A stretch of 64,000 bases of DNA from Alcaligenes aquatilis. GTDB taxonomy: Bacteria > Pseudomonadota > Gammaproteobacteria > Burkholderiales > Burkholderiaceae_B. Made by a program: the position numbers and the translations under genes. Shown here in pieces: positions 1-64,000 of the stretch (position 1 is the stretch's first letter; every line of letters starts with the position of its first letter). Below the pieces are notes generated by a model. That model was not told the DNA's origin and did not search any database. It saw nothing but the letters and a program-made list of their open reading frames with translations. Location: assembly GCF_003076515.1 (NCBI RefSeq), contig NZ_CP022390.1, positions 1,798,001 through 1,862,000 of the forward strand. The letters are read 5' to 3'.

Positions 1-29
1 GACAGCAAAACTTCCTGAGCTGAATAAGA

Positions 30-56
30 CTTGGGCAGGGATTTTCCCTGCCCAAG
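30..56 (-). terminator. Hairpin after ispF
   Basis: An 11-bp perfect stem (CTTGGGCAGGG / CCCTGCCCAAG, loop ATTTT) starts 22 bases past the ispF stop on the minus strand. The run after it on that strand (TCTTATT) is only partly T-rich. It is probably the end of the ispDF transcript, but the weak U-tract leaves room for an mRNA-stabilising hairpin. Confidence 0.6.
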
Positions 57-78
57 GCTAGTCTCAGACCAAAACCAC

Positions 79-570
79 TCAGGCGCGATACAGCAAGGCC
101 ACCGAGGTGACCGCAATCCCTTCCTGGCGCCCCACAAAGCCAATCGCCTCGTTTGTCTTGCCCTTGATGTTCACACTGCCAGGTTCCAATTTCAGATCGG
201 CCTCGATATTGGCCACCATCGCCGGGGCATGTGGTGCGATCTTGGGTTTTTGCGCATGAATCGTGGCATCCACATTCCCAACCAACCAACCCGCAGCGCG
301 CACCTGCTCATAAGCATGACGCAACAAGACACGGCTATCAGCGCCCTTGTATTGAGGGTCTGTATCGGGAAAGTGGCGACCAATATCGCCCAGGCCTGCC
401 GCCCCCAAAATCGCATCGGTAATGGCATGCAGCAAGGCATCGGCATCCGAATGCCCCATCAAGCCATGCGTATGCGGGATGGTGACGCCGCCCAAGATCA
501 AAGGCCGGCCTTCGCACAGCACATGTACATCAAAACCTTGTCCTACGCGAATTGGCATGCTCATAACCAC
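79..570 (-). CDS. ispF: 2-C-methyl-D-erythritol 2,4-cyclodiphosphate synthase
   Basis: IspF closes 4-diphosphocytidyl-methylerythritol 2-phosphate into the cyclodiphosphate, releasing CMP, in the cytosolic MEP route to isoprenoids. The 163-residue length is normal. The N-terminus carries the metal-binding D-V-H (RVGQGFDVH), followed by [11 protein letters not shown] with a further metal histidine, and the C-terminus has the family motif [15 protein letters not shown]. It overlaps the end of ispD by 10 bases, so the two are almost certainly one transcript and probably translationally coupled. Nothing in the sequence departs from the family. Confidence 0.97.
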
Positions 571-1262
571 TTCTCCATCAATTCAAAATCTTCAGGCCAG
601 GTGACTTTAAAATTCCGCGCCGACCCCAATATTAATAAGGGTTGGCTGCCCGCCAATTCCATGGCGCTAGCTTCATCCGTCACCACAAAACCCTGTTCTT
701 TAGCCGCTTGTAAGGCCCCACGTAAGGCACGGGCGGGAAACAACTGGGGAGTCTGCGCCAGCCAGAGTCCTTCTCTGTCCACCGTTTCCAACACCCCCAC
801 TGGCTCCGCAGGCGTTGCGCGCTTGACAGTATCAGGCACGGGCAAGGCCAACAAGCCACCACGTTGCGCCTGCAAGCAGGCATCAATCAAACGTGCCAGG
901 GCCTGCTTGGGCAAACCCGGGCGAGCGGCATCGTGAACCAGAACCCAGGCCTGCTCGTCCTTATCCAGGCTCTGCACAGTATTGAGCACCGTTTCAGCCC
1001 GCGTGTCACCACCACAGGGCAGGCAAACCGTACGCGGCAAGCCGTCCAGTGCCGCCGTCGCCCAGGTATCACCGGGGGCCACGGCCACCCGCACCTGGCT
1101 GATGCGCTCATCGGCCAGCAAAGCCTGTACCGAACGGCGCAACATGGGCTGCCCGCCCAGCAAACGATATTGCTTGGGCACGCCTTGCGTCTTCGTGGCA
1201 GAATCCAGGGCGCGCGAGCCAATACCGGCGGCTGGAACAATTGCAATCAAGGTAGTCTTCAT
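561..1262 (-). CDS. ispD: 2-C-methyl-D-erythritol 4-phosphate cytidylyltransferase
   Basis: IspD couples CTP and methylerythritol 4-phosphate to give CDP-methylerythritol, the step two before IspF. The 233-residue protein opens with [12 protein letters not shown], the glycine-rich nucleotide-binding loop, and carries [10 protein letters not shown], the acidic and arginine site typical of IspD. The start is the ATG at 1262, which lies only 17 bases from the divergent mfd start, so the two promoters must overlap the opposite genes or each other. A TATAAA on the minus strand at 1274-1279 would give a very short leader; no good -35 accompanies it. Confidence 0.96.
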
Positions 1263-1279
1263 AGGTGGGTGATTTTATA

Positions 1280-4200
1280 ATGACAATCCTGATGGAAACC
1301 GAAAAACAGCACTCCCTGTCCCTGCCCAGCACTCAAGATGTGCTGGCCGCCTTACGCCCCGGTCAACGCTACTCGCAGCCCATGCCTCCTGGCTCGGGCG
1401 ATGCCTGCCTGATTGCCGACCTGGCCCGCCAGCATAAAGCGCCTATTCTGGTACTGTGTGCCGATCCCTTGACCGCCCAAAGGCTGGCCGAGGAAATCCT
1501 GTTGTTTGGACCCGCCCTGCGCGTGCGCCAGTTGCCGGACTGGGAAACGTTGCCCTATGACAGCTTCTCTCCCCACCAGGATCTGATCTCCGAGCGTTTG
1601 CGCACCTTGCATGCCCTGACCATGCACGAGGTTGATGTGCTGACGGTTCCCGTCACCACCGCCCTGTATCGTCTGGCACCGCCTTCTTTTCTGGCCGCCT
1701 ACACCTTTTCCTTCCGCCAGGGCGATGAGCTGGACGAGGCGCAATTGCGCGCCCAGTTGATGCTGGCCAATTACACCCACATGACACAGGTCAGCGCTCC
1801 GGGCGAATTCAGTATTCGCGGTGGCCTGATTGACCTGTTCCCTATGGGTTCGGTGCTGCCCTACCGTCTGGACCTGTTCGACAACGAGATCGAAAGCATA
1901 CGCAGCTTTGATATCGATACCCAGCGCAGCCTGTATCCGGTCAAGGAAATCCAGCTCTTGCCCGGTCGTGAATTCCCTATGGACGAAGAGGCGCGCACGC
2001 AATTCCGGGCGCGTTTTCGCGAGTTTTTTGAAGGCGATCCTTCACGCGCCCTGCCCTATAAAGATGTAGGCAATGGCATTGCCTTTGCGGGCATCGAATA
2101 CTATCTGCCGCTCTTCTTTGAAAAGACCGCCACCTTGATGGACTATGTGCCAGCAGGCAGCCTGGTCATCACGCACGGGGACGCGCCAAACGCGATTGGC
2201 CGCTTCCAAAGCGATACCCATAGCCGTTTTTCCTTCCTGAAAAACGACCGTGAGCGCCCGATTTTGCCTCCAGAAAGCCTGTTTCTGTCTGATGAGCAGT
2301 TTTTCAACGGCATCAAACCTTTTAGTCGCCTCAGTCTGAACACGCAAGCTGACGATCAGCCCATTGCCCACCCAGACTTCGAGGCTTTACCCCTTGTCGC
2401 AGTCAACCGACGCGACAAGGATCCGTTGGCTCAATTGCGGCAAGAGGTGTTAGACCCAAAGAACCGGACGGTGCTGTGCGCTGATTCGGCGGGCCGTCGG
2501 GAAACCTTGCTACAAATGCTGCGTGACCACGATCTGTCGCCCGCAGCCGACTGTCAGAGTCTGACCGATTTTCTGGAGTCGGACGCCGCTTTTGCCCTAA
2601 TCGTCGCCCCCCTGTCGCGTGGCTTTGCGCTGGTGCACGACAGTCTGAGTCTGCTGACCGAAAATGACCTTTACCCCTCCCAGACACGCACACAAAGCAG
2701 CCGCCGCCGCAACGAGCGCAGCAGCGATGTGGAAGCAATGGTGCGGGATCTGTCGGAACTGCGCGAGGGCGACCCCGTGGTTCACGCCGAGCACGGGATT
2801 GGTCGCTACTGCGGTCTGAAAGAAATGGACCTGGGCGAAGGCCCGGTCGAGTTTCTGCATCTGGAATATGCCAAGGGCAGCACCTTATATGTGCCTGTGG
2901 CGCAGTTGCACGTCATTGCCCGCTACAGCGGTGCCGACCCCGAGCATGCGCCTTTGCACCAACTGGGTTCTGGCCAATGGGATAAAGCCCGCCGCCGTGC
3001 AGCCAAGCAAGCACGTGACAGCGCGGCTGAACTGCTGGCTCTGTACGCCCAGCGCGCTGCTCGTGAAGGCTTTCAGTTCAAGCTGCCTCTGAATGATTAT
3101 CAGGCCTTTTCCGAGGGTTTCGGCTTTGAGGAAACACCGGATCAGGCCGCTGCTATTGAGGCAGTCGTAAACGACATGACCTCCGGCCAGCCTATGGACC
3201 GCCTCGTTTGTGGGGATGTGGGCTTTGGTAAAACCGAAGTCGCCCTGCGTGCCGCTTTCCTGGCCGTGGCCAATGGCAAACAAGTGGCCTTGTTGTGCCC
3301 AACCACCCTGCTGGCCGAGCAACACACACAAACATTTTCAGATCGTTTCGCCGACTGGCCTATCCGTGTTGCCGAGCTGTCTCGCTTCCGCTCGACCAAA
3401 GAAACCCAAGCCGCCATTGCGGGCCTGCGCGACGGCAGCGTCGATATTGTGATTGGCACGCACAAGATCCTATCCTCGGACGTACGCTTCAAACAATTGG
3501 GCCTGGTTATCATCGATGAGGAACACCGCTTTGGTGTGCGCCAAAAAGAGGCCCTAAAGCAGTTGCGGGCCGAAGTCGATATCCTGACCCTGACCGCCAC
3601 CCCTATCCCCCGTACCTTGGGCATGTCTCTGGAGGGTATACGGGACTTCTCCGTGATTGCCACGGCGCCGCAAAAACGTCTGGCGATCAAAACCTTTGTA
3701 CGTCGTGAAGATGGCAGCACCATACGCGAGGCCCTGCTGCGCGAATTAAAACGCGGTGGCCAGGTCTACTTCCTGCACAACGAAGTTGAAACCATCCACA
3801 ACCGCCGCGCCCGTCTGGAAGAGCTGGTGCCTGAGGCCAGTATTGCCGTGGCTCATGGTCAAATGCCCGAGCGCGAGCTGGAAGCCGTCATGAAGGGCTT
3901 TTACCAGAAGCGCTACAACGTGCTGCTGTGCACCACGATTATTGAAACCGGCATTGACGTGCCAACCGCCAACACCATCGTCATCCACCGCGCGGATCGC
4001 TTAGGTCTGGCTCAATTACACCAGTTACGTGGGCGCGTCGGCCGCTCTCACCACCAGGCATACGCCTATCTGCTGACCCCCGGCGAAGATGCCATCACCA
4101 GCAATGCGAAAAAACGCCTGGAAGCTATTCAAGCCATGGAAGAGCTGGGCGCAGGCTTTTTCCTGGCCATGCACGATCTCGAAATTCGGGGTGCCGGTGA

Positions 4201-4771
4201 AGTACTGGGCGAGTCCCAATCCGGAGACATTCAGGAAGTAGGCTATTCCATGTATGCAGATATGCTCAACACCGCCGTCAAAGCCCTGAAAGCCGGTGAA
4301 GAGCCTGACTTGGATTCGCCCTTTGCCTTGCAGTGCGAAGTGAACCTGCACACGTCCGCCCTGCTGCCGGCCAACTACTGCCCGGATGTGAATGCCCGTT
4401 TGGGGCACTACAAGGCCCTGTCACACGCTCGTACAGAAGACGATCTGATCCATATCCATGAGGAACTGATCGACCGCTATGGCTTGCTGCCAGAGGCGGG
4501 CGAGAACCTGCTGGCGGTGCATCGCTTGCGCATCAAGGCCGAACCATTAGGGATTGTGAAAATCGATGCCAGCGAAGCCCAGGCAACAATTCAGTTTTCT
4601 TCCAAACCCAATGTAGACGCAGTCAGCATTATCGAGCTGGTGCAAAAGAACAAGCAGGTGCGCCTGGCTGGACCGGACAAGCTGAAGATTGAAATTACCA
4701 AGGGCGAGGAAATCAAGAACCGCATCCAGGCCGTACGTAATGTGCTGAACAGTTTGCGCAAAGAGAAATAA
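1280..4771 (+). CDS. mfd: Transcription-repair coupling factor
   Basis: Mfd displaces RNA polymerase stalled at DNA lesions and recruits UvrA. The 1163-residue protein has the UvrB-like N-terminal module, the RNA polymerase interaction region near residue 500 (VVHAEHGIGRY), then a RecG-like translocase with Walker A GDVGFGKTE near 645 and DEEH near 745, and motif VI QLRGRVGRS. The frame opens at a GTG at 1265, but ATG 1280 is better spaced from AGGTGGG. A perfect TATAAT at 1276-1281 overlaps this start, so ATG 1292 with a near-leaderless transcript is also possible. It is divergent from ispD. Confidence 0.97.
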   Translation: MTILMETEKQHSLSLPSTQDVLAALRPGQRYSQPMPPGSGDACLIADLARQHKAPILVLCADPLTAQRLAEEILLFGPALRVRQLPDWETLPYDSFSPHQDLISERLRTLHALTMHEVDVLTVPVTTALYRLAPPSFLAAYTFSFRQGDELDEAQLRAQLMLANYTHMTQVSAPGEFSIRGGLIDLFPMGSVLPYRLDLFDNEIESIRSFDIDTQRSLYPVKEIQLLPGREFPMDEEARTQFRARFREFFEGDPSRALPYKDVGNGIAFAGIEYYLPLFFEKTATLMDYVPAGSLVITHGDAPNAIGRFQSDTHSRFSFLKNDRERPILPPESLFLSDEQFFNGIKPFSRLSLNTQADDQPIAHPDFEALPLVAVNRRDKDPLAQLRQEVLDPKNRTVLCADSAGRRETLLQMLRDHDLSPAADCQSLTDFLESDAAFALIVAPLSRGFALVHDSLSLLTENDLYPSQTRTQSSRRRNERSSDVEAMVRDLSELREGDPVVHAEHGIGRYCGLKEMDLGEGPVEFLHLEYAKGSTLYVPVAQLHVIARYSGADPEHAPLHQLGSGQWDKARRRAAKQARDSAAELLALYAQRAAREGFQFKLPLNDYQAFSEGFGFEETPDQAAAIEAVVNDMTSGQPMDRLVCGDVGFGKTEVALRAAFLAVANGKQVALLCPTTLLAEQHTQTFSDRFADWPIRVAELSRFRSTKETQAAIAGLRDGSVDIVIGTHKILSSDVRFKQLGLVIIDEEHRFGVRQKEALKQLRAEVDILTLTATPIPRTLGMSLEGIRDFSVIATAPQKRLAIKTFVRREDGSTIREALLRELKRGGQVYFLHNEVETIHNRRARLEELVPEASIAVAHGQMPERELEAVMKGFYQKRYNVLLCTTIIETGIDVPTANTIVIHRADRLGLAQLHQLRGRVGRSHHQAYAYLLTPGEDAITSNAKKRLEAIQAMEELGAGFFLAMHDLEIRGAGEVLGESQSGDIQEVGYSMYADMLNTAVKALKAGEEPDLDSPFALQCEVNLHTSALLPANYCPDVNARLGHYKALSHARTEDDLIHIHEELIDRYGLLPEAGENLLAVHRLRIKAEPLGIVKIDASEAQATIQFSSKPNVDAVSIIELVQKNKQVRLAGPDKLKIEITKGEEIKNRIQAVRNVLNSLRKEK

Positions 4772-4794
4772 GCCTTAACAACAAGGCTGGACAT

Positions 4795-4828
4795 AAAAAG
4801 AGCGCTGCCACTGACAGCGCTCTTTTTT
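4795..4828 (+). terminator. Intrinsic terminator of mfd
   Basis: AAAAAGAGCGCTG and its complement flank a 7-base loop and run into six Ts, 24 bases past the mfd stop. The A-run on the other side could also let it act on the minus strand. Confidence 0.9.
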
Positions 4829-4831
4829 CGA

Positions 4832-5085
4832 CGGTAAAGTCTGACTACTTGAGTGTTGACTCTAGCCAATGAGGCGTTCTGAATACGGATCGAACCATTG
4901 CACTGTTTGCTTGGCAACAAACCGAATTCCGGGCTCAAGAAAAGCGCCCCACACTATAAGGAAATAGCCGGATCGACGCATCGTTCCATTGCCCCTCTTT
5001 CTGCCTGGCCTGGTTCTCAGGTAGTTTGCTGCGCTGCGTTTAGCTTTACTTTGCATCGCCAGACTACGCTGGCGATCCACCACCA
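4832..5085. other. Intergenic stretch, no gene seen
   Basis: This stretch lies between the mfd terminator and the serB stop, two convergent genes. Short open frames are present on both strands, but none has a ribosome-binding site or recognisable composition. No clear serB terminator was found. Confidence 0.5.
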
Positions 5086-5937
5086 TCAAACATCCAGGCG
5101 GAACCAGTTCAGTACGGCATCCAGTGGAGAGTGATTCAACGCAAAGCTGGCTTGCTCCTGCACCACCGGTTTGGCACGGTAGGCCACCGAGTACTTGGCC
5201 TTGGACATCATGGGCAGGTCATTGGCCCCGTCGCCTATCGCAATACATTGTTCCGGACCAGCGCCCAGTTCCACAGCCAGTTCCTGCAAGAAGCGAGCTT
5301 TGGCCTGACCATCCACGATTGCGCCCAGCACCTTGCCGGTCAGCGTGCCGTCCACCACTTCCAAGGTATTGGAGTGGGCGTAGCTCAAGCTGAAACGGTC
5401 TTTCATACGTTCGGTAAAGAAGGTGAAGCCACCCGAGACCAACAAGGTTTTCACGCCATGAGCATGAGCCGTCGCAATCAAGCGTTCTGCGCCCAGATTG
5501 GGTTGCAAACGCTCTTCATAGACACGAGTCAGATCACTGACAGGCACACCTTCCAGAAACGCAACACGGCGATTCAGGCTTTCGGAGAAATCCTTGATCT
5601 CGCCGCGCATGGCTGCTTCGGTAATCGTGGCAACCTGCTCTTTACGGCCAGCCATATCGGCAATCTCATCAATACACTCGATATTGATCAGCGTGGAATC
5701 CATGTCCATTGCCAGCACACGCATTTCTTTCAGGCGGTCAATCTGCTCCAAAAAGGCAAAGTCCATCGCGCCGGTCTTGCACAAGGTTTGCACGTGGGCA
5801 CGTTGCGTGGCGTCAGCACCCAACAGGCGTACGGCGGTAGGCCCCAGCTCCTGCACTCCATCGGCCTGCACCACTGCGGCAATTTTTTCGATGATGGCGC
5901 TATCTAGGCGCGGCCCTTGAAGAATGAGATGAGACAT
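5086..5937 (-). CDS. serB: Phosphoserine phosphatase
   Basis: SerB hydrolyses L-phosphoserine to serine in the last step of serine synthesis. It is a HAD-superfamily enzyme: AMDMDST holds the nucleophile aspartate of motif I, LLVSGGFTFF is motif II, and GDGANDLPMM is motif III with the metal aspartates. The roughly 80 residues before the catalytic domain match the N-terminal extension of the longer bacterial SerB type. The open frame runs upstream to 6033, but ATG 5937 gives the conserved-looking start MSHLILQGP and a normal length of 283. It is divergent from the nitronate monooxygenase-like gene. Confidence 0.93.
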   Translation of the reverse strand: MSHLILQGPRLDSAIIEKIAAVVQADGVQELGPTAVRLLGADATQRAHVQTLCKTGAMDFAFLEQIDRLKEMRVLAMDMDSTLINIECIDEIADMAGRKEQVATITEAAMRGEIKDFSESLNRRVAFLEGVPVSDLTRVYEERLQPNLGAERLIATAHAHGVKTLLVSGGFTFFTERMKDRFSLSYAHSNTLEVVDGTLTGKVLGAIVDGQAKARFLQELAVELGAGPEQCIAIGDGANDLPMMSKAKYSVAYRAKPVVQEQASFALNHSPLDAVLNWFRLDV

Positions 5938-5991
5938 CAGATCGTCCACAAAGCAAAAAATACAGCACAGCCATTGTGCCAAAAGACGATT

Positions 5992-5997
5992 ATTGTA
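5992..5997 (-). promoter_or_regulatory. Candidate -10 box for serB
   Basis: GCTACAAT on the minus strand, 55 bases ahead of the serB start, resembles the -10 octamer also found ahead of nuoA and tpiA in this window. No convincing -35 is visible at the normal distance. Confidence 0.3.
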
Positions 5998-6106
5998 GCC
6001 TGCCACGGGCCCTGCACACCGCAAGCTGTACACGACGATGTCAGTTTCCAGCCTGAACCCATCCTGCTACGATAAACGCTATCGCGAAATGACGAGGACG
6101 CCTTTC

Positions 6107-7222
6107 ATGTACATCTGGCCCAACAATACTTTGCTGGATCTGCTTCACATCGAGCAACCCATCGTTCAAGCCCCTATGGCAGGTGCCCAAGACAGCGAAC
6201 TGGCTATTGCCGTTGCTCGCGCGGGCGGTCTGGGATCTCTGGCCTGCGCCATGCTCAGCCCAGAACAGATTCGGGAACAAGTGGGTTTGTTCCGGCAAGC
6301 TGTCTCGGCCCCTATCAACCTGAACTTCTTTTGTCACGACGACCTGCGCCTGGAGCCAGAGGCCCTGCAAGAGTGGCGGCTGCGATTAATCCCCTATTAC
6401 CAGGAATACGGCCTGGATCCGAATCAGGAACTGCCCAAAGCAGCACGCGCACCGTTCTCCAACCCACATGCTGAATTGGTTGAGGAATTAAAACCTGAAG
6501 TCGTCAGTTTTCACTTTGGTCTGCCCTCCCCCGAGCTGCTTGAACGCGTGAAAAAGGTCGGCACTCTGGTCATGTCCAGTGCGACTTCCACGGCCGAAGC
6601 GGTCTGGCTGCAAGAGCACGGTGCCGACATCGTCATCGCCCAAGGCCTGGAAGCCGGTGGCCACCGTGGCATGTTCCTGGACGATAAGGTGCATACACAA
6701 GTAGGCACCCTGTCTTTGGTTCCCCAAATTGCTGATGCTGTCAGCATCCCTGTGATTGCTGCCGGAGGTATTGCCGATGGGCGCGGTATTGCTGCTGCCC
6801 TGGCCTTGGGTGCTAGCGCCGCTCAAATTGGTACTGCCTATTTGTTCTGTCCTGAATCCAAGATCACCCCGCTGCATCGCCAAGCCCTGTCCAATAGTCG
6901 TTCAGACGGCACAGCGCTGACCAATTTGTTCTCTGGCCGCCCGGCTCGCAGCATCCGCACTCGCCTGATGGATGAAATCGGCCCGTTAAGCACCAGTGCT
7001 CCGGTATTCCCCCATGCGGGTTCGGCACTGAGCCCGCTACGTATCGAAGCCGAGAAACAAGGTCGCACTGAATTCAGCTCCCTGTGGAGCGGACAAAGTG
7101 CTGCCTTGGGCCGTGCCCTGCCTGCCGAGCAACTGACGCTGGTCCTCGCTCAAGAGGCTCAGGGCGTCTGCAAGCGACTGGGAGTGGCTGGTGCCACCCA
7201 TGCCCCTTTGGACAAACCTTGA
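6107..7222 (+). CDS. Nitronate monooxygenase-family flavoprotein (NPD)
   Basis: This is an FMN-dependent TIM-barrel protein of the 2-nitropropane dioxygenase / nitronate monooxygenase family, which detoxifies alkyl nitronates such as propionate 3-nitronate; the substrate here is not proven. Seen: QAPMAGAQDSELA near the N-terminus (flavin-binding loop), GLEAGGHRG near 180, and the phosphate-binding AAGGIADGRGIAAALALGA near 225. The frame starts at 6038, but ATG 6107 has GAGGA eight bases upstream and gives 371 residues, close to family length. ATG 6089 is an alternative. It stands alone, divergent from serB. Confidence 0.85.
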   Translation: MYIWPNNTLLDLLHIEQPIVQAPMAGAQDSELAIAVARAGGLGSLACAMLSPEQIREQVGLFRQAVSAPINLNFFCHDDLRLEPEALQEWRLRLIPYYQEYGLDPNQELPKAARAPFSNPHAELVEELKPEVVSFHFGLPSPELLERVKKVGTLVMSSATSTAEAVWLQEHGADIVIAQGLEAGGHRGMFLDDKVHTQVGTLSLVPQIADAVSIPVIAAGGIADGRGIAAALALGASAAQIGTAYLFCPESKITPLHRQALSNSRSDGTALTNLFSGRPARSIRTRLMDEIGPLSTSAPVFPHAGSALSPLRIEAEKQGRTEFSSLWSGQSAALGRALPAEQLTLVLAQEAQGVCKRLGVAGATHAPLDKP

Positions 7223-7397
7223 TCGATTGTACGGGCAGCTTGTGGCTAGACTGACGAACGAAGCAAGTCTAGCCCAACAGGCCTTCAACAGACAGCTATC
7301 GAGCATCCAGGCGGGATAATAATCGGACGACAAGACTTTAGGACTGACGCACTGAAAAAGGCACCAAACAGTTTTTTGACCTTGAGCGGCCAGACAT

Positions 7398-7433
7398 AAA
7401 AAAACCTCGCAAACTGATTTGCGAGGTTTTTTT
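7398..7433. terminator. Bidirectional terminator
   Basis: A 16-bp perfect stem (arms 7398-7413 and 7418-7433, loop CTGA) has an A-run on one side and a T-run on the other. It lies between two converging units and can end both the nitronate monooxygenase-like gene and the long nuo operon. Confidence 0.92.
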
Positions 7434-7447
7434 ATTCAATAGCACCA

Positions 7448-7981
7448 CTACTCAAACTTGCCCTTGGGGTGTCGCATCAAATAGCGATACACAAAACCGG
7501 GATACGCCATTACCAAGAACAACGCAAAGGTAATGGTGTAGAACACCCAAGTCTGTTTGAACGGATTACCGATGCTTGCTTCAAAAGCAAAGCCGAACGC
7601 ACCCACAATCCCGTAAAACGCACAGACTTCCAAAAGGCGAGAAAAAAAGCCTTTGGACACTTTCTGATGGCGCGAGCGCCAAACCGGAAAGTAAAACATG
7701 GCTCCTACCAATACCAGACCCAGAAGCAGCTTACCCAACAGAACGGGCAAGGAGTTCAGGCCAGAGCTGGAGGCAATCATTGTGTAGATTCCCAAGCCCA
7801 ACACGGCCAGCACGGCCAGGTACACAAGGCCGACAATCAGTTGCAGCCAGGGCGAGAGACCAGAGCGCTCGCCCGGCAAGGACCAAGGCAAAACCAGCAA
7901 GGGCTTTTCCACAAGAAACGGCAAGTTTGCCGTAATCACGGAAAGAACAATCAAGACCCAGATGGAAAGGCTTTGGTCCAT
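7448..7981 (-). CDS. DUF2818 membrane protein downstream of nuoN
   Basis: A 177-residue inner-membrane protein with an N-terminal segment typical of DUF2818 (VITANLPFLVEKPLL). About five hydrophobic segments follow: residues 5-25, 48-68, 82-102, 118-138 and 148-165. DUF2818 proteins sit directly after nuoN in many Burkholderiales and have no assigned function; a role in complex I assembly or stability is only inferred from position. It begins 12 bases after nuoN and is the last gene before the operon terminator. From memory many relatives are near 100 residues, so the C-terminal membrane half may be an extension. Confidence 0.8.
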   Translation of the reverse strand: MDQSLSIWVLIVLSVITANLPFLVEKPLLVLPWSLPGERSGLSPWLQLIVGLVYLAVLAVLGLGIYTMIASSSGLNSLPVLLGKLLLGLVLVGAMFYFPVWRSRHQKVSKGFFSRLLEVCAFYGIVGAFGFAFEASIGNPFKQTWVFYTITFALFLVMAYPGFVYRYLMRHPKGKFE

Positions 7982-7993
7982 AGTGCTACCTAC

Positions 7994-9472
7994 TTAAAAC
8001 TGCAAGGAAGACTGAATCACGCGGATGCAGGTATCCATCAGGCCACCCGGCAACAAGCCCAGGCCGATAATCAGAACACCATTCACCATCATGACCAGCT
8101 TGGTCATCAAGCCTGTTGCCACAGGATGCGCTTCACCTTCGGGTTCGTCGAAGTAAACGACCTTGACAACACGCAGGTAATAGAAAGCACCGATCAAGGA
8201 CATGATCACGGCAAACACGGCCAGCCAGACATAGCCCGCCCCCACCACGGCTTGCAGAACACTCAGCTTGGCGGCAAAGCCGGACAGCGGAGGAATACCA
8301 GCCAGGGAGAACATGGACAGCAGCCAGACCAGAGCCAAGCCAGGGTTGCGACGGTTCAGACCTTTCAGGTCGCTGATGTTTTCACATTCAAAACCGCGAC
8401 GGCTCAAGATCAGAATCAGGCCGAAGGTGCTCAGTGTGGTCAGAACGTAGATCACCACGTAGAACAACGAAGCGCCGTAGGCTTGAGAGTGAGTCTCGCC
8501 ATTGAACACGCCAGCCAGCAAGCCCAGGAAAATGAAACCCATGTGCGAGATGGTCGAATACGCAAGCATACGCTTGAGATTCTTTTGCATGATCGCCGTC
8601 AGGTTACCCAGAGCCAGCGACAGCACAGCCATGATCAGCAACATAGGCTGCCAGTCCACGGCAATACCGTGCAAGGCTTCAACCAGGAAGCGCATGGTCA
8701 CGGCAAAAGCAGCCAGTTTGGGAGCAGCACCGATGATCAGGGTGACGGTGGTTGGGGCGCCTTGGTAGACGTCCGGTGTCCACATGTGGAAAGGAGCCGC
8801 CGTCAATTTGAAGGCCAGACCAGCCACCACAAACACCACACCAAAGACCAGAGCCAGACGCTCGGCTTGACCGTTGGAGATGACTTCAGCGATGAGCGGG
8901 AATTCCAGATGGCCGGTAGCGCCAAAAATCATGGACATACCGTACAGCAAGATACCCGATGCCAAAGCACCCAGCACGAAGTACTTCAGAGCCGCTTCGA
9001 TGGACTGGCGATGTTCACGACGCAGCGCAACCAGTGCGTACAGCGCAAAGGACATCAGCTCCACACCCAGATAAGCCGTCAACATGCTGTTGGCCGAAAT
9101 CATGATCATCTGGCCCAGCAGAGCCATCAGAGTCAGGGTGTACAACTCACCACCACGTTCCATCATGTCACGCTGCTCAGCGTATTCACGGCCGTAAATC
9201 AGGGTGGCGGCCACGGCTGCACACGAGAGCAGCTTCAGGAAGTGAGCCATCTCGTCCACGACGAACAGGCCACCGAACGAGACGCCGCTAACGCCCTTGG
9301 ACCACTGCCAGGCCACGCTGGCCGCAACCACGGCAAGCGTCAGCAGGCTGAAAACAAACGTCGAGTGGCGCTGTTTGTGTGTACTGAATGCATCAAAAAT
9401 CAGCACACACGAAGCCAGAACCAGGAGCAGGATCTCGGGCAAAGCCAGAGAAAAGTTAAAGGTAGTATCCAT
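7994..9472 (-). CDS. nuoN: NADH-quinone oxidoreductase subunit N
   Basis: NuoN is one of three antiporter-like proton-pumping subunits of the complex I membrane arm. The 492 residues form about 14 transmembrane helices with the Proton_antipo_M signature ([22 protein letters not shown] region, then [19 protein letters not shown] with the conserved lysine and histidine). It is eleven bases downstream of nuoM in the nuoA-N operon. A very long open frame on the opposite strand here is only an antisense shadow. Confidence 0.97.
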
Positions 9473-9483
9473 AGTGATTCGGC

Positions 9484-10983
9484 CTACAGTTTCGAGATGG
9501 AGACGTGTTGCAGCAACGCTTCAACCGAAACGTGCATGACCTCGGTGAACGGCTTGGGATAGACACCCATGCCCAGCACCGCAATCGCCATTACGCCAAG
9601 AACGAAGAACTCACGGCCGCTCAGGTCGCTCATGCCGGCAACCTTGTCGTTACCGACAGGGCCAAAAGCCACACGTTTGAGCATCCACAGCGAGTAAGAC
9701 GCACCTGTAATCAGCGCTGTTGCAGTCAACAGACCAATCCAGAAGTTGTACTCAACCGCACCCATGATGACGGTGAACTCACCGATAAAACCGCTGGTGC
9801 CTGGCAAACCGCTGTTGGCCATCGAGAACAGCACAAAGAAGGTGACGAAACGAGGCATGACCTTGACCACACCACCGTAATCGGCAATTTGGCGGCTGTG
9901 CAGACGGTCGTACAGAACGCCAATACACAGGAACATGGCGCCAGACACGAAACCGTGCGAGATCATTTGCATGATCGCGCCTTCCATACCCGTGGTGTTG
10001 AATACGAAAAAGCCCAGTGTGACAAAACCCATGTGAGCCACAGAGGAGTAAGCCACCAGCTTTTTCATATCGTCCTGAACGATGGCGACTAGACCAATGT
10101 AGATCACCGCGACCAGGGACAAGGCAATAATGATTCCGGCCAGACCTTGCGAGGCATCAGGAGCGATGGGCAGGGAAAAGCGCAGGAAACCGTAAGCACC
10201 CAGTTTCAACATGATGGCGGCCAGCACCACGGAACCACCGGTAGGTGCTTCCACGTGGGCATCCGGCAACCAGGTGTGGACAGGCCACATAGGCACTTTC
10301 ACTGCAAACGCCATGAACAGCGCCACAAAGATCAGCACCTGCGTGGTGTAGTCCAGGGGAACTTTGTGCCAGGTCAGGATATCGAAAGTGCCGCCGGACA
10401 CGTTCCACAGGTAGATGAAAGCAACCAGCGTCAGCAGGGAGCCCATCAGGGTGTAAAGGAAGAACTTGACCGATGCATACACGCGGTTTGGACCACCCCA
10501 GATCCCGATGATCAGATACATCGGGATCAGCGTGGCTTCAAAGAACACGTAGAACAGCAAGCCATCCAGAGCGGCAAACACGCCAACCATCAGACCCGAC
10601 AGGATCAGGAAGGCACCCATGTATTGCGCCACGCGGCTGGTAATCACCTGCCAGCCCGCCAGCACCACGATCACCGTGATGAAAGCGGTCAGCAGAACAA
10701 ACCACATGGAAATACCGTCCACACCAAGGTGGTAATTCACCTTGAAGGCATCAATCCAGGGGGCCAGCTCGACAAACTGCATGTCGGCTGTACCCGGATT
10801 GAAGCCCGTGTACAGAGGAATAGTGACAACAAGACCGGCAATCGAACCCAGCAGAGCCAGCCAGCGGGTGAAGGTGGGACGATCATCACGCCCCAGAGCC
10901 AGCACCAACAGGCCAGCGACGATGGGTACGAAAATCGCCAGCGTTAACCAAGGAAGAGTAGAAGACGCCATATCGCTAGCCAT
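9484..10983 (-). CDS. nuoM: NADH-quinone oxidoreductase subunit M
   Basis: NuoM is the central antiporter-like subunit of the membrane arm. The 499 residues include [18 protein letters not shown] with the essential glutamate of helix 5, and the pumping-site region [19 protein letters not shown] with the conserved lysine and histidine. Its start touches the nuoL stop (shared base 10983), so nuoL and nuoM are probably translationally coupled. Length and motifs are ordinary for betaproteobacteria. Confidence 0.97.
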
Positions 10984-12986
10984 TACCGAACCGTCAGTAC
11001 AAAAAAGGATAAGAGCGCCAGGATCCCGAGGATCATGGCAAAGGCGTAGTGATAGACATAGCCGGACTGGATATGACGGCTGATTGCAGCCACCCAGCCC
11101 ACTACGCGCGCACTACCGTTGACCACCAGGCCGTCAATCAGACCGCGGTCAGCACCTTTCCAAAGGCCCGTACCCAGGCAGCGAACGCCACGAGACAGCA
11201 CTTGCTCGTTGAACCAGTCAACGTAGTACTTGTTCTCCAGGATACGGTAGATAAAAGAGCAGTTCTTTTTGATAGCGGCAGGCAAGGCGGGATTGACCAG
11301 GTACATGTACCAAGCCACCACCGCACCGGCTACAACCAGCCAGAATGGCACCGTCACAAAACCATGCAAGGCATATGCCATCCAATCAGTCCAGTGGGCA
11401 GCCAGGTTTGCCATTGCAGGGTGGTCGGGCAGAACCGTAACAATGCCGTCAAAGTAACCACCGAACAGCAGCGGATCCACAAACCAGATACCAGCGAAAA
11501 TCGATGGAATGGCCAGCAGAACCAGAGGCAGCGTCACCACCCAGGGCGACTCGTGAGGATCACCACCGTGAGCGTGATGATCATCATGAGCATGCGACTC
11601 GTCGTGTTTGACATCACGGAAGCGCTCTTTGCCGTGGAAGACCAGGAAATACAGACGGAAGGAGTACAGCGAGGTAACGAACACACCGATCAGTGTGGCG
11701 TAGTAAGCATAGGTCGAACCCCAAATGCCAGCTTCGCCTGCGGCTTCGATGATGTGCTCTTTCGAATAGAAACCCGAGAAGAACGGTGTACCCACCAGCG
11801 CCAACGTACCGATCAGGAATGTCAGCCAGGTAATAGGCATGTACTTGCGCAGACCACCCATGTTGCGGATGTCCTGATCATGATGCATGCCGATAATGAC
11901 CGAACCAGCGCCCAGGAACAGCAAGGCTTTGAAGAAGGCGTGCGTCATCAGGTGGAACACAGCGGCCGAGTAAGCCGAAGCTCCCAGAGCCACCGTCATG
12001 TAACCGAGCTGGGACAAGGTGGAGTACGCCACAACGCGTTTGACGTCGTTCTGGATAATACCCAGCAAGCCCAGGAACAAGGCACCGGTTGCACCGATCA
12101 CGATGATGAAGGACAGCGCGGTTGTCGACTGTTCAAACACAGGCGAGAAACGCGCCACCATGAAGATACCGGCCGTCACCATGGTCGCGGCGTGAATCAG
12201 TGCCGAGATAGGGGTAGGACCTTCCATGGAGTCAGGCAACCAGCTGTGCAAAGGAACCTGAGCCGATTTACCCATGGCACCTACAAACAGGGCCAGAGCC
12301 GCAACGGTCAGCAATTGCCAGTCGGTACCGGGGAATGTCATGGTGCTCAGTTCCTGAACCTTGGCGAACACGTCGCTGTAGTTCATGGAGCCGGTGTAGG
12401 CGTAGAGCAAGCCAATCCCCAGAGCAAAACCGAAGTCACCCACACGGTTGACCAGGAAGGCCTTCATGTTGGCGAAAATCGCGGTCTTGCGCTCGTACCA
12501 GAAACCAATCAGCAGGTAGGAGACCAGACCCACTGCTTCCCAACCGAAGAACAGCTGCAACATGTTGTTGGACATGACCAGCATCAGCATCGAGAAGGTA
12601 AACAGCGAGATGTAGGAGAAAAAGCGCTGATAACCGGGGTCATCTTTCATGTAGCCAATGGTGTAGATGTGCACCATCAGCGATACGGAAGTGACCACCA
12701 CCATCATCAGGGCAGTGAGCTTGTCGATCAGAAAACCGATGTCCCACTGAATGCTGCCAATGGTGATCCAGGTGTAGACCGGACCATTGAAGGTCTGGCC
12801 GTCCAGAACCTGAAACAGGACCATGACCGAGCCGACAAAAGAAAGCAGCACGCCCGCGATCGTGATCAGGTGAGCGCCTGTCTTGCCGATAAATCGACCC
12901 AGAAAGCCGGTACCGAACAAACCGGCTAGCGCCGAGCCCACCAGGGGGGCAAGCGCAATCGTTAAGTAAAGATTTATGGAGTTCAT
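10983..12986 (-). CDS. nuoL: NADH-quinone oxidoreductase subunit L
   Basis: NuoL is the distal antiporter-like subunit whose C-terminal lateral helix runs along NuoM and NuoN. The 667 residues contain the N-terminal Proton_antipo_N domain, FFGWEAVGLVSYLLIGFW with the conserved glutamate, and SAQVPLHSWLPDSMEGPTP. A histidine- and aspartate-rich loop near residues 465-485 (DDHHAHGGDPHE) is likely a soluble loop that could bind metal, though such loops are common and variable in NuoL. Confidence 0.97.
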   Translation of the reverse strand: MNSINLYLTIALAPLVGSALAGLFGTGFLGRFIGKTGAHLITIAGVLLSFVGSVMVLFQVLDGQTFNGPVYTWITIGSIQWDIGFLIDKLTALMMVVVTSVSLMVHIYTIGYMKDDPGYQRFFSYISLFTFSMLMLVMSNNMLQLFFGWEAVGLVSYLLIGFWYERKTAIFANMKAFLVNRVGDFGFALGIGLLYAYTGSMNYSDVFAKVQELSTMTFPGTDWQLLTVAALALFVGAMGKSAQVPLHSWLPDSMEGPTPISALIHAATMVTAGIFMVARFSPVFEQSTTALSFIIVIGATGALFLGLLGIIQNDVKRVVAYSTLSQLGYMTVALGASAYSAAVFHLMTHAFFKALLFLGAGSVIIGMHHDQDIRNMGGLRKYMPITWLTFLIGTLALVGTPFFSGFYSKEHIIEAAGEAGIWGSTYAYYATLIGVFVTSLYSFRLYFLVFHGKERFRDVKHDESHAHDDHHAHGGDPHESPWVVTLPLVLLAIPSIFAGIWFVDPLLFGGYFDGIVTVLPDHPAMANLAAHWTDWMAYALHGFVTVPFWLVVAGAVVAWYMYLVNPALPAAIKKNCSFIYRILENKYYVDWFNEQVLSRGVRCLGTGLWKGADRGLIDGLVVNGSARVVGWVAAISRHIQSGYVYHYAFAMILGILALLSFFVLTVR

Positions 12987-13001
12987 TAGTGTGCTATCCC
13001 A

Positions 13002-13316
13002 TCAACCCTTGAGCTGGTCGAGATCTTGGACATTGATCGAATTAAGGTTACGGAACAACAGAACCAGAATTGCAAGACCAATGGCCGCCTCGGCCGCTGC
13101 GACCGTCAGGACGAAAAAGACAAACACCTGACCGGCCTCGTTGCCCATCCACGTTGAGAAGGCCACAAAGTTCATGTTGGCCGACAAAAGAATCAGCTCA
13201 ACAGACATGAGCAGGATAATCAGGTTGCGACGGTTCAGGAAAAAGCCAAACAGGCCGATCGTGAACAGCACAGCGCCCAGGACCAAATAGTGCGCAAGCG
13301 TCAGCGTCATCATCAT
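13002..13316 (-). CDS. nuoK: NADH-quinone oxidoreductase subunit K
   Basis: NuoK is the small three-helix, MrpC-like subunit of the proton path. The 104 residues show the conserved glutamate of helix 2 ([17 protein letters not shown]) and [11 protein letters not shown] with the second conserved glutamate. Three ATG codons in tandem open the frame; the first overlaps the nuoJ stop as ATGA, indicating coupled translation, but the third (13310) would serve equally well. Confidence 0.96.
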
Positions 13317-13954
13317 TTGTCTCCTGGCACGACAGCGTCAGCCGAACTGGACACCGACGGCTTTTCGGTTTGAGAAGGAATAGAAACCATGCGCAGACGG
13401 TCTTTGGCGCGAACCTTGACCTGTTCGCTGGAGACGGTGCGCTTGACACCTTCACGTTTACGCAGAGTCAGCGCAATGGCCGAGATCATGCCAACCAGCA
13501 GCACAATGCCGCCCAGCAACACCGCCAGTACATACTGGGAGTACATCAACTCGCCAATGACGCGGGTGTTGTTGTAGTCCGCAGCCACTGCGGCAGCAGG
13601 TGCCGTTGTGAACCACAGCTTGGTCAGCACAAAGCCCATTTCCAGAACCATGATGGCGCCGATCAACAGCCCCATCGGCACATGAGCCTTGAATTTCTTG
13701 GCAGCGGATTCCTGACGTACGTCCAGCATCATGATGACGAACAGGAACATCACCATCACCGCGCCCACATAGACCACCACCAGCAAAAGGCCCAGGAACT
13801 CGGCCCCCATGGTGATCCACATCATGGCGGCCGTGAAGAACACCAGAATCAAGTGCAATACGGCCGTAACCGGGTTTTTGGCAGCGATCACGCGATACGC
13901 GGCCACCACCATCACCAGCGCCAACACATAAAACAGAACAGTAGTAAATAACAT
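13313..13954 (-). CDS. nuoJ: NADH-quinone oxidoreductase subunit J
   Basis: NuoJ is an ND6-like membrane subunit with a hinge helix linked to quinone-driven proton pumping. The 213 residues show five hydrophobic segments and [22 protein letters not shown], the conserved third helix with its pi-bulge. A charged, serine-rich cytoplasmic tail follows residue 165 ([16 protein letters not shown]). It lies between nuoI and nuoK and overlaps the latter by four bases. Confidence 0.96.
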
Positions 13955-13972
13955 GAGTGTAGAGCTCCGGCC

Positions 13973-14461
13973 TTAGCGATAAGGTGCATCTGCGGCACGA
14001 CGACGAGCGATCTCGTCTTCGTAGCGATCACCGATAGCCAGCAGCATGTCCTTGGTGTAGTACAAATCGCCGCGTTTTTCGCCGTGGTATTCGTGAATAT
14101 GCGTTTCCACGATCGAATCGACCGGGCAGCTTTCTTCACAGAAACCACAGAAAATACACTTGGCCAGATCGATGTCATAACGCGTGGTGCGACGGGTGCC
14201 GTCCTCACGTTCGGCTGATTCGATCGAGATAGCCATGGCGGGACATACTGCCTCGCACAGTTTGCACGCGATGCAACGCTCTTCGCCGTTTTCGTAGCGA
14301 CGCAAAGCGTGCAAACCGCGAAAACGTGGCGAAGCGGGCGTGGTTTCAACGGGATAACGCAGCGTCACTTTACGCTTGAAGAAATACTTCCCCGTCAGGC
14401 GCATGCCTTTGAGCATCTCGGACAGCATCAGGCTGCCAAAGAAATCTTTGATTGCTTCCAT
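13973..14461 (-). CDS. nuoI: NADH-quinone oxidoreductase subunit I (2x 4Fe-4S)
   Basis: NuoI holds clusters N6a and N6b, passing electrons to the N2 cluster of NuoB. Two ferredoxin motifs are plain: [12 protein letters not shown] and [13 protein letters not shown]. The open frame extends upstream into nuoH (to 14533), but ATG 14461 gives [17 protein letters not shown], the usual amphipathic beginning, and 162 residues, the usual length. It begins 17 bases after nuoH. Confidence 0.96.
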
Positions 14462-14478
14462 AATCTTGCCCCTTAGCC

Positions 14479-15552
14479 TTATTGCCAGATGTTCCAGGGC
14501 GTCTGCATCCAGATCGCCACAATAACCAGCCAAACACCGGTCAGCGGGATAAATACTTTCCAGCCCAAACGCATGATCTGGTCATAGCGGTAACGTGGGA
14601 ACGTTGCACGGAACCAGATGAACATGGAGACCACGACAAAGGTCTTCAGACCCAGCCACAGCCACCCCGGAATCCAGGTAAATGGAGCGAACTCGACGAT
14701 TGGAGTCCAGCCACCCAAGAACATGATGGACGCCAGAGCCGACAAGAAAATCATGTTGGCATATTCGCCCAAGAAGAACAGAGCGAAACCGGTACCGGAG
14801 TACTCCACCATAGGACCGGCCACAATTTCCGATTCGCCTTCCACCACGTCAAACGGGTGACGGTTGGTTTCAGCAACGGCGGAAATCACGTAGATCACAA
14901 ACAGTGGCAGCAGTGGCAGCCAGTTCCAGGACAGGAAGTTCAAGCCCTTGTCCGCAAAGTAACCCTGAGTCTGACCGACCACGATACCCGACAGATTCAG
15001 CGTGCCGGACACCAGCAGCACGGTAATCAGGACAAAGCCGATGGCCAGTTCGTAGGACAGCACCTGAGCGGCGGCACGCAGACCACCTAGCAAGGCGTAC
15101 TTGGAGTTGGATGCCCAACCAGCCACGATCACACCGTACACACCCAGCGAGGTAATCGCCAGAATGTACAACAAACCGGCGTTAACGTCGGCCAGAACCA
15201 CATCGGGGCTGAAAGGAATCACCGCCCAGGCGGCCAAAGCAGGCATCAGCGTCACTACCGGAGCCAACAGGTACAGAACCTTGTTGGACTTCGCCGGCAC
15301 GATCAGCTCTTTGGTCAGCAGTTTGAAAACGTCAGCGAAAGGCTGCAGCAAGCCGCGGTAACCAACACGGGTCGGTCCCAGACGAACGTGCATGAAGCCG
15401 ATCATCTTGCGTTCCCAGTAGGTCAGGTAAGCAACACACAGAATGACGGGCACCGCGATAGCAACAATCTTCAGCAGCGTCCACACCACATACCATGCGT
15501 CCGGACCCAGCAGGTCCGAACCGTAGCTATTGATGGCAGAGAGAAATTCCAT
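14479..15552 (-). CDS. nuoH: NADH-quinone oxidoreductase subunit H
   Basis: NuoH (ND1 homologue) forms the quinone chamber at the junction of the two arms. The 357 residues contain [22 protein letters not shown] and the acidic loop [19 protein letters not shown], both hallmarks of ND1. ATG 15552 lies one base past the nuoG stop. A GTG at 15561 is in frame and would overlap nuoG; I prefer the ATG. Confidence 0.96.
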
Positions 15553-15553
15553 G

Positions 15554-17884
15554 TTATGCACGCTCCACTGTCAATTGACCGAATGCGCTACCCAAAGCGG
15601 CAGTTTCAGAAAAAGCGGTGGCAACACGCACCGAGTTCAATGCCACGGTGTCATCCAGCTGAGCTGGCAAGCTGACTTCGCCTTGCGAAGAACGAACCTT
15701 CACCAGATCGCCGTCGGCCAAACCCAGTTGAGTCAACGTGGCGGCGGCCATGCGAGCCGTAGGGGCGGCCGAAGCAGGTGTTTCCTGCAAAGGAGCCGAA
15801 CGGCGCACCAGCGCATCGCTGCGGTAGATAGGCACATCACTCACACGCTCCAGACCGCTAGCAGCAGGCAGCACGCTGGCAGCCAGATTGATCTGGTTGG
15901 ACAGACGCGATTCCACACCGGCAGCCATGACAGAGTCACGCACCGATTCGGAAGTTTCGTCGTCAAAACCATCCAGCTGGAACAGATTGCCCAGTACGCG
16001 CAGAACCTTCCAGGCCGGACGGGTATCACCCACAGGAGCAGCAGCGCCCTTGAAGCTTTGTACACGGCCTTCGGCGTTCACAAAGGTACCGGAGGTTTCA
16101 GTGAAAGGAGATACCGGCAACATCACATCGGCCCACTGCTCGGCAGCGGAACGATAGGAAGTCAGTGCCACCGAGAAAGTGGCGGACTTCAATGTTTCTA
16201 CAGCACGTTCGCCCAGATCGCTGTCCAGTGCAGGCTCGACATTTAAAACCAGGTAAGCACGCAGGGTTTGAGCCAGCATTTGCTCGGCGGTCAGACCGCC
16301 CTTGCCCGGTACGGCGTTGGCCAGGTAACCACCCACCGTGTTACCACCGGCAGTCAGGAAACCCAGCTTGGCACCGCTAGCCTGTGCAATGGCATTGGCG
16401 TTGGCAGCAATCACGCTGGCCTGATCCGAGTTGACCGCCATATTGCCCAGCAAGATGGCCACGCGTTCACCGGACGCCAGGCTGTCAGCAATTTGCTGAG
16501 CCTCAGCAGAAACCTGTACACCTTCCAGACCCGCAGGAATGGCGCTGTCTTTGGCTTTGGCAACGGCAACCAGCACTTGAGCCAGGGAATTGGCCAACTG
16601 ACTGGGGGCCACCGTCATGCGGCCAGCAATCGCATTGAACAATGGATTATCGGCAGCCGAATCAATAAAGGAAACTTGAGCACCGCGTTTGACTGCCTGA
16701 CGCAGACGCTGAGCCATCAAGGGGTGATCTTTGCGCAGGAAGGAACCCACGACCAGAACGCGATCCAGCTCGTTCAAGGCCGTCAGGGGCATACCCAACC
16801 AAGGCACACCGGCCAGAGCGCCGTCCAGACGGGCATCGGTCTGACGCAGACGGAAGTCCACGTTTTCGGTACCCAGCGCACGACCCAGACGAGCCAGCAA
16901 AGCCAGTTCTTCGGTTGTGGAGGTAGCCGAACCAATACAGCCCAATTGATCTGCACCAAACTTCTCGCGTACGGCATTCATGCCGGCAACGATGGTTTGC
17001 ATGGCATCGTTCCAGGAGGCTTCACGCCACTGGCCATCATCACCACGCACCATGGGGCGAGTCAGACGATCTTCGGTGTACAGGCCTTCGTAGGAGAAAC
17101 GGTCACGGTCGCTGATCCAGCACTCGTTGACTTCGTCGTTCTCGAAAGGTACGACGCGCAACACCTTGTCCATCTTGGCTTGCAGTACCAGGTTGGCACC
17201 CACGCTGTCGTGCGGGCTAACGCTGCGACGACGGGCCAATTCCCAGGTACGGGCATTGAAACGGAAAGGTTTGGACAACAAGGCACCCACGGGACAAACG
17301 TCAATCATGTTGCCCGACAACTCGGACTCGACTGCGCGACCCACAAAGGTGGTGATTTCGGCGTGTTCGCCACGGTTGAGCATACCAACCTCTTGGACAC
17401 CGGCGATTTCTTCACCGGTACGCACACAGCGGGTGCAGTGAATGCAACGCTGCATGGCTTCGGTCGAGATCAGTGGGCCCATGGATTTGGCGGCCACGAC
17501 GCGCTTTTCTTCCTTGTAGCGCGACTCGGAGCCACCGTAACCCACGGCCAGATCCTGCAGCTGACACTCACCGCCCTGGTCACACACGGGGCAATCCAAA
17601 GGGTGGTTGATCAGCAGAAATTCCATGACGCTCTTTTGAGCAGCCACAGCTTTTTCCGAACGAGTACGCACAACCATGCCGTTGGTGACGGGAGTGGCGC
17701 AAGCAGGCAAAGGCTTGGGCGCTTTTTCCACGTCCACCAAACACATGCGGCAGTTGGCGGCAATACTCAGTTTTTTGTGATAACAGAAGTGCGGCACGTA
17801 GACCCCGGCGTCATGGGCAGCCTGAATGACCATGCTGCCTTCCGGGGCGTCAACTTTAATGCCATCGATGGTGAGTTCTACCAT
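15554..17884 (-). CDS. nuoG: NADH-quinone oxidoreductase subunit G
   Basis: NuoG is the large iron-sulfur subunit of the peripheral arm. The 776 residues start with a 2Fe-2S ferredoxin domain ([18 protein letters not shown] and a third cysteine segment ACATPV), then the H-x3-C-x2-C-x5-C set for N5 ([18 protein letters not shown]), then [14 protein letters not shown] and CPVGALLSK for N4. The remainder is a molybdopterin-oxidoreductase-like fold that binds no cofactor in complex I. It starts 14 bases after nuoF. Confidence 0.97.
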
Positions 17885-17898
17885 TACGTTGTCCTGGC

Positions 17899-19266
17899 CT
17901 ACAAATATTGAGGCACCACACAGCCTTTATGCTCGATGTGGTGTGCGAACTCGTCGCGGAAATGCTTAACGAAACTGCGCACCGGCATGGCCGCAGCATC
18001 ACCCAGGGCGCAAATGGTGCGGCCCATGATGTTGTGTGCGATGTCGTCGAGCATGTCCAGATCTTCCGGACGACCTTGACCGTTCTCGATACGATGCACC
18101 ATACGCCACAACCAGCCTGTGCCTTCCCGGCACGGCGTACACTGGCCGCAGCTTTCGTGATAGTAAAAATAAGACAGGCGCAGCAGGGACTTGACCATGC
18201 AGCGCGTCTCGTCCATCACAATGACAGCGCCCGAACCCAGCATGGAACCCGCCTTGGCAATGGAGTCATAGTCCAGGTTGGTGGCCATCATGATGTCAGC
18301 GGGCAAAACGGGCGAGCTGGAACCACCGGGGATCACCGCTTTCAGTTTGCGACCGTCACGCATGCCACCGGCCAGTTCCAGCAAGGTGGCAAAGGGGGTA
18401 CCCAAAGGCACTTCGTAATTGCCGGGACGCTCTACGTCGCCAGTAATGGAGAAGATCTTGGTGCCACCGGCGTTAGGGATACCTACTTCCAGGTATTCCT
18501 GGCCGCTGTTGCGCAGAATCCAGGGTACAGCCGCGAAGGTTTCGGTATTGTTGATGGTCGTTGGCTTGCCGTACAGACCGAAACTGGCTGGAAATGGTGG
18601 CTTGAAGCGAGGCTGGCCCTTCTTGCCCTCCAGGGATTCCAGCAATGCGGTTTCTTCACCGCAAATGTAGGCGCCGTAGCCGTGGAACGCATGCAGTTGG
18701 AAGCTGAAGTCCGACCCCAGGATCTTGTCACCCAGAAAGCCTGCCGCGCGGGCCTGCTCCAGCGCTTCTTCAAAACGCTGATAGATTTCAAACACTTCAC
18801 CGTGGATGTAGTTGTAGCCGACGGTAATGCCCATGGCGTAGGCGGCAATGGCCATGCCTTCGATCACGATATGCGGGTTAAAACGCAGAATATCGCGGTC
18901 TTTAAAAGTGCCGGGCTCACCCTCGTCAGAGTTACATACCAGGTACTTTTGACCGGGCAAGCTGCGAGGCATGAAGCTCCACTTCAAACCTGATGGGAAA
19001 CCTGCACCACCACGACCACGTAACGCCGAAGTCTTGACTTCAGCAATCACGTCTTCGGGTTTCATGCCAGTGGTCAATACTTTACGCAGGGCTTCATAGC
19101 CACCACGCTTGACGTACTCTTCCAGGCCCCAGTTGTCGCCGTTCAAACCAGCCAGAATCTGTGGCTGAATATGACGATCATGAAAAATCATGCTGCGCGA
19201 CAGGTCGCCACCAGGGTTAGGTTCCAATCCCTGAGCGAACTTGCGCAGAATGTCCGGTGCAATCAT
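17899..19266 (-). CDS. nuoF: NADH-quinone oxidoreductase subunit F
   Basis: NuoF binds NADH and FMN and carries cluster N3. Seen: the FMN/NADH site [18 protein letters not shown] near residue 85, the NADH loop [20 protein letters not shown], and [12 protein letters not shown] plus a later cysteine for N3. At 455 residues it is slightly long at the N-terminus; the start ATG overlaps the nuoE stop as ATGA, which supports it. Confidence 0.96.
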
Positions 19267-19757
19267 GCCGATTCTCCGTGTGTCTTCAATTCTTCGAGCA
19301 TGGCATCAATGCGCTCGGCTTCCATGCGCACGCACATGTGCTGATTGTTCAGCAACATGACGGGCGAATCACCACATGAACCCATGCACTCTCCCATGAT
19401 CAGGGAGAACTGGCCGTCCGCCGTGGTTTCACCATATTCGATACCCAGCTTCTCTTTCAGGTATTCGCCAGCCTTGACGCCATCACGCAGCGCACAGGGC
19501 AAGTTGGTGCAAACGGAAATAGTGACGCGACCAACGGGTTTGGTGTGGAACATGTTGTAGAAGGTCGCAACCTCCTGCACCGCGATCGGCTCCACGCCAA
19601 TGTATTGGGCAACATCCTCGATAATTTCTGGCGATACCCAGCCTTTTTCCTGCTGGGCAATGGCCAGGGAGGCCATGATGGCAGAGCGACGTTGATCTGC
19701 CGGGAACTTGCTCAGTTCCTTATCTATCTGTTGGTAGGCTTTTTCGGAAAGCAACAT
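19263..19757 (-). CDS. nuoE: NADH-quinone oxidoreductase subunit E
   Basis: NuoE is the thioredoxin-fold subunit bearing the 2Fe-2S cluster N1a. The 164 residues carry the four ligands in CTNLPC and, about 40 residues on, [27 protein letters not shown] is the family signature. It is coupled to nuoF by the ATGA overlap. Confidence 0.96.
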
Positions 19758-19786
19758 AATTCGGTTCCGTTTTTCCAGGCGCGACC

Positions 19787-21040
19787 TTAACGGTCGATCT
19801 CGCCAAACACAATGTCCTGCGTACCGATGATCGTGACCGCGTCAGCAATCATGTGACCGCGGCTCATTTCATCGAGGGCCTGCAAGTGGACGAAGCCCGG
19901 AGCACGGATCTTCATGCGGTAAGGCTTGTTGCCGCCGTCAGATACCAGATAAATGCCAAACTCGCCCTTGGGATGCTCCACACCGGCATACACTTCGCCA
20001 GTCGGCACGTGCATCCCTTCGGAGAACAGTTTGAAATGGTGGATCAGGTCCTCCATCCCGGTTTTCATGCGTTCGCGCGACGGCGGCGCCACTTTGTGGT
20101 TATCCGTGATGACAGGGCCGGGGTTGTTGCGCAGCCACTGCACACACTGACGGATGATGCGGTTACTCTCGCGCATTTCTGCGATACGAACCAGGTAACG
20201 GTCGTAAGAGTCACCGTTGCGACCCACAGGAATATCAAACTCGACGCGGTCGTAGACTTCGTAGGGCTGCATCTTGCGCAGATCCCACTCCACGCCCGAA
20301 CCACGCAGCATGGGGCCGGTAAAGCCCAGCGCCTTGGCGCGATCAGCGTCGACCACACCTACGCCCACCAAACGCTGCTTCCAGATACGGTTATCGGTCA
20401 GCAAGGTCTCGTACTCGTCAACACAAGCAGGGAAACGGTTGGTGAAGTCTTCAATGAAATCCAGCAAGGAACCTGAACGCGCTTCGTTCATGGCTTTCAG
20501 TTCTTTGTCGGAGCGGTATTTGTTGGCCTTGTACTGGGGCATGCTGCCGGGCAGATCACGGTACACGCCACCTGGACGGTAGTAAGCTGCGTGCAAACGA
20601 GCACCGGAGACCGCTTCGTAGCAGTCCATCAGGTCTTCGCGCTCGCGAAAGGCGTACAGAAACACGGCCATGGCACCCACGTCCAGCGCATGCGAACCCA
20701 CGGACATCAGGTGGTTCAGAATGCGAGTGATCTCGTCAAACATGACGCGGATGTACTGGGCACGCAAAGGCACCTGCACACCGACCAGACGCTCCACAGC
20801 CATACAGTAGGCGTGTTCATTCACCATCATGGACACATAGTCCAAGCGGTCCATATAAGGCAGGGTTTGCAGAAAAGTGCGGTTTTCGGCCAGTTTCTCG
20901 GTGGCGCGGTGCAACAGACCAATATGAGGGTCAGCACGCTGAATAACTTCGCCGTCCAGCTCAAGCACCAAACGCAACACACCGTGTGCGGCGGGGTGCT
21001 GAGGACCAAAGTTCAGGGTGTAGTTTTGAATTTCTGCCAT
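19787..21040 (-). CDS. nuoD: NADH-quinone oxidoreductase subunit D
   Basis: NuoD (49-kDa homologue) shapes the quinone site together with NuoB. The 417 residues begin with [20 protein letters not shown], containing the conserved histidine pair, and include [15 protein letters not shown] with the quinone-binding tyrosine and the C-terminal DIVFGEIDR. It starts five bases after nuoC; in this organism nuoC and nuoD are separate genes, as in most betaproteobacteria, not fused as in E. coli. Confidence 0.97.
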
Positions 21041-21045
21041 GATGC

Positions 21046-21657
21046 TTATCGCCCAATTCCGTAATCATCCTCGCGCACCACACGTGGCGTGATCTCACGC
21101 GGCTCGATGGTGACGGGCTGGTAAATGACCCGCTTCTGCTCGGTGTCATAGCGCATTTCGACGTAGCCGGAGATGGGGAAGTCTTTGCGGAACGGATGGC
21201 CGATGAAACCGTAGTCGGTCAGGATGCGACGCAGATCAGGGTGGTTCTCGAAAATAATGCCGTACAGGTCAAACGCCTCGCGCTCGAACCAGTTCACCGA
21301 AGGCCAGACCTCGAACAGGGTTGGCAAAGCGGGGAAATCGTCGTTTGGCACAAAGCAGCGCACACGCAAACGCCAGTTGTGCTTCAAGGACATCAAGTGC
21401 AACACAACAGCAAAGCGGTGGGGAAACTGAGCCGATGCAGCCTGATAGGTGGGTGCTTTCCAGGCGGAATAATCAATCCCGCACAAATCAATACAGGTCT
21501 CAAAGCGCAAGTCAGCGTGGTCACGCAGCAGTGTGCAGGTATCGAGCCATGCATCAACCGGCACTTCCAAAGTGAGTTCATTGCGCGCTTGCGTCAACGC
21601 AGCCTGCTCACCAAGAATAGAGAGCAAGTTGGTTTTTAAAGTTTCTAGCCGTGTCAT
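21046..21657 (-). CDS. nuoC: NADH-quinone oxidoreductase subunit C
   Basis: NuoC (30-kDa homologue) is a peripheral-arm scaffold subunit. The 203 residues end with the family signature ERLAFDLYG-type segment, here [27 protein letters not shown], then GHPFRKDFP. No cofactor is bound. It is placed between nuoB and nuoD. Confidence 0.95.
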
Positions 21658-21683
21658 AGTCTTGTTTAGCCTGTTCTAACCGT

Positions 21684-22160
21684 TCAGCGTGCGATGGTAT
21701 TGGTCAAACGGATCTTGTTCTGCATTTGGAGCAAGCCGTAAACCAAAGCCTCAGCGGTTGGAGGACAGCCCGGCACGTACACGTCTACCGGCACGATGCG
21801 GTCACAGCCGCGCACAACCGAGTAAGAGTAGTGGTAGTAACCGCCACCATTGGCACAGGAGCCCATGGAAACAACCCAGCGTGGCTCAGCCATCTGGTCG
21901 TACACCTTGCGCAAGGCAGGCGCCATCTTGTTGCACAGAGTGCCCGCCACAATCATCAAGTCAGATTGACGAGGGCTGGGACGAAAAATAATGCCAAACT
22001 GGTCCAGGTCATAACGAGCCGCACCAGCGTGCATCATTTCCACTGCACAACAGGCCAGACCAAATGTCATGGGCCACATGGACCCTGTTTTTGCCCAGTT
22101 CAGAAACTTGTCTGCACTGGTCGTCACAAAACCTTCTTTGAGAATGCCGTCGATAGCCAT
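21684..22160 (-). CDS. nuoB: NADH-quinone oxidoreductase subunit B
   Basis: NuoB carries the terminal 4Fe-4S cluster N2 that reduces quinone. The 158 residues show the tandem cysteines in [18 protein letters not shown], then [18 protein letters not shown] and [11 protein letters not shown] for the remaining ligands. It follows nuoA after 145 bases, the widest gap in the operon; that gap holds a weak hairpin (AACCC / GGGTT near 22278-22292) but no gene. Confidence 0.97.
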
Positions 22161-22305
22161 AGTAGTTGCCTTTTGCCGGATCAGAGCCTGGGAAGCCCCG
22201 GCCTATCCTGTTGCTGACCAAACCCGCTGTCATCAAGACGCATCCTCGTGCCCCTTATGCCCAGCAGCAGACGCGAAAACCCCGACAGGGTTCTCTATGA
22301 ATGGG

Positions 22306-22665
22306 TTATTCCCAATCCAGAGCGCCTTTTTTCCATTCGTAGATAAAACCGACCGTCAAAACGGCCAGGAACGCCATAACGGTCCAGAAACCGACCAGGC
22401 CTACTGTTCCATTGGCCATAGCCCAGGGAAACAGAAAAGCGATTTCCAGATCGAACATGATGAACAGAATCGCGATCAGGTAGTAACGAATGTCCACCTT
22501 CATGCGCGAATCGCCGAATGCTTCAAAACCGCATTCGTAAGGAGAGAGCTTTTCAGCATCGGGCCGGTTAGGACCGAGCACTCGACCGACCAAAAGTAAA
22601 GCCAGGCCAATCCCAGTGGCAACGATGATAAATAGCAAAACGGGAAAGTACTCTTGCAGGTTCAT
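22306..22665 (-). CDS. nuoA: NADH-quinone oxidoreductase subunit A
   Basis: NuoA (ND3 homologue) is a three-helix subunit near the quinone chamber. The conserved loop [20 protein letters not shown] is present. The open frame extends upstream to 22770, but ATG 22665 gives [15 protein letters not shown], the usual start, and 119 residues. It is the first gene of the nuo operon, and a candidate promoter lies about 35 bases upstream. Confidence 0.95.
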
Positions 22666-22699
22666 GCAAAGCATCCAATCGCAGTAAATAAACTCTTGG

Positions 22700-22705
22700 A
22701 TTGTA
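22700..22705 (-). promoter_or_regulatory. Candidate -10 box of the nuo operon
   Basis: The minus strand reads GCTACAAT about 35 bases ahead of the nuoA ATG, a good -10 hexamer (TACAAT). The -35 is poor at 16-18 bases, so an activator or further promoter upstream is possible. Confidence 0.4.
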
Positions 22706-22779
22706 GCATTTTGAGAGCACAGTTTTGGGGGATAACCCCAAAGCATTACATCTATGCGCGGGTGTTGCACCCACGCCGC

Positions 22780-23165
22780 AAAAACTGTCAGCTACCTGAC
22801 TGGAAACCCTTCAACTATTGATTATTTATTCTATTAAGGGTTGCGATTGTAGACCTCAATTAAACATCTTACTCGTTTTTGTAAGGTAAATGTCAGCCAC
22901 CAAGCAGAAGAAAAGGAATTTTTCATGCTTATTTTGTAAGCAAGCCAAACAAGACCAAGCAGTCGCAACGTCTGTTAGACGGACTTAGCACGCACTCCAG
23001 CTGCAGCCCCAGACCCTACACCACAACAACAGAGCACTACCCCAAGAAACCCACAACCTTAACTCAACAGCAAACACATACCAACACACTCATCAACACG
23101 AGCAGCAAAACCAAATAAAGCCCCTATAGCCCAAACGGACTTCAACAGACACCTCAAAAAACGGA
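22780..23165. other. AT-rich intergenic stretch, no gene seen
   Basis: This is the space between the nuoA upstream region and the porin terminator. It is richer in A and T than its flanks, with long A/C-rich runs on the plus strand. No open frame with a ribosome-binding site, no tRNA and no strong hairpin was recognised. Confidence 0.5.
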
Positions 23166-23171
23166 AATAAA

Positions 23172-23197
23172 AAAGCCATCCCGAAGGATGGCTTTTT
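23172..23197. terminator. Terminator of the porin gene
   Basis: AAAAGCCATCC, loop CGAA and GGATGGCTTTT form an 11-bp stem flanked by A- and T-runs, about 70 bases past the porin stop. The symmetrical flanks allow activity on both strands. Confidence 0.88.
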
Positions 23198-23266
23198 ATA
23201 CTTCTGCAGTTCAGGCGAATCCGAAAATTCGCCTTTCGCAACGCGTAGGCAAGCTACGCGAAACGA

Positions 23267-24457
23267 TTAGAACTGGTGACGCAGACCAACGCCGATCAGA
23301 GTCGACTTAGCATCAGGCATGAAGTACACGTTCTTGGCGTAGGAACCAATTGCGTACACGTTCGTGCGCTTGCTCAGTGGGTGGCTGTAACCCAGGCTGA
23401 AGGTGTGCTGTTTCTTCATTTCCCACGACAGCGTGGAGTTAGCCAGTGCATCTGGAGCCGAACGAGGATCAGCCATCGTCCAGGAACCCATCACAGTACC
23501 GGCACCCACTGGAGCGGACAAACCGACCAAGTAGGAGTTAACTTTCAGGCCGTCCAGGCTGTTCAAGCCATTGGCAAGCATTGCATCACCCAAACCAAAA
23601 CCGCTGTAGGATTGAGCAGCGAACAAACCGTCACGGGTTTGACCGAAAGCCAAGTAAGCCTTCACAACTTCAAAGTCGTAGCTACCACCGATGTTCCAGG
23701 ACTTAACAGTGTCACCACCGCTAACTGGACCATTCACAACAGCACGGCTTTCAGCAGTTTTGTACTGATCGTATGTCAGAGCAACACCGATAGGGCCGTT
23801 AACGTAACGCAGACCGGTGGTCACGGCGCGCTGGTTGCGCTCCAGACCATCATTAATGTTGTTAACTTCGTTAATCTTAGCGACTTGAGAGCCATCAGTG
23901 TTGAAAGAGTAACCAACGCCGAACTGGAAGCCGGAGAAGTTAGGGGTTTGGTACATGACCATGTTGTCGTAACGAGCGGTGTTAGCGGCTGTGAAAGCAC
24001 CACCGATGTTAGCTTGGTCGAAACCACCGCCGAAAGGATCGGCTACGCCTGGCAAGTACTTGGAGGCGATGTTAGTTTGACGACCGAAGTCCAGTTGACC
24101 CCAGCTGTCACCAGCCAGACCCAAAGTGGCGTGACGACCGAACAGACGGCCACCTTGAGCGGACTTACCGGTGGACAGGTCAAAGCCGCTTTCCAGTTGG
24201 AATACAGCGCGCAGGCCATCGCCCAGATCTTCGGAACCTTTCAGACCCCAGCGGTTGCCCGACTGGATGCCGTTGATCATACCGGTTTTCTTCTGTTCGT
24301 AAGAACCACCGGCGCCGTTAACGTAGGTTTCAGTAGCTTTGAATTTTTGGTAACCGATACCACCGTCCAGAATACCGTACAGGGTGACAGACGTTTCTGC
24401 GTGTGCGACGCCAGCGAAGCCGGCCATCAGAGCAGCAGCGAGCAGAGTCTTTTTCAT
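23267..24457 (-). CDS. Outer-membrane porin, Burkholderiales type
   Basis: A general diffusion porin predicted to form a trimeric 16-strand barrel. MKKTLLAAALMAGFAGVAHA is a clear signal peptide, and the mature protein starts ETSVTLYGILDGGIGY, the usual opening of this family. The protein ends in phenylalanine (GLRHQF), the outer-membrane assembly signal. The frame extends to 24499, but ATG 24457 places the signal peptide correctly and GGAG lies 12 bases upstream; 396 residues. It has its own terminator and lies between tRNA-Leu(GAG) and nuoA. Substrate specificity cannot be read from the sequence. Confidence 0.93.
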   Translation of the reverse strand: MKKTLLAAALMAGFAGVAHAETSVTLYGILDGGIGYQKFKATETYVNGAGGSYEQKKTGMINGIQSGNRWGLKGSEDLGDGLRAVFQLESGFDLSTGKSAQGGRLFGRHATLGLAGDSWGQLDFGRQTNIASKYLPGVADPFGGGFDQANIGGAFTAANTARYDNMVMYQTPNFSGFQFGVGYSFNTDGSQVAKINEVNNINDGLERNQRAVTTGLRYVNGPIGVALTYDQYKTAESRAVVNGPVSGGDTVKSWNIGGSYDFEVVKAYLAFGQTRDGLFAAQSYSGFGLGDAMLANGLNSLDGLKVNSYLVGLSAPVGAGTVMGSWTMADPRSAPDALANSTLSWEMKKQHTFSLGYSHPLSKRTNVYAIGSYAKNVYFMPDAKSTLIGVGLRHQF

Positions 24458-24487
24458 GTAAGAAATCTCCGTAGATTTGAGTAAATC

Positions 24488-24520
24488 AGAGCAGCCCAAC
24501 TACAACAGTGCTGCTGCTCT
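24488..24520 (-). promoter_or_regulatory. Inverted repeat in the porin leader
   Basis: AGAGCAGC (24488-24495) and GCTGCTCT (24513-24520) pair around a 17-base loop, 31 bases ahead of the porin ATG. It could be a leader hairpin or an operator. Confidence 0.35.
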
Positions 24521-24524
24521 TTCT

Positions 24525-24985
24525 AACTCCGCGATGGGAAGTTAACGCTATTGCATCAAAATTCCCGTCGCTTGACTACGAAACCCTTCGGAAACGTGAA
24601 TCTTTGTACACAGCTTGTTGGCTATACACAACAAAAACCCACTTACAGCGGCTTTCCAAGCCACCTCAACCTAGAGCGACGATTAGCAAGCTAAAGCCAA
24701 AACCCTCTTAAGAACTTGCTTTAACTTCTGCTGGCAATCGGTCGCCAATACTGGCTCTATGGAAACACAACAAAAAAACAAACCCTGCCGCCTAACTAGA
24801 AGCAAGCCTCCAAAGCCCATCCCAAACTCGGGACACCCAAAGCAGTGATCACAGCAATTTCTCATATTATGAGAAATGGAGATTTAACAAAACTCAGAAC
24901 GTACCGACTCAGTCGAAACCCCTTTCAAACCAGAACAAACACCCCAAAACCCTACAATTTGAGCAAGACACTAAGCACCAAAAAA
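24525..24985. other. AT-rich intergenic stretch upstream of the porin
   Basis: Contains the likely porin promoter region. Repeated A/C-rich plus-strand text resembles that on the other side of the porin. No gene with a ribosome-binding site was seen, and no copy of the tRNA-Leu 3' end that would mark an integration site. Confidence 0.45.
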
Positions 24986-24990
24986 ATGGC

Positions 24991-25024
24991 AAAAAAAAAC
25001 CTGCCCTTTTCAGGATCAGGTTTT
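24991..25024 (-). terminator. Terminator of tRNA-Leu(GAG)
   Basis: On the minus strand AAAACCTG, a 13-base loop and CAGGTTTT are followed by an unbroken T-run, about 45 bases past the tRNA 3' end. This shows that the tRNA transcript ends before the porin. Confidence 0.8.
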
Positions 25025-25067
25025 ATTTTCAGGCTCTGCAATCACAAAGCCTTCTTACTGTTTAGTT

Positions 25068-25152
25068 TGGTGCCGACGACGAGACTCGAACTCGTACAGC
25101 TTTCGCCACTACCCCCTCAAGATAGCGTGTCTACCAATTCCACCACGTCGGC
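25068..25152 (-). tRNA. tRNA-Leu, anticodon GAG
   Basis: The acceptor stem GCCGACG/CGTCGGC, D-arm GTGGAATTGGTAGACAC, anticodon stem CTATC/GGTAG with loop TTGAGGG, a long variable arm and the T-arm GAGTTCGAGTCTC are all present. The 3' CCA is encoded. The long variable arm is that of a class II tRNA. Confidence 0.95.
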
Positions 25153-25270
25153 AAGCAATCAAGACAGCGATATTAGCATGACAAAAGTAAGACTGTCAGT
25201 ACAAAACCAGCCCAAACACCCAAAAAAGCCCGTACTCAGGCATATTTTGCATAAACGTCACTAAATAAAT

Positions 25271-25294
25271 GAAGCCCGCCTTAAAGCGGGCTTC
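25271..25294 (-). terminator. Hairpin after secG
   Basis: GAAGCCCGC, a 6-base loop and GCGGGCTTC form a 9-bp perfect stem; the minus strand then reads ATTTATTTA. It separates secG from tRNA-Leu(GAG), perhaps incompletely. Confidence 0.7.
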
Positions 25295-25376
25295 GATATC
25301 GCACCTTCAGATCCTGCGCGTGACCTTTGTGAGCCCTTATAGAGAGAGCGACAAGAACCCCACAAATAGGCCAGAC

Positions 25377-25784
25377 TTACTCAGCAGCAGGAACTGCTGG
25401 CGCGCTTGGTTCAGGGGCTGCCGAAGGAACCGCTGCAGGTACAGAAGCCGCTGGCGCAGGAACCGAAGCAGCACCCGATGAAGCTGCACCAGGCACAGAG
25501 GATTCATACCCCTGCATCACACCCGCATCCGCTTTTTGGGCTGGGTGATGAGCTACCCAAGCCAAACCGCCAGTAGACACAAAAAAGACAATTGCCGCCC
25601 ATTTGGTCATGCGCGACAAAAAGTTGGCCGCACCTGCTGCGCCGAACACACTACCCGCCGAGCCACCACCAAAGGCCGAGCCCATATCAGCGCCCTTGCC
25701 TTGCTGCAGCAGAACCAGACCAATAATCAACAGCGAGGAGATAACCTGCACCGCCATCAGAACGGAAGACATCCAATCTTGCAT
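25377..25784 (-). CDS. secG: Preprotein translocase subunit SecG
   Basis: SecG is the two-helix accessory subunit of the SecYEG protein-conducting channel. The 135 residues show a first helix VLMAVQVISSLLIIGLVLLQQGKGADMGSAFGGG with the conserved cytoplasmic loop, then a second helix near residues 54-72. The C-terminal 50 residues are a low-complexity alanine-, proline- and serine-rich tail, a length-variable feature in betaproteobacterial SecG. It begins 18 bases after tpiA. Confidence 0.93.
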   Translation of the reverse strand: MQDWMSSVLMAVQVISSLLIIGLVLLQQGKGADMGSAFGGGSAGSVFGAAGAANFLSRMTKWAAIVFFVSTGGLAWVAHHPAQKADAGVMQGYESSVPGAASSGAASVPAPAASVPAAVPSAAPEPSAPAVPAAE

Positions 25785-25802
25785 TTAAAGACTCCAGACC
25801 CT

Positions 25803-26543
25803 TTAAGCGGCCACAATACGTAAAAATTCCTGTGCATCCAAAGACGCACCACCCACCAAGGCACCATCAATATCCGGCATGGCAAACAGCTCTGCGGCAT
25901 TATCCGCTTTCACACTGCCACCGTACAAAATACGCAACTGATCCGATTCCATGTAGGTACGAATCTGCTGATGCATTTGCTGCGCTTGCTCCGGCGTTGC
26001 GGTCAGACCCGTACCAATCGCCCAGACCGGCTCATAGGCCAGCACCAGTTTGGAAACCACCTCGGCCCCAAGAGCCTTGATAGGTTCGAGTTGATCTTGC
26101 ACCACACAGGTTTCCTGCCCCGCCTCACGATCGGCCAACTGCTCGCCAATACAGACAATCGGCGTCAAGCCCGCATCCAGTGCCGCAATAACTTTGGCGG
26201 CGACTTGAGCACTGCTTTCCTGATGATACTGACGACGTTCGGAATGCCCGACAATCACCCAACGACAACCCACATCAACCAGCATTGCCGCCGAGATCTC
26301 CCCGGTATACGCCCCCTTGGCGTGGACACTGACATCTTGAGCACCGACCGCGATGGTCGAATCTTTCAAGATACCTGCCACCTGGGACAAATACACATAA
26401 GGAACGCATACAAGCACATCACAATCTGCCTGAGCATCAGGCTGAACGAGCAGTTCTTGCAGCAGACGGCTGTTGCCATCAAGCGAGCCATTTAATTTCC
26501 AATTACCCGCAACCAGTCGTTTACGCGAAGAATGTACGCTCAT
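25803..26543 (-). CDS. tpiA: Triose-phosphate isomerase
   Basis: TpiA interconverts dihydroxyacetone phosphate and glyceraldehyde 3-phosphate in glycolysis and gluconeogenesis. Seen: VAGNWKLNG with the substrate lysine, VIVGHSERRQ with the catalytic histidine, LAYEPVWAIGTG with the catalytic glutamate, and the phosphate-binding ILYGGSVKADN. The frame starts at 26564, but ATG 26543 gives 246 residues and a normal N-terminus. Confidence 0.96.
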   Translation of the reverse strand: MSVHSSRKRLVAGNWKLNGSLDGNSRLLQELLVQPDAQADCDVLVCVPYVYLSQVAGILKDSTIAVGAQDVSVHAKGAYTGEISAAMLVDVGCRWVIVGHSERRQYHQESSAQVAAKVIAALDAGLTPIVCIGEQLADREAGQETCVVQDQLEPIKALGAEVVSKLVLAYEPVWAIGTGLTATPEQAQQMHQQIRTYMESDQLRILYGGSVKADNAAELFAMPDIDGALVGGASLDAQEFLRIVAA

Positions 26544-26607
26544 TGCTCCCTTGATGCCAGTCAAAAAGTTACACCAACGCCCACAATCAAGGCGCAGCTA
26601 ACCGACT

Positions 26608-26613
26608 ATTGTA
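26608..26613 (-). promoter_or_regulatory. Candidate -10 box of tpiA
   Basis: GCTACAAT on the minus strand, 65 bases ahead of tpiA, matches the octamers ahead of nuoA and serB. No good -35 is visible. Confidence 0.3.
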
Positions 26614-26702
26614 GCGTGAGCGAATCCATTTCGCGCATATTTAGCAGAAAATTCATTTCAACACGATAAGAAAAGGGGCGGCCACGCCACCCCTCGCAGC
26701 TT

Positions 26703-27677
26703 TTAAGGAATAAGAATGATCTTGCCCACCTGCTCACCCGCCTCCATCATGGCGTGCGCTTCACTGGCTTTTTCCAGAGGGAAAGTGGCGTGAATCAAGG
26801 GGCGAACCTGCCCTGCTTCCAGCAAAGGCCAGACTCGCGCTTTCAGCGCCTGAGCCAGTTGCGCCTTGAACTCTACAGAACGAGAGCGCAAGGTTGAGCC
26901 GGTAATAGTCAGACGACGACGTAGAATCTCACCACAATTAATCGTGGCCTTCACCCCACCCAGCAAAGCAATAATGACGATACGGCCGTCATCGGCCAGG
27001 CACGTCAAATCCCGGTTGATGTAATCACCAGAAACCATATCCAGAATCACATCCACGCCACGATCACCTGTTTTGCTCTTGATGACGTCTTCGTAAACCT
27101 CGGTTTTGTAGTTGATACCAATCCCGCCCAGACGATTAATGGCCTCTACGCGCTCGTCGCTACCAGCCGTGGCATACACCGTATGCCCCAAAGCCACCGC
27201 CAACTGAATGGCTGTCGTTCCAATGCCACTGGCACCACCATGAACCAGCAAGGTTTCGCCCTTGCTCAATTGGCCACGCTCAAACACATTGCTCCAGACC
27301 GTAAAGAAGGTTTCTGGCAGGCCCGCCGCTTCAAGCAAGCTGAAACCCGCAGGAATAGGCAAGCACTGCTGTACTGGCACCACACAATATTCGGCATAGC
27401 CACCACCAGTAACCAACGCACAGACCTGATCACCAATCTTGAACTCACTACCCTGCACATCGCCCGATACGATTTCACCGGCCAGTTCCAGACCAGGAAT
27501 ATCAGAGGCACCAGCCGGTGGCGGGTAAGCGCCTGCTCGTTGCAAGACGTCCGGACGGTTCACGCCCGCCGCCAGCACCTTGACCAGCACCTCACCAGGA
27601 CCTGTTTGTGGCATGGGGCGCTCGCCCACTCGCAACACTTCCGGCTTTCCAAACTCGGTAATCTCCACAACTCGCAT
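26703..27677 (-). CDS. NAD(P)H:quinone oxidoreductase, zinc-less MDR (PIG3 type)
   Basis: A medium-chain dehydrogenase/reductase of the quinone oxidoreductase group, which reduces quinones with NADPH. The 324 residues have the N-terminal GroES-like fold, then the nucleotide-binding LLVHGGASGIGTTAIQLA near residue 145. The zinc-binding cysteines and histidine of alcohol dehydrogenases are absent. The segment GVNRPDVLQRAGAYPPPAGASDI is typical of the PIG3 subgroup. It lies upstream of tpiA on the same strand with a 159-base gap, so it may have its own transcript. Confidence 0.88.
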   Translation of the reverse strand: MRVVEITEFGKPEVLRVGERPMPQTGPGEVLVKVLAAGVNRPDVLQRAGAYPPPAGASDIPGLELAGEIVSGDVQGSEFKIGDQVCALVTGGGYAEYCVVPVQQCLPIPAGFSLLEAAGLPETFFTVWSNVFERGQLSKGETLLVHGGASGIGTTAIQLAVALGHTVYATAGSDERVEAINRLGGIGINYKTEVYEDVIKSKTGDRGVDVILDMVSGDYINRDLTCLADDGRIVIIALLGGVKATINCGEILRRRLTITGSTLRSRSVEFKAQLAQALKARVWPLLEAGQVRPLIHATFPLEKASEAHAMMEAGEQVGKIILIP

Positions 27678-27908
27678 ACCTACTCCCTAATCTCTAGACT
27701 ATTTTTTCCAGCGCGGCCAAAAGACAAACAACAAAAAGCCACCTTACTTGCTGCAATCTATCACAGGCACTGGTATCAACACCCCTATTCCTGCCATGAA
27801 AACAGATTATTTCCATGACGTTGGCAAATTTATACGTTACACTTTAAGGCTTTCCTGGCCGCCGTGCTTTTCACACGAAGAGCGTGCCGGGAAAAAGCCC
27901 AAGGAATA

Positions 27909-27998
27909 GGAAGCGTGCCAGAGCGGTTGAATGGACCGGTCTTGAAAACCGGCGATGGGGTAACCCATCCGTGAGTTCGAATCTCACCGCTTCCGCCA
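27909..27998 (+). tRNA. tRNA-Ser, anticodon TGA
   Basis: Acceptor GGAAGCG/CGCTTCC, anticodon stem-loop ACCGGTCTTGAAAACCGG with TGA at the anticodon, a long variable arm (CGATGGGGTAACCCATCCG) and T-arm GAGTTCGAATCTC. The CCA is encoded. It is 12 bases ahead of tRNA-Leu(TAA). Confidence 0.96.
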
Positions 27999-28010
27999 TC
28001 ATCTCCCGCT

Positions 28011-28096
28011 GCATCCATGGCGGAATTGGTAGACGCAAGGGACTTAAAATCCCTCGATCTTTGATCGTGCCGGTTCGATTCCGGCTGGATGCACCA
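28011..28096 (+). tRNA. tRNA-Leu, anticodon TAA
   Basis: Acceptor GCATCCA/TGGATGC, D-arm with GGAATTGGTAGAC, anticodon loop CTTAAAA, a long variable arm and encoded CCA. It is probably cotranscribed with the preceding tRNA-Ser; the shared terminator is at 28179. Confidence 0.96.
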
Positions 28097-28178
28097 AATA
28101 TTCACGATAGCTGGCAGATCTCTTTGCCCACCATAAAAACCTCGGTTTTTATTCGCTCGTGACAAATAAGTACCAATC

Positions 28179-28208
28179 AAAAAAGCTCGCTTCAAAGCGG
28201 GCTTTTTT
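28179..28208 (+). terminator. Terminator of the tRNA-Ser/tRNA-Leu unit
   Basis: AAAAAAGCTCGC, loop TTCAAA and GCGGGCTTTTTT pair with one T-G wobble, ending in six Ts. Confidence 0.85.
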
Positions 28209-28380
28209 GCGTCCTGCCTGAAAACCAATCCAAGCCATCGCCCTGCAACCGCCACCTGAACCTGACCGACTGTTTATCCCTCCGCTCCGTAAAGCCTCTC
28301 CAGCCCCTACTGGACCGAAACCGCCCCAAGAAACAAACAGCTCAGAAATAGCGAACCAACAACAAGCAAAGTCACAGCCA

Positions 28381-28434
28381 CAACTACAACTACAACTACA
28401 ACTACAACTACAACTACAACTACAACTACAACTA
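28381..28434. repeat. Hexanucleotide array, CAACTA x 9
   Basis: Nine perfect head-to-tail copies of CAACTA. The array is in the space between two convergent terminators (tRNA unit and pnp). Open frames crossing it on the minus strand (Ser-Cys repeats) arise from the repeat and lack a ribosome-binding site, so I treat it as non-coding. Confidence 0.97.
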
Positions 28435-28470
28435 AGGCTACGACTGAAACCACTGGCATAACAAGCACAG

Positions 28471-28536
28471 GTACAGGTACAGGTACAGGTACAGGTACAG
28501 GTACAGGTACAGGTACAGGTACAGGTACAGGTACAG
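28471..28536. repeat. Hexanucleotide array, GTACAG x 11
   Basis: Eleven perfect copies of GTACAG, preceded by a partial ACAG. In rotated form the unit is ACAGGT, differing at two adjacent positions from the ACAACT unit of the array 36 bases upstream, and the two arrays are in the same six-base phase. Confidence 0.97.
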
Positions 28537-28609
28537 CACCAACAGATTACCCTCCAGCTCCTGACACAACCCAATACGCAGCCCCTCTCCCAAAAAGCAG
28601 CCAAACGCA

Positions 28610-28635
28610 AAAAACCCGCCTTTCGGCGGGTTTTT
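28610..28635. terminator. Terminator of pnp
   Basis: AAAAACCCGCC, loop TTTC and GGCGGGTTTTT form an 11-bp stem 23 bases past the pnp stop; the flanks suit both strands. Confidence 0.9.
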
Positions 28636-28658
28636 CTTCATGCAGACTGCAAACGCTA

Positions 28659-30797
28659 TCAGGAAGCAGCAGGAGCGGCTGGGCCGCCTTGGGCTTCAAT
28701 ACCGCCGATTGCCTTGATCGACAGACGCAGACGACCTTTCTCGTCAGCTTCGATGACCTTGACCTTAACAACCTGACCCACTTTCAGCACGTCATTGATG
28801 TTGGCGATACGGTAGTTGGCAATCTCGGAGATATGCAGCAAACCATCACGGCCTGGCAGCACTTGCACAATCGCACCAAAGTCCAGCAAGCGCATCACGG
28901 GGCCTTCGTATTCCTGACCCACTTCAACTTCGGCGGTCAGTTCTTTGATACGACGCTCGGCTTCGCGGGCCTTGTCCAGATCGGCGCTGGCGATCGTGAT
29001 GGTACCGTCATCCGAAATATCGATCTGTGTACCGGTTTCTTCGGTCAGAGCACGGATGGTGGCACCACCCTTACCAATCACGTCACGAATCTTCTCGGGG
29101 TTGATCTTCACGGTCAGCATGCGAGGGGCGAATTCGGACATCTCGGTACGGGAACCGTCGATGGATTCTTTCATCTTGCCCAGGATGTGCATACGGCCTT
29201 CGTGAGCCTGAGCCAATGCAACCTGCATGATTTCCTTGGTGATGCCCTGGATCTTGATGTCCATCTGCAAAGCAGTAATACCTTTCTCGGTACCGGCAAC
29301 CTTGAAGTCCATATCGCCCAGGTGATCTTCGTCACCCAGAATGTCGGTCAGCACAGCAAACTTGTTGCCTTCCTTGATCAGACCCATGGCCACACCAGCC
29401 ACGTGATCCTGCACAGGCACACCAGCGTCCATCATGGACAGAGAGCCACCACACACGGATGCCATGGAGGAGGAACCGTTAGATTCAGTGATCTCGGACA
29501 CCACGCGGATGGAGTACTGGAAATCTTCAGCGGCTGGCAGCAAGGGCGTCAAAGCACGCTTGGCCAGACGACCGTGACCGATTTCACGACGCTTGGGAGC
29601 GCCAAAACGGCCAGCTTCGCCGGTGGCGAACGGAGGCATGTTGTAGTGCATCATGAAGCGATCGCGGTATTCACCCATGATCGAATCAATGATCTGCTCG
29701 TCTTGCTTAGTACCCAGGGTGGTCACCACCAATGCCTGAGTTTCGCCACGCGTGAACAAGGCGCTACCGTGAGCACGGGGCAGAACGCCCAGACGGATGC
29801 TGATAGGACGAACGGTACGGGTGTCGCGACCGTCAATACGGGACTCACCGCTCAAGATGCGCGAACGCACGATCTTGCTTTCCAGGTCGAACATCATGTT
29901 TTCGACGGCAACCATATCAGGCAGGGCCTGACCGGCGGCTTCAGCTTGAGCCTTGACCGTTTCTTTAACTTGAGCGTAAACAGCGCGCACTTGCTCGGTA
30001 CGAGCCTGTTTTTCGCGAGTTTGGTAGGCTTGTGTCAGGCCCTCTTCAGCGGCAGCGGTTACCGCAGCCAACAGGCTTTCGTTAACAGCAGCAGGCTGCC
30101 AATCCCACTCGGGCTTGCCAGCTTCTTCAACCAGTTCGTGAATGCAGTTGATGGCTGCTTGCATTTGCTCGTGAGCAAACACCACACCACCCAGCATGAT
30201 CTCTTCAGACAATTGCTTGGCTTCGGACTCAACCATCAGCACAGCTTGTTCGGTACCGGCCACAACCAGATCCAGAGCCGAGGATTTCAGCTGAGTGGCG
30301 GATGGGTTCAGCACGTACTGGCCATCAACGTAACCCACGCGAGCAGCGCCCACAGGACCGTTGAAAGGAATGCCGGAAATAGCCAGGGCAGCCGAGGCAC
30401 CAATCATGGCAGCGATATCAGGATCAATTTCGGGATTGACCGATACCGTGTGAATAATGACCTGAACTTCGTTGTAGAAGCCTTCAGGAAACAGAGGGCG
30501 CAGTGGGCGGTCGATCAAGCGAGAGATCAGGATTTCGCGCTCGGACTGACGGCCTTCACGCTTGAAGAAACCACCAGGGATCTTGCCAGCGGAGTAGGTT
30601 TTTTCGACGTAATCAACGGTCAGAGGGAAAAAATCCTGACCTGCTTTCGCTTCACTTTTGCCAACAACAGTGGCCAACACAACCGTGTCTTCAATCGAAA
30701 CCAGCACGGCACCTGACGCCTGACGTGCGATTTCGCCGGTTTCCAGAACGACGGTATGTTCGCCGTACTGGAAAGACTTGGTGACTTTATTGAACAT
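28659..30797 (-). CDS. pnp: Polyribonucleotide nucleotidyltransferase
   Basis: PNPase degrades RNA 3' to 5' by phosphorolysis and is a degradosome partner. The 712 residues hold two RNase PH domains joined by an alpha-helical domain (second core around [24 protein letters not shown]), then a KH domain ([20 protein letters not shown]) and an S1 domain ([29 protein letters not shown]). The frame runs up to 30857, but ATG 30797 gives [12 protein letters not shown], the usual start. It follows rpsO with a terminator hairpin between, the classic rpsO-pnp order. Confidence 0.97.
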
Positions 30798-30814
30798 TAG
30801 GAGAATCCTTACAA

Positions 30815-30861
30815 TAAAAAAACCGTGCACACAGCGAAACCAGTTCGCCGAATGCACGGTT
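30815..30861 (-). terminator. Terminator/processing hairpin between rpsO and pnp
   Basis: On the minus strand AACCGTGCA pairs with TGCACGGTT, enclosing a nested stem GCGAA/TTCGC, and is followed by TTTTTTT. This is a normal intrinsic terminator for rpsO. As in other rpsO-pnp pairs the hairpin could also serve as an RNase III-processed leader of pnp; that part is inference. Confidence 0.8.
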
Positions 30862-30886
30862 GTTTAGCGGGGAGCCAGCCCCGGTA

Positions 30887-31156
30887 TCACTTACGCAGAC
30901 CGAGTTTTTCGATCAAAGCACGGTAAGCGTCTGGATTACGACCTTTCAGGTAATCCAGCAATTTGCGACGACGGCTAACCATGCGCAACAGACCACGACG
31001 GGAGTGGTGATCTTTGTTGTGAGCCTTGAAGTGGCCAGTCAATTCGTTGATGCGAGCGGTCAGCAAAGCCACTTGCACTTCTGGGGAGCCTGTATCGCCT
31101 TGTTTACGCTGAAACTCGGAAACGATATCGACTTTTTTGATATCTGCAACTGCCAT
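30887..31156 (-). CDS. rpsO: 30S ribosomal protein S15
   Basis: S15 binds the central domain of 16S rRNA and the subunit interface. The 89 residues match the family in length; [43 protein letters not shown] and the terminal [12 protein letters not shown] are highly typical. It is upstream of pnp, as is conserved in proteobacteria. Confidence 0.98.
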
Positions 31157-31321
31157 TTTATTTAGCCTCTAAGACTTGCGTTAGGACCGAGGTGCCCTAA
31201 CGTGTTGAAAATGAAATTGAACGCACCAGACCACAGGGTCCGATGCAAGCAAATGATTATAGCTAAAAACTGGAGAAGGCGTTAAGCATTTCGACCTGAA
31301 AACCCGCGCAAGCCGAGTATT

Positions 31322-32089
31322 TTAGTTGTTTCCACGCCGAAGTCGTGCCAAGGCTCGGGCCCGACGCCAGCGCCAGGCCATAACGAACCAACCCGACAAA
31401 CCATACAGGCAGAACAAGCCAAACAGGAACACAGGGGGATCAGTAGAGACAAACACAAAGACCAGCACAAAAAGCAGCATGGCCCAGAACGGTACGCTAC
31501 GGCTGACCGCAAAGGACTTGCCACTATAGAAAGGCGCATTGGACACCATGGCCAGACCGGCATAAATGGTCAAGCCAAAGGCAACCCAGGGAATGACGTT
31601 CACTTGCAAGGACAGCTTGTTGTCCACGGCCAGCCAAACAAAGCCGGCCACCAGCGCAGCAGCGGCCGGGCTTGGCAAACCCTGGAAAAAGCGCTTGTCG
31701 ACCACTTCAATATTGGTATTGAAACGAGCCAGGCGCAATGCTCCACCGGCCACGTAAATAAAGGCAGCCAACCATCCCCAGCGCCCCAAACCCTGCATGG
31801 CCCAGACATACATGACCAGCGCGGGTGCTGCACCAAAAGAAATCATGTCAGCCATGGAGTCGTACTGCTCGCCAAAGGCGGACTGGGTGTTGGTTAAACG
31901 AGCGACCCGCCCATCCATGCCATCAAATACCAGCGCCAGGAAAATGGCGATGGCCGCCGCTTCAAAACGGCCATTCATGGCCTGCACAACGGCATAAAAC
32001 CCCGCAAACAGATTGGCGGTCGTAAATGCGTTGGGCAGAAGATAGATGCTACGCCGACGACGTGTTTCATCATTGAGCAAATTGGGCAT
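31322..32089 (-). CDS. pssA: CDP-diacylglycerol--serine O-phosphatidyltransferase
   Basis: PssA makes phosphatidylserine from CDP-diacylglycerol and serine in the inner membrane. It is the CDP-alcohol phosphatidyltransferase type: the catalytic signature D-G-x2-D-G-R-x-A-R-x8-G-x3-D-x3-D is seen at residues 56-79 (DGMDGRVAR then QYDSMADM). About eight hydrophobic segments fill the 255 residues. It lies downstream of ilvC on the same strand, but the ilvC terminator and 407 bases separate them, so it is probably transcribed on its own. Confidence 0.93.
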   Translation of the reverse strand: MPNLLNDETRRRRSIYLLPNAFTTANLFAGFYAVVQAMNGRFEAAAIAIFLALVFDGMDGRVARLTNTQSAFGEQYDSMADMISFGAAPALVMYVWAMQGLGRWGWLAAFIYVAGGALRLARFNTNIEVVDKRFFQGLPSPAAAALVAGFVWLAVDNKLSLQVNVIPWVAFGLTIYAGLAMVSNAPFYSGKSFAVSRSVPFWAMLLFVLVFVFVSTDPPVFLFGLFCLYGLSGWFVMAWRWRRARALARLRRGNN

Positions 32090-32130
32090 AATTTATGCTT
32101 TAAGAGTTGTTGCTAAGGACTGAACACTCA

Positions 32131-32136
32131 AATGTA
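32131..32136 (-). promoter_or_regulatory. Candidate -10 box of pssA
   Basis: GCTACATT on the minus strand, 42 bases ahead of pssA, is close to the GCTACAAT octamer seen ahead of nuoA, serB and tpiA. No good -35 is present. Confidence 0.25.
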
Positions 32137-32159
32137 GCATTGTCCACAAAGCTACAGAG

Positions 32160-32260
32160 TGCGAATAATTCCAGCAAATATAAGCCAGAGCGAACAGAAA
32201 TGGCCAAGGGGCCTGCGGCCAGGGAGTTCGCGGATAAATAATGGATTTTATCGAACCCGC
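32160..32260 (-). other. Intergenic stretch with possible psd 5' remnant
   Basis: The 407 bases between ilvC and pssA hold no intact gene. On the minus strand one short frame reads IIYPRTPWPQAPWPFLFALA, which loosely resembles the N-terminus of phosphatidylserine decarboxylase (YPHP..AREGWPF). In related Bordetella and Burkholderia, as I recall, psd lies exactly here between ilvC and pssA. The match is short and may be chance. Confidence 0.2.
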
Positions 32261-32414
32261 TTGCGCGCCACCCCGACAGGGGCACGATAGACCAATCAAG
32301 CACTGCATTTTATCGCGCCCTCACCAATACGGCTATAAGACGAGAACAAGGCGCTTCCACGCTTGCTTTTAGCCCAAGCAGAAGCTGCGTTGAAGGTCAA
32401 ATTCTTGCAGCAAT

Positions 32415-32450
32415 AAAAAACCGGCTGACGCCGCAAGACGTCAGCCGGTT
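32415..32450 (-). terminator. Terminator of ilvBHC
   Basis: AACCGGCTGACG and CGTCAGCCGGTT form a 12-bp stem around an 8-base loop and are followed by TTTTTTATT on the minus strand, 46 bases past the ilvC stop. Confidence 0.92.
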
Positions 32451-32496
32451 CAGGTTCAAGACCAGGACAGCTTATGGAACTGCCCCGATATCAAAC

Positions 32497-33600
<1,104 letters not shown>

Positions 33601-33727
33601 TCATTACTTCCAGAACAGGCCACCGCGGTCTACACAGCACCAGGCCGTGTTTACCCTTTACAAGGAGCCGCCTTGAAAAGCAGCCCCCTGAATAAAAGCG
33701 GTAATTATGTCCTGAAAAAGCCTTGGC

Positions 33728-34219
33728 TTACAGCTTTAAGACACGTTCGCCACGGCTGACACCAGAGACCCCGGTGCGCACTGTTTCAAGAATGGCCGTA
33801 CGATCCAGCGCATTGATGAAAGCAGCAATTTTGTCTTGAACACCGGTCAGTTCGATGGTGTATGTCTTGTCCGTAACATCAATGATGCGGCCACGGAAAA
33901 TATCCGCCATGCGCTTCATCTCTTCACGTTCCTTGCCCACCGCCCGCACTTTGATCAGCATGAGTTCACGCTCGATGTGAGGGCCTTCGGACAGATCCAC
34001 CACCTTGACCACGTCAACCAGACGATTCAAGTGCTTGGTGATCTGCTCGATGACGTCGTCCGCCCCTCGGGTAACGATCGTCATGCGAGACAGGGTGTCG
34101 TCCTCGGTTGGAGCAACCGTCAAGGTCTCGATGTTATAGCCACGGGCCGAAAACAGGCCGACCACACGGGACAGTGCGCCGGGCTCGTTTTCCAGAAGGA
34201 TAGAAATGACGTGTTTCAT
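33728..34219 (-). CDS. ilvH: Acetolactate synthase small (regulatory) subunit
   Basis: This is the regulatory partner of IlvB, conferring valine feedback inhibition. The 163 residues begin MKHVISILLENEPGALSRVVGLFSARGYNIETLTVAPT, the ACT domain with the valine-binding region, followed by the C-terminal NikR-like domain. The start lies 10 bases after the ilvB stop. The symbol ilvH follows the length type; ilvN is used in some annotations. Confidence 0.95.
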   Translation of the reverse strand: MKHVISILLENEPGALSRVVGLFSARGYNIETLTVAPTEDDTLSRMTIVTRGADDVIEQITKHLNRLVDVVKVVDLSEGPHIERELMLIKVRAVGKEREEMKRMADIFRGRIIDVTDKTYTIELTGVQDKIAAFINALDRTAILETVRTGVSGVSRGERVLKL

Positions 34220-34229
34220 GGTTCTCTCC

Positions 34230-35969
34230 TTACAGATCGTCCGGGCCCAAAAGCATTTCTGTCAGGCCGCGGCCTGCTTTCACCATCGGGAACACGTTTT
34301 CGGTTTGATCCGTGATGAAGTTCAGAAATACCAGGCGGTCTTTGTGCGTGGTGAAGGCTTCGCGAATAGCGGGGACCACATCGGCGGGCTTGTCGATCTC
34401 CAGACCCACGTGACCATAGCTTTCCACCAGTTTGACAAAGTCAGGCAGTGCATCCACATAGGACTCGGAATAACGCGAGCCGTAGTCGATTTGCTGCCAC
34501 TGGCGCACCATGCCCAAATAACGATTGTTCAGGCAAAGAACCTTGGGGCTCAAGCGGTACTGTTTACACGTAGACAGTTCCTGGATGTTCATCTGGATAG
34601 AACCTTCACCCGTGATGACCGCAACATCCTGGCCAGGGTTGGCCATTTGCACACCCATTGCGTAAGGCAAGCCTACGCCCATCGTGCCCAGGCCACCGGA
34701 ATTGATCCAGCGACGGGGCTTATTGAATTTGTAGTACTGAGCCGCCCACATCTGATGCTGTCCTACGTCGGAGGTCACGAAAGCGTTGCCGCCCGTCACT
34801 TCCCACAGGGATTCCACCACGTATTGCGGCTTGATCAGTTCGTCCGACTTGGCGTAGGCCAAGGAGTTCTTGCCACGCCAGACATTGATCTGTTTCCACC
34901 AGTCGTTCAAGGAAGGCGGGTTTTGCGCTTCCTGACGGCTTTGCGCTTCCTGACGGCTTTGCGCATACAGCTCGTTGAGCTCGGTCAGCACGTCTTTAAC
35001 ACAGCCTACGATAGGCACATCCACTTTCACGCGCTTGGAGATCACGGAGGGATCAATATCAATATGAATGATCTTGCGTGGATTCTGACCAAAGTGACGG
35101 GTATTGCCGATCACGCGGTCATCAAACCGTGCACCGACAGCGACCAGAACGTCGCAATGCTGCATGGTCATATTGGCTTCGTAGGTACCGTGCATGCCAG
35201 GCATGCCGATGTACTGGTCGGCCGTGCCTGGATAAGCGCCCAGCCCCATCAAGGTAGTCGTGCACGGAGCACCGCTTAACTTGACCAGCTCATTGAGCTC
35301 GTTTTCGGCATTACCCAGCACCACGCCACCACCGACGTAAATCAGTGGGCGCTCGGCGCTATTGAGAATCTGGACGGCTTTCTTGATCTGCCCCTGGTGG
35401 CCTTTGGTCACAGGCGCGTAGGAGCGCATCTTGACCTCGCCACGCTTGGGCGTGTATTTACACGTTGCGGTCGTAATATCTTTGGGGATATCAATCAGCA
35501 CAGGACCAGGGCGGCCCGTCGTGGCAATGAAAAATGCCTTGCGAATGGTATCGGCCAAATCACGAACATCGCGCACCAAAAAGTTGTGCTTGACGCAAGG
35601 GCGGGTGATACCGATGGCATCACATTCCTGGAAAGCATCTTCACCAATTGCCTGGGTGCTGACCTGTCCACTGATGATGACCATCGGAATGGAGTCCAGG
35701 TAAGCGGTTGCAATACCGGTGACAGCATTGGTGACGCCCGGGCCACTGGTTACCAGTGCCACACCCACTTTTTGAGACGAACGGGAATAGGCATCCGCAG
35801 CATGAACAGCGGCCTGTTCATGGCGCACAAGAATGTGCTGGAAGCGGTCCTGCTTGAAGATTGCGTCGTAGATATAGAGAACGGCACCACCCGGATAACC
35901 GAAAACGTGTTCCACGCCTTCGTCCGCGAGCGTGCGCACGACAATATCTGCGCCATTTAATTCAGACAT
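34230..35969 (-). CDS. ilvB: Acetolactate synthase large (catalytic) subunit
   Basis: A thiamine-diphosphate and FAD enzyme condensing pyruvate with pyruvate or 2-oxobutyrate. VFGYPGGAVLYIYDAIF opens the catalytic domain with the ThDP glutamate shortly after (RHEQAAVHAADAY). GEGSIQMNIQEL and NNRYLGMVRQW are the metal and ThDP region. ATG 35969 is chosen, with AAGGAAA properly spaced, giving 579 residues; the frame is open to 36170. Between the FAD and ThDP domains a six-residue unit SRQEAQ is tandemly duplicated, an in-frame 18-bp repeat near 34922-34970. Its leader has a terminator-like hairpin. Confidence 0.96.
   Translation of the reverse strand: MSELNGADIVVRTLADEGVEHVFGYPGGAVLYIYDAIFKQDRFQHILVRHEQAAVHAADAYSRSSQKVGVALVTSGPGVTNAVTGIATAYLDSIPMVIISGQVSTQAIGEDAFQECDAIGITRPCVKHNFLVRDVRDLADTIRKAFFIATTGRPGPVLIDIPKDITTATCKYTPKRGEVKMRSYAPVTKGHQGQIKKAVQILNSAERPLIYVGGGVVLGNAENELNELVKLSGAPCTTTLMGLGAYPGTADQYIGMPGMHGTYEANMTMQHCDVLVAVGARFDDRVIGNTRHFGQNPRKIIHIDIDPSVISKRVKVDVPIVGCVKDVLTELNELYAQSRQEAQSRQEAQNPPSLNDWWKQINVWRGKNSLAYAKSDELIKPQYVVESLWEVTGGNAFVTSDVGQHQMWAAQYYKFNKPRRWINSGGLGTMGVGLPYAMGVQMANPGQDVAVITGEGSIQMNIQELSTCKQYRLSPKVLCLNNRYLGMVRQWQQIDYGSRYSESYVDALPDFVKLVESYGHVGLEIDKPADVVPAIREAFTTHKDRLVFLNFITDQTENVFPMVKAGRGLTEMLLGPDDL
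34928..34965. repeat. In-frame 18-bp tandem repeat within ilvB
   Basis: The unit TTGCGCTTCCTGACGGCT occurs twice in direct succession with a partial third copy, encoding SRQEAQ twice in the linker between IlvB domains. Confidence 0.85.
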
Positions 35970-36210
35970 GAGTTTTCCTTTCAGTCTTGCTCTGCAATAT
36001 CGATCGACCACGACGGTCCGAGCTTGAACCGATGTCAGCAACATGATCTGGCGCTTCATGGCCCACAGGACCACACCACCCAGACACATTACCGTCCGGC
36101 CTGCACTCTTCGACACCCAGTGCGTGCACACAAAAACGTATGCGTTAGCTTGAAACGGAAGTCCTGGCATCCCACGCTTGTGACGCGGCCAGCAACAAAG
36201 TTTTTAGGCG

Positions 36211-36236
36211 CAAAAAACCGGGCGGATGGCCCGGTT
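36211..36236 (-). terminator. Terminator-like hairpin in the ilvB leader
   Basis: On the minus strand AACCGGGC, loop CATCC and GCCCGGTT are followed by TTTTTTG, a full intrinsic terminator. It lies about 240 bases ahead of ilvB and some 45 bases after the predicted start of transcription, with no gene between, so it can only end ilvB leader transcripts. This suggests premature termination control. Confidence 0.7.
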
Positions 36237-36254
36237 AACAGTGCCTCGCTACAA

Positions 36255-36275
36255 TTTGCTCGGATATGGAGCAAA
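36255..36275. promoter_or_regulatory. Perfect 7-bp inverted repeat TTTGCTC-N7-GAGCAAA
   Basis: It lies in the space between the divergent ilvB and FUSC genes, just past the predicted ilvB start of transcription. It can be a protein-binding operator or, in RNA, a 5' hairpin ahead of the leader terminator. Confidence 0.5.
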
Positions 36276-36286
36276 AACACCTAGTT

Positions 36287-36315
36287 ACTTTACCTTGACT
36301 GCACAAAGCGAGCAA
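36287..36315 (-). promoter_or_regulatory. Candidate ilvB promoter
   Basis: TTGCTC (-35, 36310-36315) and TAAAGT (-10, 36287-36292) on the minus strand are 17 bases apart. Transcription would begin near 36280, leaving a leader of about 310 bases. Confidence 0.45.
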
Positions 36316-36372
36316 CTGTGATTGTTGGTAAAGTGCAAAAAAACAGGCTTAAAGCTTACATACGTAAAACGA

Positions 36373-36378
36373 TATACT
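36373..36378 (+). promoter_or_regulatory. Candidate -10 box of the FUSC gene
   Basis: TATACT lies 32 bases ahead of the FUSC-family ATG. The region at -35 (TAAAGC) is weak. Confidence 0.3.
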
Positions 36379-36409
36379 GTCTACCCATGACGAGCTGTCC
36401 GGGTATTTT

Positions 36410-38695
36410 ATGGCATCGCCCATCCCACAATTAAAACAATTCCTGTATAGCCACTATTTTTTCGGTGGGCTGCGCCAGTCCATCGGCGTGTTGTTGCCGG
36501 TCATTATTTTGGGCCGTTTCTTCGGTCACTATGATATTGGCGTCATTGCCTCCATGGGGGCCACCTGTGTGGCCATCATTGACCAGCCGGGCGGCCCGCG
36601 CCGCTACCGCAACAATGAAATGCTCGGTGGCATTGCACTGGGCACGGTCACAGTCGGCCTGACGGGTCTGGCCTCCAGCTCGCCCCTGCTCCTGGTGCTG
36701 TGCGTCCCCTTTCTGTGCTTTCTGTACAGTATGTTCTCCGTCTTTGGCCGTCGTGGCGGGCTGATTGGTTTTGCCGCCCTGCTGCTGATGACCTTGACGA
36801 TGCGCTTTCCCATGCAGCCTCACGAGGTGCTGGCCCATACGCTGTACTCCTTTGCCGGTGGCCTGTCCTATTACCTGTTCAGCACCCTGTTCCGACGCCT
36901 GTTCTGGTATCGGGAAGAGCGCCAGACACTGGCGGTAGCCCTGTTTGCCACAGCGGAATACATGGAAGCGCGCTCACAGTTCTATGACTCCACCTCGGAC
37001 CTGGACGCCTGCTATCGACGGCTGATCAATCTGCAATCCAATATGACCGAAAAGCATCAGGCCGCCCGTGATGTGGTGCTGCGTGAACTGCCACGCGGTT
37101 ATGGACGAGGCGATCACCACCGCAAGGCACTGCTGACAATCTTCTTGAATATGGTCAGCATTCTGGACTCGCTGGTCGCGACCTATACCGACTACACCGT
37201 CCTGCGCCGCCAGCTTTCCGACAGCGATTTCATGGTTTTTGCGCGTGATGGCTTGCACAAGCTGTCGCTGGATATTGGCCGCATTGCCATGAATGTTTCA
37301 CGCAGTGCTCGCACAACTCGTCGCTCCAGCGTCAAAGCAGAGATCCGCGCCATGGAATACGAGCTGGAGAAATACAAGCGCCAGGGCATGTCTCAATCAG
37401 ACCCGGAAACGTATGCACTATTAGTTCAGGTGTTACGCCGCCTGCGTAACCTGAACCGGATCGTCGAGCATATGGCCAGCCTGTCTCACCGGGCCAGCCA
37501 GAATCTTCCAGTTGATCAGTACCTGAATAAATCGCTAAGCCGAATGCTGTCGCGCGAGGAGCTACGGCTGGGCATGCTGACCAGCAATTTCAAGCTGAAG
37601 TCCTCGCACTTTCGCTATGCGGCACGGGTCAGTATTGCTTCCATGGTGGCACTGGGTGTCGGCGCACTCAGCACTCACTTCCAAAGCGAATTGGGCCTGG
37701 TCAGTGCCCTGACCGCCCACAGCTACTGGATCATCCTGACGATTCTGGTCATCATGAAACCGGGCTTTGCCATTACCCGCCAGCGCAATGGCTGGCGTCT
37801 CTTTGGCACGGTGCTGGGCTGTGCGGCCGCTTTCCTGCTTCTGAAACTGACCAACAACCGCGAGCTGTATCTGATTGCCATGTTACTGGCCTACCTCTTG
37901 GGCAACAGTCTGGTCCAGTTGAACTTCCTGCTATCGGCTCTGTTCAACACGATCTTTGTGATCCTGTCCTTCCAGTTCCTGTCCACGGGTGGCTCCTTCA
38001 TTATTGGAGAACGTTTGGTGGATACGCTGATTGGTTGCGGTATCGCCATGGCAGCCAGCTACTTGCTGCCCAACTGGGAGTCCAGCGCCATGACAGGACT
38101 GGCTCGCGCGGCCTTGGCCGCAAACAAAGAATTCTGGCGTGCCGGTCTGGAATTCGCTCGTTTGAGTCGTCTGCACAACCAGAGCCTCAAGAGCGGGCAG
38201 GATGGCCAGCCCACGATGACAGAAGCCCAGAAAGAACAAGTGGATCTAGACTTGATGGAAGCCGATACCGCTTGGCAAGTGGCCAACAAAAACGTACACA
38301 TTGCCTTCAGCAATTTTGCCTCGGCCTTTTATCGCATGATGGATGAGCCTGTCAGCCGTCAAGCCAATGTATCCCTACTGAATAATCTGCTGATTCAAAA
38401 CCATGTACTGGCCTCGCAAATCAGCGCCGCCACGCCACTTCTGGCTAATTTGAGCCAGATCCCGCCGGGCATACAGAACTCTTTGGATGCGATTGGCGCA
38501 CTGATCAACGATCAGGATGCAGAGCCGCCCGCCTCTATCGAAACCGAAGGCGAACTGGCCATGCTCGCCTACCCTATCCGCCAAATGAGCAAGGCCGCCC
38601 AATTGATACGTCAGGACATGAGAGGTCTGGAATACAGCACTGGCCCGCAGTTGCCACCGGAGCGCAAGCAGGAATTGAAACAGCAAGGGGCGTGA
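36410..38695 (+). CDS. FUSC-family inner-membrane transporter (YccS/YhfK-like)
   Basis: A 761-residue membrane protein of the fusaric-acid-resistance superfamily, close in layout to E. coli YccS. It has two sets of about six transmembrane helices (residues about 15-150 and 400-560), each followed by a cytoplasmic helical region; the second set is the FUSC_2-like domain (SYWIILTILVIMKPGFAITRQR, a family signature). YccS-type proteins have no proven substrate; efflux of aromatic acids is inferred from relatives such as AaeB. It is divergent from ilvB and followed closely by a heptanucleotide array. No terminator was seen. Confidence 0.85.
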   Translation: MASPIPQLKQFLYSHYFFGGLRQSIGVLLPVIILGRFFGHYDIGVIASMGATCVAIIDQPGGPRRYRNNEMLGGIALGTVTVGLTGLASSSPLLLVLCVPFLCFLYSMFSVFGRRGGLIGFAALLLMTLTMRFPMQPHEVLAHTLYSFAGGLSYYLFSTLFRRLFWYREERQTLAVALFATAEYMEARSQFYDSTSDLDACYRRLINLQSNMTEKHQAARDVVLRELPRGYGRGDHHRKALLTIFLNMVSILDSLVATYTDYTVLRRQLSDSDFMVFARDGLHKLSLDIGRIAMNVSRSARTTRRSSVKAEIRAMEYELEKYKRQGMSQSDPETYALLVQVLRRLRNLNRIVEHMASLSHRASQNLPVDQYLNKSLSRMLSREELRLGMLTSNFKLKSSHFRYAARVSIASMVALGVGALSTHFQSELGLVSALTAHSYWIILTILVIMKPGFAITRQRNGWRLFGTVLGCAAAFLLLKLTNNRELYLIAMLLAYLLGNSLVQLNFLLSALFNTIFVILSFQFLSTGGSFIIGERLVDTLIGCGIAMAASYLLPNWESSAMTGLARAALAANKEFWRAGLEFARLSRLHNQSLKSGQDGQPTMTEAQKEQVDLDLMEADTAWQVANKNVHIAFSNFASAFYRMMDEPVSRQANVSLLNNLLIQNHVLASQISAATPLLANLSQIPPGIQNSLDAIGALINDQDAEPPASIETEGELAMLAYPIRQMSKAAQLIRQDMRGLEYSTGPQLPPERKQELKQQGA

Positions 38696-38745
38696 TGGCC
38701 CTATCCCGTATACATGGGGAACTCGCTATCAAGGCCAAATACGCA

Positions 38746-38787
38746 AAAGCACAAAGCACAAAGCACAAAGCACAAAGCACAAAGCAC
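38746..38787. repeat. Heptanucleotide array, AAAGCAC x 6
   Basis: Six perfect copies of AAAGCAC start 50 bases past the FUSC stop, between it and the converging yaaA. Seven is not a multiple of three, so any frame through it would shift with copy number; no real gene crosses it. Confidence 0.95.
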
Positions 38788-38934
38788 AAGAGCATAGGGC
38801 ACCAAGCCTTCCTCAGGCCGCTGGCCAAAAAAAAGCAAGGCGCAATATATGGCCCTGCCTTTCCTCTTCGTACCAGCAAGACTGCAGAGCAACTAAAGAT
38901 CTGCCCCTACTACGAAAGTAATAAAGCTAAATGC

Positions 38935-39723
38935 TTATCCAGCCTTGACGTCCTGTTCGGAGCGACGAAACACCAGCTTATCCTCGCTGGACAACTCGGG
39001 CTGAAATACATAGCCTTCACGATCAAACGCTTTCAAACCTTCCACCGTTTGAACACGCTTATCGATAACAAAGCGTGCCATCAAACCACGGGCTTTCTTG
39101 GCGTAAAAGCTGATAATCTTCCAGACACCGTTTTTCTCGTCCTGGAATACACACTGCACCACACGCGCACGCAGGGCTTTCTGATCCACCGCCTTGAAAT
39201 ACTCTTCGGAGGCAAGGTTCAAAACGACGGGCTTGGTTTCCCCGTCCTGACGCTCGTTCAGATAGTTGGCAATGCGGCTGCCCCAGTACGCGTACAGATT
39301 CGCACCACCGGGGTTCTTCAAGCGAGTCCCCATTTCCAGACGATAAGGGCGCATCAAGTCCAAGGGACGCAATACGCCGTACAAACCACTGAGAATCACA
39401 ATGTGGTCCTGCGCCCACTGCAGTTCCTTGTCCGACAAGTCTGTCGCAGCCATACCTTCGTACACATCACCATTGAAAGCCAGAATGGCCTGACGGGCGT
39501 TGGAGCGGTCAAACTTGGGCTCCCATTCATGGTAGCGCTGAACATTCAAACGAGCCAGATCGTCGCTTAGCTTCATCAAACCAGCGATATCCTCTTCGGA
39601 CTGAGTGCGCAAAATATCAATCAAGCCTTGCGCCTGCTCCACAAACAGAGGCTGGGTCGCCAGCTCCGTGCGTACAGGGGAGTCGTAATCCAGCTTTTTT
39701 GCTGGCGAGAGCAATAACAACAT
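38935..39723 (-). CDS. yaaA: Peroxide-stress protein YaaA (UPF0246)
   Basis: YaaA limits intracellular free iron and so protects DNA and protein from hydrogen peroxide in E. coli, where OxyR controls it. The 262 residues start MLLLLSPAKKLDYDSPV, the family signature, and include LSGLYGVLRPLDLMRPYRLEMGTRL, which is equally diagnostic. The length is normal. Its start is 23 bases from a strong inverted repeat that ends the upstream dehydrogenase. Confidence 0.94.
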   Translation of the reverse strand: MLLLLSPAKKLDYDSPVRTELATQPLFVEQAQGLIDILRTQSEEDIAGLMKLSDDLARLNVQRYHEWEPKFDRSNARQAILAFNGDVYEGMAATDLSDKELQWAQDHIVILSGLYGVLRPLDLMRPYRLEMGTRLKNPGGANLYAYWGSRIANYLNERQDGETKPVVLNLASEEYFKAVDQKALRARVVQCVFQDEKNGVWKIISFYAKKARGLMARFVIDKRVQTVEGLKAFDREGYVFQPELSSEDKLVFRRSEQDVKAG

Positions 39724-39745
39724 GCGCCTATATCCTTTCTATACA

Positions 39746-39776
39746 AACAGATAAAGGGCCAAGCCCTTTATCTGTT
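39746..39776 (-). terminator. Hairpin after the hydroxybutyrate dehydrogenase gene
   Basis: A 14-bp perfect stem (AACAGATAAAGGGC / GCCCTTTATCTGTT, loop CAA) lies 27 bases past the stop. The minus strand then reads TTTGTATAG, a short T-run. It also lies just ahead of yaaA, where it could act as a 5' structure. Confidence 0.6.
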
Positions 39777-39802
39777 ATCCACACAATACGCTCTGACAAC
39801 AA

Positions 39803-40585
39803 TTAGCGAGCCGTCCAGCCACCATCCAGGCTTAGCGTCGTACCCGTCATTTGATCCGCAGCGGGAGACGACAAGAACACAGCGGCACCGCCCAATTGCT
39901 CGGGGGTGACAAACTGCAGGGAAGGTTGTTTCTCAGCCAGCAGCTCGCGAGCGGCGGCCTCAATATCAATACCTTTTTGCTGGCTGATCGCTTCAATCTG
40001 TTTTTCTACTAAGGGTGTACGTACCCAGCCCGGGCAGATTGCGTTGCAAGTAATACCCTTGCCAGCATTTTCCAGCGCCGTCACCTTGGTCAGGCCCACT
40101 ACACCGTGCTTGGCAGCCACATAAGCCGATTTATTCACCGAGGCCACCAGACCGTGAGCCGAGGCAATATTGATAATGCGCCCCCAACCCTGCTTTTGCA
40201 TGATGGGCAAGGCAGCAGCAGTGCCGTGAAATACGGCCGACAAGTTCAAGGCAATAATGGCATTCCACTTATCGACGGGGAACTCTTCGATAGGTGCCGT
40301 GTACTGGATCCCAGCGTTATTGACCAGAATATCCAGCCCCCCCAGGACCTCTTGCGCCTTGGCAATAAAGTCACGCGTGGCCTGTGCGTCGCTCAGATCT
40401 GCATTCAGATAATAGGCTTTGACACCAAACGTGGACTCCAGCGTGCTGCGCTCGCGCTCGATATCTTCAGGCTGACCAAAACCATTGATCACCACATCTG
40501 CACCGGCTTTTGCCAATTCGGTGGCCATGGCCAGACCGATACCGCTGGTCGATCCTGTTACAACTGCTTTTTTACCTTTCAGCAT
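39803..40585 (-). CDS. bdhA: 3-hydroxybutyrate dehydrogenase (SDR family)
   Basis: Oxidises D-3-hydroxybutyrate to acetoacetate with NAD in polyhydroxybutyrate and ketone-body use. It is a classical short-chain dehydrogenase: VVTGSTSGIGLAMA is the NAD loop, LVNNAGIQ follows, and the catalytic set is S142-type INIASAHG with Y-x3-K in SAYVAAKHG. The QFVTPEQLGGAAVFL and long C-terminal loop fit bacterial BdhA. ATG 40585 has GAGGT six bases upstream and gives 260 residues. Other SDR substrates cannot be excluded, but similarity to BdhA is high throughout. Confidence 0.85.
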   Translation of the reverse strand: MLKGKKAVVTGSTSGIGLAMATELAKAGADVVINGFGQPEDIERERSTLESTFGVKAYYLNADLSDAQATRDFIAKAQEVLGGLDILVNNAGIQYTAPIEEFPVDKWNAIIALNLSAVFHGTAAALPIMQKQGWGRIINIASAHGLVASVNKSAYVAAKHGVVGLTKVTALENAGKGITCNAICPGWVRTPLVEKQIEAISQQKGIDIEAAARELLAEKQPSLQFVTPEQLGGAAVFLSSPAADQMTGTTLSLDGGWTAR

Positions 40586-40904
40586 AGATACCTCGTGAGT
40601 ATTGACAACAGAGAACTGAAACCTCAAGTGTACTCGCCGCCCCCACTGCCGGGAAATGCAATGGGATCCTTTTGTCCGGAATCCTCAAGGCCTCCAGAGC
40701 AAAGTCAAACACCATCGGCCCCGGTGTTAGCGCATTGCCCTATATATCTTCTGCCTACGCTGCAAAAAAGTCGGCCATGCAAAATGTGACGGGTGAATTT
40801 CCCGGACATCGGCTGCCACTGACACTTTTACCTTAACGTGCTCATGTGACAAAACGGCAAACAAACCAAGCACAGAGAACAGGATATTCAGACCGGCAGA
40901 AAAC

Positions 40905-40936
40905 AAAAAAGCCCTTGAATAATCAAGGGCTTTTAA
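40905..40936 (-). terminator. Terminator of tRNA-Ser(CGA)
   Basis: AAAAGCCCTTGA, loop and TCAAGGGCTTTT form a 12-bp stem, followed on the minus strand by TTTGTTTT. Confidence 0.9.
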
Positions 40937-40945
40937 AATCTTAGG

Positions 40946-41035
40946 TGGCGGACAGGGTGGGATTCGAACCCACGGTACGCTTGCACGTACGCCTGATTTC
41001 GAGTCAGGTACATTCGACCACTCTGCCACCTGTCC
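40946..41035 (-). tRNA. tRNA-Ser, anticodon CGA
   Basis: Acceptor GGACAGG/CCTGTCC, anticodon stem CCTGA/TCAGG with loop CTCGAAA, a long variable arm (CGTACGTGCAAGCGTACG) and T-arm GGGTTCGAATCCC. CCA is encoded. The gene is single, with its own terminator. Confidence 0.95.
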
Positions 41036-41039
41036 GCGA

Positions 41040-41495
41040 TTGCTTATATGATTACAAGCAAGCCCATAAATATAGATGAAATAGGAGGTGATGACAAGCA
41101 TTAAAAATGAATACCGAGGAATGCTTTAACAAAATCAGCTTGAGCAAGCGACACTAAGAGAAGGCAATCCCATACCTCACCGCCACTGCACGGCTGATTG
41201 ACAGCTCTCGGATCGACGCCAGCACGGCATGCTGGACTACTTGCCCCTCCCCCTCTGGGACAAGTCGCCAAAACTTGGGATAGGAGGACCAAAGCCAGCA
41301 GCCATCCACGATCGGGATCGTGGCAAAATCAATTGGCCTTTGGCTAACTGATATACCAAACAGAGTTCCACGTTATAAAAAACCCAGCCATCATGACATT
41401 TTCCCAATGGTTGGCCGTCCCTGTTCTGTCCGAGCTAGGACAAGAGCCAGGGCGGCGACAGCAAGGTAAGAAGCCTGCGCCTGGACTAATAGCAA
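41040..41495. other. Intergenic stretch upstream of the AraC gene
   Basis: No gene with a ribosome-binding site was seen. It contains a perfect 8-bp inverted repeat, CCACGATC-GG-GATCGTGG, at 41306-41323, a possible regulator site about 190-310 bases ahead of the AraC-type gene depending on its start. Confidence 0.5.
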
Positions 41496-41615
41496 GTGAC
41501 ACCAAACGGTGTTTTCAACGATAGACAAGCAGAATCAAGCTCTCTAGCATCACAAGACAGTGATACGCTCCCTCCCCTAGCCAACCAACGCCTTTTCCGA
41601 CGACAAAATCCTCGA

Positions 41616-42626
41616 ATGCCGCCGACTACCGAGCTCTGCCTGCCACAACGCCTATCCTCTTGCGATACAGAGCCTGCACTACGCTTTGAGGCGTGGCGTG
41701 AACAAGCACACCGATGGGTCGACATGCTGCCGTTGCCACCTGGTGTCGAGCTAAATGCAGAACTGACCACGCTGCGCGCTGATAACTGCTTATTGGGCAC
41801 AATGCGCTCGTCAGCTTATAGTATGCGCGCCGCTCCCCGCCGCCTAGCAGGCGCCCCTGAAATGCTGGTCCTTACCCTTATAGAATCCGGTGAAGTCCTG
41901 CGTGATGCTGCGGCGGGCGAACAACAATCCATAGGAAGGGGGGCGCTGGGCCTGTATGACCCCTGGCGCATGTGCGACTACCACTGGAGCCCAAACGCGC
42001 GTGAAGTCTTTCTGGCACTTCCACGTCAAGAAGTTCTCACCGCCTTGGGGCACGAACCCGGTGCCATGCTCCTAGTTCCGCCACGATCTGTGCTAGCCCC
42101 CATCCTGAGCACCCAACTGAGCCAAATGGCCCTGCTATTACAGAGCCCAACCACACTGGCAGCAAGTGAGTATGCGACGCTACTCGAACAAACCCGTTCA
42201 ATGGCAATGCTCATGCTGCACAACTTGGGTAAACAGTTCTTGAGCAAGCCTGCGGACACTACCGCAAACCTGCACCAAGGGCGTTACCAAGCGGCTATAC
42301 GTCTGATGGAGCGCAACATACATCGACACGAACTGGACGCTACCGCCATCGCTACAGGTATAGGCTGTTCACGCACGCGTCTATATGCGGCCTTCGCCCA
42401 ACAGAACACCTCGGTCATGCAAACCCTGCGTGAAATTCGTCTGCAACGCACTAAATCGCTCATCGAACAAACTCCTCAACTTCACTTGGGCGCCTTATCC
42501 TGGCGCTGCGGCTTCACGGATCAGTCCAGCTTTAGCAAGCTCTTCAAAGCACGCTTTCATGTTTGTCCATCGGAATGGCATAAACATGTCTGGAGCCGCA
42601 CGAACCTGTCCCCCTCTCCCCTCTAA
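41616..42626 (+). CDS. AraC-family transcriptional regulator
   Basis: A regulator with an N-terminal domain like AraC_binding_2 (the NimR/FeaR-like group; LGLYDPWRMCDYHW region) and a C-terminal double helix-turn-helix over the last 100 residues (ELDATAIATGIGCSRTRLYAAF, then LGALSWRCGFTDQSSFSKLFK). The frame is open to a GTG at 41496 (376 residues); ATG 41616 gives 336, nearer to the family length, but neither start has a clear ribosome-binding site. The stop is 10 bases ahead of the serine-hydrolase lipoprotein, so the pair is probably an operon. Confidence 0.85.
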   Translation: MPPTTELCLPQRLSSCDTEPALRFEAWREQAHRWVDMLPLPPGVELNAELTTLRADNCLLGTMRSSAYSMRAAPRRLAGAPEMLVLTLIESGEVLRDAAAGEQQSIGRGALGLYDPWRMCDYHWSPNAREVFLALPRQEVLTALGHEPGAMLLVPPRSVLAPILSTQLSQMALLLQSPTTLAASEYATLLEQTRSMAMLMLHNLGKQFLSKPADTTANLHQGRYQAAIRLMERNIHRHELDATAIATGIGCSRTRLYAAFAQQNTSVMQTLREIRLQRTKSLIEQTPQLHLGALSWRCGFTDQSSFSKLFKARFHVCPSEWHKHVWSRTNLSPSPL

Positions 42627-42636
42627 GCCTTTGACC

Positions 42637-44190
42637 ATGCCTATTTCCCTGCTCTCACCACAACGCCTGCTGATTCCACTGCTCAGCACCACCAGCCTGC
42701 TGCTAGCCGCTTGCAGCGGCAACTATGATCATGCGCCTTCCAACGACCTGACTGAAGCACAGCTTGAGCGCGGCCTACAAGGCCTGCAAACCCTGGTGCC
42801 ACAATTGATGGAGCGCTCTGGCGTGCCTGGCGTTGCCGTGGCCGTTGTCTGGAATGGAGAGCTGCGTTATGCCCAAGGCTTTGGTGTGCGCGAAACAGGC
42901 AAACCCGAGCCTATCACGCCAGACACTGTGTTCCAGCTTGCCTCAGTCTCCAAATCTGTGGGCGCCACCGTCGTTGCCACGCAAGTGGATGCAGGCGTCA
43001 TCACCTGGGACACTCCCGTAGCCACACAGCTACCGGACTTTCTGCTTGCTGGCGGTGGCCCCCAACCTAGCGTCGGTGATCTTTACGCCCATCGATCAGG
43101 CTTGCCCGACCACGCAGGGGACCAGTTGGAAGATCTGGGCTATGACCGCGACACGATTTTGCACCGCCTGCGGTATGTGCCTGTCAAACAACTGGGTAGC
43201 CACTACGCCTACACCAACTTTGGTCTGACTGCGGCGGCTCAGGCCGTTGCCAACGCCGCAGGCACCGAATGGGCCACACTTTCGGAGCGTGAGCTATACC
43301 AACCTTTAGGAATGAGCCGCAGCAGCTCGCGCTTTGCTGACTTCATCGCCCAGGATAACCGTGCCATAGGACATAGTTGGCAAGACGGGCGCTACCAGGC
43401 TTTATATCAACGCCAGCCCGATGCACAATCCCCCGCTGGTGGCGTCAGTTCTAGCGCACGCGATATGGCGCGCTGGCTAGCCCTGTTGCAAGGCATGGGC
43501 ACCAGTGCCGAAGGTCGCAAACTATTCGCACCGGCTGCTCTGGAACCCGCACTGGTGCGCCAGTCTCCGCCCGGCCACCAATACGGCTTTGGCTTTAATG
43601 TCGGTAATGATCCCTATGGCCAGCGACTGAACTCACACTCGGGAGCTTTTCTACTGGGCGCCTCTACCGTTTTCATGCACTGGCCCGATTCTGCACTTGG
43701 CATTGTGGTACTTACAAATGCAGCCCCCAGCGGCGTCGCCGAGGCCAGTGCAATTTCCTTTATCGAGCTGGTGCGTAACGGCTCCACCTCACAAGACTGG
43801 TACACCGTCCTTCATGATCAATTCCAGCAGGAAATGTTCCAACCTTTCGGCTCATTAGCGGGCCAAACACCCCCTGCCACACCTGTCCAGCCCTTACCGC
43901 TGGAGCGCTACACGGGCACGTACGACAACGATTACTACGGTCAGGCGTCCATCACCCTCGCCAACGGTACGCTGACACTCAGTCTGGGCAAACAAGGCCA
44001 ATCGTCCTACAAGCTACGCCACTGGGACGGCTCTCGCTTCGTTTTCAGTCTGCTGGGTGAAAACGCCGTCGAGGGCTCGGTCTCGTATCTGGATTTCACG
44101 GTCAACCCGGTCGGCAACGTAACGGGCCTGCGTACTGAATACTTCGCTGAAGATTTATCAGGTGGCAGCTTCATGCGTAGCGGATATTAA
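42637..44190 (+). CDS. Beta-lactamase-fold serine hydrolase, lipoprotein
   Basis: A class C beta-lactamase / D-aminopeptidase-like serine hydrolase. The N-terminus is a lipoprotein signal with lipobox LAAC (Cys26), so it should be membrane-anchored. S-x-x-K is S103-V-S-K106 and Y-x-N is Y192-T-N194. The last 100 residues (PLERYTGTYDNDYYG) form a DUF3471-type beta-barrel domain found after such hydrolases. The frame is open far upstream inside the AraC gene; ATG 42637 is chosen for its signal peptide. Substrate is unknown: esterase and peptidase are as likely as beta-lactam cleavage. Confidence 0.85.
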   Translation: MPISLLSPQRLLIPLLSTTSLLLAACSGNYDHAPSNDLTEAQLERGLQGLQTLVPQLMERSGVPGVAVAVVWNGELRYAQGFGVRETGKPEPITPDTVFQLASVSKSVGATVVATQVDAGVITWDTPVATQLPDFLLAGGGPQPSVGDLYAHRSGLPDHAGDQLEDLGYDRDTILHRLRYVPVKQLGSHYAYTNFGLTAAAQAVANAAGTEWATLSERELYQPLGMSRSSSRFADFIAQDNRAIGHSWQDGRYQALYQRQPDAQSPAGGVSSSARDMARWLALLQGMGTSAEGRKLFAPAALEPALVRQSPPGHQYGFGFNVGNDPYGQRLNSHSGAFLLGASTVFMHWPDSALGIVVLTNAAPSGVAEASAISFIELVRNGSTSQDWYTVLHDQFQQEMFQPFGSLAGQTPPATPVQPLPLERYTGTYDNDYYGQASITLANGTLTLSLGKQGQSSYKLRHWDGSRFVFSLLGENAVEGSVSYLDFTVNPVGNVTGLRTEYFAEDLSGGSFMRSGY

Positions 44191-44201
44191 CCCCAAAAAA
44201 A

Positions 44202-44243
44202 GAAGGCTGAATAATCAAGGGTTTACCCTGTATTTCGGCCTTC
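44202..44243 (+). terminator. Two-tier hairpin after the serine hydrolase
   Basis: GAAGGCTGAA pairs with TTCGGCCTTC and encloses AGGG-TTTA-CCCT. No T-run follows, so termination is uncertain. Confidence 0.35.
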
Positions 44244-44369
44244 CTGGCTTGTCCGGCGCATGGGGTGAGCCTATAGTGAAAACAGACATTGATGCATCAT
44301 AGCCCTGCCTTTTGGGGGCAGCCCTTGGAATTCCAGTGCCACGCGCTGGACTTGATAAAAGGAGTTGTC

Positions 44370-44780
44370 ATGCAAACCTTCCAATGGATTATTGACGCGA
44401 ATGGCGACGGTATATATAGCCTGAATGAGATCCTTCAGACTATGCGCTGGGGATTCCGGATACCGGGTAGCCTGATCATCGAAACCCTGGGTTCTATTCC
44501 AGCCTTAGCAGACCTGCTCAATATTCGGGCCTCGGATGCGACAGGTTACGCCTCGCTGCGAGGTGGGCTGGTCAATATCCTGTCACTCTTTTTCTGGGCT
44601 TCTCTCTGTCTCTGGTTTCTGGAGGTCAGCTCCAAGCCGCGCACAGAGCCTGCGCAACGCAACCCACGCCGTACCCCACACCTGAACAAGCAAATGGATT
44701 CCGTACACGGTCGACAATTGCATGCGAATTACAATCGTCGCCCCATCCGCCATCGTCAGGTTGAACGCCACACCTTCTGA
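44370..44780 (+). CDS. Small membrane protein with an EF-hand-like loop
   Basis: A 136-residue hypothetical protein. AAGGAG precedes ATG 44370 at good spacing. Residues 9-20 read DANGDGIYSLNE, an EF-hand-like calcium loop (D1, N3, D5, G6, E12). Two hydrophobic stretches follow (about 32-50 and 68-90, the latter NILSLFFWASLCLWFL). The last 45 residues are strongly basic and histidine-rich. I recall similar uncharacterised proteins in Bordetella but assign no function. It stands alone between two oppositely unrelated genes. Confidence 0.7.
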   Translation: MQTFQWIIDANGDGIYSLNEILQTMRWGFRIPGSLIIETLGSIPALADLLNIRASDATGYASLRGGLVNILSLFFWASLCLWFLEVSSKPRTEPAQRNPRRTPHLNKQMDSVHGRQLHANYNRRPIRHRQVERHTF

Positions 44781-44963
44781 ATCCGCTCATGCACCTCCCC
44801 TGTCCTGTCGGGCAGGGGAAACATGTGTTAAGAAAGGTAAACCTGCCGCATAGCTCATACGAGCCATGTTGCGTTTGGAAGTGCTTTGCCAGGATTGCCT
44901 AACGTTTGGTACACCGATTTCAAGCAACAATCGCTGCAGCTAGAGTCACGAGAGGTGCAGCAT

Positions 44964-45272
44964 ATGAAAAAGCTACTATTAGCTGGCTTGATGGTCTTGG
45001 GCACCCACACTGCCTTTGCAGGTGGTGTAAGTGTGGACATCAATGTCGGTATTCCCGGTATCGGTTACGGACCGATCTACTACCCGCCCGCTCATGTTGT
45101 GGAACGCCCGGTTTATGTCGCTCCACCGCCGGTGGTTTACCACCCTCCCCGCTATGTCTATCGTCCCGGCTACGTGGAATATGGCCGCTCCAACAAGGAA
45201 TGGCGCAAGGAGCAGCGACGCGCACACAAGCGCTGGCGCAAGCACCAGGAACGCGACTGGGATGATGACTAA
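44964..45272 (+). CDS. Small secreted Tyr/Pro-rich protein
   Basis: A 102-residue protein with signal peptide MKKLLLAGLMVLGTHTAFA. The mature part has a glycine/valine opening, a tyrosine- and proline-rich middle (VVERPVYVAPPPVVYHPP) and a highly charged tail of lysine, arginine and tryptophan ending in DWDDD. Such proteins are common periplasmic or surface hypotheticals in proteobacteria. A GAGGTG lies 10 bases ahead of the ATG. The frame extends to 44886 without support. Confidence 0.75.
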   Translation: MKKLLLAGLMVLGTHTAFAGGVSVDINVGIPGIGYGPIYYPPAHVVERPVYVAPPPVVYHPPRYVYRPGYVEYGRSNKEWRKEQRRAHKRWRKHQERDWDDD

Positions 45273-45297
45273 TCCTTCACGACGGAACCAGGAATAA

Positions 45298-45334
45298 AAA
45301 AGGGCTGAGGACCATGAAGGTCATCAGCCCTTTT
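45298..45334. terminator. Bidirectional terminator before serS
   Basis: AAAAGGGCTGA and TCAGCCCTTTT enclose GACC-ATGAA-GGTC. Placed between converging genes, it can end the small secreted protein gene and serS. Confidence 0.88.
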
Positions 45335-45353
45335 GCGATTCAGGCAGATGCTT

Positions 45354-46700
<1,347 letters not shown>

Positions 46701-46842
46701 TTAATAGCCATATAGGTGATGGTTCAATCCCGATTGATCTGGTGATTTTAACCACAAGCCACCACAAGCGCAGCACAGCGCAAGCCGTAGCGGGATATCG
46801 GGAAATACGGAGGTGGCAGGTCAAGCAAGCGCCTGTCCTGTC

Positions 46843-48156
46843 TTAGGTATCTTTTTTACCGGCCTGCTCGTCCAGCTGACGCAGGCGCTCCATTTTTTCA
46901 GCAATCTTGATTTCCAGACCACGGGGCACGGGCTGATACCAATGCGGATCGGGAATACCCTCCGGCAAGTAAGTCTCACCCGCCGCGTAAGCATTGGGCT
47001 CGTCATGAGCATAGCGATACGCATGACCGTGGCCCAGCTCTTTCATCAGCTTGGTCGGGGCGTTGCGCAAATGCACGGGCACTTCACGGCTTTTATCCTG
47101 CTTCACAAAGGCGCGGGCCTGGTTGTATGCCATATAACCGGCATTGCTCTTGGCGGCGATAGCCAGATAAATCACGGCCTGCCCCAGCGCCAGTTCTCCT
47201 TCAGGGCTGCCTAGGCGCTCAAAGGTCAAGGCGGCATCATTGGCAATTTGCATGGCGCGCGGATCGGCCAGACCGATATCCTCCCAAGCCATGCGGATGA
47301 TGCGGCGCGACAAATAACGGGCATCTGCCCCACCATCCAGCATCCGGGTCAGCCAATACAAGGCGGCATCCGGGTTGGAACCACGCACCGATTTATGCAA
47401 AGCAGAAATCTGGTCGTAGAAATTGTCGCCCCCCTTGTCAAAACGCCGAGAGTTCAAGGTCAGCGCGTTTTGCAGAAAGTCCGTTGTGACCCGCTCGGTG
47501 CCGGAGGTCTTGGCGGCCGTATTAGTCTGCTCCAGCAGGTTCAAGAAACGCCGGGCATCACCGTCGGCATAGCCGATCAAGGTATCAACAGCTTGATCGT
47601 CGAACGCCAGACCATCCAGCGCATTTTGCTCCTGTACGCGGCGCAGCAGCAGCTTGAGTTCATCATCCGTCAAAGACTTGAGCACATAGACCTGCGCCCG
47701 CGACAGCAAAGCCGAATTGACCTCGAACGATGGATTTTCTGTAGTGGCGCCAATAAAGGTCACCAAGCCACTTTCGGCATAAGGGAGAAGCGCGTCCTGC
47801 TGAGATTTGTTGAAGCGATGTATCTCGTCCACGAACAGGATGGTGTGCTTGCCCATGGCCAGATTCTGCTGGGCCTGCTCCATGGCCGCACGAATGTCTT
47901 TCACGCCTGAAAAGACGGCGGACAAGGCGATGAACTCGCACTCGAATGCACTGGCCGTCAAACGCGCCAGCGTGGTTTTACCCACACCGGGAGGCCCCCA
48001 GAAAATCATGGAGTGTGGTTTCCCGGACTGAAAAGCCAAACGTAGTGGCTTGCCCTCGCCCAACAGGTGAGACTGGCCCACCACCTGATCGAGGGTTTTG
48101 GGGCGCAGCGCTTCGGCTAAGGGTGCGGCGGGTTCCTGAGCGAACAAATCACGCAT
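46843..48156 (-). CDS. rarA: Replication-associated recombination protein A (AAA+)
   Basis: RarA (MgsA) is a clamp-loader-like AAA+ ATPase acting at stalled replication forks. The 437 residues begin with PLAEALRPKTLDQVVGQSHLLG; Walker A is WGPPGVGKTTLAR, Walker B is LFVDEIHRFNKSQQDALLP, and the C-terminal tetramerisation domain includes KSVRGSNPDAALYWLTRMLDGG. It follows lolA with a hairpin between, in the conserved order ftsK-lolA-rarA-serS. Confidence 0.95.
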   Translation of the reverse strand: MRDLFAQEPAAPLAEALRPKTLDQVVGQSHLLGEGKPLRLAFQSGKPHSMIFWGPPGVGKTTLARLTASAFECEFIALSAVFSGVKDIRAAMEQAQQNLAMGKHTILFVDEIHRFNKSQQDALLPYAESGLVTFIGATTENPSFEVNSALLSRAQVYVLKSLTDDELKLLLRRVQEQNALDGLAFDDQAVDTLIGYADGDARRFLNLLEQTNTAAKTSGTERVTTDFLQNALTLNSRRFDKGGDNFYDQISALHKSVRGSNPDAALYWLTRMLDGGADARYLSRRIIRMAWEDIGLADPRAMQIANDAALTFERLGSPEGELALGQAVIYLAIAAKSNAGYMAYNQARAFVKQDKSREVPVHLRNAPTKLMKELGHGHAYRYAHDEPNAYAAGETYLPEGIPDPHWYQPVPRGLEIKIAEKMERLRQLDEQAGKKDT

Positions 48157-48181
48157 GGCGATCGCCCTTCCTAAAATGGCA

Positions 48182-48207
48182 AGACCTGGTCAAAGCGGAC
48201 CAGGTCT
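48182..48207 (-). terminator. Hairpin between lolA and rarA
   Basis: AGACCTGGTC and GACCAGGTCT form a 10-bp stem around 6 bases. On the minus strand only TCTTGCCATTTT follows, so it may be a partial terminator within the ftsK-lolA-rarA unit. Confidence 0.45.
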
Positions 48208-48281
48208 GTATTGAAAACTTGTTTTGTCAGAGCCAGCTAAGCGCTGCCTCTGACGATAGCTGCACAAAAACAGAATGTGCA

Positions 48282-48908
48282 TCAAGGCATGGAGACGACA
48301 TCCACTCCGGCAGGAGCCTTGAACGTAAAGGTACCCAAGGTAATCCGAGGGTTCGGTTCCAAGCCGGTGAAGTCGATATACGTGGTTTGCCCGAACGAGT
48401 CCTGCAATTCCAGACGACGTGGCTCACGATCCTTGAAGCCGATGTCTACGTAGGAAAAGCCAGCATCGCTTTGCAAAGGCGTGGCTCGGATCCACTCCAG
48501 CCCATCCCGCGCATCTTGTTCAACCAGACGGAAGGAATCTTCCAGATTGCCGGTACCAAACAAGATCGCGGCAGGCGAGGCGCCAATGGACTGGTCCACA
48601 CCACGCTCGGTAACTTGGGCCAGATCCGGGTCGTATTGATAGAGCAGCTTGCCGTCAGACACGATCAACTGCTCATAAGGGCGTTGCACATGCCATTTGA
48701 ACTGGCCGGGGCGCTGAAACACGAATTGCCCGGACTGCGGCGCACCTTTGGACTGGCCATTGCTATCGACCGTGCGCTGGGAAAATTCGCCTTTTGCGGC
48801 ATGCACATCTTGCACAAAAGAGCGCAATTGCTCGCTGGCCGACGCGGCCATGGTCAAGGCAGGTGTAGCGGCCAGCAGCATGCTGGCCAACAGTGTCTTA
48901 ATCTTCAT
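48282..48908 (-). CDS. lolA: Outer-membrane lipoprotein carrier protein LolA
   Basis: LolA ferries lipoproteins across the periplasm from LolCDE to LolB. ATG 48908 gives a signal peptide ([22 protein letters not shown]) and 208 residues; the frame is open further upstream inside ftsK but without meaning. [10 protein letters not shown] and [21 protein letters not shown] are family segments. It overlaps the end of ftsK by 11 bases, so translation is likely coupled. Confidence 0.94.
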
Positions 48909-51273
48909 CTTTGGCACCTCCTGCGGGGACCAGAATTTCGCGGTTACCGTTGGGCTGCATGGCCGACACCAAGCCTGCCTGCTCCATTTGTTCCAACAGT
49001 CGGGCGGCTCGGTTATAACCGATACGCAAATGACGCTGCACCGAGGAAATCGAGGCGCGGCGATTTTTGATAATGACTTGAACAGCCTGGTCATACAGCG
49101 GGTCGGCTTCTGCATCCGCCATACCCGTCACAGGGTTGACTCCCTCACCCGATTCGCCTTCGACAGCACCTTCCAGCAGGCCCTCGATGTAATCGGGCTC
49201 GCCATGTTCTTTCAAGTGCTCGACAACACGGTGAACTTCCTCATCGCTGACAAAAGCGCCGTGTACTCGTTTAGGCAAACCTGTACCAGGGGGGAGGTAG
49301 AGCATATCGCCCATGCCCAGCAAGGTTTCCGCCCCCATCTGATCCAGAATGGTGCGCGAGTCGATCTTGGAGGACACCTGGAAAGCAATACGGGTAGGAA
49401 TGTTCGCTTTGATCAGACCCGTAATCACATCCACACTCGGGCGCTGCGTGGCCAGAATCAGGTGGATGCCAGCGGCACGGGCCTTCTGGGCCAAACGGGC
49501 AATCAACTCTTCGATCTTCTTGCCCTGCACCATCATCAGGTCAGCCAGCTCGTCGATAATGACAACGATCATGGGCAACACGGACAACGGCTCGGGAGCA
49601 TCCGGCGTCAAAGAGAAAGGATTAGGGATAGGCTCTTCACGCTTTTGCGCCTCGCGTATTTTGGCGTTGTAACCGGCCAGATTGCGCACGCCCAGCTTGC
49701 TCATCAAGCGGTAGCGTTTTTCCATTTCCGCCACACACCAGTTCAAGGCGTTGGACGCCAATCGCATATCCGTGACCACCGGTGCCAGCAAATGAGGAAT
49801 GCCTTCATAGACACTCATCTCCAGCATCTTGGGGTCAATCAGGATCAGGCGCACATCGGCCGGGTCTGCCTTGTACAGCAGCGACAGAATCATGGCGTTG
49901 ATACCCACCGACTTACCGGAGCCCGTGGTACCGGCTACCAGCAGGTGGGGCATCTTGGCCAAATCCGCTACCACGGGCTTACCAGCAATATCCTTGCCCA
50001 AAGCCATGGTCAGCAAAGAAGCACTGCTGTGATAAGTTTGCGAGCCGACGATTTCCTCCAGACGCACCATTTGGCGGCGGGGATTGGGTAGCTCCAGACC
50101 CATCAGGTTTTTGCCGGGAATGGTTTCCACCACCCGAATGCTGACCAGACTCAAGGCACGGGCCAGGTCTTTGGCCAGATTCACGATCTGGCTACCCTTC
50201 ACACCCGTAGCAGGCTCGATCTCGTAACGGGTAATCACGGGGCCAGCCTGAGCCGCCACCACCGTTACCGCGACACCGAAGTCGGACAATTTCTTTTCAA
50301 TCAGGCGCGAGGTGAATTCTATCGTTTCCTGCGACACGGTCTCTACATTGTCTGTAGCCGGGTCCAGCAAAGACAGCGGAGGCAAATCGCCCGCTTCGCC
50401 AGCCTGACGAGGCACCTTGAACAAGGTCTGCTGCTTTTCTTTCTCGACGCGCTCGGATTTGGGCACGGCCACAAACGCAGGTTCGATACGAACAGGTTGT
50501 TCATGTACCAACTGCTCCTGCTTGGCCACCACGCTTTCCGTACGCTCGGCACGTTTGACCTCGCCTACCCGGCGATCCTGACGCGCCGACCACAAGATCA
50601 TCACACGACGAATCGCCCCTTCGATCAATCCGCCCAGTCGTTCAGCCAGCGTCAGCCAGGAAAAACCGAAGAACAAGCTGGCCCCACCGGCGAGCAGGCC
50701 CATCAGCACTAAAGTGGCACCGCCAAAGCCTATCGACGTTACCAATAGTTGCGAAAACAATTGGCCTAACTGCCCACCAGCCCCCGCCGGAAGCTGCCAT
50801 TGCTGCCCCAGATCTTTAAAGAACAGCGACTCCAGGCCCATACTGCCCAGAAACAAAAAGAAAAAGCCGATGCCAATTTCCCAATGCACCCGCGGCAAGA
50901 CGTCCTCGCTCTTGGTGCCGGGCAAGAGTAAAGCGGTCAGACGATAAAAGCCCACAGCCACGCGCTGTACCAGCAGCACCACCCAGAGCCAGGCTGTCAG
51001 GCCAAATAGATACAAGAGGAAATCGGCGATATGGGCACCAAAAATGCCCCCGCCATTTTGAGTCAGCCCCGAATGCACGGAATGCGACCAGCCAGGGTCG
51101 CCCGGATCCCAGGTCGCCAGTACCAGACCGAGCCAGGCTGCCAGCGCAGCGAAGATAATCCACCGCGCTTCGCGCAGCAGTCCTGTCAGGCGCTGTTGCA
51201 GGGCGGAAGGCCCATTACGCACATTTTTGGATGACCGGGACGAACGAGGGGATGTTGCAGGTATTCTTGCCAT
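48898..51273 (-). CDS. ftsK: DNA translocase FtsK
   Basis: FtsK anchors at the septum and pumps chromosome termini, activating XerCD at dif. The 791 residues have four N-terminal membrane helices (about residues 35-200), a short linker, the alpha domain, the ATPase with Walker [17 protein letters not shown] and Walker [21 protein letters not shown], and a C-terminal winged-helix gamma domain ([27 protein letters not shown]) that reads KOPS. ATG 51273 is preferred to the upstream frame end at 51348. It is divergent from trxB with 43 bases between. Confidence 0.96.
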
Positions 51274-51286
51274 GGACTCATTATAA

Positions 51287-53027
<1,741 letters not shown>

Positions 53028-53050
53028 TTTTCTTTATTGAGTACAGACGT

Positions 53051-53082
53051 AAAAAAGGCCAGCTTTCGCTGGCCTTTTTTTT
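53051..53082 (+). terminator. Terminator of trxB-smr
   Basis: AAAAAAGGCCAGC, a short loop and GCTGGCCTTTTTT form a long stem ending in eight Ts, 24 bases past the Smr gene. Confidence 0.92.
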
Positions 53083-53275
53083 GTTGTTGTTATGTTGTAC
53101 TGCCTATTGCTTTTATAATAGTGACCGTTTTGTTCCGGTCTTTGTTGCCCAGCTTCGCGGGCTATGTCTCCTCACCTGCATGAAACGTATTGTGCCCCAT
53201 TTATAACGCTGTCACACTTAGGGAATGCACTGATACCCGCATCGCAAGAAAAGATCCGTCGCCCATTCGTAATGT

Positions 53276-53602
53276 TTATTCGGCTGCCTGCTCCAAAGCC
53301 TTTACGGCCCGTTTCAAAAACACCTGCATTTCTTTCTCAGCCTGCTTATCGCCCTGTTCCTGGGCAATTACCAAACCCTGCTCCAGAATTTCCCTGGCCT
53401 GTTTGAATTGCTGCAGATTCACCAGCACCCGGCCCAATAGCTTCCAGGCTGCGGTGTAACGCGGATTCATTTCCACCGCTTTGGACAAATGTTCACGAGC
53501 GGCTTCCAAATCACCCTCGCCCATACACGCATTGCCCAAGCCAAAGCGCAGCAAGGCATTATCCTTGCCTGCGGCCAGTAATTTCTCCAATCCTTCGCGC
53601 AT
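53276..53602 (-). CDS. Small TPR-repeat protein
   Basis: A 108-residue protein of about two and a half tetratricopeptide repeats: residues 12-45 (ALLRFGLGNACMGEGDLEAA) and 46-79 (YTAAWKLLGRVLVNLQQFKQA), then a third helix pair. No signal peptide. It is a likely protein-interaction module. The frame is open to 53701, but ATG 53602 begins at the first TPR helix; the longer start adds a hydrophobic segment that could be a membrane anchor, so the choice is not certain. Confidence 0.75.
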   Translation of the reverse strand: MREGLEKLLAAGKDNALLRFGLGNACMGEGDLEAAREHLSKAVEMNPRYTAAWKLLGRVLVNLQQFKQAREILEQGLVIAQEQGDKQAEKEMQVFLKRAVKALEQAAE

Positions 53603-53816
53603 AATCCGTACCTCTGAAAACCCAGCAAGACTTGGCCGCGTTGCCTTCGCACAAAGCAAAATAGCGACAGCGATAAGCCTGAACAGCTTGATGGCTATCA
53701 AACAATATAACCATCAATCTTTAAGCTTGGTTTTGTAGCACGGAATATCAACGAGCAACCAAGCAGCCCAGGCTCGGTAGGCCCATTCCCCTGCCGGTAC
53801 CGCCTTGGCTAGCGCT

Positions 53817-54863
53817 TTAGGCCAGATCGCCTTGCAACACCCCCTTGCTGACCACTTCACGGCCATCCAGGCTCACCGTGCAATTACGCATCGGATAGTC
53901 GAAGTGGCAATCGGAAAAACGACCTGCCGCAGGATTGGCGCCAGTAGAAAAGAGAAAGTTACCCGCAAAGGCACGCAACTCCGTTCCGTTGGTATCGCGC
54001 TTGTCGTACATGGCCAAGGAATCCCAACGAGCTGCCGGTGCCATGCCCCAGCCCACATGGCTGACCGCATAGGCATCCTTGTCATTCCAGCTTGCGTAGT
54101 AGGAACGGATCAAATCGGCATCCACGCCCTTGCCCTCAATAGCCACGACATAATCGTTTTCGATACGCAGGGTCACCGCCGATTCCAGATAACGCTTGAA
54201 GGTCAGGTTCACATCCCCGCTATCGAGCACCAGCGTGCCATTCACACTGCCATTGCTGGGGTAGCAAATACATAAGCCGGCAGGCCAGTACCCAAAACTG
54301 CCCGGCTTGTCGGCAATCCCGGCGCTGCCGCGTCCGATCACCCCCGCCAGGCTGACCGTCAAACCCGTACCGGCCTCGGAGCTGATGTGCATGACGCTGG
54401 CATCGCTAATTAGTTTGCCGCCAATATCGCACTTGCTTTGCAAGTAAGGACTGGGTTTGACCCGCTCCAGAATCTCGGGATGCTCGTCGCTGATCATCAT
54501 GATGCGGGCACCGTTGGCCAGCAGAGCCGCACGCTCGGGCGAATGCAGCAACCCTTCTACCGTGCAGTCCACGATGAACTGGCTGCCTGCCAAAGCCTGA
54601 ACAATCGGGTCCATACCCTCCAGAGCCAAAGAAGTCCCAGTCGAGCGCAAGGCAATATTGCTTTTCAGACGTGGCGAGACTAATTTCACATGACAAACCC
54701 GTGCGCCCATTTGCGTCAGGGCCAACTCGGCCAGCTCGGCCAGCACGGAGCGCGATTGCGTCTCGGACAGCACAACGGCCATCTCGCCGGGCTGCACCTT
54801 GCACAGTCCAAACACTTCTACAAAATCAGCAATCCACTTGCCTTCAATATGCTCACGCAACAT
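53817..54863 (-). CDS. NicX-like 2,5-dihydroxypyridine 5,6-dioxygenase homologue
   Basis: The 348 residues align, from memory, along the whole length of Pseudomonas putida NicX, an Fe(II) dioxygenase that opens 2,5-dihydroxypyridine to N-formylmaleamate in the cytosol. The NicX metal ligands have counterparts: H269 in SHVGWGM, and H320 and D322 in DCHFDYPMRNC. Shared blocks include GNFLFSTG and the GTLVLDSGD region. The fold is that of the M29 aminopeptidases, but the M29 metal set is not evident. ATG 54863 is chosen; upstream frame extends into the transporter gene's end. Last gene of a three-gene unit. The true substrate could be another dihydroxylated N-heterocycle. Confidence 0.78.
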   Translation of the reverse strand: MLREHIEGKWIADFVEVFGLCKVQPGEMAVVLSETQSRSVLAELAELALTQMGARVCHVKLVSPRLKSNIALRSTGTSLALEGMDPIVQALAGSQFIVDCTVEGLLHSPERAALLANGARIMMISDEHPEILERVKPSPYLQSKCDIGGKLISDASVMHISSEAGTGLTVSLAGVIGRGSAGIADKPGSFGYWPAGLCICYPSNGSVNGTLVLDSGDVNLTFKRYLESAVTLRIENDYVVAIEGKGVDADLIRSYYASWNDKDAYAVSHVGWGMAPAARWDSLAMYDKRDTNGTELRAFAGNFLFSTGANPAAGRFSDCHFDYPMRNCTVSLDGREVVSKGVLQGDLA

Positions 54864-54930
54864 CTCACTACTCCTAGAAAATTCAAAAAAACGCTGCACA
54901 GCTTTTTCAGCCGGGCAGCGCCTGTACACA

Positions 54931-56259
54931 TCAGTCGTGCAAGTCCTTGCCCTTGGTCTCGGGCGAGGCAATGGTGGCCCACAAGGCCAGAATGCACAGA
55001 CCAATCAGGTACCAGTCAAACACCTGCTTTTGATTGATGGAATGCAGCCAGGCTTGCAAATAGGGGGCAGTCCCGCCCGTCAGGGCACCAGCGACCGAAT
55101 ACGGCAAACCCATGGCGACCGCCCGGATACGAGTCGGAAACTGCTCGGGGAAAAAGGCGGGCATGATCGCAGTAGGGGCAGAGATTAAAAACATGCCGCC
55201 TACCATGAACACCACCAAACGCCAGATCTCGCCCTGGCCGCCAGTCAGCACCATGGTCAGCGGGATGATGCTGATGATGGAGCCGATAGAAAAGAAGTAC
55301 CAGTTCGCCTTGCGACCAAAGCGATCCGAAAATGCCCCCCAGAAAATCAAACACAGGATCAGGAACAGATTGGCCCCAACGCCTACCCACATCACCTTGG
55401 CAGCAGGCATGCCCAAAGAGGTAATGGCAAAGGTGGGTGCCATAATGGCCCAGACGTAATACAGCACCGTGCCGCCTGCCGACAAGGCAAAAACGCGCAA
55501 GCAGGCGCTGCGGTATTTCCAGACCTCTGACCAGAACACCCGCGCACCAGGACGTGCCGTTTTCCCCGAAGCCTGGGCAGCCTGACGGGCTTTGAACATG
55601 GGGGTTTCGTCCAGTTTTCTGCGCAGATACAGCGCATATACCCCCAAAGCACCACCCAGAACAAAGGGCACACGCCATGCCCAGGCCCGCACAACCTCTT
55701 CACCCAGCAGGCTGGTCAGGCAGGCACTGAGCAAGACAGCCGCCAGAACCCCGATCGTGACAAACACAAAGACGGAGGAAGACCACAGCCCGCGTTTATG
55801 GGCAGGTGCCATTTCAGTGACGTAAGTGAAAGAGGACACCACCTCCCCACCATGACCAATGCCTTGCAACAAGCGGCCCATCAACAAGAACAAGGCAGCA
55901 ATCGGCCCTACCATGTCATAAGTCGGTGCAACACCAATTACCAAACTGCCCAAGGCTGTCACCAGCATGGACAAAGTCATGGTGAAACGTCGCCCCTTGC
56001 GGTCGGCCAGCCAGCCAAAAAAGATGCCTCCCAAAGGGCGCATGAAAAAGCCCACGGCAAATACTGCCAGCGTGCCCAGCAAGGCCGCCAGCGGGTCCTC
56101 GCTATGAAAAAACTGCTTGGCAAAATAGGCGGCAAAAATCGAATACGCCGTCCAGTCGTACCACTCCAGGGCGTTACCCGCCCCAACCCCCAAAATAACG
56201 CGTCGACGCTGCGCAGCAGTCATGGGCTGCTCGCGCAAAGATGATGTAGGTGCGTCCAA
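54931..56259 (-). CDS. MFS transporter, metabolite:H+ symporter family
   Basis: A 442-residue, 12-helix major facilitator of the MHS family, whose members import organic acids such as ketoglutarate, shikimate, dicarboxylates and aromatic acids. The motif GWLADRKGRRFTM is between helices 2 and 3, and GHGGEVVSSFTYVTEMAP in helix 4-5 is a MHS signature. The gene lies 59 bases after the flavin reductase and 67 bases ahead of the NicX-like gene, so it most likely imports the pathway substrate. Confidence 0.85.
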   Translation of the reverse strand: MDAPTSSLREQPMTAAQRRRVILGVGAGNALEWYDWTAYSIFAAYFAKQFFHSEDPLAALLGTLAVFAVGFFMRPLGGIFFGWLADRKGRRFTMTLSMLVTALGSLVIGVAPTYDMVGPIAALFLLMGRLLQGIGHGGEVVSSFTYVTEMAPAHKRGLWSSSVFVFVTIGVLAAVLLSACLTSLLGEEVVRAWAWRVPFVLGGALGVYALYLRRKLDETPMFKARQAAQASGKTARPGARVFWSEVWKYRSACLRVFALSAGGTVLYYVWAIMAPTFAITSLGMPAAKVMWVGVGANLFLILCLIFWGAFSDRFGRKANWYFFSIGSIISIIPLTMVLTGGQGEIWRLVVFMVGGMFLISAPTAIMPAFFPEQFPTRIRAVAMGLPYSVAGALTGGTAPYLQAWLHSINQKQVFDWYLIGLCILALWATIASPETKGKDLHD

Positions 56260-56318
56260 GAGATGTCCCCTTCACTGTGATAGTTATGCTTCTTGTTGTT
56301 TGTTTTTGATCCGGTGGC

Positions 56319-56816
56319 TCAGGCCACCAACTGCGTGAAACGAGAACGATGAAAGATCAGTGGCGAGATTTCGCGTTCGATCTGCACATCGTGGATAAGC
56401 AATTGCACGGCATCGTGGTCCCCGGCCGGATGCACTTGAAAAACACTGCAGTCAAACCAGACTGATGCCCCTTGGATATGGACAGCCCCCTCCTCGGTCA
56501 GCTCGACCTCGATATCGCTGAAGCGGCTGTCCTTGTCCGGCCCAGCCAGCTGATGGCAAATAGCCGCATGTTCAGCACTCAAAATTGACACCCCCAGACG
56601 CGAGGCGCTCGACAGCAGCGCCCAGGTCGAGGAACTTTTCTGTACAAAAAAGGCGGCCAAAGGCGGATCCAGCGATACCCCTACGGAAAAACTGGACGCC
56701 ACAATGACGTGCGGCTTGCCATCGAGCACAGCCGCAATAGCGGCAACCCCCGACGGAAAGTGCCCAAAGGCTTCGCGTACCGCCCTGGCTCCCAACCCAC
56801 TTATGTTTTCTTTCAT
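56319..56816 (-). CDS. Flavin reductase (FMN/FAD-dependent, HpaC-like)
   Basis: A 165-residue split-barrel flavin reductase that supplies reduced flavin to two-component monooxygenases using NAD(P)H. FGHFPSGVAAIAA, SSFSVGVSLDPPLAAFFVQKSSSTW and the terminal FHRSRFTQL are typical of this family. It is the first gene of the minus-strand unit. The natural partner is the hydroxylase at 59833-61068, on the far side of the regulator gene. Confidence 0.87.
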   Translation of the reverse strand: MKENISGLGARAVREAFGHFPSGVAAIAAVLDGKPHVIVASSFSVGVSLDPPLAAFFVQKSSSTWALLSSASRLGVSILSAEHAAICHQLAGPDKDSRFSDIEVELTEEGAVHIQGASVWFDCSVFQVHPAGDHDAVQLLIHDVQIEREISPLIFHRSRFTQLVA

Positions 56817-56913
56817 GACGATGACTCTGCTCAGGCGTTAAAGACCCAAAACCCAAAATGAGGCGAGCGCTCCTGTAGCCTGCTCGCTTGGCCTAAATTC
56901 TGTTTCGATCGTC

Positions 56914-56928
56914 ATTTATTTGCAATAA
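56914..56928. promoter_or_regulatory. Palindromic operator candidate, site A
   Basis: ATTTATTTGCAATAA, containing TTATT-TGC-AATAA. An identical 15-mer recurs at 57054. It lies about 100 bases ahead of the flavin reductase start, over a plausible promoter. Confidence 0.55.
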
Positions 56929-57001
56929 CAAAATAGACAATCAATGTCTTTTTTTGTTTATTTTAGGTATTAACCCTATGAAAAATCGTCGTTTTAAACA
57001 C

Positions 57002-57013
57002 TATAGGCCTATA
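57002..57013. repeat. Perfect 12-bp palindrome TATAGGCCTATA
   Basis: Lies midway between the divergent flavin reductase and Dabb genes, beside the repeated operator-like sites. It may be chance in AT-rich sequence. Confidence 0.35.
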
Positions 57014-57028
57014 CAATTTGCCTGTAAT

Positions 57029-57041
57029 TTATTGCGAATAA
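57029..57041. promoter_or_regulatory. Palindromic operator candidate, site C
   Basis: TTATT-GCG-AATAA has the same palindromic arms as sites A and B and differs only in the centre. It is 13 bases ahead of site B. Confidence 0.55.
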
Positions 57042-57053
57042 TGATCTGTAATT

Positions 57054-57068
57054 ATTTATTTGCAATAA
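57054..57068. promoter_or_regulatory. Palindromic operator candidate, site B
   Basis: An exact copy of the site A 15-mer ATTTATTTGCAATAA, 63 bases ahead of the Dabb gene. Confidence 0.55.
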
Positions 57069-57130
57069 AACACCAATTAATAAAGCCCTGAACTACGGCA
57101 ACAGGGCCTATCCCTGACAAGAAGGACAGC

Positions 57131-57436
57131 ATGTATCTACATATCGTTTTGATGGCGCCCCACACCCCGCTCAGCCCGGAGCTGGTCCCCAAGCTGGATC
57201 ACGCCTTTATCCGCATACGCCAGGAGTGCCCAGGCATAGAGCGCTTTGAGTGGGTGCCGAATTTGTCGCGCAGCTCTGCGCGCTACAGCCATGCCCTGCT
57301 GTCCGTATTCCGCACGCAGGAAGCTTTGGACGCTTACCGGGAGAGTGACGCTCATCAGGCCATGCTCGATGCCATCGCTGCGCATATTCAGGACATCGTG
57401 GTGCTGGACAGCGTGCTGGAGGAAAACCTGCCCTGA
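57131..57436 (+). CDS. Dabb (stress-responsive alpha/beta-barrel) protein
   Basis: A 101-residue ferredoxin-like dimeric alpha/beta-barrel protein. It starts MYLHIVLMAP and has the Dabb pattern of a first strand, a helix with charged residues, ERFEWVPNLSRSS, HALLSVFRTQEALDAYRESDAHQAML. Members act as small oxygenases, isomerases, olivetolic-acid-type cyclases or have unknown roles; no catalytic pair is obvious. GAAGGA lies before the ATG. First gene of the plus-strand pair, within the catabolic region. Confidence 0.8.
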   Translation: MYLHIVLMAPHTPLSPELVPKLDHAFIRIRQECPGIERFEWVPNLSRSSARYSHALLSVFRTQEALDAYRESDAHQAMLDAIAAHIQDIVVLDSVLEENLP

Positions 57437-57583
57437 AAGGCCATGTCGCAGCCCTGTCGTACAAGACGTAACAAGCCTCGAATGCGGCCACGCTAGCGCC
57501 GCCGGGGCACGCACGGTAAAATGGCCCGCTACAAACCTACTATCAAAAATGGGTAGCGATCAGCCCCTCCACCGGAAAACAGA

Positions 57584-58480
57584 ATGAAAGCAAGCGTCGC
57601 GATTGATGAGTTCATCGCCAGCCGAGACCATGGCGAGCACGAGCAACTTGCCCCGCACCACTACATTCTGACGCTCTACGGTCTGTTCGCCCGTCCCACG
57701 GGCGTCATCATTCCGGTGGCCAGCGTGGTCCAACTGCTAGCTGACCTGGGCGCTGAGCCATCCAGTGTGCGATCCGCTATTTCCCGACTCAAGAAAAAAG
57801 GCGTACTGGTCAGCCAACAAGCCGCCTCAGGCAAAGGCTATGCCTTGGCCGCCGAGCTGGAACCGCATATGCAAGCCGGTGACGAGCGGATTTTCTCCTC
57901 GCCCTCCATGAATATTCGGGATCCCTGGCTACTGGTCTCCTTCTCTGTTCCAGAAAGCGAACGCCAGAACCGTCACAAGATTCGTACCGGCTTGGCCCGC
58001 ATGGGTTTTGGCACGGTGAATGCGGGCCTGTATATAGGTCCGGCGCGCTTGCAGGCAGAGGCTGTCGAGTACATACGCGAGCACCAGCTCTGGCCCTATA
58101 TTGAGTTGTTCACCTGCGAACCCAGTGGCCTGAGCGATATTCAGGAAAAAATTTCCCGCTGGTGGAATTGGGACAAATTGGCCAACGAGTACCAGTCCTT
58201 TTTAAACTCATATCAGCACGAGGTTGAGGTCTGGCAAACCGCTTTGCGCCAGGGCACGGGCGACCCGCTGGAAGCCTTCCGCCTCTATATGCCCATGGTG
58301 ACCCGCTGGCGCAGACTGCCCTTTCTGGATCCCGGCCTGGCACCCGAGCTATTGCCTGACAACTGGGTCGGCAATACGGCCCGTAAATTATTTGGTGACC
58401 TACACCGCCTGCTTAGCCCCTTGAGTTCGCAACACGTGCAACAGGCCATTCCAAACTGGAAGGCCCACCGCGCGGAGTAG
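57584..58480 (+). CDS. PaaX-family transcriptional regulator
   Basis: A 298-residue repressor-type regulator. The N-terminus has a winged helix (VASVVQLLADLGAEPSSVRSAISRLKKKGVLVSQQ, residues about 48-85), the centre the PaaX middle domain (DPWLLVSFSVPESERQNRHKIRTGLARMGFG) and the C-terminus the PaaX_C domain (RWRRLPFLDPGLAPELLPDNW). PaaX itself binds phenylacetyl-CoA; this member need not. With no phenylacetate genes here it is the natural regulator of the neighbouring dioxygenase, transporter and hydroxylase genes. Confidence 0.88.
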   Translation: MKASVAIDEFIASRDHGEHEQLAPHHYILTLYGLFARPTGVIIPVASVVQLLADLGAEPSSVRSAISRLKKKGVLVSQQAASGKGYALAAELEPHMQAGDERIFSSPSMNIRDPWLLVSFSVPESERQNRHKIRTGLARMGFGTVNAGLYIGPARLQAEAVEYIREHQLWPYIELFTCEPSGLSDIQEKISRWWNWDKLANEYQSFLNSYQHEVEVWQTALRQGTGDPLEAFRLYMPMVTRWRRLPFLDPGLAPELLPDNWVGNTARKLFGDLHRLLSPLSSQHVQQAIPNWKAHRAE

Positions 58481-58494
58481 ATCAGCTTCTGGAG

Positions 58495-59829
58495 TCATGC
58501 CCCTACAAAACGAGCAATGTCCCCCCTCAAGTCCTGGGAAACACACTCAAATCGTTCCTGCGTTACCCCCTGCATCATAGGGGCATCCTGCCAAGCCAGG
58601 AAGTTGCCAAACTGAAACGGCAGATCAAAACAATGCCCACTGAACACCGCATCAAGTGGGCTTTGCTCTGTAAAGCCACTCCACACCACAGCTCGCCCCG
58701 CTGCTTTCAGGCTAGCCGCATACTGGGTAGGAAAGCGCTGAAACTGCAACCAGGAAGACGCCGCCACAACTTGCTGATACGGTGTCAAGCCCGACTCTGC
58801 TCCCTGATACACGCCGTTTCGCAGCAGGTTGGCGGGTAAATCTTCCGCAGGCCATACACCCAAAGCCTGATCGACCTGCTCTTGCGTCGCCTGCCGATGA
58901 AAAGGCACGTCAAAAAAGAACACCGAGGACTCTTGGGCAGTACAACGCAGATACACCGCCTGCGCATGGCAGGTTTGTGCCGCCCAGTCAGGATTCAATA
59001 AATCCGGCGGCATCCCGGCACTGGCCACAGGCAGGAATGCCGAAGGAGCATGAGCCAAGCGTGGTGGCTCTTTACCCAAGGCCAGCATGCCATGCTGCAT
59101 CAAGGTATCCACGTCCGCCATCAACCACTGATCGCCCAGGCTTTGTCGCACACGCTCCGTGGTTTTTCTTTGTTGCTCGGGCGTCCACGGTGTGCGCGTC
59201 CCCATGCTGAGCAAAGCCACGCGATCAATCCAGCCTCGCGTGGACTCCAGCACACTGAGCAAATGCGCGTACCAGCCACCCGCCGACTGCCCCATCAAGG
59301 TGATCTTGTCCGGGTCGCCACCAAAGGCGTGGATGCGATCTTTCACCCATTGCAGCGCCAAGAGCAAATCGGCTGCTGGTAAAGGCAAATCATCCGCCTG
59401 TGCATCACCCAAGTGCCCCAAGGCGCCCAGACGATAATTCACATTGACGACCACCATGCCCTGCGCTGCCAAACGGGTGCCGTCATACCAATTCAAAGAA
59501 GCACCACCACTCATCCAGGCACCACCGTGGATAAAAAAGACGACAGGCAGACCTTGCGCTTGAGCTGGCGCCCACACATTCAGAAAGTAAGCATCTTCAG
59601 ATTGGGGGTTGGCACTGCCTGCGCCCATGACCGCAGCAAGGCGGCTGGGGCGCTGCGGAAATAAAGGCACCTGACCCAGAGATGTCGCTGCCACCCGCCC
59701 CGTCGCCGCCTGCGCCGCTTCAAAACGATGCGTGCCTTGGGCGTAACGCAGGCCATACCAGGCCTGCACCTCTACGCCATCGGCACGACAACGGCGCGAG
59801 GGCGCATTGATCAGCAATGTCGCCGTCAT
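58495..59829 (-). CDS. Carboxylesterase, type B
   Basis: An alpha/beta-hydrolase of the carboxylesterase/cholinesterase family without signal peptide, so cytosolic. The oxyanion loop is HGGAW at 101-105, the nucleophile is S182 in GQSAGG, and the catalytic histidine is probably in SGHCFDLPF near residue 405. At 444 residues it is shorter than the usual 500 or so. The start follows the hydroxylase stop after three bases, so the two are made together. It may open the pathway by hydrolysing an ester, or replace a deformylase downstream of ring cleavage; both are inference. Confidence 0.83.
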   Translation of the reverse strand: MTATLLINAPSRRCRADGVEVQAWYGLRYAQGTHRFEAAQAATGRVAATSLGQVPLFPQRPSRLAAVMGAGSANPQSEDAYFLNVWAPAQAQGLPVVFFIHGGAWMSGGASLNWYDGTRLAAQGMVVVNVNYRLGALGHLGDAQADDLPLPAADLLLALQWVKDRIHAFGGDPDKITLMGQSAGGWYAHLLSVLESTRGWIDRVALLSMGTRTPWTPEQQRKTTERVRQSLGDQWLMADVDTLMQHGMLALGKEPPRLAHAPSAFLPVASAGMPPDLLNPDWAAQTCHAQAVYLRCTAQESSVFFFDVPFHRQATQEQVDQALGVWPAEDLPANLLRNGVYQGAESGLTPYQQVVAASSWLQFQRFPTQYAASLKAAGRAVVWSGFTEQSPLDAVFSGHCFDLPFQFGNFLAWQDAPMMQGVTQERFECVSQDLRGDIARFVGA

Positions 59830-59832
59830 GGC

Positions 59833-61068
59833 TTAGAGCTTGTTGGAAATATAAGGCGTACCGGTCATGCCGTTGCCGTGCAGCTCGTATCCCATGGGCG
59901 CGGTAATCGAGGCATGGCGAGTACCGGTATTAATATCGCGCCACATCCGGCCCAGCGGGCTGTTTTCCGCAAACGAAGCGGTGCCATGCAACCAGCAAAG
60001 ATTGTTCACCGCATCCACCAGTTCGTGTCCGGCATGGCCGATCCCGGCGCGATGACGCGCACGCAGTTCCAAGGGCATGGGCACTATGCCAGAGGCAGCC
60101 GCATCAATCTGCGCCGCAGCACGTTCCAACAATAAACGGGCGCCATCAATCTGGATACTGGCCGAGCCCAAGTTCTGCACAAACGCCCCCGAGTCCGACT
60201 GTTTCTTGTAATGGGTATAGGTAATGCCACGCTTGCCACTGACGCCACTGGTGAAATCCACGGCAGCTTGAGCCGCTCCCAAAGATGGCGCTTGAATGCA
60301 GGTGGACATGGTCAGGTGCGGCGTCAAACGACGGCCAAACGTGGCCGAAGGATCTTGCTCCTGCACATCACCCATCAATTGCTGAAACGTGATCAAGCGC
60401 TCTTTGGGCACCCACAGGTTTTCAGCCACCATGGTGTTGGAGCCAGAACCGCGCATACCGATGGTGTACCAGGTGTCCTGAATGTCAAACTCATCACGAC
60501 GCATCAACACAAAGCCCACGGTAGGCTCGACCAGCTCGCTTTCCTTGATGAACAGAATCCCCAGCGCCCAGTCCGAATGGTTGCTGTTCGATGCAAAAGG
60601 CCACTTGCCCGTAATGCGCCAGCCATCGCCATCCGGCGTTGCCGTGCCTTGCGGTTGAGCAAAAATGGACGCAGCACGGATAGGGCCATCTGCAAACACC
60701 TCATCGAGCATCGCATCGCTAAAACGGTTGGCCAGCATGACCGAACCATTCGAGATCACCACACACCAGGCGGCTGCCGGATCGTAATAGCCCACGGCGC
60801 TGGCGCACTGCAAGAGCATGTCCGCGCCACCCTCGTACCCGCCGTAGCGCTTCAAGGTCGAAATGCGCCAGGCCCCGGTGGACTCCAAAGCCTGAACCGC
60901 CTCATCCGACAACACGCGATTACGGTCAGCCTGTGGGGCCAGCTCGCGTAACAGCGGACCGATCTCATGGATACGTTCCAGAATCTCCTCTGTCTCCTGA
61001 CGGGATGGGGCCTGAGTAACGGTGACCCGCTCGTGCTCGGCGACCAACGTAGCTCCTGTGATAGTCAT
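59833..61068 (-). CDS. Flavin-dependent hydroxylase, acyl-CoA dehydrogenase fold
   Basis: A 411-residue group D flavin monooxygenase component related to DszC, HsaA and the indole monooxygenases (IifC/IndA). Seen: the flavin-binding middle domain with GWRITGKWPFASNSNHSDWALG and the C-terminal helical domain with HASITAPMGYELHGNG. The conserved TIGMRGSGSNTMVAENLWVP block is shared by hydroxylases of this fold. Such enzymes use reduced flavin from a separate reductase, here probably the gene at 56319-56816. It should hydroxylate an aromatic or heteroaromatic ring. Confidence 0.83.
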   Translation of the reverse strand: MTITGATLVAEHERVTVTQAPSRQETEEILERIHEIGPLLRELAPQADRNRVLSDEAVQALESTGAWRISTLKRYGGYEGGADMLLQCASAVGYYDPAAAWCVVISNGSVMLANRFSDAMLDEVFADGPIRAASIFAQPQGTATPDGDGWRITGKWPFASNSNHSDWALGILFIKESELVEPTVGFVLMRRDEFDIQDTWYTIGMRGSGSNTMVAENLWVPKERLITFQQLMGDVQEQDPSATFGRRLTPHLTMSTCIQAPSLGAAQAAVDFTSGVSGKRGITYTHYKKQSDSGAFVQNLGSASIQIDGARLLLERAAAQIDAAASGIVPMPLELRARHRAGIGHAGHELVDAVNNLCWLHGTASFAENSPLGRMWRDINTGTRHASITAPMGYELHGNGMTGTPYISNKL

Positions 61069-61079
61069 AACTGCTCCTT

Positions 61080-61260
61080 AGAATTATTTGATGTAGCAAA
61101 TTTATAGCCATCGTCAATTAATCGCAATATCAATAATTATGGAAACAGTCGAAAACTCTTGTTTTATTGGATTTATCCGGGTTTTTACCTAGTAAAAATC
61201 ACACCTTCTTTTTATTTTTAATTGCATAAAACTAACGATCAAAAATAATATGAGCGCAAT
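61080..61260. promoter_or_regulatory. AT-rich promoter region of the hydroxylase-esterase unit
   Basis: This strongly AT-rich stretch upstream of the hydroxylase contains two degenerate matches to the TTATT-N3-AATAA element: TTAATCGCAATAT near 61107 and TTAATTGCATAAA near 61218, each with three mismatches. No gene is present. Confidence 0.4.
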
Positions 61261-61311
61261 GATAGAAGAAAAAGACAGGAGCGGAACGGCCCGCCAAAGC
61301 ATGAGGCGAAA

Positions 61312-61343
61312 AAAAACCGCCGACCCGAAGGTCGACGGTTTTT
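61312..61343 (-). terminator. Terminator of icd
   Basis: AAAAACCGCCGACC and GGTCGACGGTTTTT pair around CGAA with one mismatch, 35 bases past the icd stop; the minus strand continues with a T-run. Confidence 0.88.
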
Positions 61344-61377
61344 CATGTGGAAAACTGGCTTTAACAGCCTGTTTTCA

Positions 61378-62634
61378 TTACATGTTTTCGATCATGACAT
61401 CGCCAAAACCGGAGCAGGACACTTGAGTAGCGCCTTCCATCAGACGGGCAAAGTCATAAGTCACTTTACGCGAGGTGATGGATTTTTCCATGCTGGAGAT
61501 GATCAGATCAGCAGCTTCGGTCCAGCCCATGTGACGCAGCATCATTTCAGCGGACAAAATCAGCGAACCTGGGTTCACGTAGTCTTTGCCAGCGTACTTG
61601 GGAGCAGTACCGTGGGTAGCTTCGAACATGGCCACGGAGTCGGACAGGTTGGCGCCGGGAGCGATACCAATACCACCGACTTGAGCAGCCAGAGCGTCGG
61701 AGATGTAGTCGCCATTCAGGTTCAGTGTGGCGATAACGTCGTACTCGGCAGGACGCAGCAGGATCTGTTGCAAGAAGGCGTCAGCAATCGAATCCTTGAC
61801 GATGATCTCGCGACCGGTCTTGGGATTCTTGAATTTGCACCATGGGCCGCCGTCGATCAATTCAGCGCCGAATTCTTTTTGAGCCAGTTCGTAGGCCCAA
61901 TCACGGAAGCCACCTTCGGTGAACTTCATGATGTTGCCCTTGTGAACGATGGTCACGGAAGAGCGATCGTTGTCGATGGCGTACTGGATGGCCTTGCGCA
62001 CCAGGCGCTCGGTACCTTCGCGGGAAACAGGCTTGACACCGATACCGGAAGTATTGGGGAAGCGGATCTTGTTCACGCCCAGAGTGGTTTGCAGGAAGTC
62101 GATCAGCTTCTTGGCGCTTTCGGACTCAGCAGCAAATTCGATACCGGCGTAAATGTCTTCGGAGTTCTCGCGGAAAATGACCATTTCGGTCTTTTCTGGC
62201 TCACGCACAGGCGAAGGAACACCCTTGAAGTAGCGCACAGGGCGCAGGCAGACGTACAGGTCCAGTTGCTGACGCAGGGCCACGTTCAGGGAACGGATGC
62301 CGCCGCCAACGGGGGTGGTCAGAGGGCCTTTGATGGACACGACGTAGTCTTTAACGGCATCCAGAGTTTCTTCTGGCAGCCAGACGTCGGAACCGTACAC
62401 CTTGGTGGATTTTTCACCGGCGAACACTTCCATCCATTCGATCTTGCGCTTGCCGCCATACGCTTTGGCAACCGCAGCATCGACCACTTTGATCATGACT
62501 GGCGAAATATCCACGCCCGTACCATCACCCTCGATGTAGGGAATAATGGGTTGATCGGGAACATTCAGGGAAAAATCCGCGTTAACTGTAATTTTCTGCC
62601 CCGACGCGGGGATCTTGATATGCTGATAGGACAT
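61378..62634 (-). CDS. icd: Isocitrate dehydrogenase (NADP)
   Basis: Icd decarboxylates isocitrate to 2-oxoglutarate in the citric-acid cycle. The 418 residues are the E. coli-like form: [12 protein letters not shown] near the N-terminus, the substrate loop [17 protein letters not shown] with the serine that AceK phosphorylates in E. coli, and [25 protein letters not shown]. The NADP-specifying residues near [14 protein letters not shown] fit the dimeric NADP type. It is single, with its own terminator. Confidence 0.96.
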
Positions 62635-62756
62635 GGATGCTCCAGTTGTGCTCCAATATTAGGGATAGCTAAACACGGAACGCTTTTGCGTTTCCGAAGT
62701 CTTATATAAGAGTTTAACTTAATTCGCGCGTATTCAGGCACCTGTAAACTCAAAGC

Positions 62757-62784
62757 TTGTCAAAAATGCTTGCATTCTTGACAA
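62757..62784. promoter_or_regulatory. Long inverted repeat between icd and the DUF1841 gene
   Basis: TTGTCAAAAATGC and GCATTCTTGACAA are inverted repeats of 13 bases, 12 of them matching, around TT. Each arm contains TTGACA on one strand. No -10 box sits at normal distance, so a regulator site is more likely than paired promoters. Confidence 0.5.
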
Positions 62785-62901
62785 CTTATCTATTCTACAC
62801 GGCCCCGATGGTGGCTTGTACCAGCCAGTCATTCTCACCGTTTCCCGTAAAATGCGCGCCAAAGATTCGCATTTTCTGACCATTTTTTTCTCGACTCCAC
62901 C

Positions 62902-63330
62902 ATGTTCAACCCCTCTCGCGAGCAGGTTCGCCAATTTTTCATTGAAGCTTGGGACAAACACCAAAGTGGTCATCTGCTGACCGCTCTAGAGACCATGGCA
63001 GTGGATCTGGTACAGCAGCACCCCGAGTACCACGACGATTTACGTAACGCCGATGCCGTCAGTCAGGACTATTCCGTGGAGCAAGGACGCAGCAACCCTT
63101 TCTTGCACCTGTCCATGCACCTGGCCATCAATGAGCAACTGTCGATTGACCAGCCTCCGGGCATCAAGGCAGCGTATCAGCGCTTATTGACCAAGCACGA
63201 TCAGCATGCCGCAGCGCACATCATCATGGAGGCACTGGGCGAGGTGATCTGGGAAGCACAACGTCTGGGCACGCCGCTAAACAATGAGCGCTATATCGAA
63301 TTGATTTTGCGCCACAGCACGCGCGACTAA
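62902..63330 (+). CDS. DUF1841 family protein
   Basis: A 142-residue cytosolic protein starting MFNPSREQVRQFF, the DUF1841 opening, with NPFLHLSMHLAINEQLSIDQPPGI and HIIMEALGEVIWEAQR as further conserved blocks. The function is unknown. In Burkholderiales it usually lies next to c-type cytochrome genes, as here. No signal or membrane segment is visible. Confidence 0.88.
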   Translation: MFNPSREQVRQFFIEAWDKHQSGHLLTALETMAVDLVQQHPEYHDDLRNADAVSQDYSVEQGRSNPFLHLSMHLAINEQLSIDQPPGIKAAYQRLLTKHDQHAAAHIIMEALGEVIWEAQRLGTPLNNERYIELILRHSTRD

Positions 63331-63344
63331 CGCCGCAAGCAGCT

Positions 63345-63713
63345 TTACTTCCTATGGCTCAAGGGGCCGGGCTGACGCGACAGCCACACGGAAATACTGT
63401 CAATATCCGCTTGGCTCATGGTGTTGGCCATCGCTCCCATGATCGCGTTCTTGCGAATATTGGACGTTGCCGGCGCTCCGGCCTGCCCACGCTTGTACGC
63501 CATCAAGGTCTGACGTAAATAATCCGCATGCTGGCCAGCCAGAATGGGATACTCCGGATTCAAGGGCGTTTTCGCATCCTCGCCATGACAGGAGGCACAA
63601 TTCAGGTTCTTCCAGGCTTGTCCGCCTGCATTGACCAAATCGTCAGCAGCCATTGCCTGACCGCCCCCTGCGGCCATCAGCCCCATTGCCACCAGTAAGA
63701 CTGTTTTTCTCAT
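63345..63713 (-). CDS. c-type cytochrome, periplasmic
   Basis: A 122-residue small class I cytochrome c with signal peptide MRKTVLLVAMGLMAAGGGQAMA and one heme site CASCH at about residues 39-43. The axial methionine is probably one of MGAMANTM. It follows the truncated cytochrome with 16 bases between, so both belong to one unit. Related pairs (cytochrome c4/c5-like, or the c553-type of Burkholderiales) pass electrons to terminal oxidases; the exact partner cannot be read here. The frame is open to 63761 without support. Confidence 0.88.
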   Translation of the reverse strand: MRKTVLLVAMGLMAAGGGQAMAADDLVNAGGQAWKNLNCASCHGEDAKTPLNPEYPILAGQHADYLRQTLMAYKRGQAGAPATSNIRKNAIMGAMANTMSQADIDSISVWLSRQPGPLSHRK

Positions 63714-63729
63714 ACGTACCTCCCCGTCC

Positions 63730-64000
63730 TTAAGGTTTGTTGCCCGCGTAATACGCGGCAATGTCCGCCATGTCCTGTTCGGACAAGCTCAGCGCAATGG
63801 CTTGCATGGTGGGGAAGGTTCGAGCACCGCTGGCATACTCCTTGAGCGCCGCTTCTATATACGCAGCACCCTGCCCGGCAATCATGGGAACGTGATAGAC
63901 CTCGGGAAAGCTGGCCTTGTAACCGGGCAAGCCATGACAGCCTATACACATGGAGATCTTGTCGCGCGCCGCCTCGGGATTGGCCTTGATCGGCTCGGAA
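63730..64000 (-). CDS. c-type cytochrome, partial at the window edge
   Basis: The C-terminal 89 or so residues of a second cytochrome c; the start lies beyond the window. The visible part begins SEPIKANPEAARDKIS, has one heme site CIGCH, and ends in IAAYYAGNKP. ATG 63951 inside the frame is not the real start, as the reading frame continues upstream and a signal peptide is expected. It is upstream of, and probably cotranscribed with, the cytochrome at 63345. Confidence 0.85.
   Translation of the reverse strand, partial: SEPIKANPEAARDKISMCIGCHGLPGYKASFPEVYHVPMIAGQGAAYIEAALKEYASGARTFPTMQAIALSLSEQDMADIAAYYAGNKP

Follow-up and report, generated by a model that had tools for sequence, protein, structure and literature searches.

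To our knowledge, the characterised NicX enzymes act on 2,5-dihydroxypyridine. For pyridine-ring opening, the structurally solved case is NicX of Pseudomonas putida KT2440, in which residues E177 and H189 bind the pyridone N-H and the 2-oxo group of the substrate. Activity of NicX on other substrates is described by the authors as unreported (PMC7910607). The E177A and H189A mutants retain 2.7% and 6.9% activity, respectively, and the double mutant has none (PMC7910607). NicX-family dioxygenases are also found in nic and pic catabolic clusters of Alcaligenes, as described for Alcaligenes sp. P156 and A. faecalis JQ135 (PMC6403243, PMC10142695), and the pic regulator PicR is assigned to the MarR family in the title of a reference cited in the second paper (PMC10142695). 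In Agrobacterium DW-1, 3-hydroxypyridine is reported to be degraded via 2,5-dihydroxypyridine (PMC6525221). Flavin oxygenases accompanied by a PF01613 reductase are found in the iif and GS indole clusters, where IifC and GS-C are of the styrene-monooxygenase type (PMC4577076, PMC9871250).

Layout, promoter regions and conservation of the cluster

The window analysed here is a stretch of 64,000 nucleotides of Alcaligenes aquatilis DNA. A sequence-only reading had named seven genes by family at positions 53817 to 61068, and an ORF check together with family searches found all seven frames there, with matching families; the start of the dioxygenase gene was moved to 54863. The genes for a flavin reductase (FR), an MHS symporter and the NicX-like dioxygenase lie on the minus strand, those for a Dabb protein and a PaaX-family regulator are divergent on the plus strand, and those for a flavin hydroxylase oxygenase part (Mox) and a type-B carboxylesterase (Est) follow on the minus strand, separated by 3 bases. 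Outside the cluster, the flanking genes are a TPR gene (53276..53701, minus strand) and a gene at 61378..62634 (minus strand), which we take to encode isocitrate dehydrogenase, a name given by eye without a family call. No tandem repeats were found within 52000-63000.

The symporter (54931..56259, minus strand; PF07690, PF00083) is a presumed importer of the MHS type of the MFS, scoring 331.6 bits against TIGR00883, under its cut-off of 443.45. The Dabb alpha/beta-barrel protein (57131..57436, plus strand; PF07876) has an EthD-family protein in its place in locus L048 of a second genus, here g4, and a homologue of the latter in locus L049. Since Dabb and these EthD-like proteins share no sequence similarity, a replacement of one by the other is a positional guess only. 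The regulator (57584..58480, plus strand) carries the N, middle and C domains of the PaaX family, all over the Pfam cut-offs (PF07848, PF20803 and PF08223), and falls below the phenylacetate PaaX equivalog (155.9 bits vs a cut-off of 264.55). It is a probable repressor of the cluster.

Four operator-like sites were found by motif search. Site 1 (56906..56928, plus strand) has the core TTATTTGCAATAA at 56916, invariant in nine aligned sequences from eight genomes. Site 2, TTATTCGCAATAA (57029..57041, minus strand), is degenerate (2 mismatches) or absent in other Alcaligenes loci, while the core TTATTTGCAATAA of site 3 (57046..57068, plus strand; core at 57056) recurs with at most one change in 8/8 of these loci, representing seven genomes. 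Site 4 (61108..61130, plus strand), located before Mox-Est, was found at equal stringency in 4/8. Between the operator-like sites before FR-MHS-NicX is a promoter-like site (57000..57028, minus strand), the sole sigma-70-like match in 53500-61600, which is not significant alone because shuffles averaged 4.0 matches. With at most one mismatch, the 12-bp motif occurs four times in the window against 0.28 expected, no shuffle of 100 reached four, and all four matches fall in the two promoter regions of the cluster; a 13-base motif with two mismatches allowed gives a count near chance (5 vs 1.74 expected). Using a matrix of Alcaligenes sites only, as good a match as that in the g4 locus L049 was found in 0/300 Markov sequences, and in 1/300 for L050, while the match in L048 was not significant (P 0.37). 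A 23-base pattern, CNRTCRTYNNTTAWWYGCAATAW, for which two window sites and two sites of g4 loci were combined by eye, has two matches in the 3.84-Mb genome, both within the cluster; these are expected by construction, because the pattern was built from such sites, and only its absence elsewhere is informative. The motif can be regarded as a putative operator, presumably bound by PaaX.

Ten Alcaligenes genomes were sampled, and the cluster was present in eight. Rather than being rarely together, the seven genes formed a complete, adjoining set in 8/8 Alcaligenes genomes with this dioxygenase. In g4 the set was present but rearranged in three draft genomes (L048, L049 and L050), the contig of the third stopping early. 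Mox orthologues (E<=1e-50) were detected in 11 of 200 family genomes, namely the same eight Alcaligenes and the three g4 drafts. In an Alcaligenes genome without the cluster (G001), homologues of the two flanking genes lie ~140 bases apart, forming an empty site; the cluster comes or goes whole, complete in eight genomes and missing whole in this one.

The seven genes behave as one unit. That they are unrelated neighbours brought side by side by chance is very hard to credit, although it would fit the three separate transcription units, the greater variability of Dabb and Est (80-99% identity) than of the remaining cluster genes within Alcaligenes, and genome G067, where an S177/Y189 dioxygenase of 71% identity occurs without a Mox orthologue, so that the dioxygenase-Mox pair is not inseparable. 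Against chance stand the conservation of the set, rearranged, across two genera, the motif common to both promoter regions, and the absence of the whole block from G001. The joint pathway proposed in the sequence-only reading is supported by the neighbourhood in eight Alcaligenes genomes and three g4 drafts, by the common promoter motif and by presence or absence as a block.

The NicX-like dioxygenase and its subfamily

The dioxygenase gene (53817..54863, minus strand) encodes a predicted Fe(II) ring-cleavage dioxygenase of a subfamily here called NicX2. Its longest frame, 53817-55004, runs into the MHS gene. An AGGAG-type site precedes the ATG at 54863, and translation from there yields a product of 348 aa, matching the aligned length of its relatives; this ATG appears better placed as the start. 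The protein matches P. putida NicX (PDB 7cn3) over residues 16-341 (E 6e-57), the sole PDB match at E<=1, and has no match in Pfam or NCBIfam, with none in Pfam even at E 10. Pfam contains an M29 model, and no sequence match to M29 aminopeptidases was found (Pfam to E 10; PDB at E<=1 only NicX). The iron ligands H265, S302, H318 and D320 are kept, as well as R293, L104 and H105, and the four ligands are found in 64/64 different aligned sequences (50 NicX2 and 14 canonical, reduced from 107). Because of these ligands a peptidase is unlikely, and the ring-cleaving function read from the sequence earlier, as opposed to an aminopeptidase, is favoured. An AlphaFold model (8 sequences) gave a mean pLDDT of 62.2, with values <50 over residues 263-308, which include several iron-site residues, and block means of 30-44 over residues 261-310; the predicted structure was set aside because of this poor pLDDT around the iron site.

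Compared with NicX, the window dioxygenase has the substitutions E177 to S, H189 to Y and V175 to R. E177 is absent in 50/50 NicX2 sequences and present in 14/14 canonical ones, and the two groups separate at 100/100, which assigns the window dioxygenase to a subfamily separate from canonical NicX; the canonical relatives fetched are 37-39% identical to it. Residue changes alone do not prove a new substrate, and single residues are not decisive, because position 105 is F in 13/14 canonical relatives, the own-genome paralogue among them, where KT2440 NicX requires H105. NicX2-type genes at >=50% identity were found in 19/398 sampled phylum genomes, own genome included, and most NicX2 genes adjoin a flavin hydroxylase and a hydrolase other than NicD.

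The changes at these positions make 2,5-dihydroxypyridine an unlikely substrate. An ordinary 2,5-dihydroxypyridine route would have Mox/FR hydroxylate a 3-hydroxypyridine-type compound to 2,5-dihydroxypyridine, the NicX-like enzyme cleave this product and the nic locus elsewhere finish the degradation. The own genome also carries a canonical nicX plus a nicD-like gene, which could process N-formylmaleamate, and Agrobacterium DW-1 offers a precedent for 3-hydroxypyridine (PMC6525221). We nevertheless regard this route as improbable: E177S and H189Y affect the two residues whose joint replacement by alanine leaves NicX dead (PMC7910607), a second 2,5-dihydroxypyridine dioxygenase would be redundant, and a NicD-like gene was found in 0/43 NicX2 loci, in contrast to 11/13 beside canonical NicX. 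The census of 43 loci omits those <6 kb, those with a dioxygenase cut at the contig end (L012 and L013/L068), L061, whose dioxygenase is present with its frame lost to an overlapping frame, and those with a dioxygenase core that duplicates one from a locus in the census.

Hydroxylase, esterase and the Shinella relative

Mox (59833..61068, minus strand; PF08028) is the predicted oxygenase part of a two-component flavin hydroxylase, HsaA/XiaF-like and with an acyl-CoA-dehydrogenase fold. It scored 171.7 bits against the HsaA model (cut-off 450), and among solved structures XiaF is its closest relative (5lvu, E 1.2e-70). FR (56319..56816, minus strand; PF01613, E 1e-29) is HsaB/FerA/HpaC-like, under the cut-offs, and should provide reduced flavin to Mox. 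An oxygenase of this fold and a PF01613 reductase are the two parts of such a hydroxylase; with the reductase in the neighbouring operon, the pairing is putative. The earlier label 'indole-type' was not sustained, since it goes back to XiaF as its single basis and the iif/GS indole oxygenases are styrene-monooxygenase-type (PMC4577076, PMC9871250). Est (58495..59829, minus strand; 444 aa; PF00135, E 8e-47) resembles p-nitrobenzyl esterase 1c7i (E 1.7e-34) and adjoins Mox in Alcaligenes, g4 and Shinella; ester cleavage is a possible first step. No obvious gene for the step following ring cleavage was seen in the cluster, unless Est does it.

Relatives of both proteins are rare: at E<=1e-50 Mox was found in 2/398 phylum-sample genomes, own genome included, and at E<=1e-60 the window's own Est was the only one in 369 class genomes. 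No Mox DNA was found in E. coli genomes. This rarity, and the role of XiaF in natural-product chemistry, could indicate a cluster for detoxification or for signal or antibiotic turnover, inactivating an aromatic ester of the niche with carbon gain incidental. We give this little weight, as catabolism better explains why one regulator would control both a dedicated importer and a ring-opening enzyme.

In Shinella sp. PSBB067, genes homologous to Mox, Est and FR lie in adjacent order (48.7%, 39.7% and 29% identity, respectively, in one record), followed by genes for a gentisate-type dioxygenase (301.8 bits against the gentisate model, whose cut-off is 442.1), FAH-family and nitrilase-family proteins and a maleate isomerase. 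No gentisate-type cupin dioxygenase was detected by Pfam among the window's seven genes. Among 297 genomes from the family to which G530 belongs, none had the Shinella hydroxylase at E<=1e-80, a negative that is uninformative because the sample contains no genome known to match. Because the Shinella genes precede this gene set, we infer that a para-diol is the ring-cleavage substrate.

A pyridine substrate is possible, though clearly less probable than such a para-diol: NicX2 would open the ring of a substituted 3-hydroxypyridine or pyridine carboxylic ester, and Est would hydrolyse the N-acyl (imide) product in NicD's stead. The ring opened by characterised NicX is that of a pyridine, 41/43 NicX2 loci have an alpha/beta hydrolase within 6 kb, and Est occurs only where the usual hydrolase (abH) is missing (Est in 10, abH in 31, both in 0). 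However, gene order couples Est to Mox and not to the dioxygenase, a pairing kept in Shinella, where the likely ring-step enzymes are the gentisate-type dioxygenase and the FAH-family protein; the residue in contact with the ring nitrogen, E177, is missing; and amidase and maleate isomerase are absent among the seven genes. The N-heteroaromatic substrate of the sequence-only reading is conjectural, given S and Y at 177 and 189, the absence of NicD/NicF/NicE-type genes and the gentisate-type dioxygenase that follows Mox-Est in Shinella.

Proposed pathway and comparison with known systems

The explanation that we favour, and hold to be moderately probable, is a pathway under PaaX control in which a para-diol is formed and then cleaved. 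The MHS symporter would import an aromatic, probably acidic, compound, import being the presumed direction. Est and the two-component hydroxylase (Mox and FR) would turn it into a para-dihydroxylated ring, in an order of steps that is conjectural. NicX2, using Fe(II) and O2, would open this ring adjacent to a carbon that bears a hydroxyl group, in the manner of NicX and gentisate dioxygenase. The products may reach central metabolism via enzymes encoded elsewhere. PaaX, acting at TTATTYGCAATAA-like sites, would keep both promoter regions repressed as long as no effector is bound, and the Dabb or EthD protein could be an accessory small-molecule protein. More speculatively, and rather doubtful as a whole, the NicX fold could include in NicX2 a second, unrecognised ring-opening family, in which the S177/Y189/R175 type of the window cleaves a gentisate-like para-diol that carries a carboxyl group and may be a benzene ring. 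This type would be the counterpart of gentisate dioxygenase outside the cupins, with its substrate supplied by an esterase and a two-component flavin hydroxylase.

NicX2 appears as a large sister group in which the chemistry site is kept and the glutamate recognising 2,5-dihydroxypyridine is lost, and its genes are hidden from pathway annotation because public plasmid records label them 'peptidase M29'. Growth on 3-hydroxybenzoate, benzamide and 4-aminobenzoate is described for A. aquatilis QD168, with genes for these reported as not found (PMC6460240), and the cluster is a candidate for Alcaligenes growth substrates of this kind. A literature search on dipicolinate and Alcaligenes brought up nothing related. 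The gene combination, considered undescribed from the start, was not found in the searchable open literature, and its content matches none of the nic, pic and iif clusters.

The window dioxygenase is homologous over nearly its full length to the 2,5-dihydroxypyridine 5,6-dioxygenases NicX, PicD and NaaD, sharing the iron ligands, R293, L104 and H105, but differs from them in S177, Y189 and R175, in a partner hydrolase that is not NicD and in its separate grouping. Like the nic and pic clusters, it is a NicX-family dioxygenase within a catabolic cluster of Alcaligenes, although the deformylase, maleamate amidase, maleate isomerase, dehydrogenase-type hydroxylase and PicC decarboxylase genes are absent among the seven (Pfam/NCBIfam), and the regulator is PaaX-type instead of MarR family as PicR. 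A flavin oxygenase with a PF01613 reductase is common to the iif/GS clusters, but the window oxygenase belongs to PF08028, with an acyl-CoA-dehydrogenase fold; no SDR, dienelactone-hydrolase/cyclase or IifA/GS-A type gene is present among its seven (Pfam), and the iif/GS descriptions consulted name no NicX-like gene such as the window has (PMC4577076, PMC9871250). Fold and component split agree with HsaA/HsaB, HPA hydroxylase C2 and XiaF, while the window proteins score under all curated NCBIfam cut-offs. The Shinella operon differs in having genes for the gentisate-type dioxygenase, the FAH-family and nitrilase-family proteins and the maleate isomerase in place of NicX2; where the window has PaaX and MHS, it has an AraC-type regulator (by eye) and a MetA-type porin. 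In both systems Mox and Est are neighbours.

Layout and conservation of the seven-gene locus

All seven genes described by the sequence-only reading were present at 53817-61068, each of the family claimed for it. In order, they encode the NicX-like dioxygenase (NicX2), an MHS symporter and a flavin reductase (FR) on the minus strand, a divergent alpha/beta-barrel protein (Dabb) and PaaX-type regulator on the plus strand, and a type-B carboxylesterase (Est) and the oxygenase part of a two-component flavin hydroxylase (Mox), both on the minus strand and separated by three bases. The locus is flanked by a TPR gene and by what we take to be an isocitrate dehydrogenase gene, in a single-contig genome of 3.84 Mb, of which the window covers 1,798,001-1,862,000. 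The better start for the dioxygenase is the ATG at 54863, giving 348 aa, because it is preceded by an AGGAG-type site and the longer frame overlaps the MHS gene. The nearest named relatives found were Alcaligenes faecalis AU14, Alcaligenes sp. SORT26 and A. pakistanensis, with 97-99% identity in the dioxygenase.

Conservation was assessed in 200 genomes of the family, ten of them of the same genus, taken as even draws and not as full sets. The dioxygenase was found at 97% identity or more in eight of the ten Alcaligenes genomes, and the same neighbourhood, which the earlier reading had proposed to look for in other Alcaligenaceae, accompanied it each time: the seven genes had the same order in 8/8 loci (the window, L002, L003, L045, L046, L047, L069 and L070; L070 and L004 are from one genome). 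A rearranged set is carried by three fragmented draft genomes of a second genus (g4), one of them titled as an Alcaligenaceae MAG. Loci L048 and L049 contain PaaX, Est, Mox, FR, NicX2 (74-77% identity), an EthD-family protein and MHS, and L050, on a contig that ends early, contains PaaX, Est, Mox, FR and NicX2.

Mox orthologues (E<=1e-50) were detected in 11 of the 200 family genomes, exactly these eight Alcaligenes and three g4 genomes. In the reverse direction the tie does not hold strictly, since G067, a family genome with a 71% identical dioxygenase of the same signature, gave just a partial 32% match for Mox and no orthologue. Of 398 genomes sampled across the phylum, just two passed the Mox search: that of the window and one relative at 33%. 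In G001, an Alcaligenes genome without the cluster, isocitrate dehydrogenase homology stops at L099 4595 and the TPR coding sequence starts ~140 bases further, indicating that the cluster is a discrete block. The cluster was also absent from G044, where the TPR gene was not recognised.

One Alcaligenaceae MAG carries two NicX2 stretches on separate contigs (L005/L050 and L012), with 74% and 83% identity to the window, one of them followed by an EthD-like gene; either a second copy or a mixed bin would explain this.

A NicX-like dioxygenase group without E177

The window dioxygenase matched NicX of KT2440 (PDB 7cn3) with an E value of 6e-57. According to PMC7910607, the NicX iron ligands H265, S302, H318 and D320 were established by mutation, E177 contacts N1 and O1 of 2,5-dihydroxypyridine and H189 contacts O1, and residual activity was 2.7% for E177A, 6.9% for H189A and none for the double mutant. 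The window protein keeps the four ligands, R293, L104 and H105, and carries the changes E177 to S, H189 to Y and V175 to R.

The iron ligands were invariant across 64 different sequences from the fetched loci. E177 was absent from all 50 sequences at least 49% identical to the window protein, with S, V, G, T or N instead, and kept in all 14 that were 37-39% identical. The E177-less group was named NicX2. A tree separated it from the canonical, E177-bearing group with support of 100/100; long branches meet there, so that this is a split and not a rooted history. The R175/S177/Y189 signature was present in 16 sequences, which formed two clades (11 and 5) in the drawn tree; the smaller is joined by seven T177 sequences (support 95/91), suggesting that the signature may lack a single clean origin.

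The same genome encodes a second, canonical NicX with a nicD-like neighbour, by which 2,5-dihydroxypyridine is probably already served. In 13 of the 14 canonical sequences fetched (L039, L044 and others), F occupies the position of H105, essential in KT2440; from the alignment, H105 may be dispensable in some 2,5-dihydroxypyridine dioxygenases, or these enzymes may differ in mechanism.

Genes accompanying NicX2 elsewhere

Neighbours were surveyed within 6 kb at 43 different NicX2 loci, several of them cut by contig ends. A flavin hydroxylase of some kind was found in 40 (missing in L006, L055 and L106), and an alpha/beta hydrolase in 41 (missing in L106 and L111; the label in L006 is a partial match). 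The hydroxylases were of three kinds: the Mox type of the window, a distant type with an acyl-CoA-dehydrogenase fold, and a PF01494 FAD monooxygenase. NicD was found in none of the 43 loci within this range, while a NicD-like gene, 64-86% identical to that of the window's genome, adjoins canonical NicX in 11 of 13 small loci. These NicD-like proteins and the NicX2-linked hydrolases showed just 20-37% similarity, in parts.

Plasmids of Ensifer adhaerens (L127 9001-16729) and Aminobacter aminovorans (L128 5263-17376) carry NicX2 annotated as 'peptidase M29', together with an acyl-CoA-dehydrogenase-type hydroxylase, alpha/beta hydrolase, TetR regulator, glutamine-synthetase-like protein, flavin reductase and APC permease. 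This set appears to form a further, undescribed pathway, possibly one for an amine. The Aminobacter stretch has in addition upstream genes for a gentisate-dioxygenase-like cupin, FAH and a nitrilase-family protein. In L058 (7546-13740), L054, L052 and L057, NicX2 has the R175/S177/Y189 signature and is paired with a PF01494 FAD monooxygenase, a PcaD-like hydrolase, a LysR-like regulator and a LivK-like binding protein; dioxygenases of this kind would belong to a second type of pathway here.

Promoter motif, proposed pathway and comparison with known systems

The FR-Dabb intergenic region contains three mismatch-free copies of TTATTYGCAATAA (56916, 57029 and 57056) in a span of 153 bases, and a two-mismatch form precedes Mox at 61118. 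With two mismatches, the count of the 13-base motif in the window alone is near chance (5 against 1.74 expected; 4/100 shuffles had as many). With one mismatch, a 12-base form had four sites against 0.28 expected (0/100 shuffles reached four), all within the two promoter regions of the cluster. The outer two FR-Dabb sites, 140 bases apart, had at most one change in 8/8 other Alcaligenes loci (seven genomes), and the pre-Mox site was found at two mismatches in four of the eight (L002, L003, L047 and L069). A matrix built from Alcaligenes sites only was run on the g4 FR-Mox promoters against 300 first-order Markov sequences: L049 and L050 matched, with 0/300 and 1/300 sequences equal, and L048 gave no convincing match (P 0.37). 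A wider 23-base form, derived from these same sites, matched twice genome-wide, both times at the cluster. We infer that PaaX binds these putative sites.

A second block, AGGTATTAACCCT, is conserved at 56965-56977 of the FR-Dabb promoter in nine aligned Alcaligenes sequences, and GGTTTTCCC-like words are present in the g4 Mox-FR promoters (L048-L050); these may mark a further regulator site or an element of the promoter.

A scan of 72,556 plasmid records placed the best matches of both Mox (48.7%; next among the matches listed, 35.2%) and Est (39.7%; next among those listed, 36.1%) in one stretch of Shinella sp. PSBB067. The operon (L126 8977-16650) encodes, in order, Mox, Est, a flavin reductase (29% identity to FR), a cupin resembling gentisate 1,2-dioxygenase (3bu7, E 1e-168), an FAH-family hydrolase, a member of the nitrilase family and a maleate isomerase (4fq7, E 7e-102). 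The cupin did not reach the cut-off of the gentisate model itself. Genes for a MetA-type porin and, judged by eye, an AraC-type regulator lie upstream. Since Mox, Est and the reductase precede a gentisate-type dioxygenase here, the set seems able to feed para-diol cleavage of this type. This single record of moderate identity supports a para-diol as the NicX2 substrate and is compatible with a carbocyclic ring.

In the scheme that we consider rather probable as a whole, MHS would import the compound, Est and Mox/FR would convert it into a para-dihydroxylated ring, NicX2 would open this ring, and PaaX would repress the cluster until an effector appears. The position of Est is uncertain. An early step would fit its tie to Mox, which holds for Alcaligenes, g4 and Shinella alike. 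A late step would fit the neighbour survey, in which Est occurred only at loci lacking the hydrolase that usually accompanies NicX2, with both present in 0/43.

A search limited to the open-access literature, and so a weak test, gave no description of the seven-gene combination. Of the clusters that the earlier reading had proposed for comparison, nic, pic and iif differ from this set, which lacks their defining lower-pathway genes or their oxygenase type. The protein families are known; the joint pathway, like the NicX2 subfamily, seems not to have been described.
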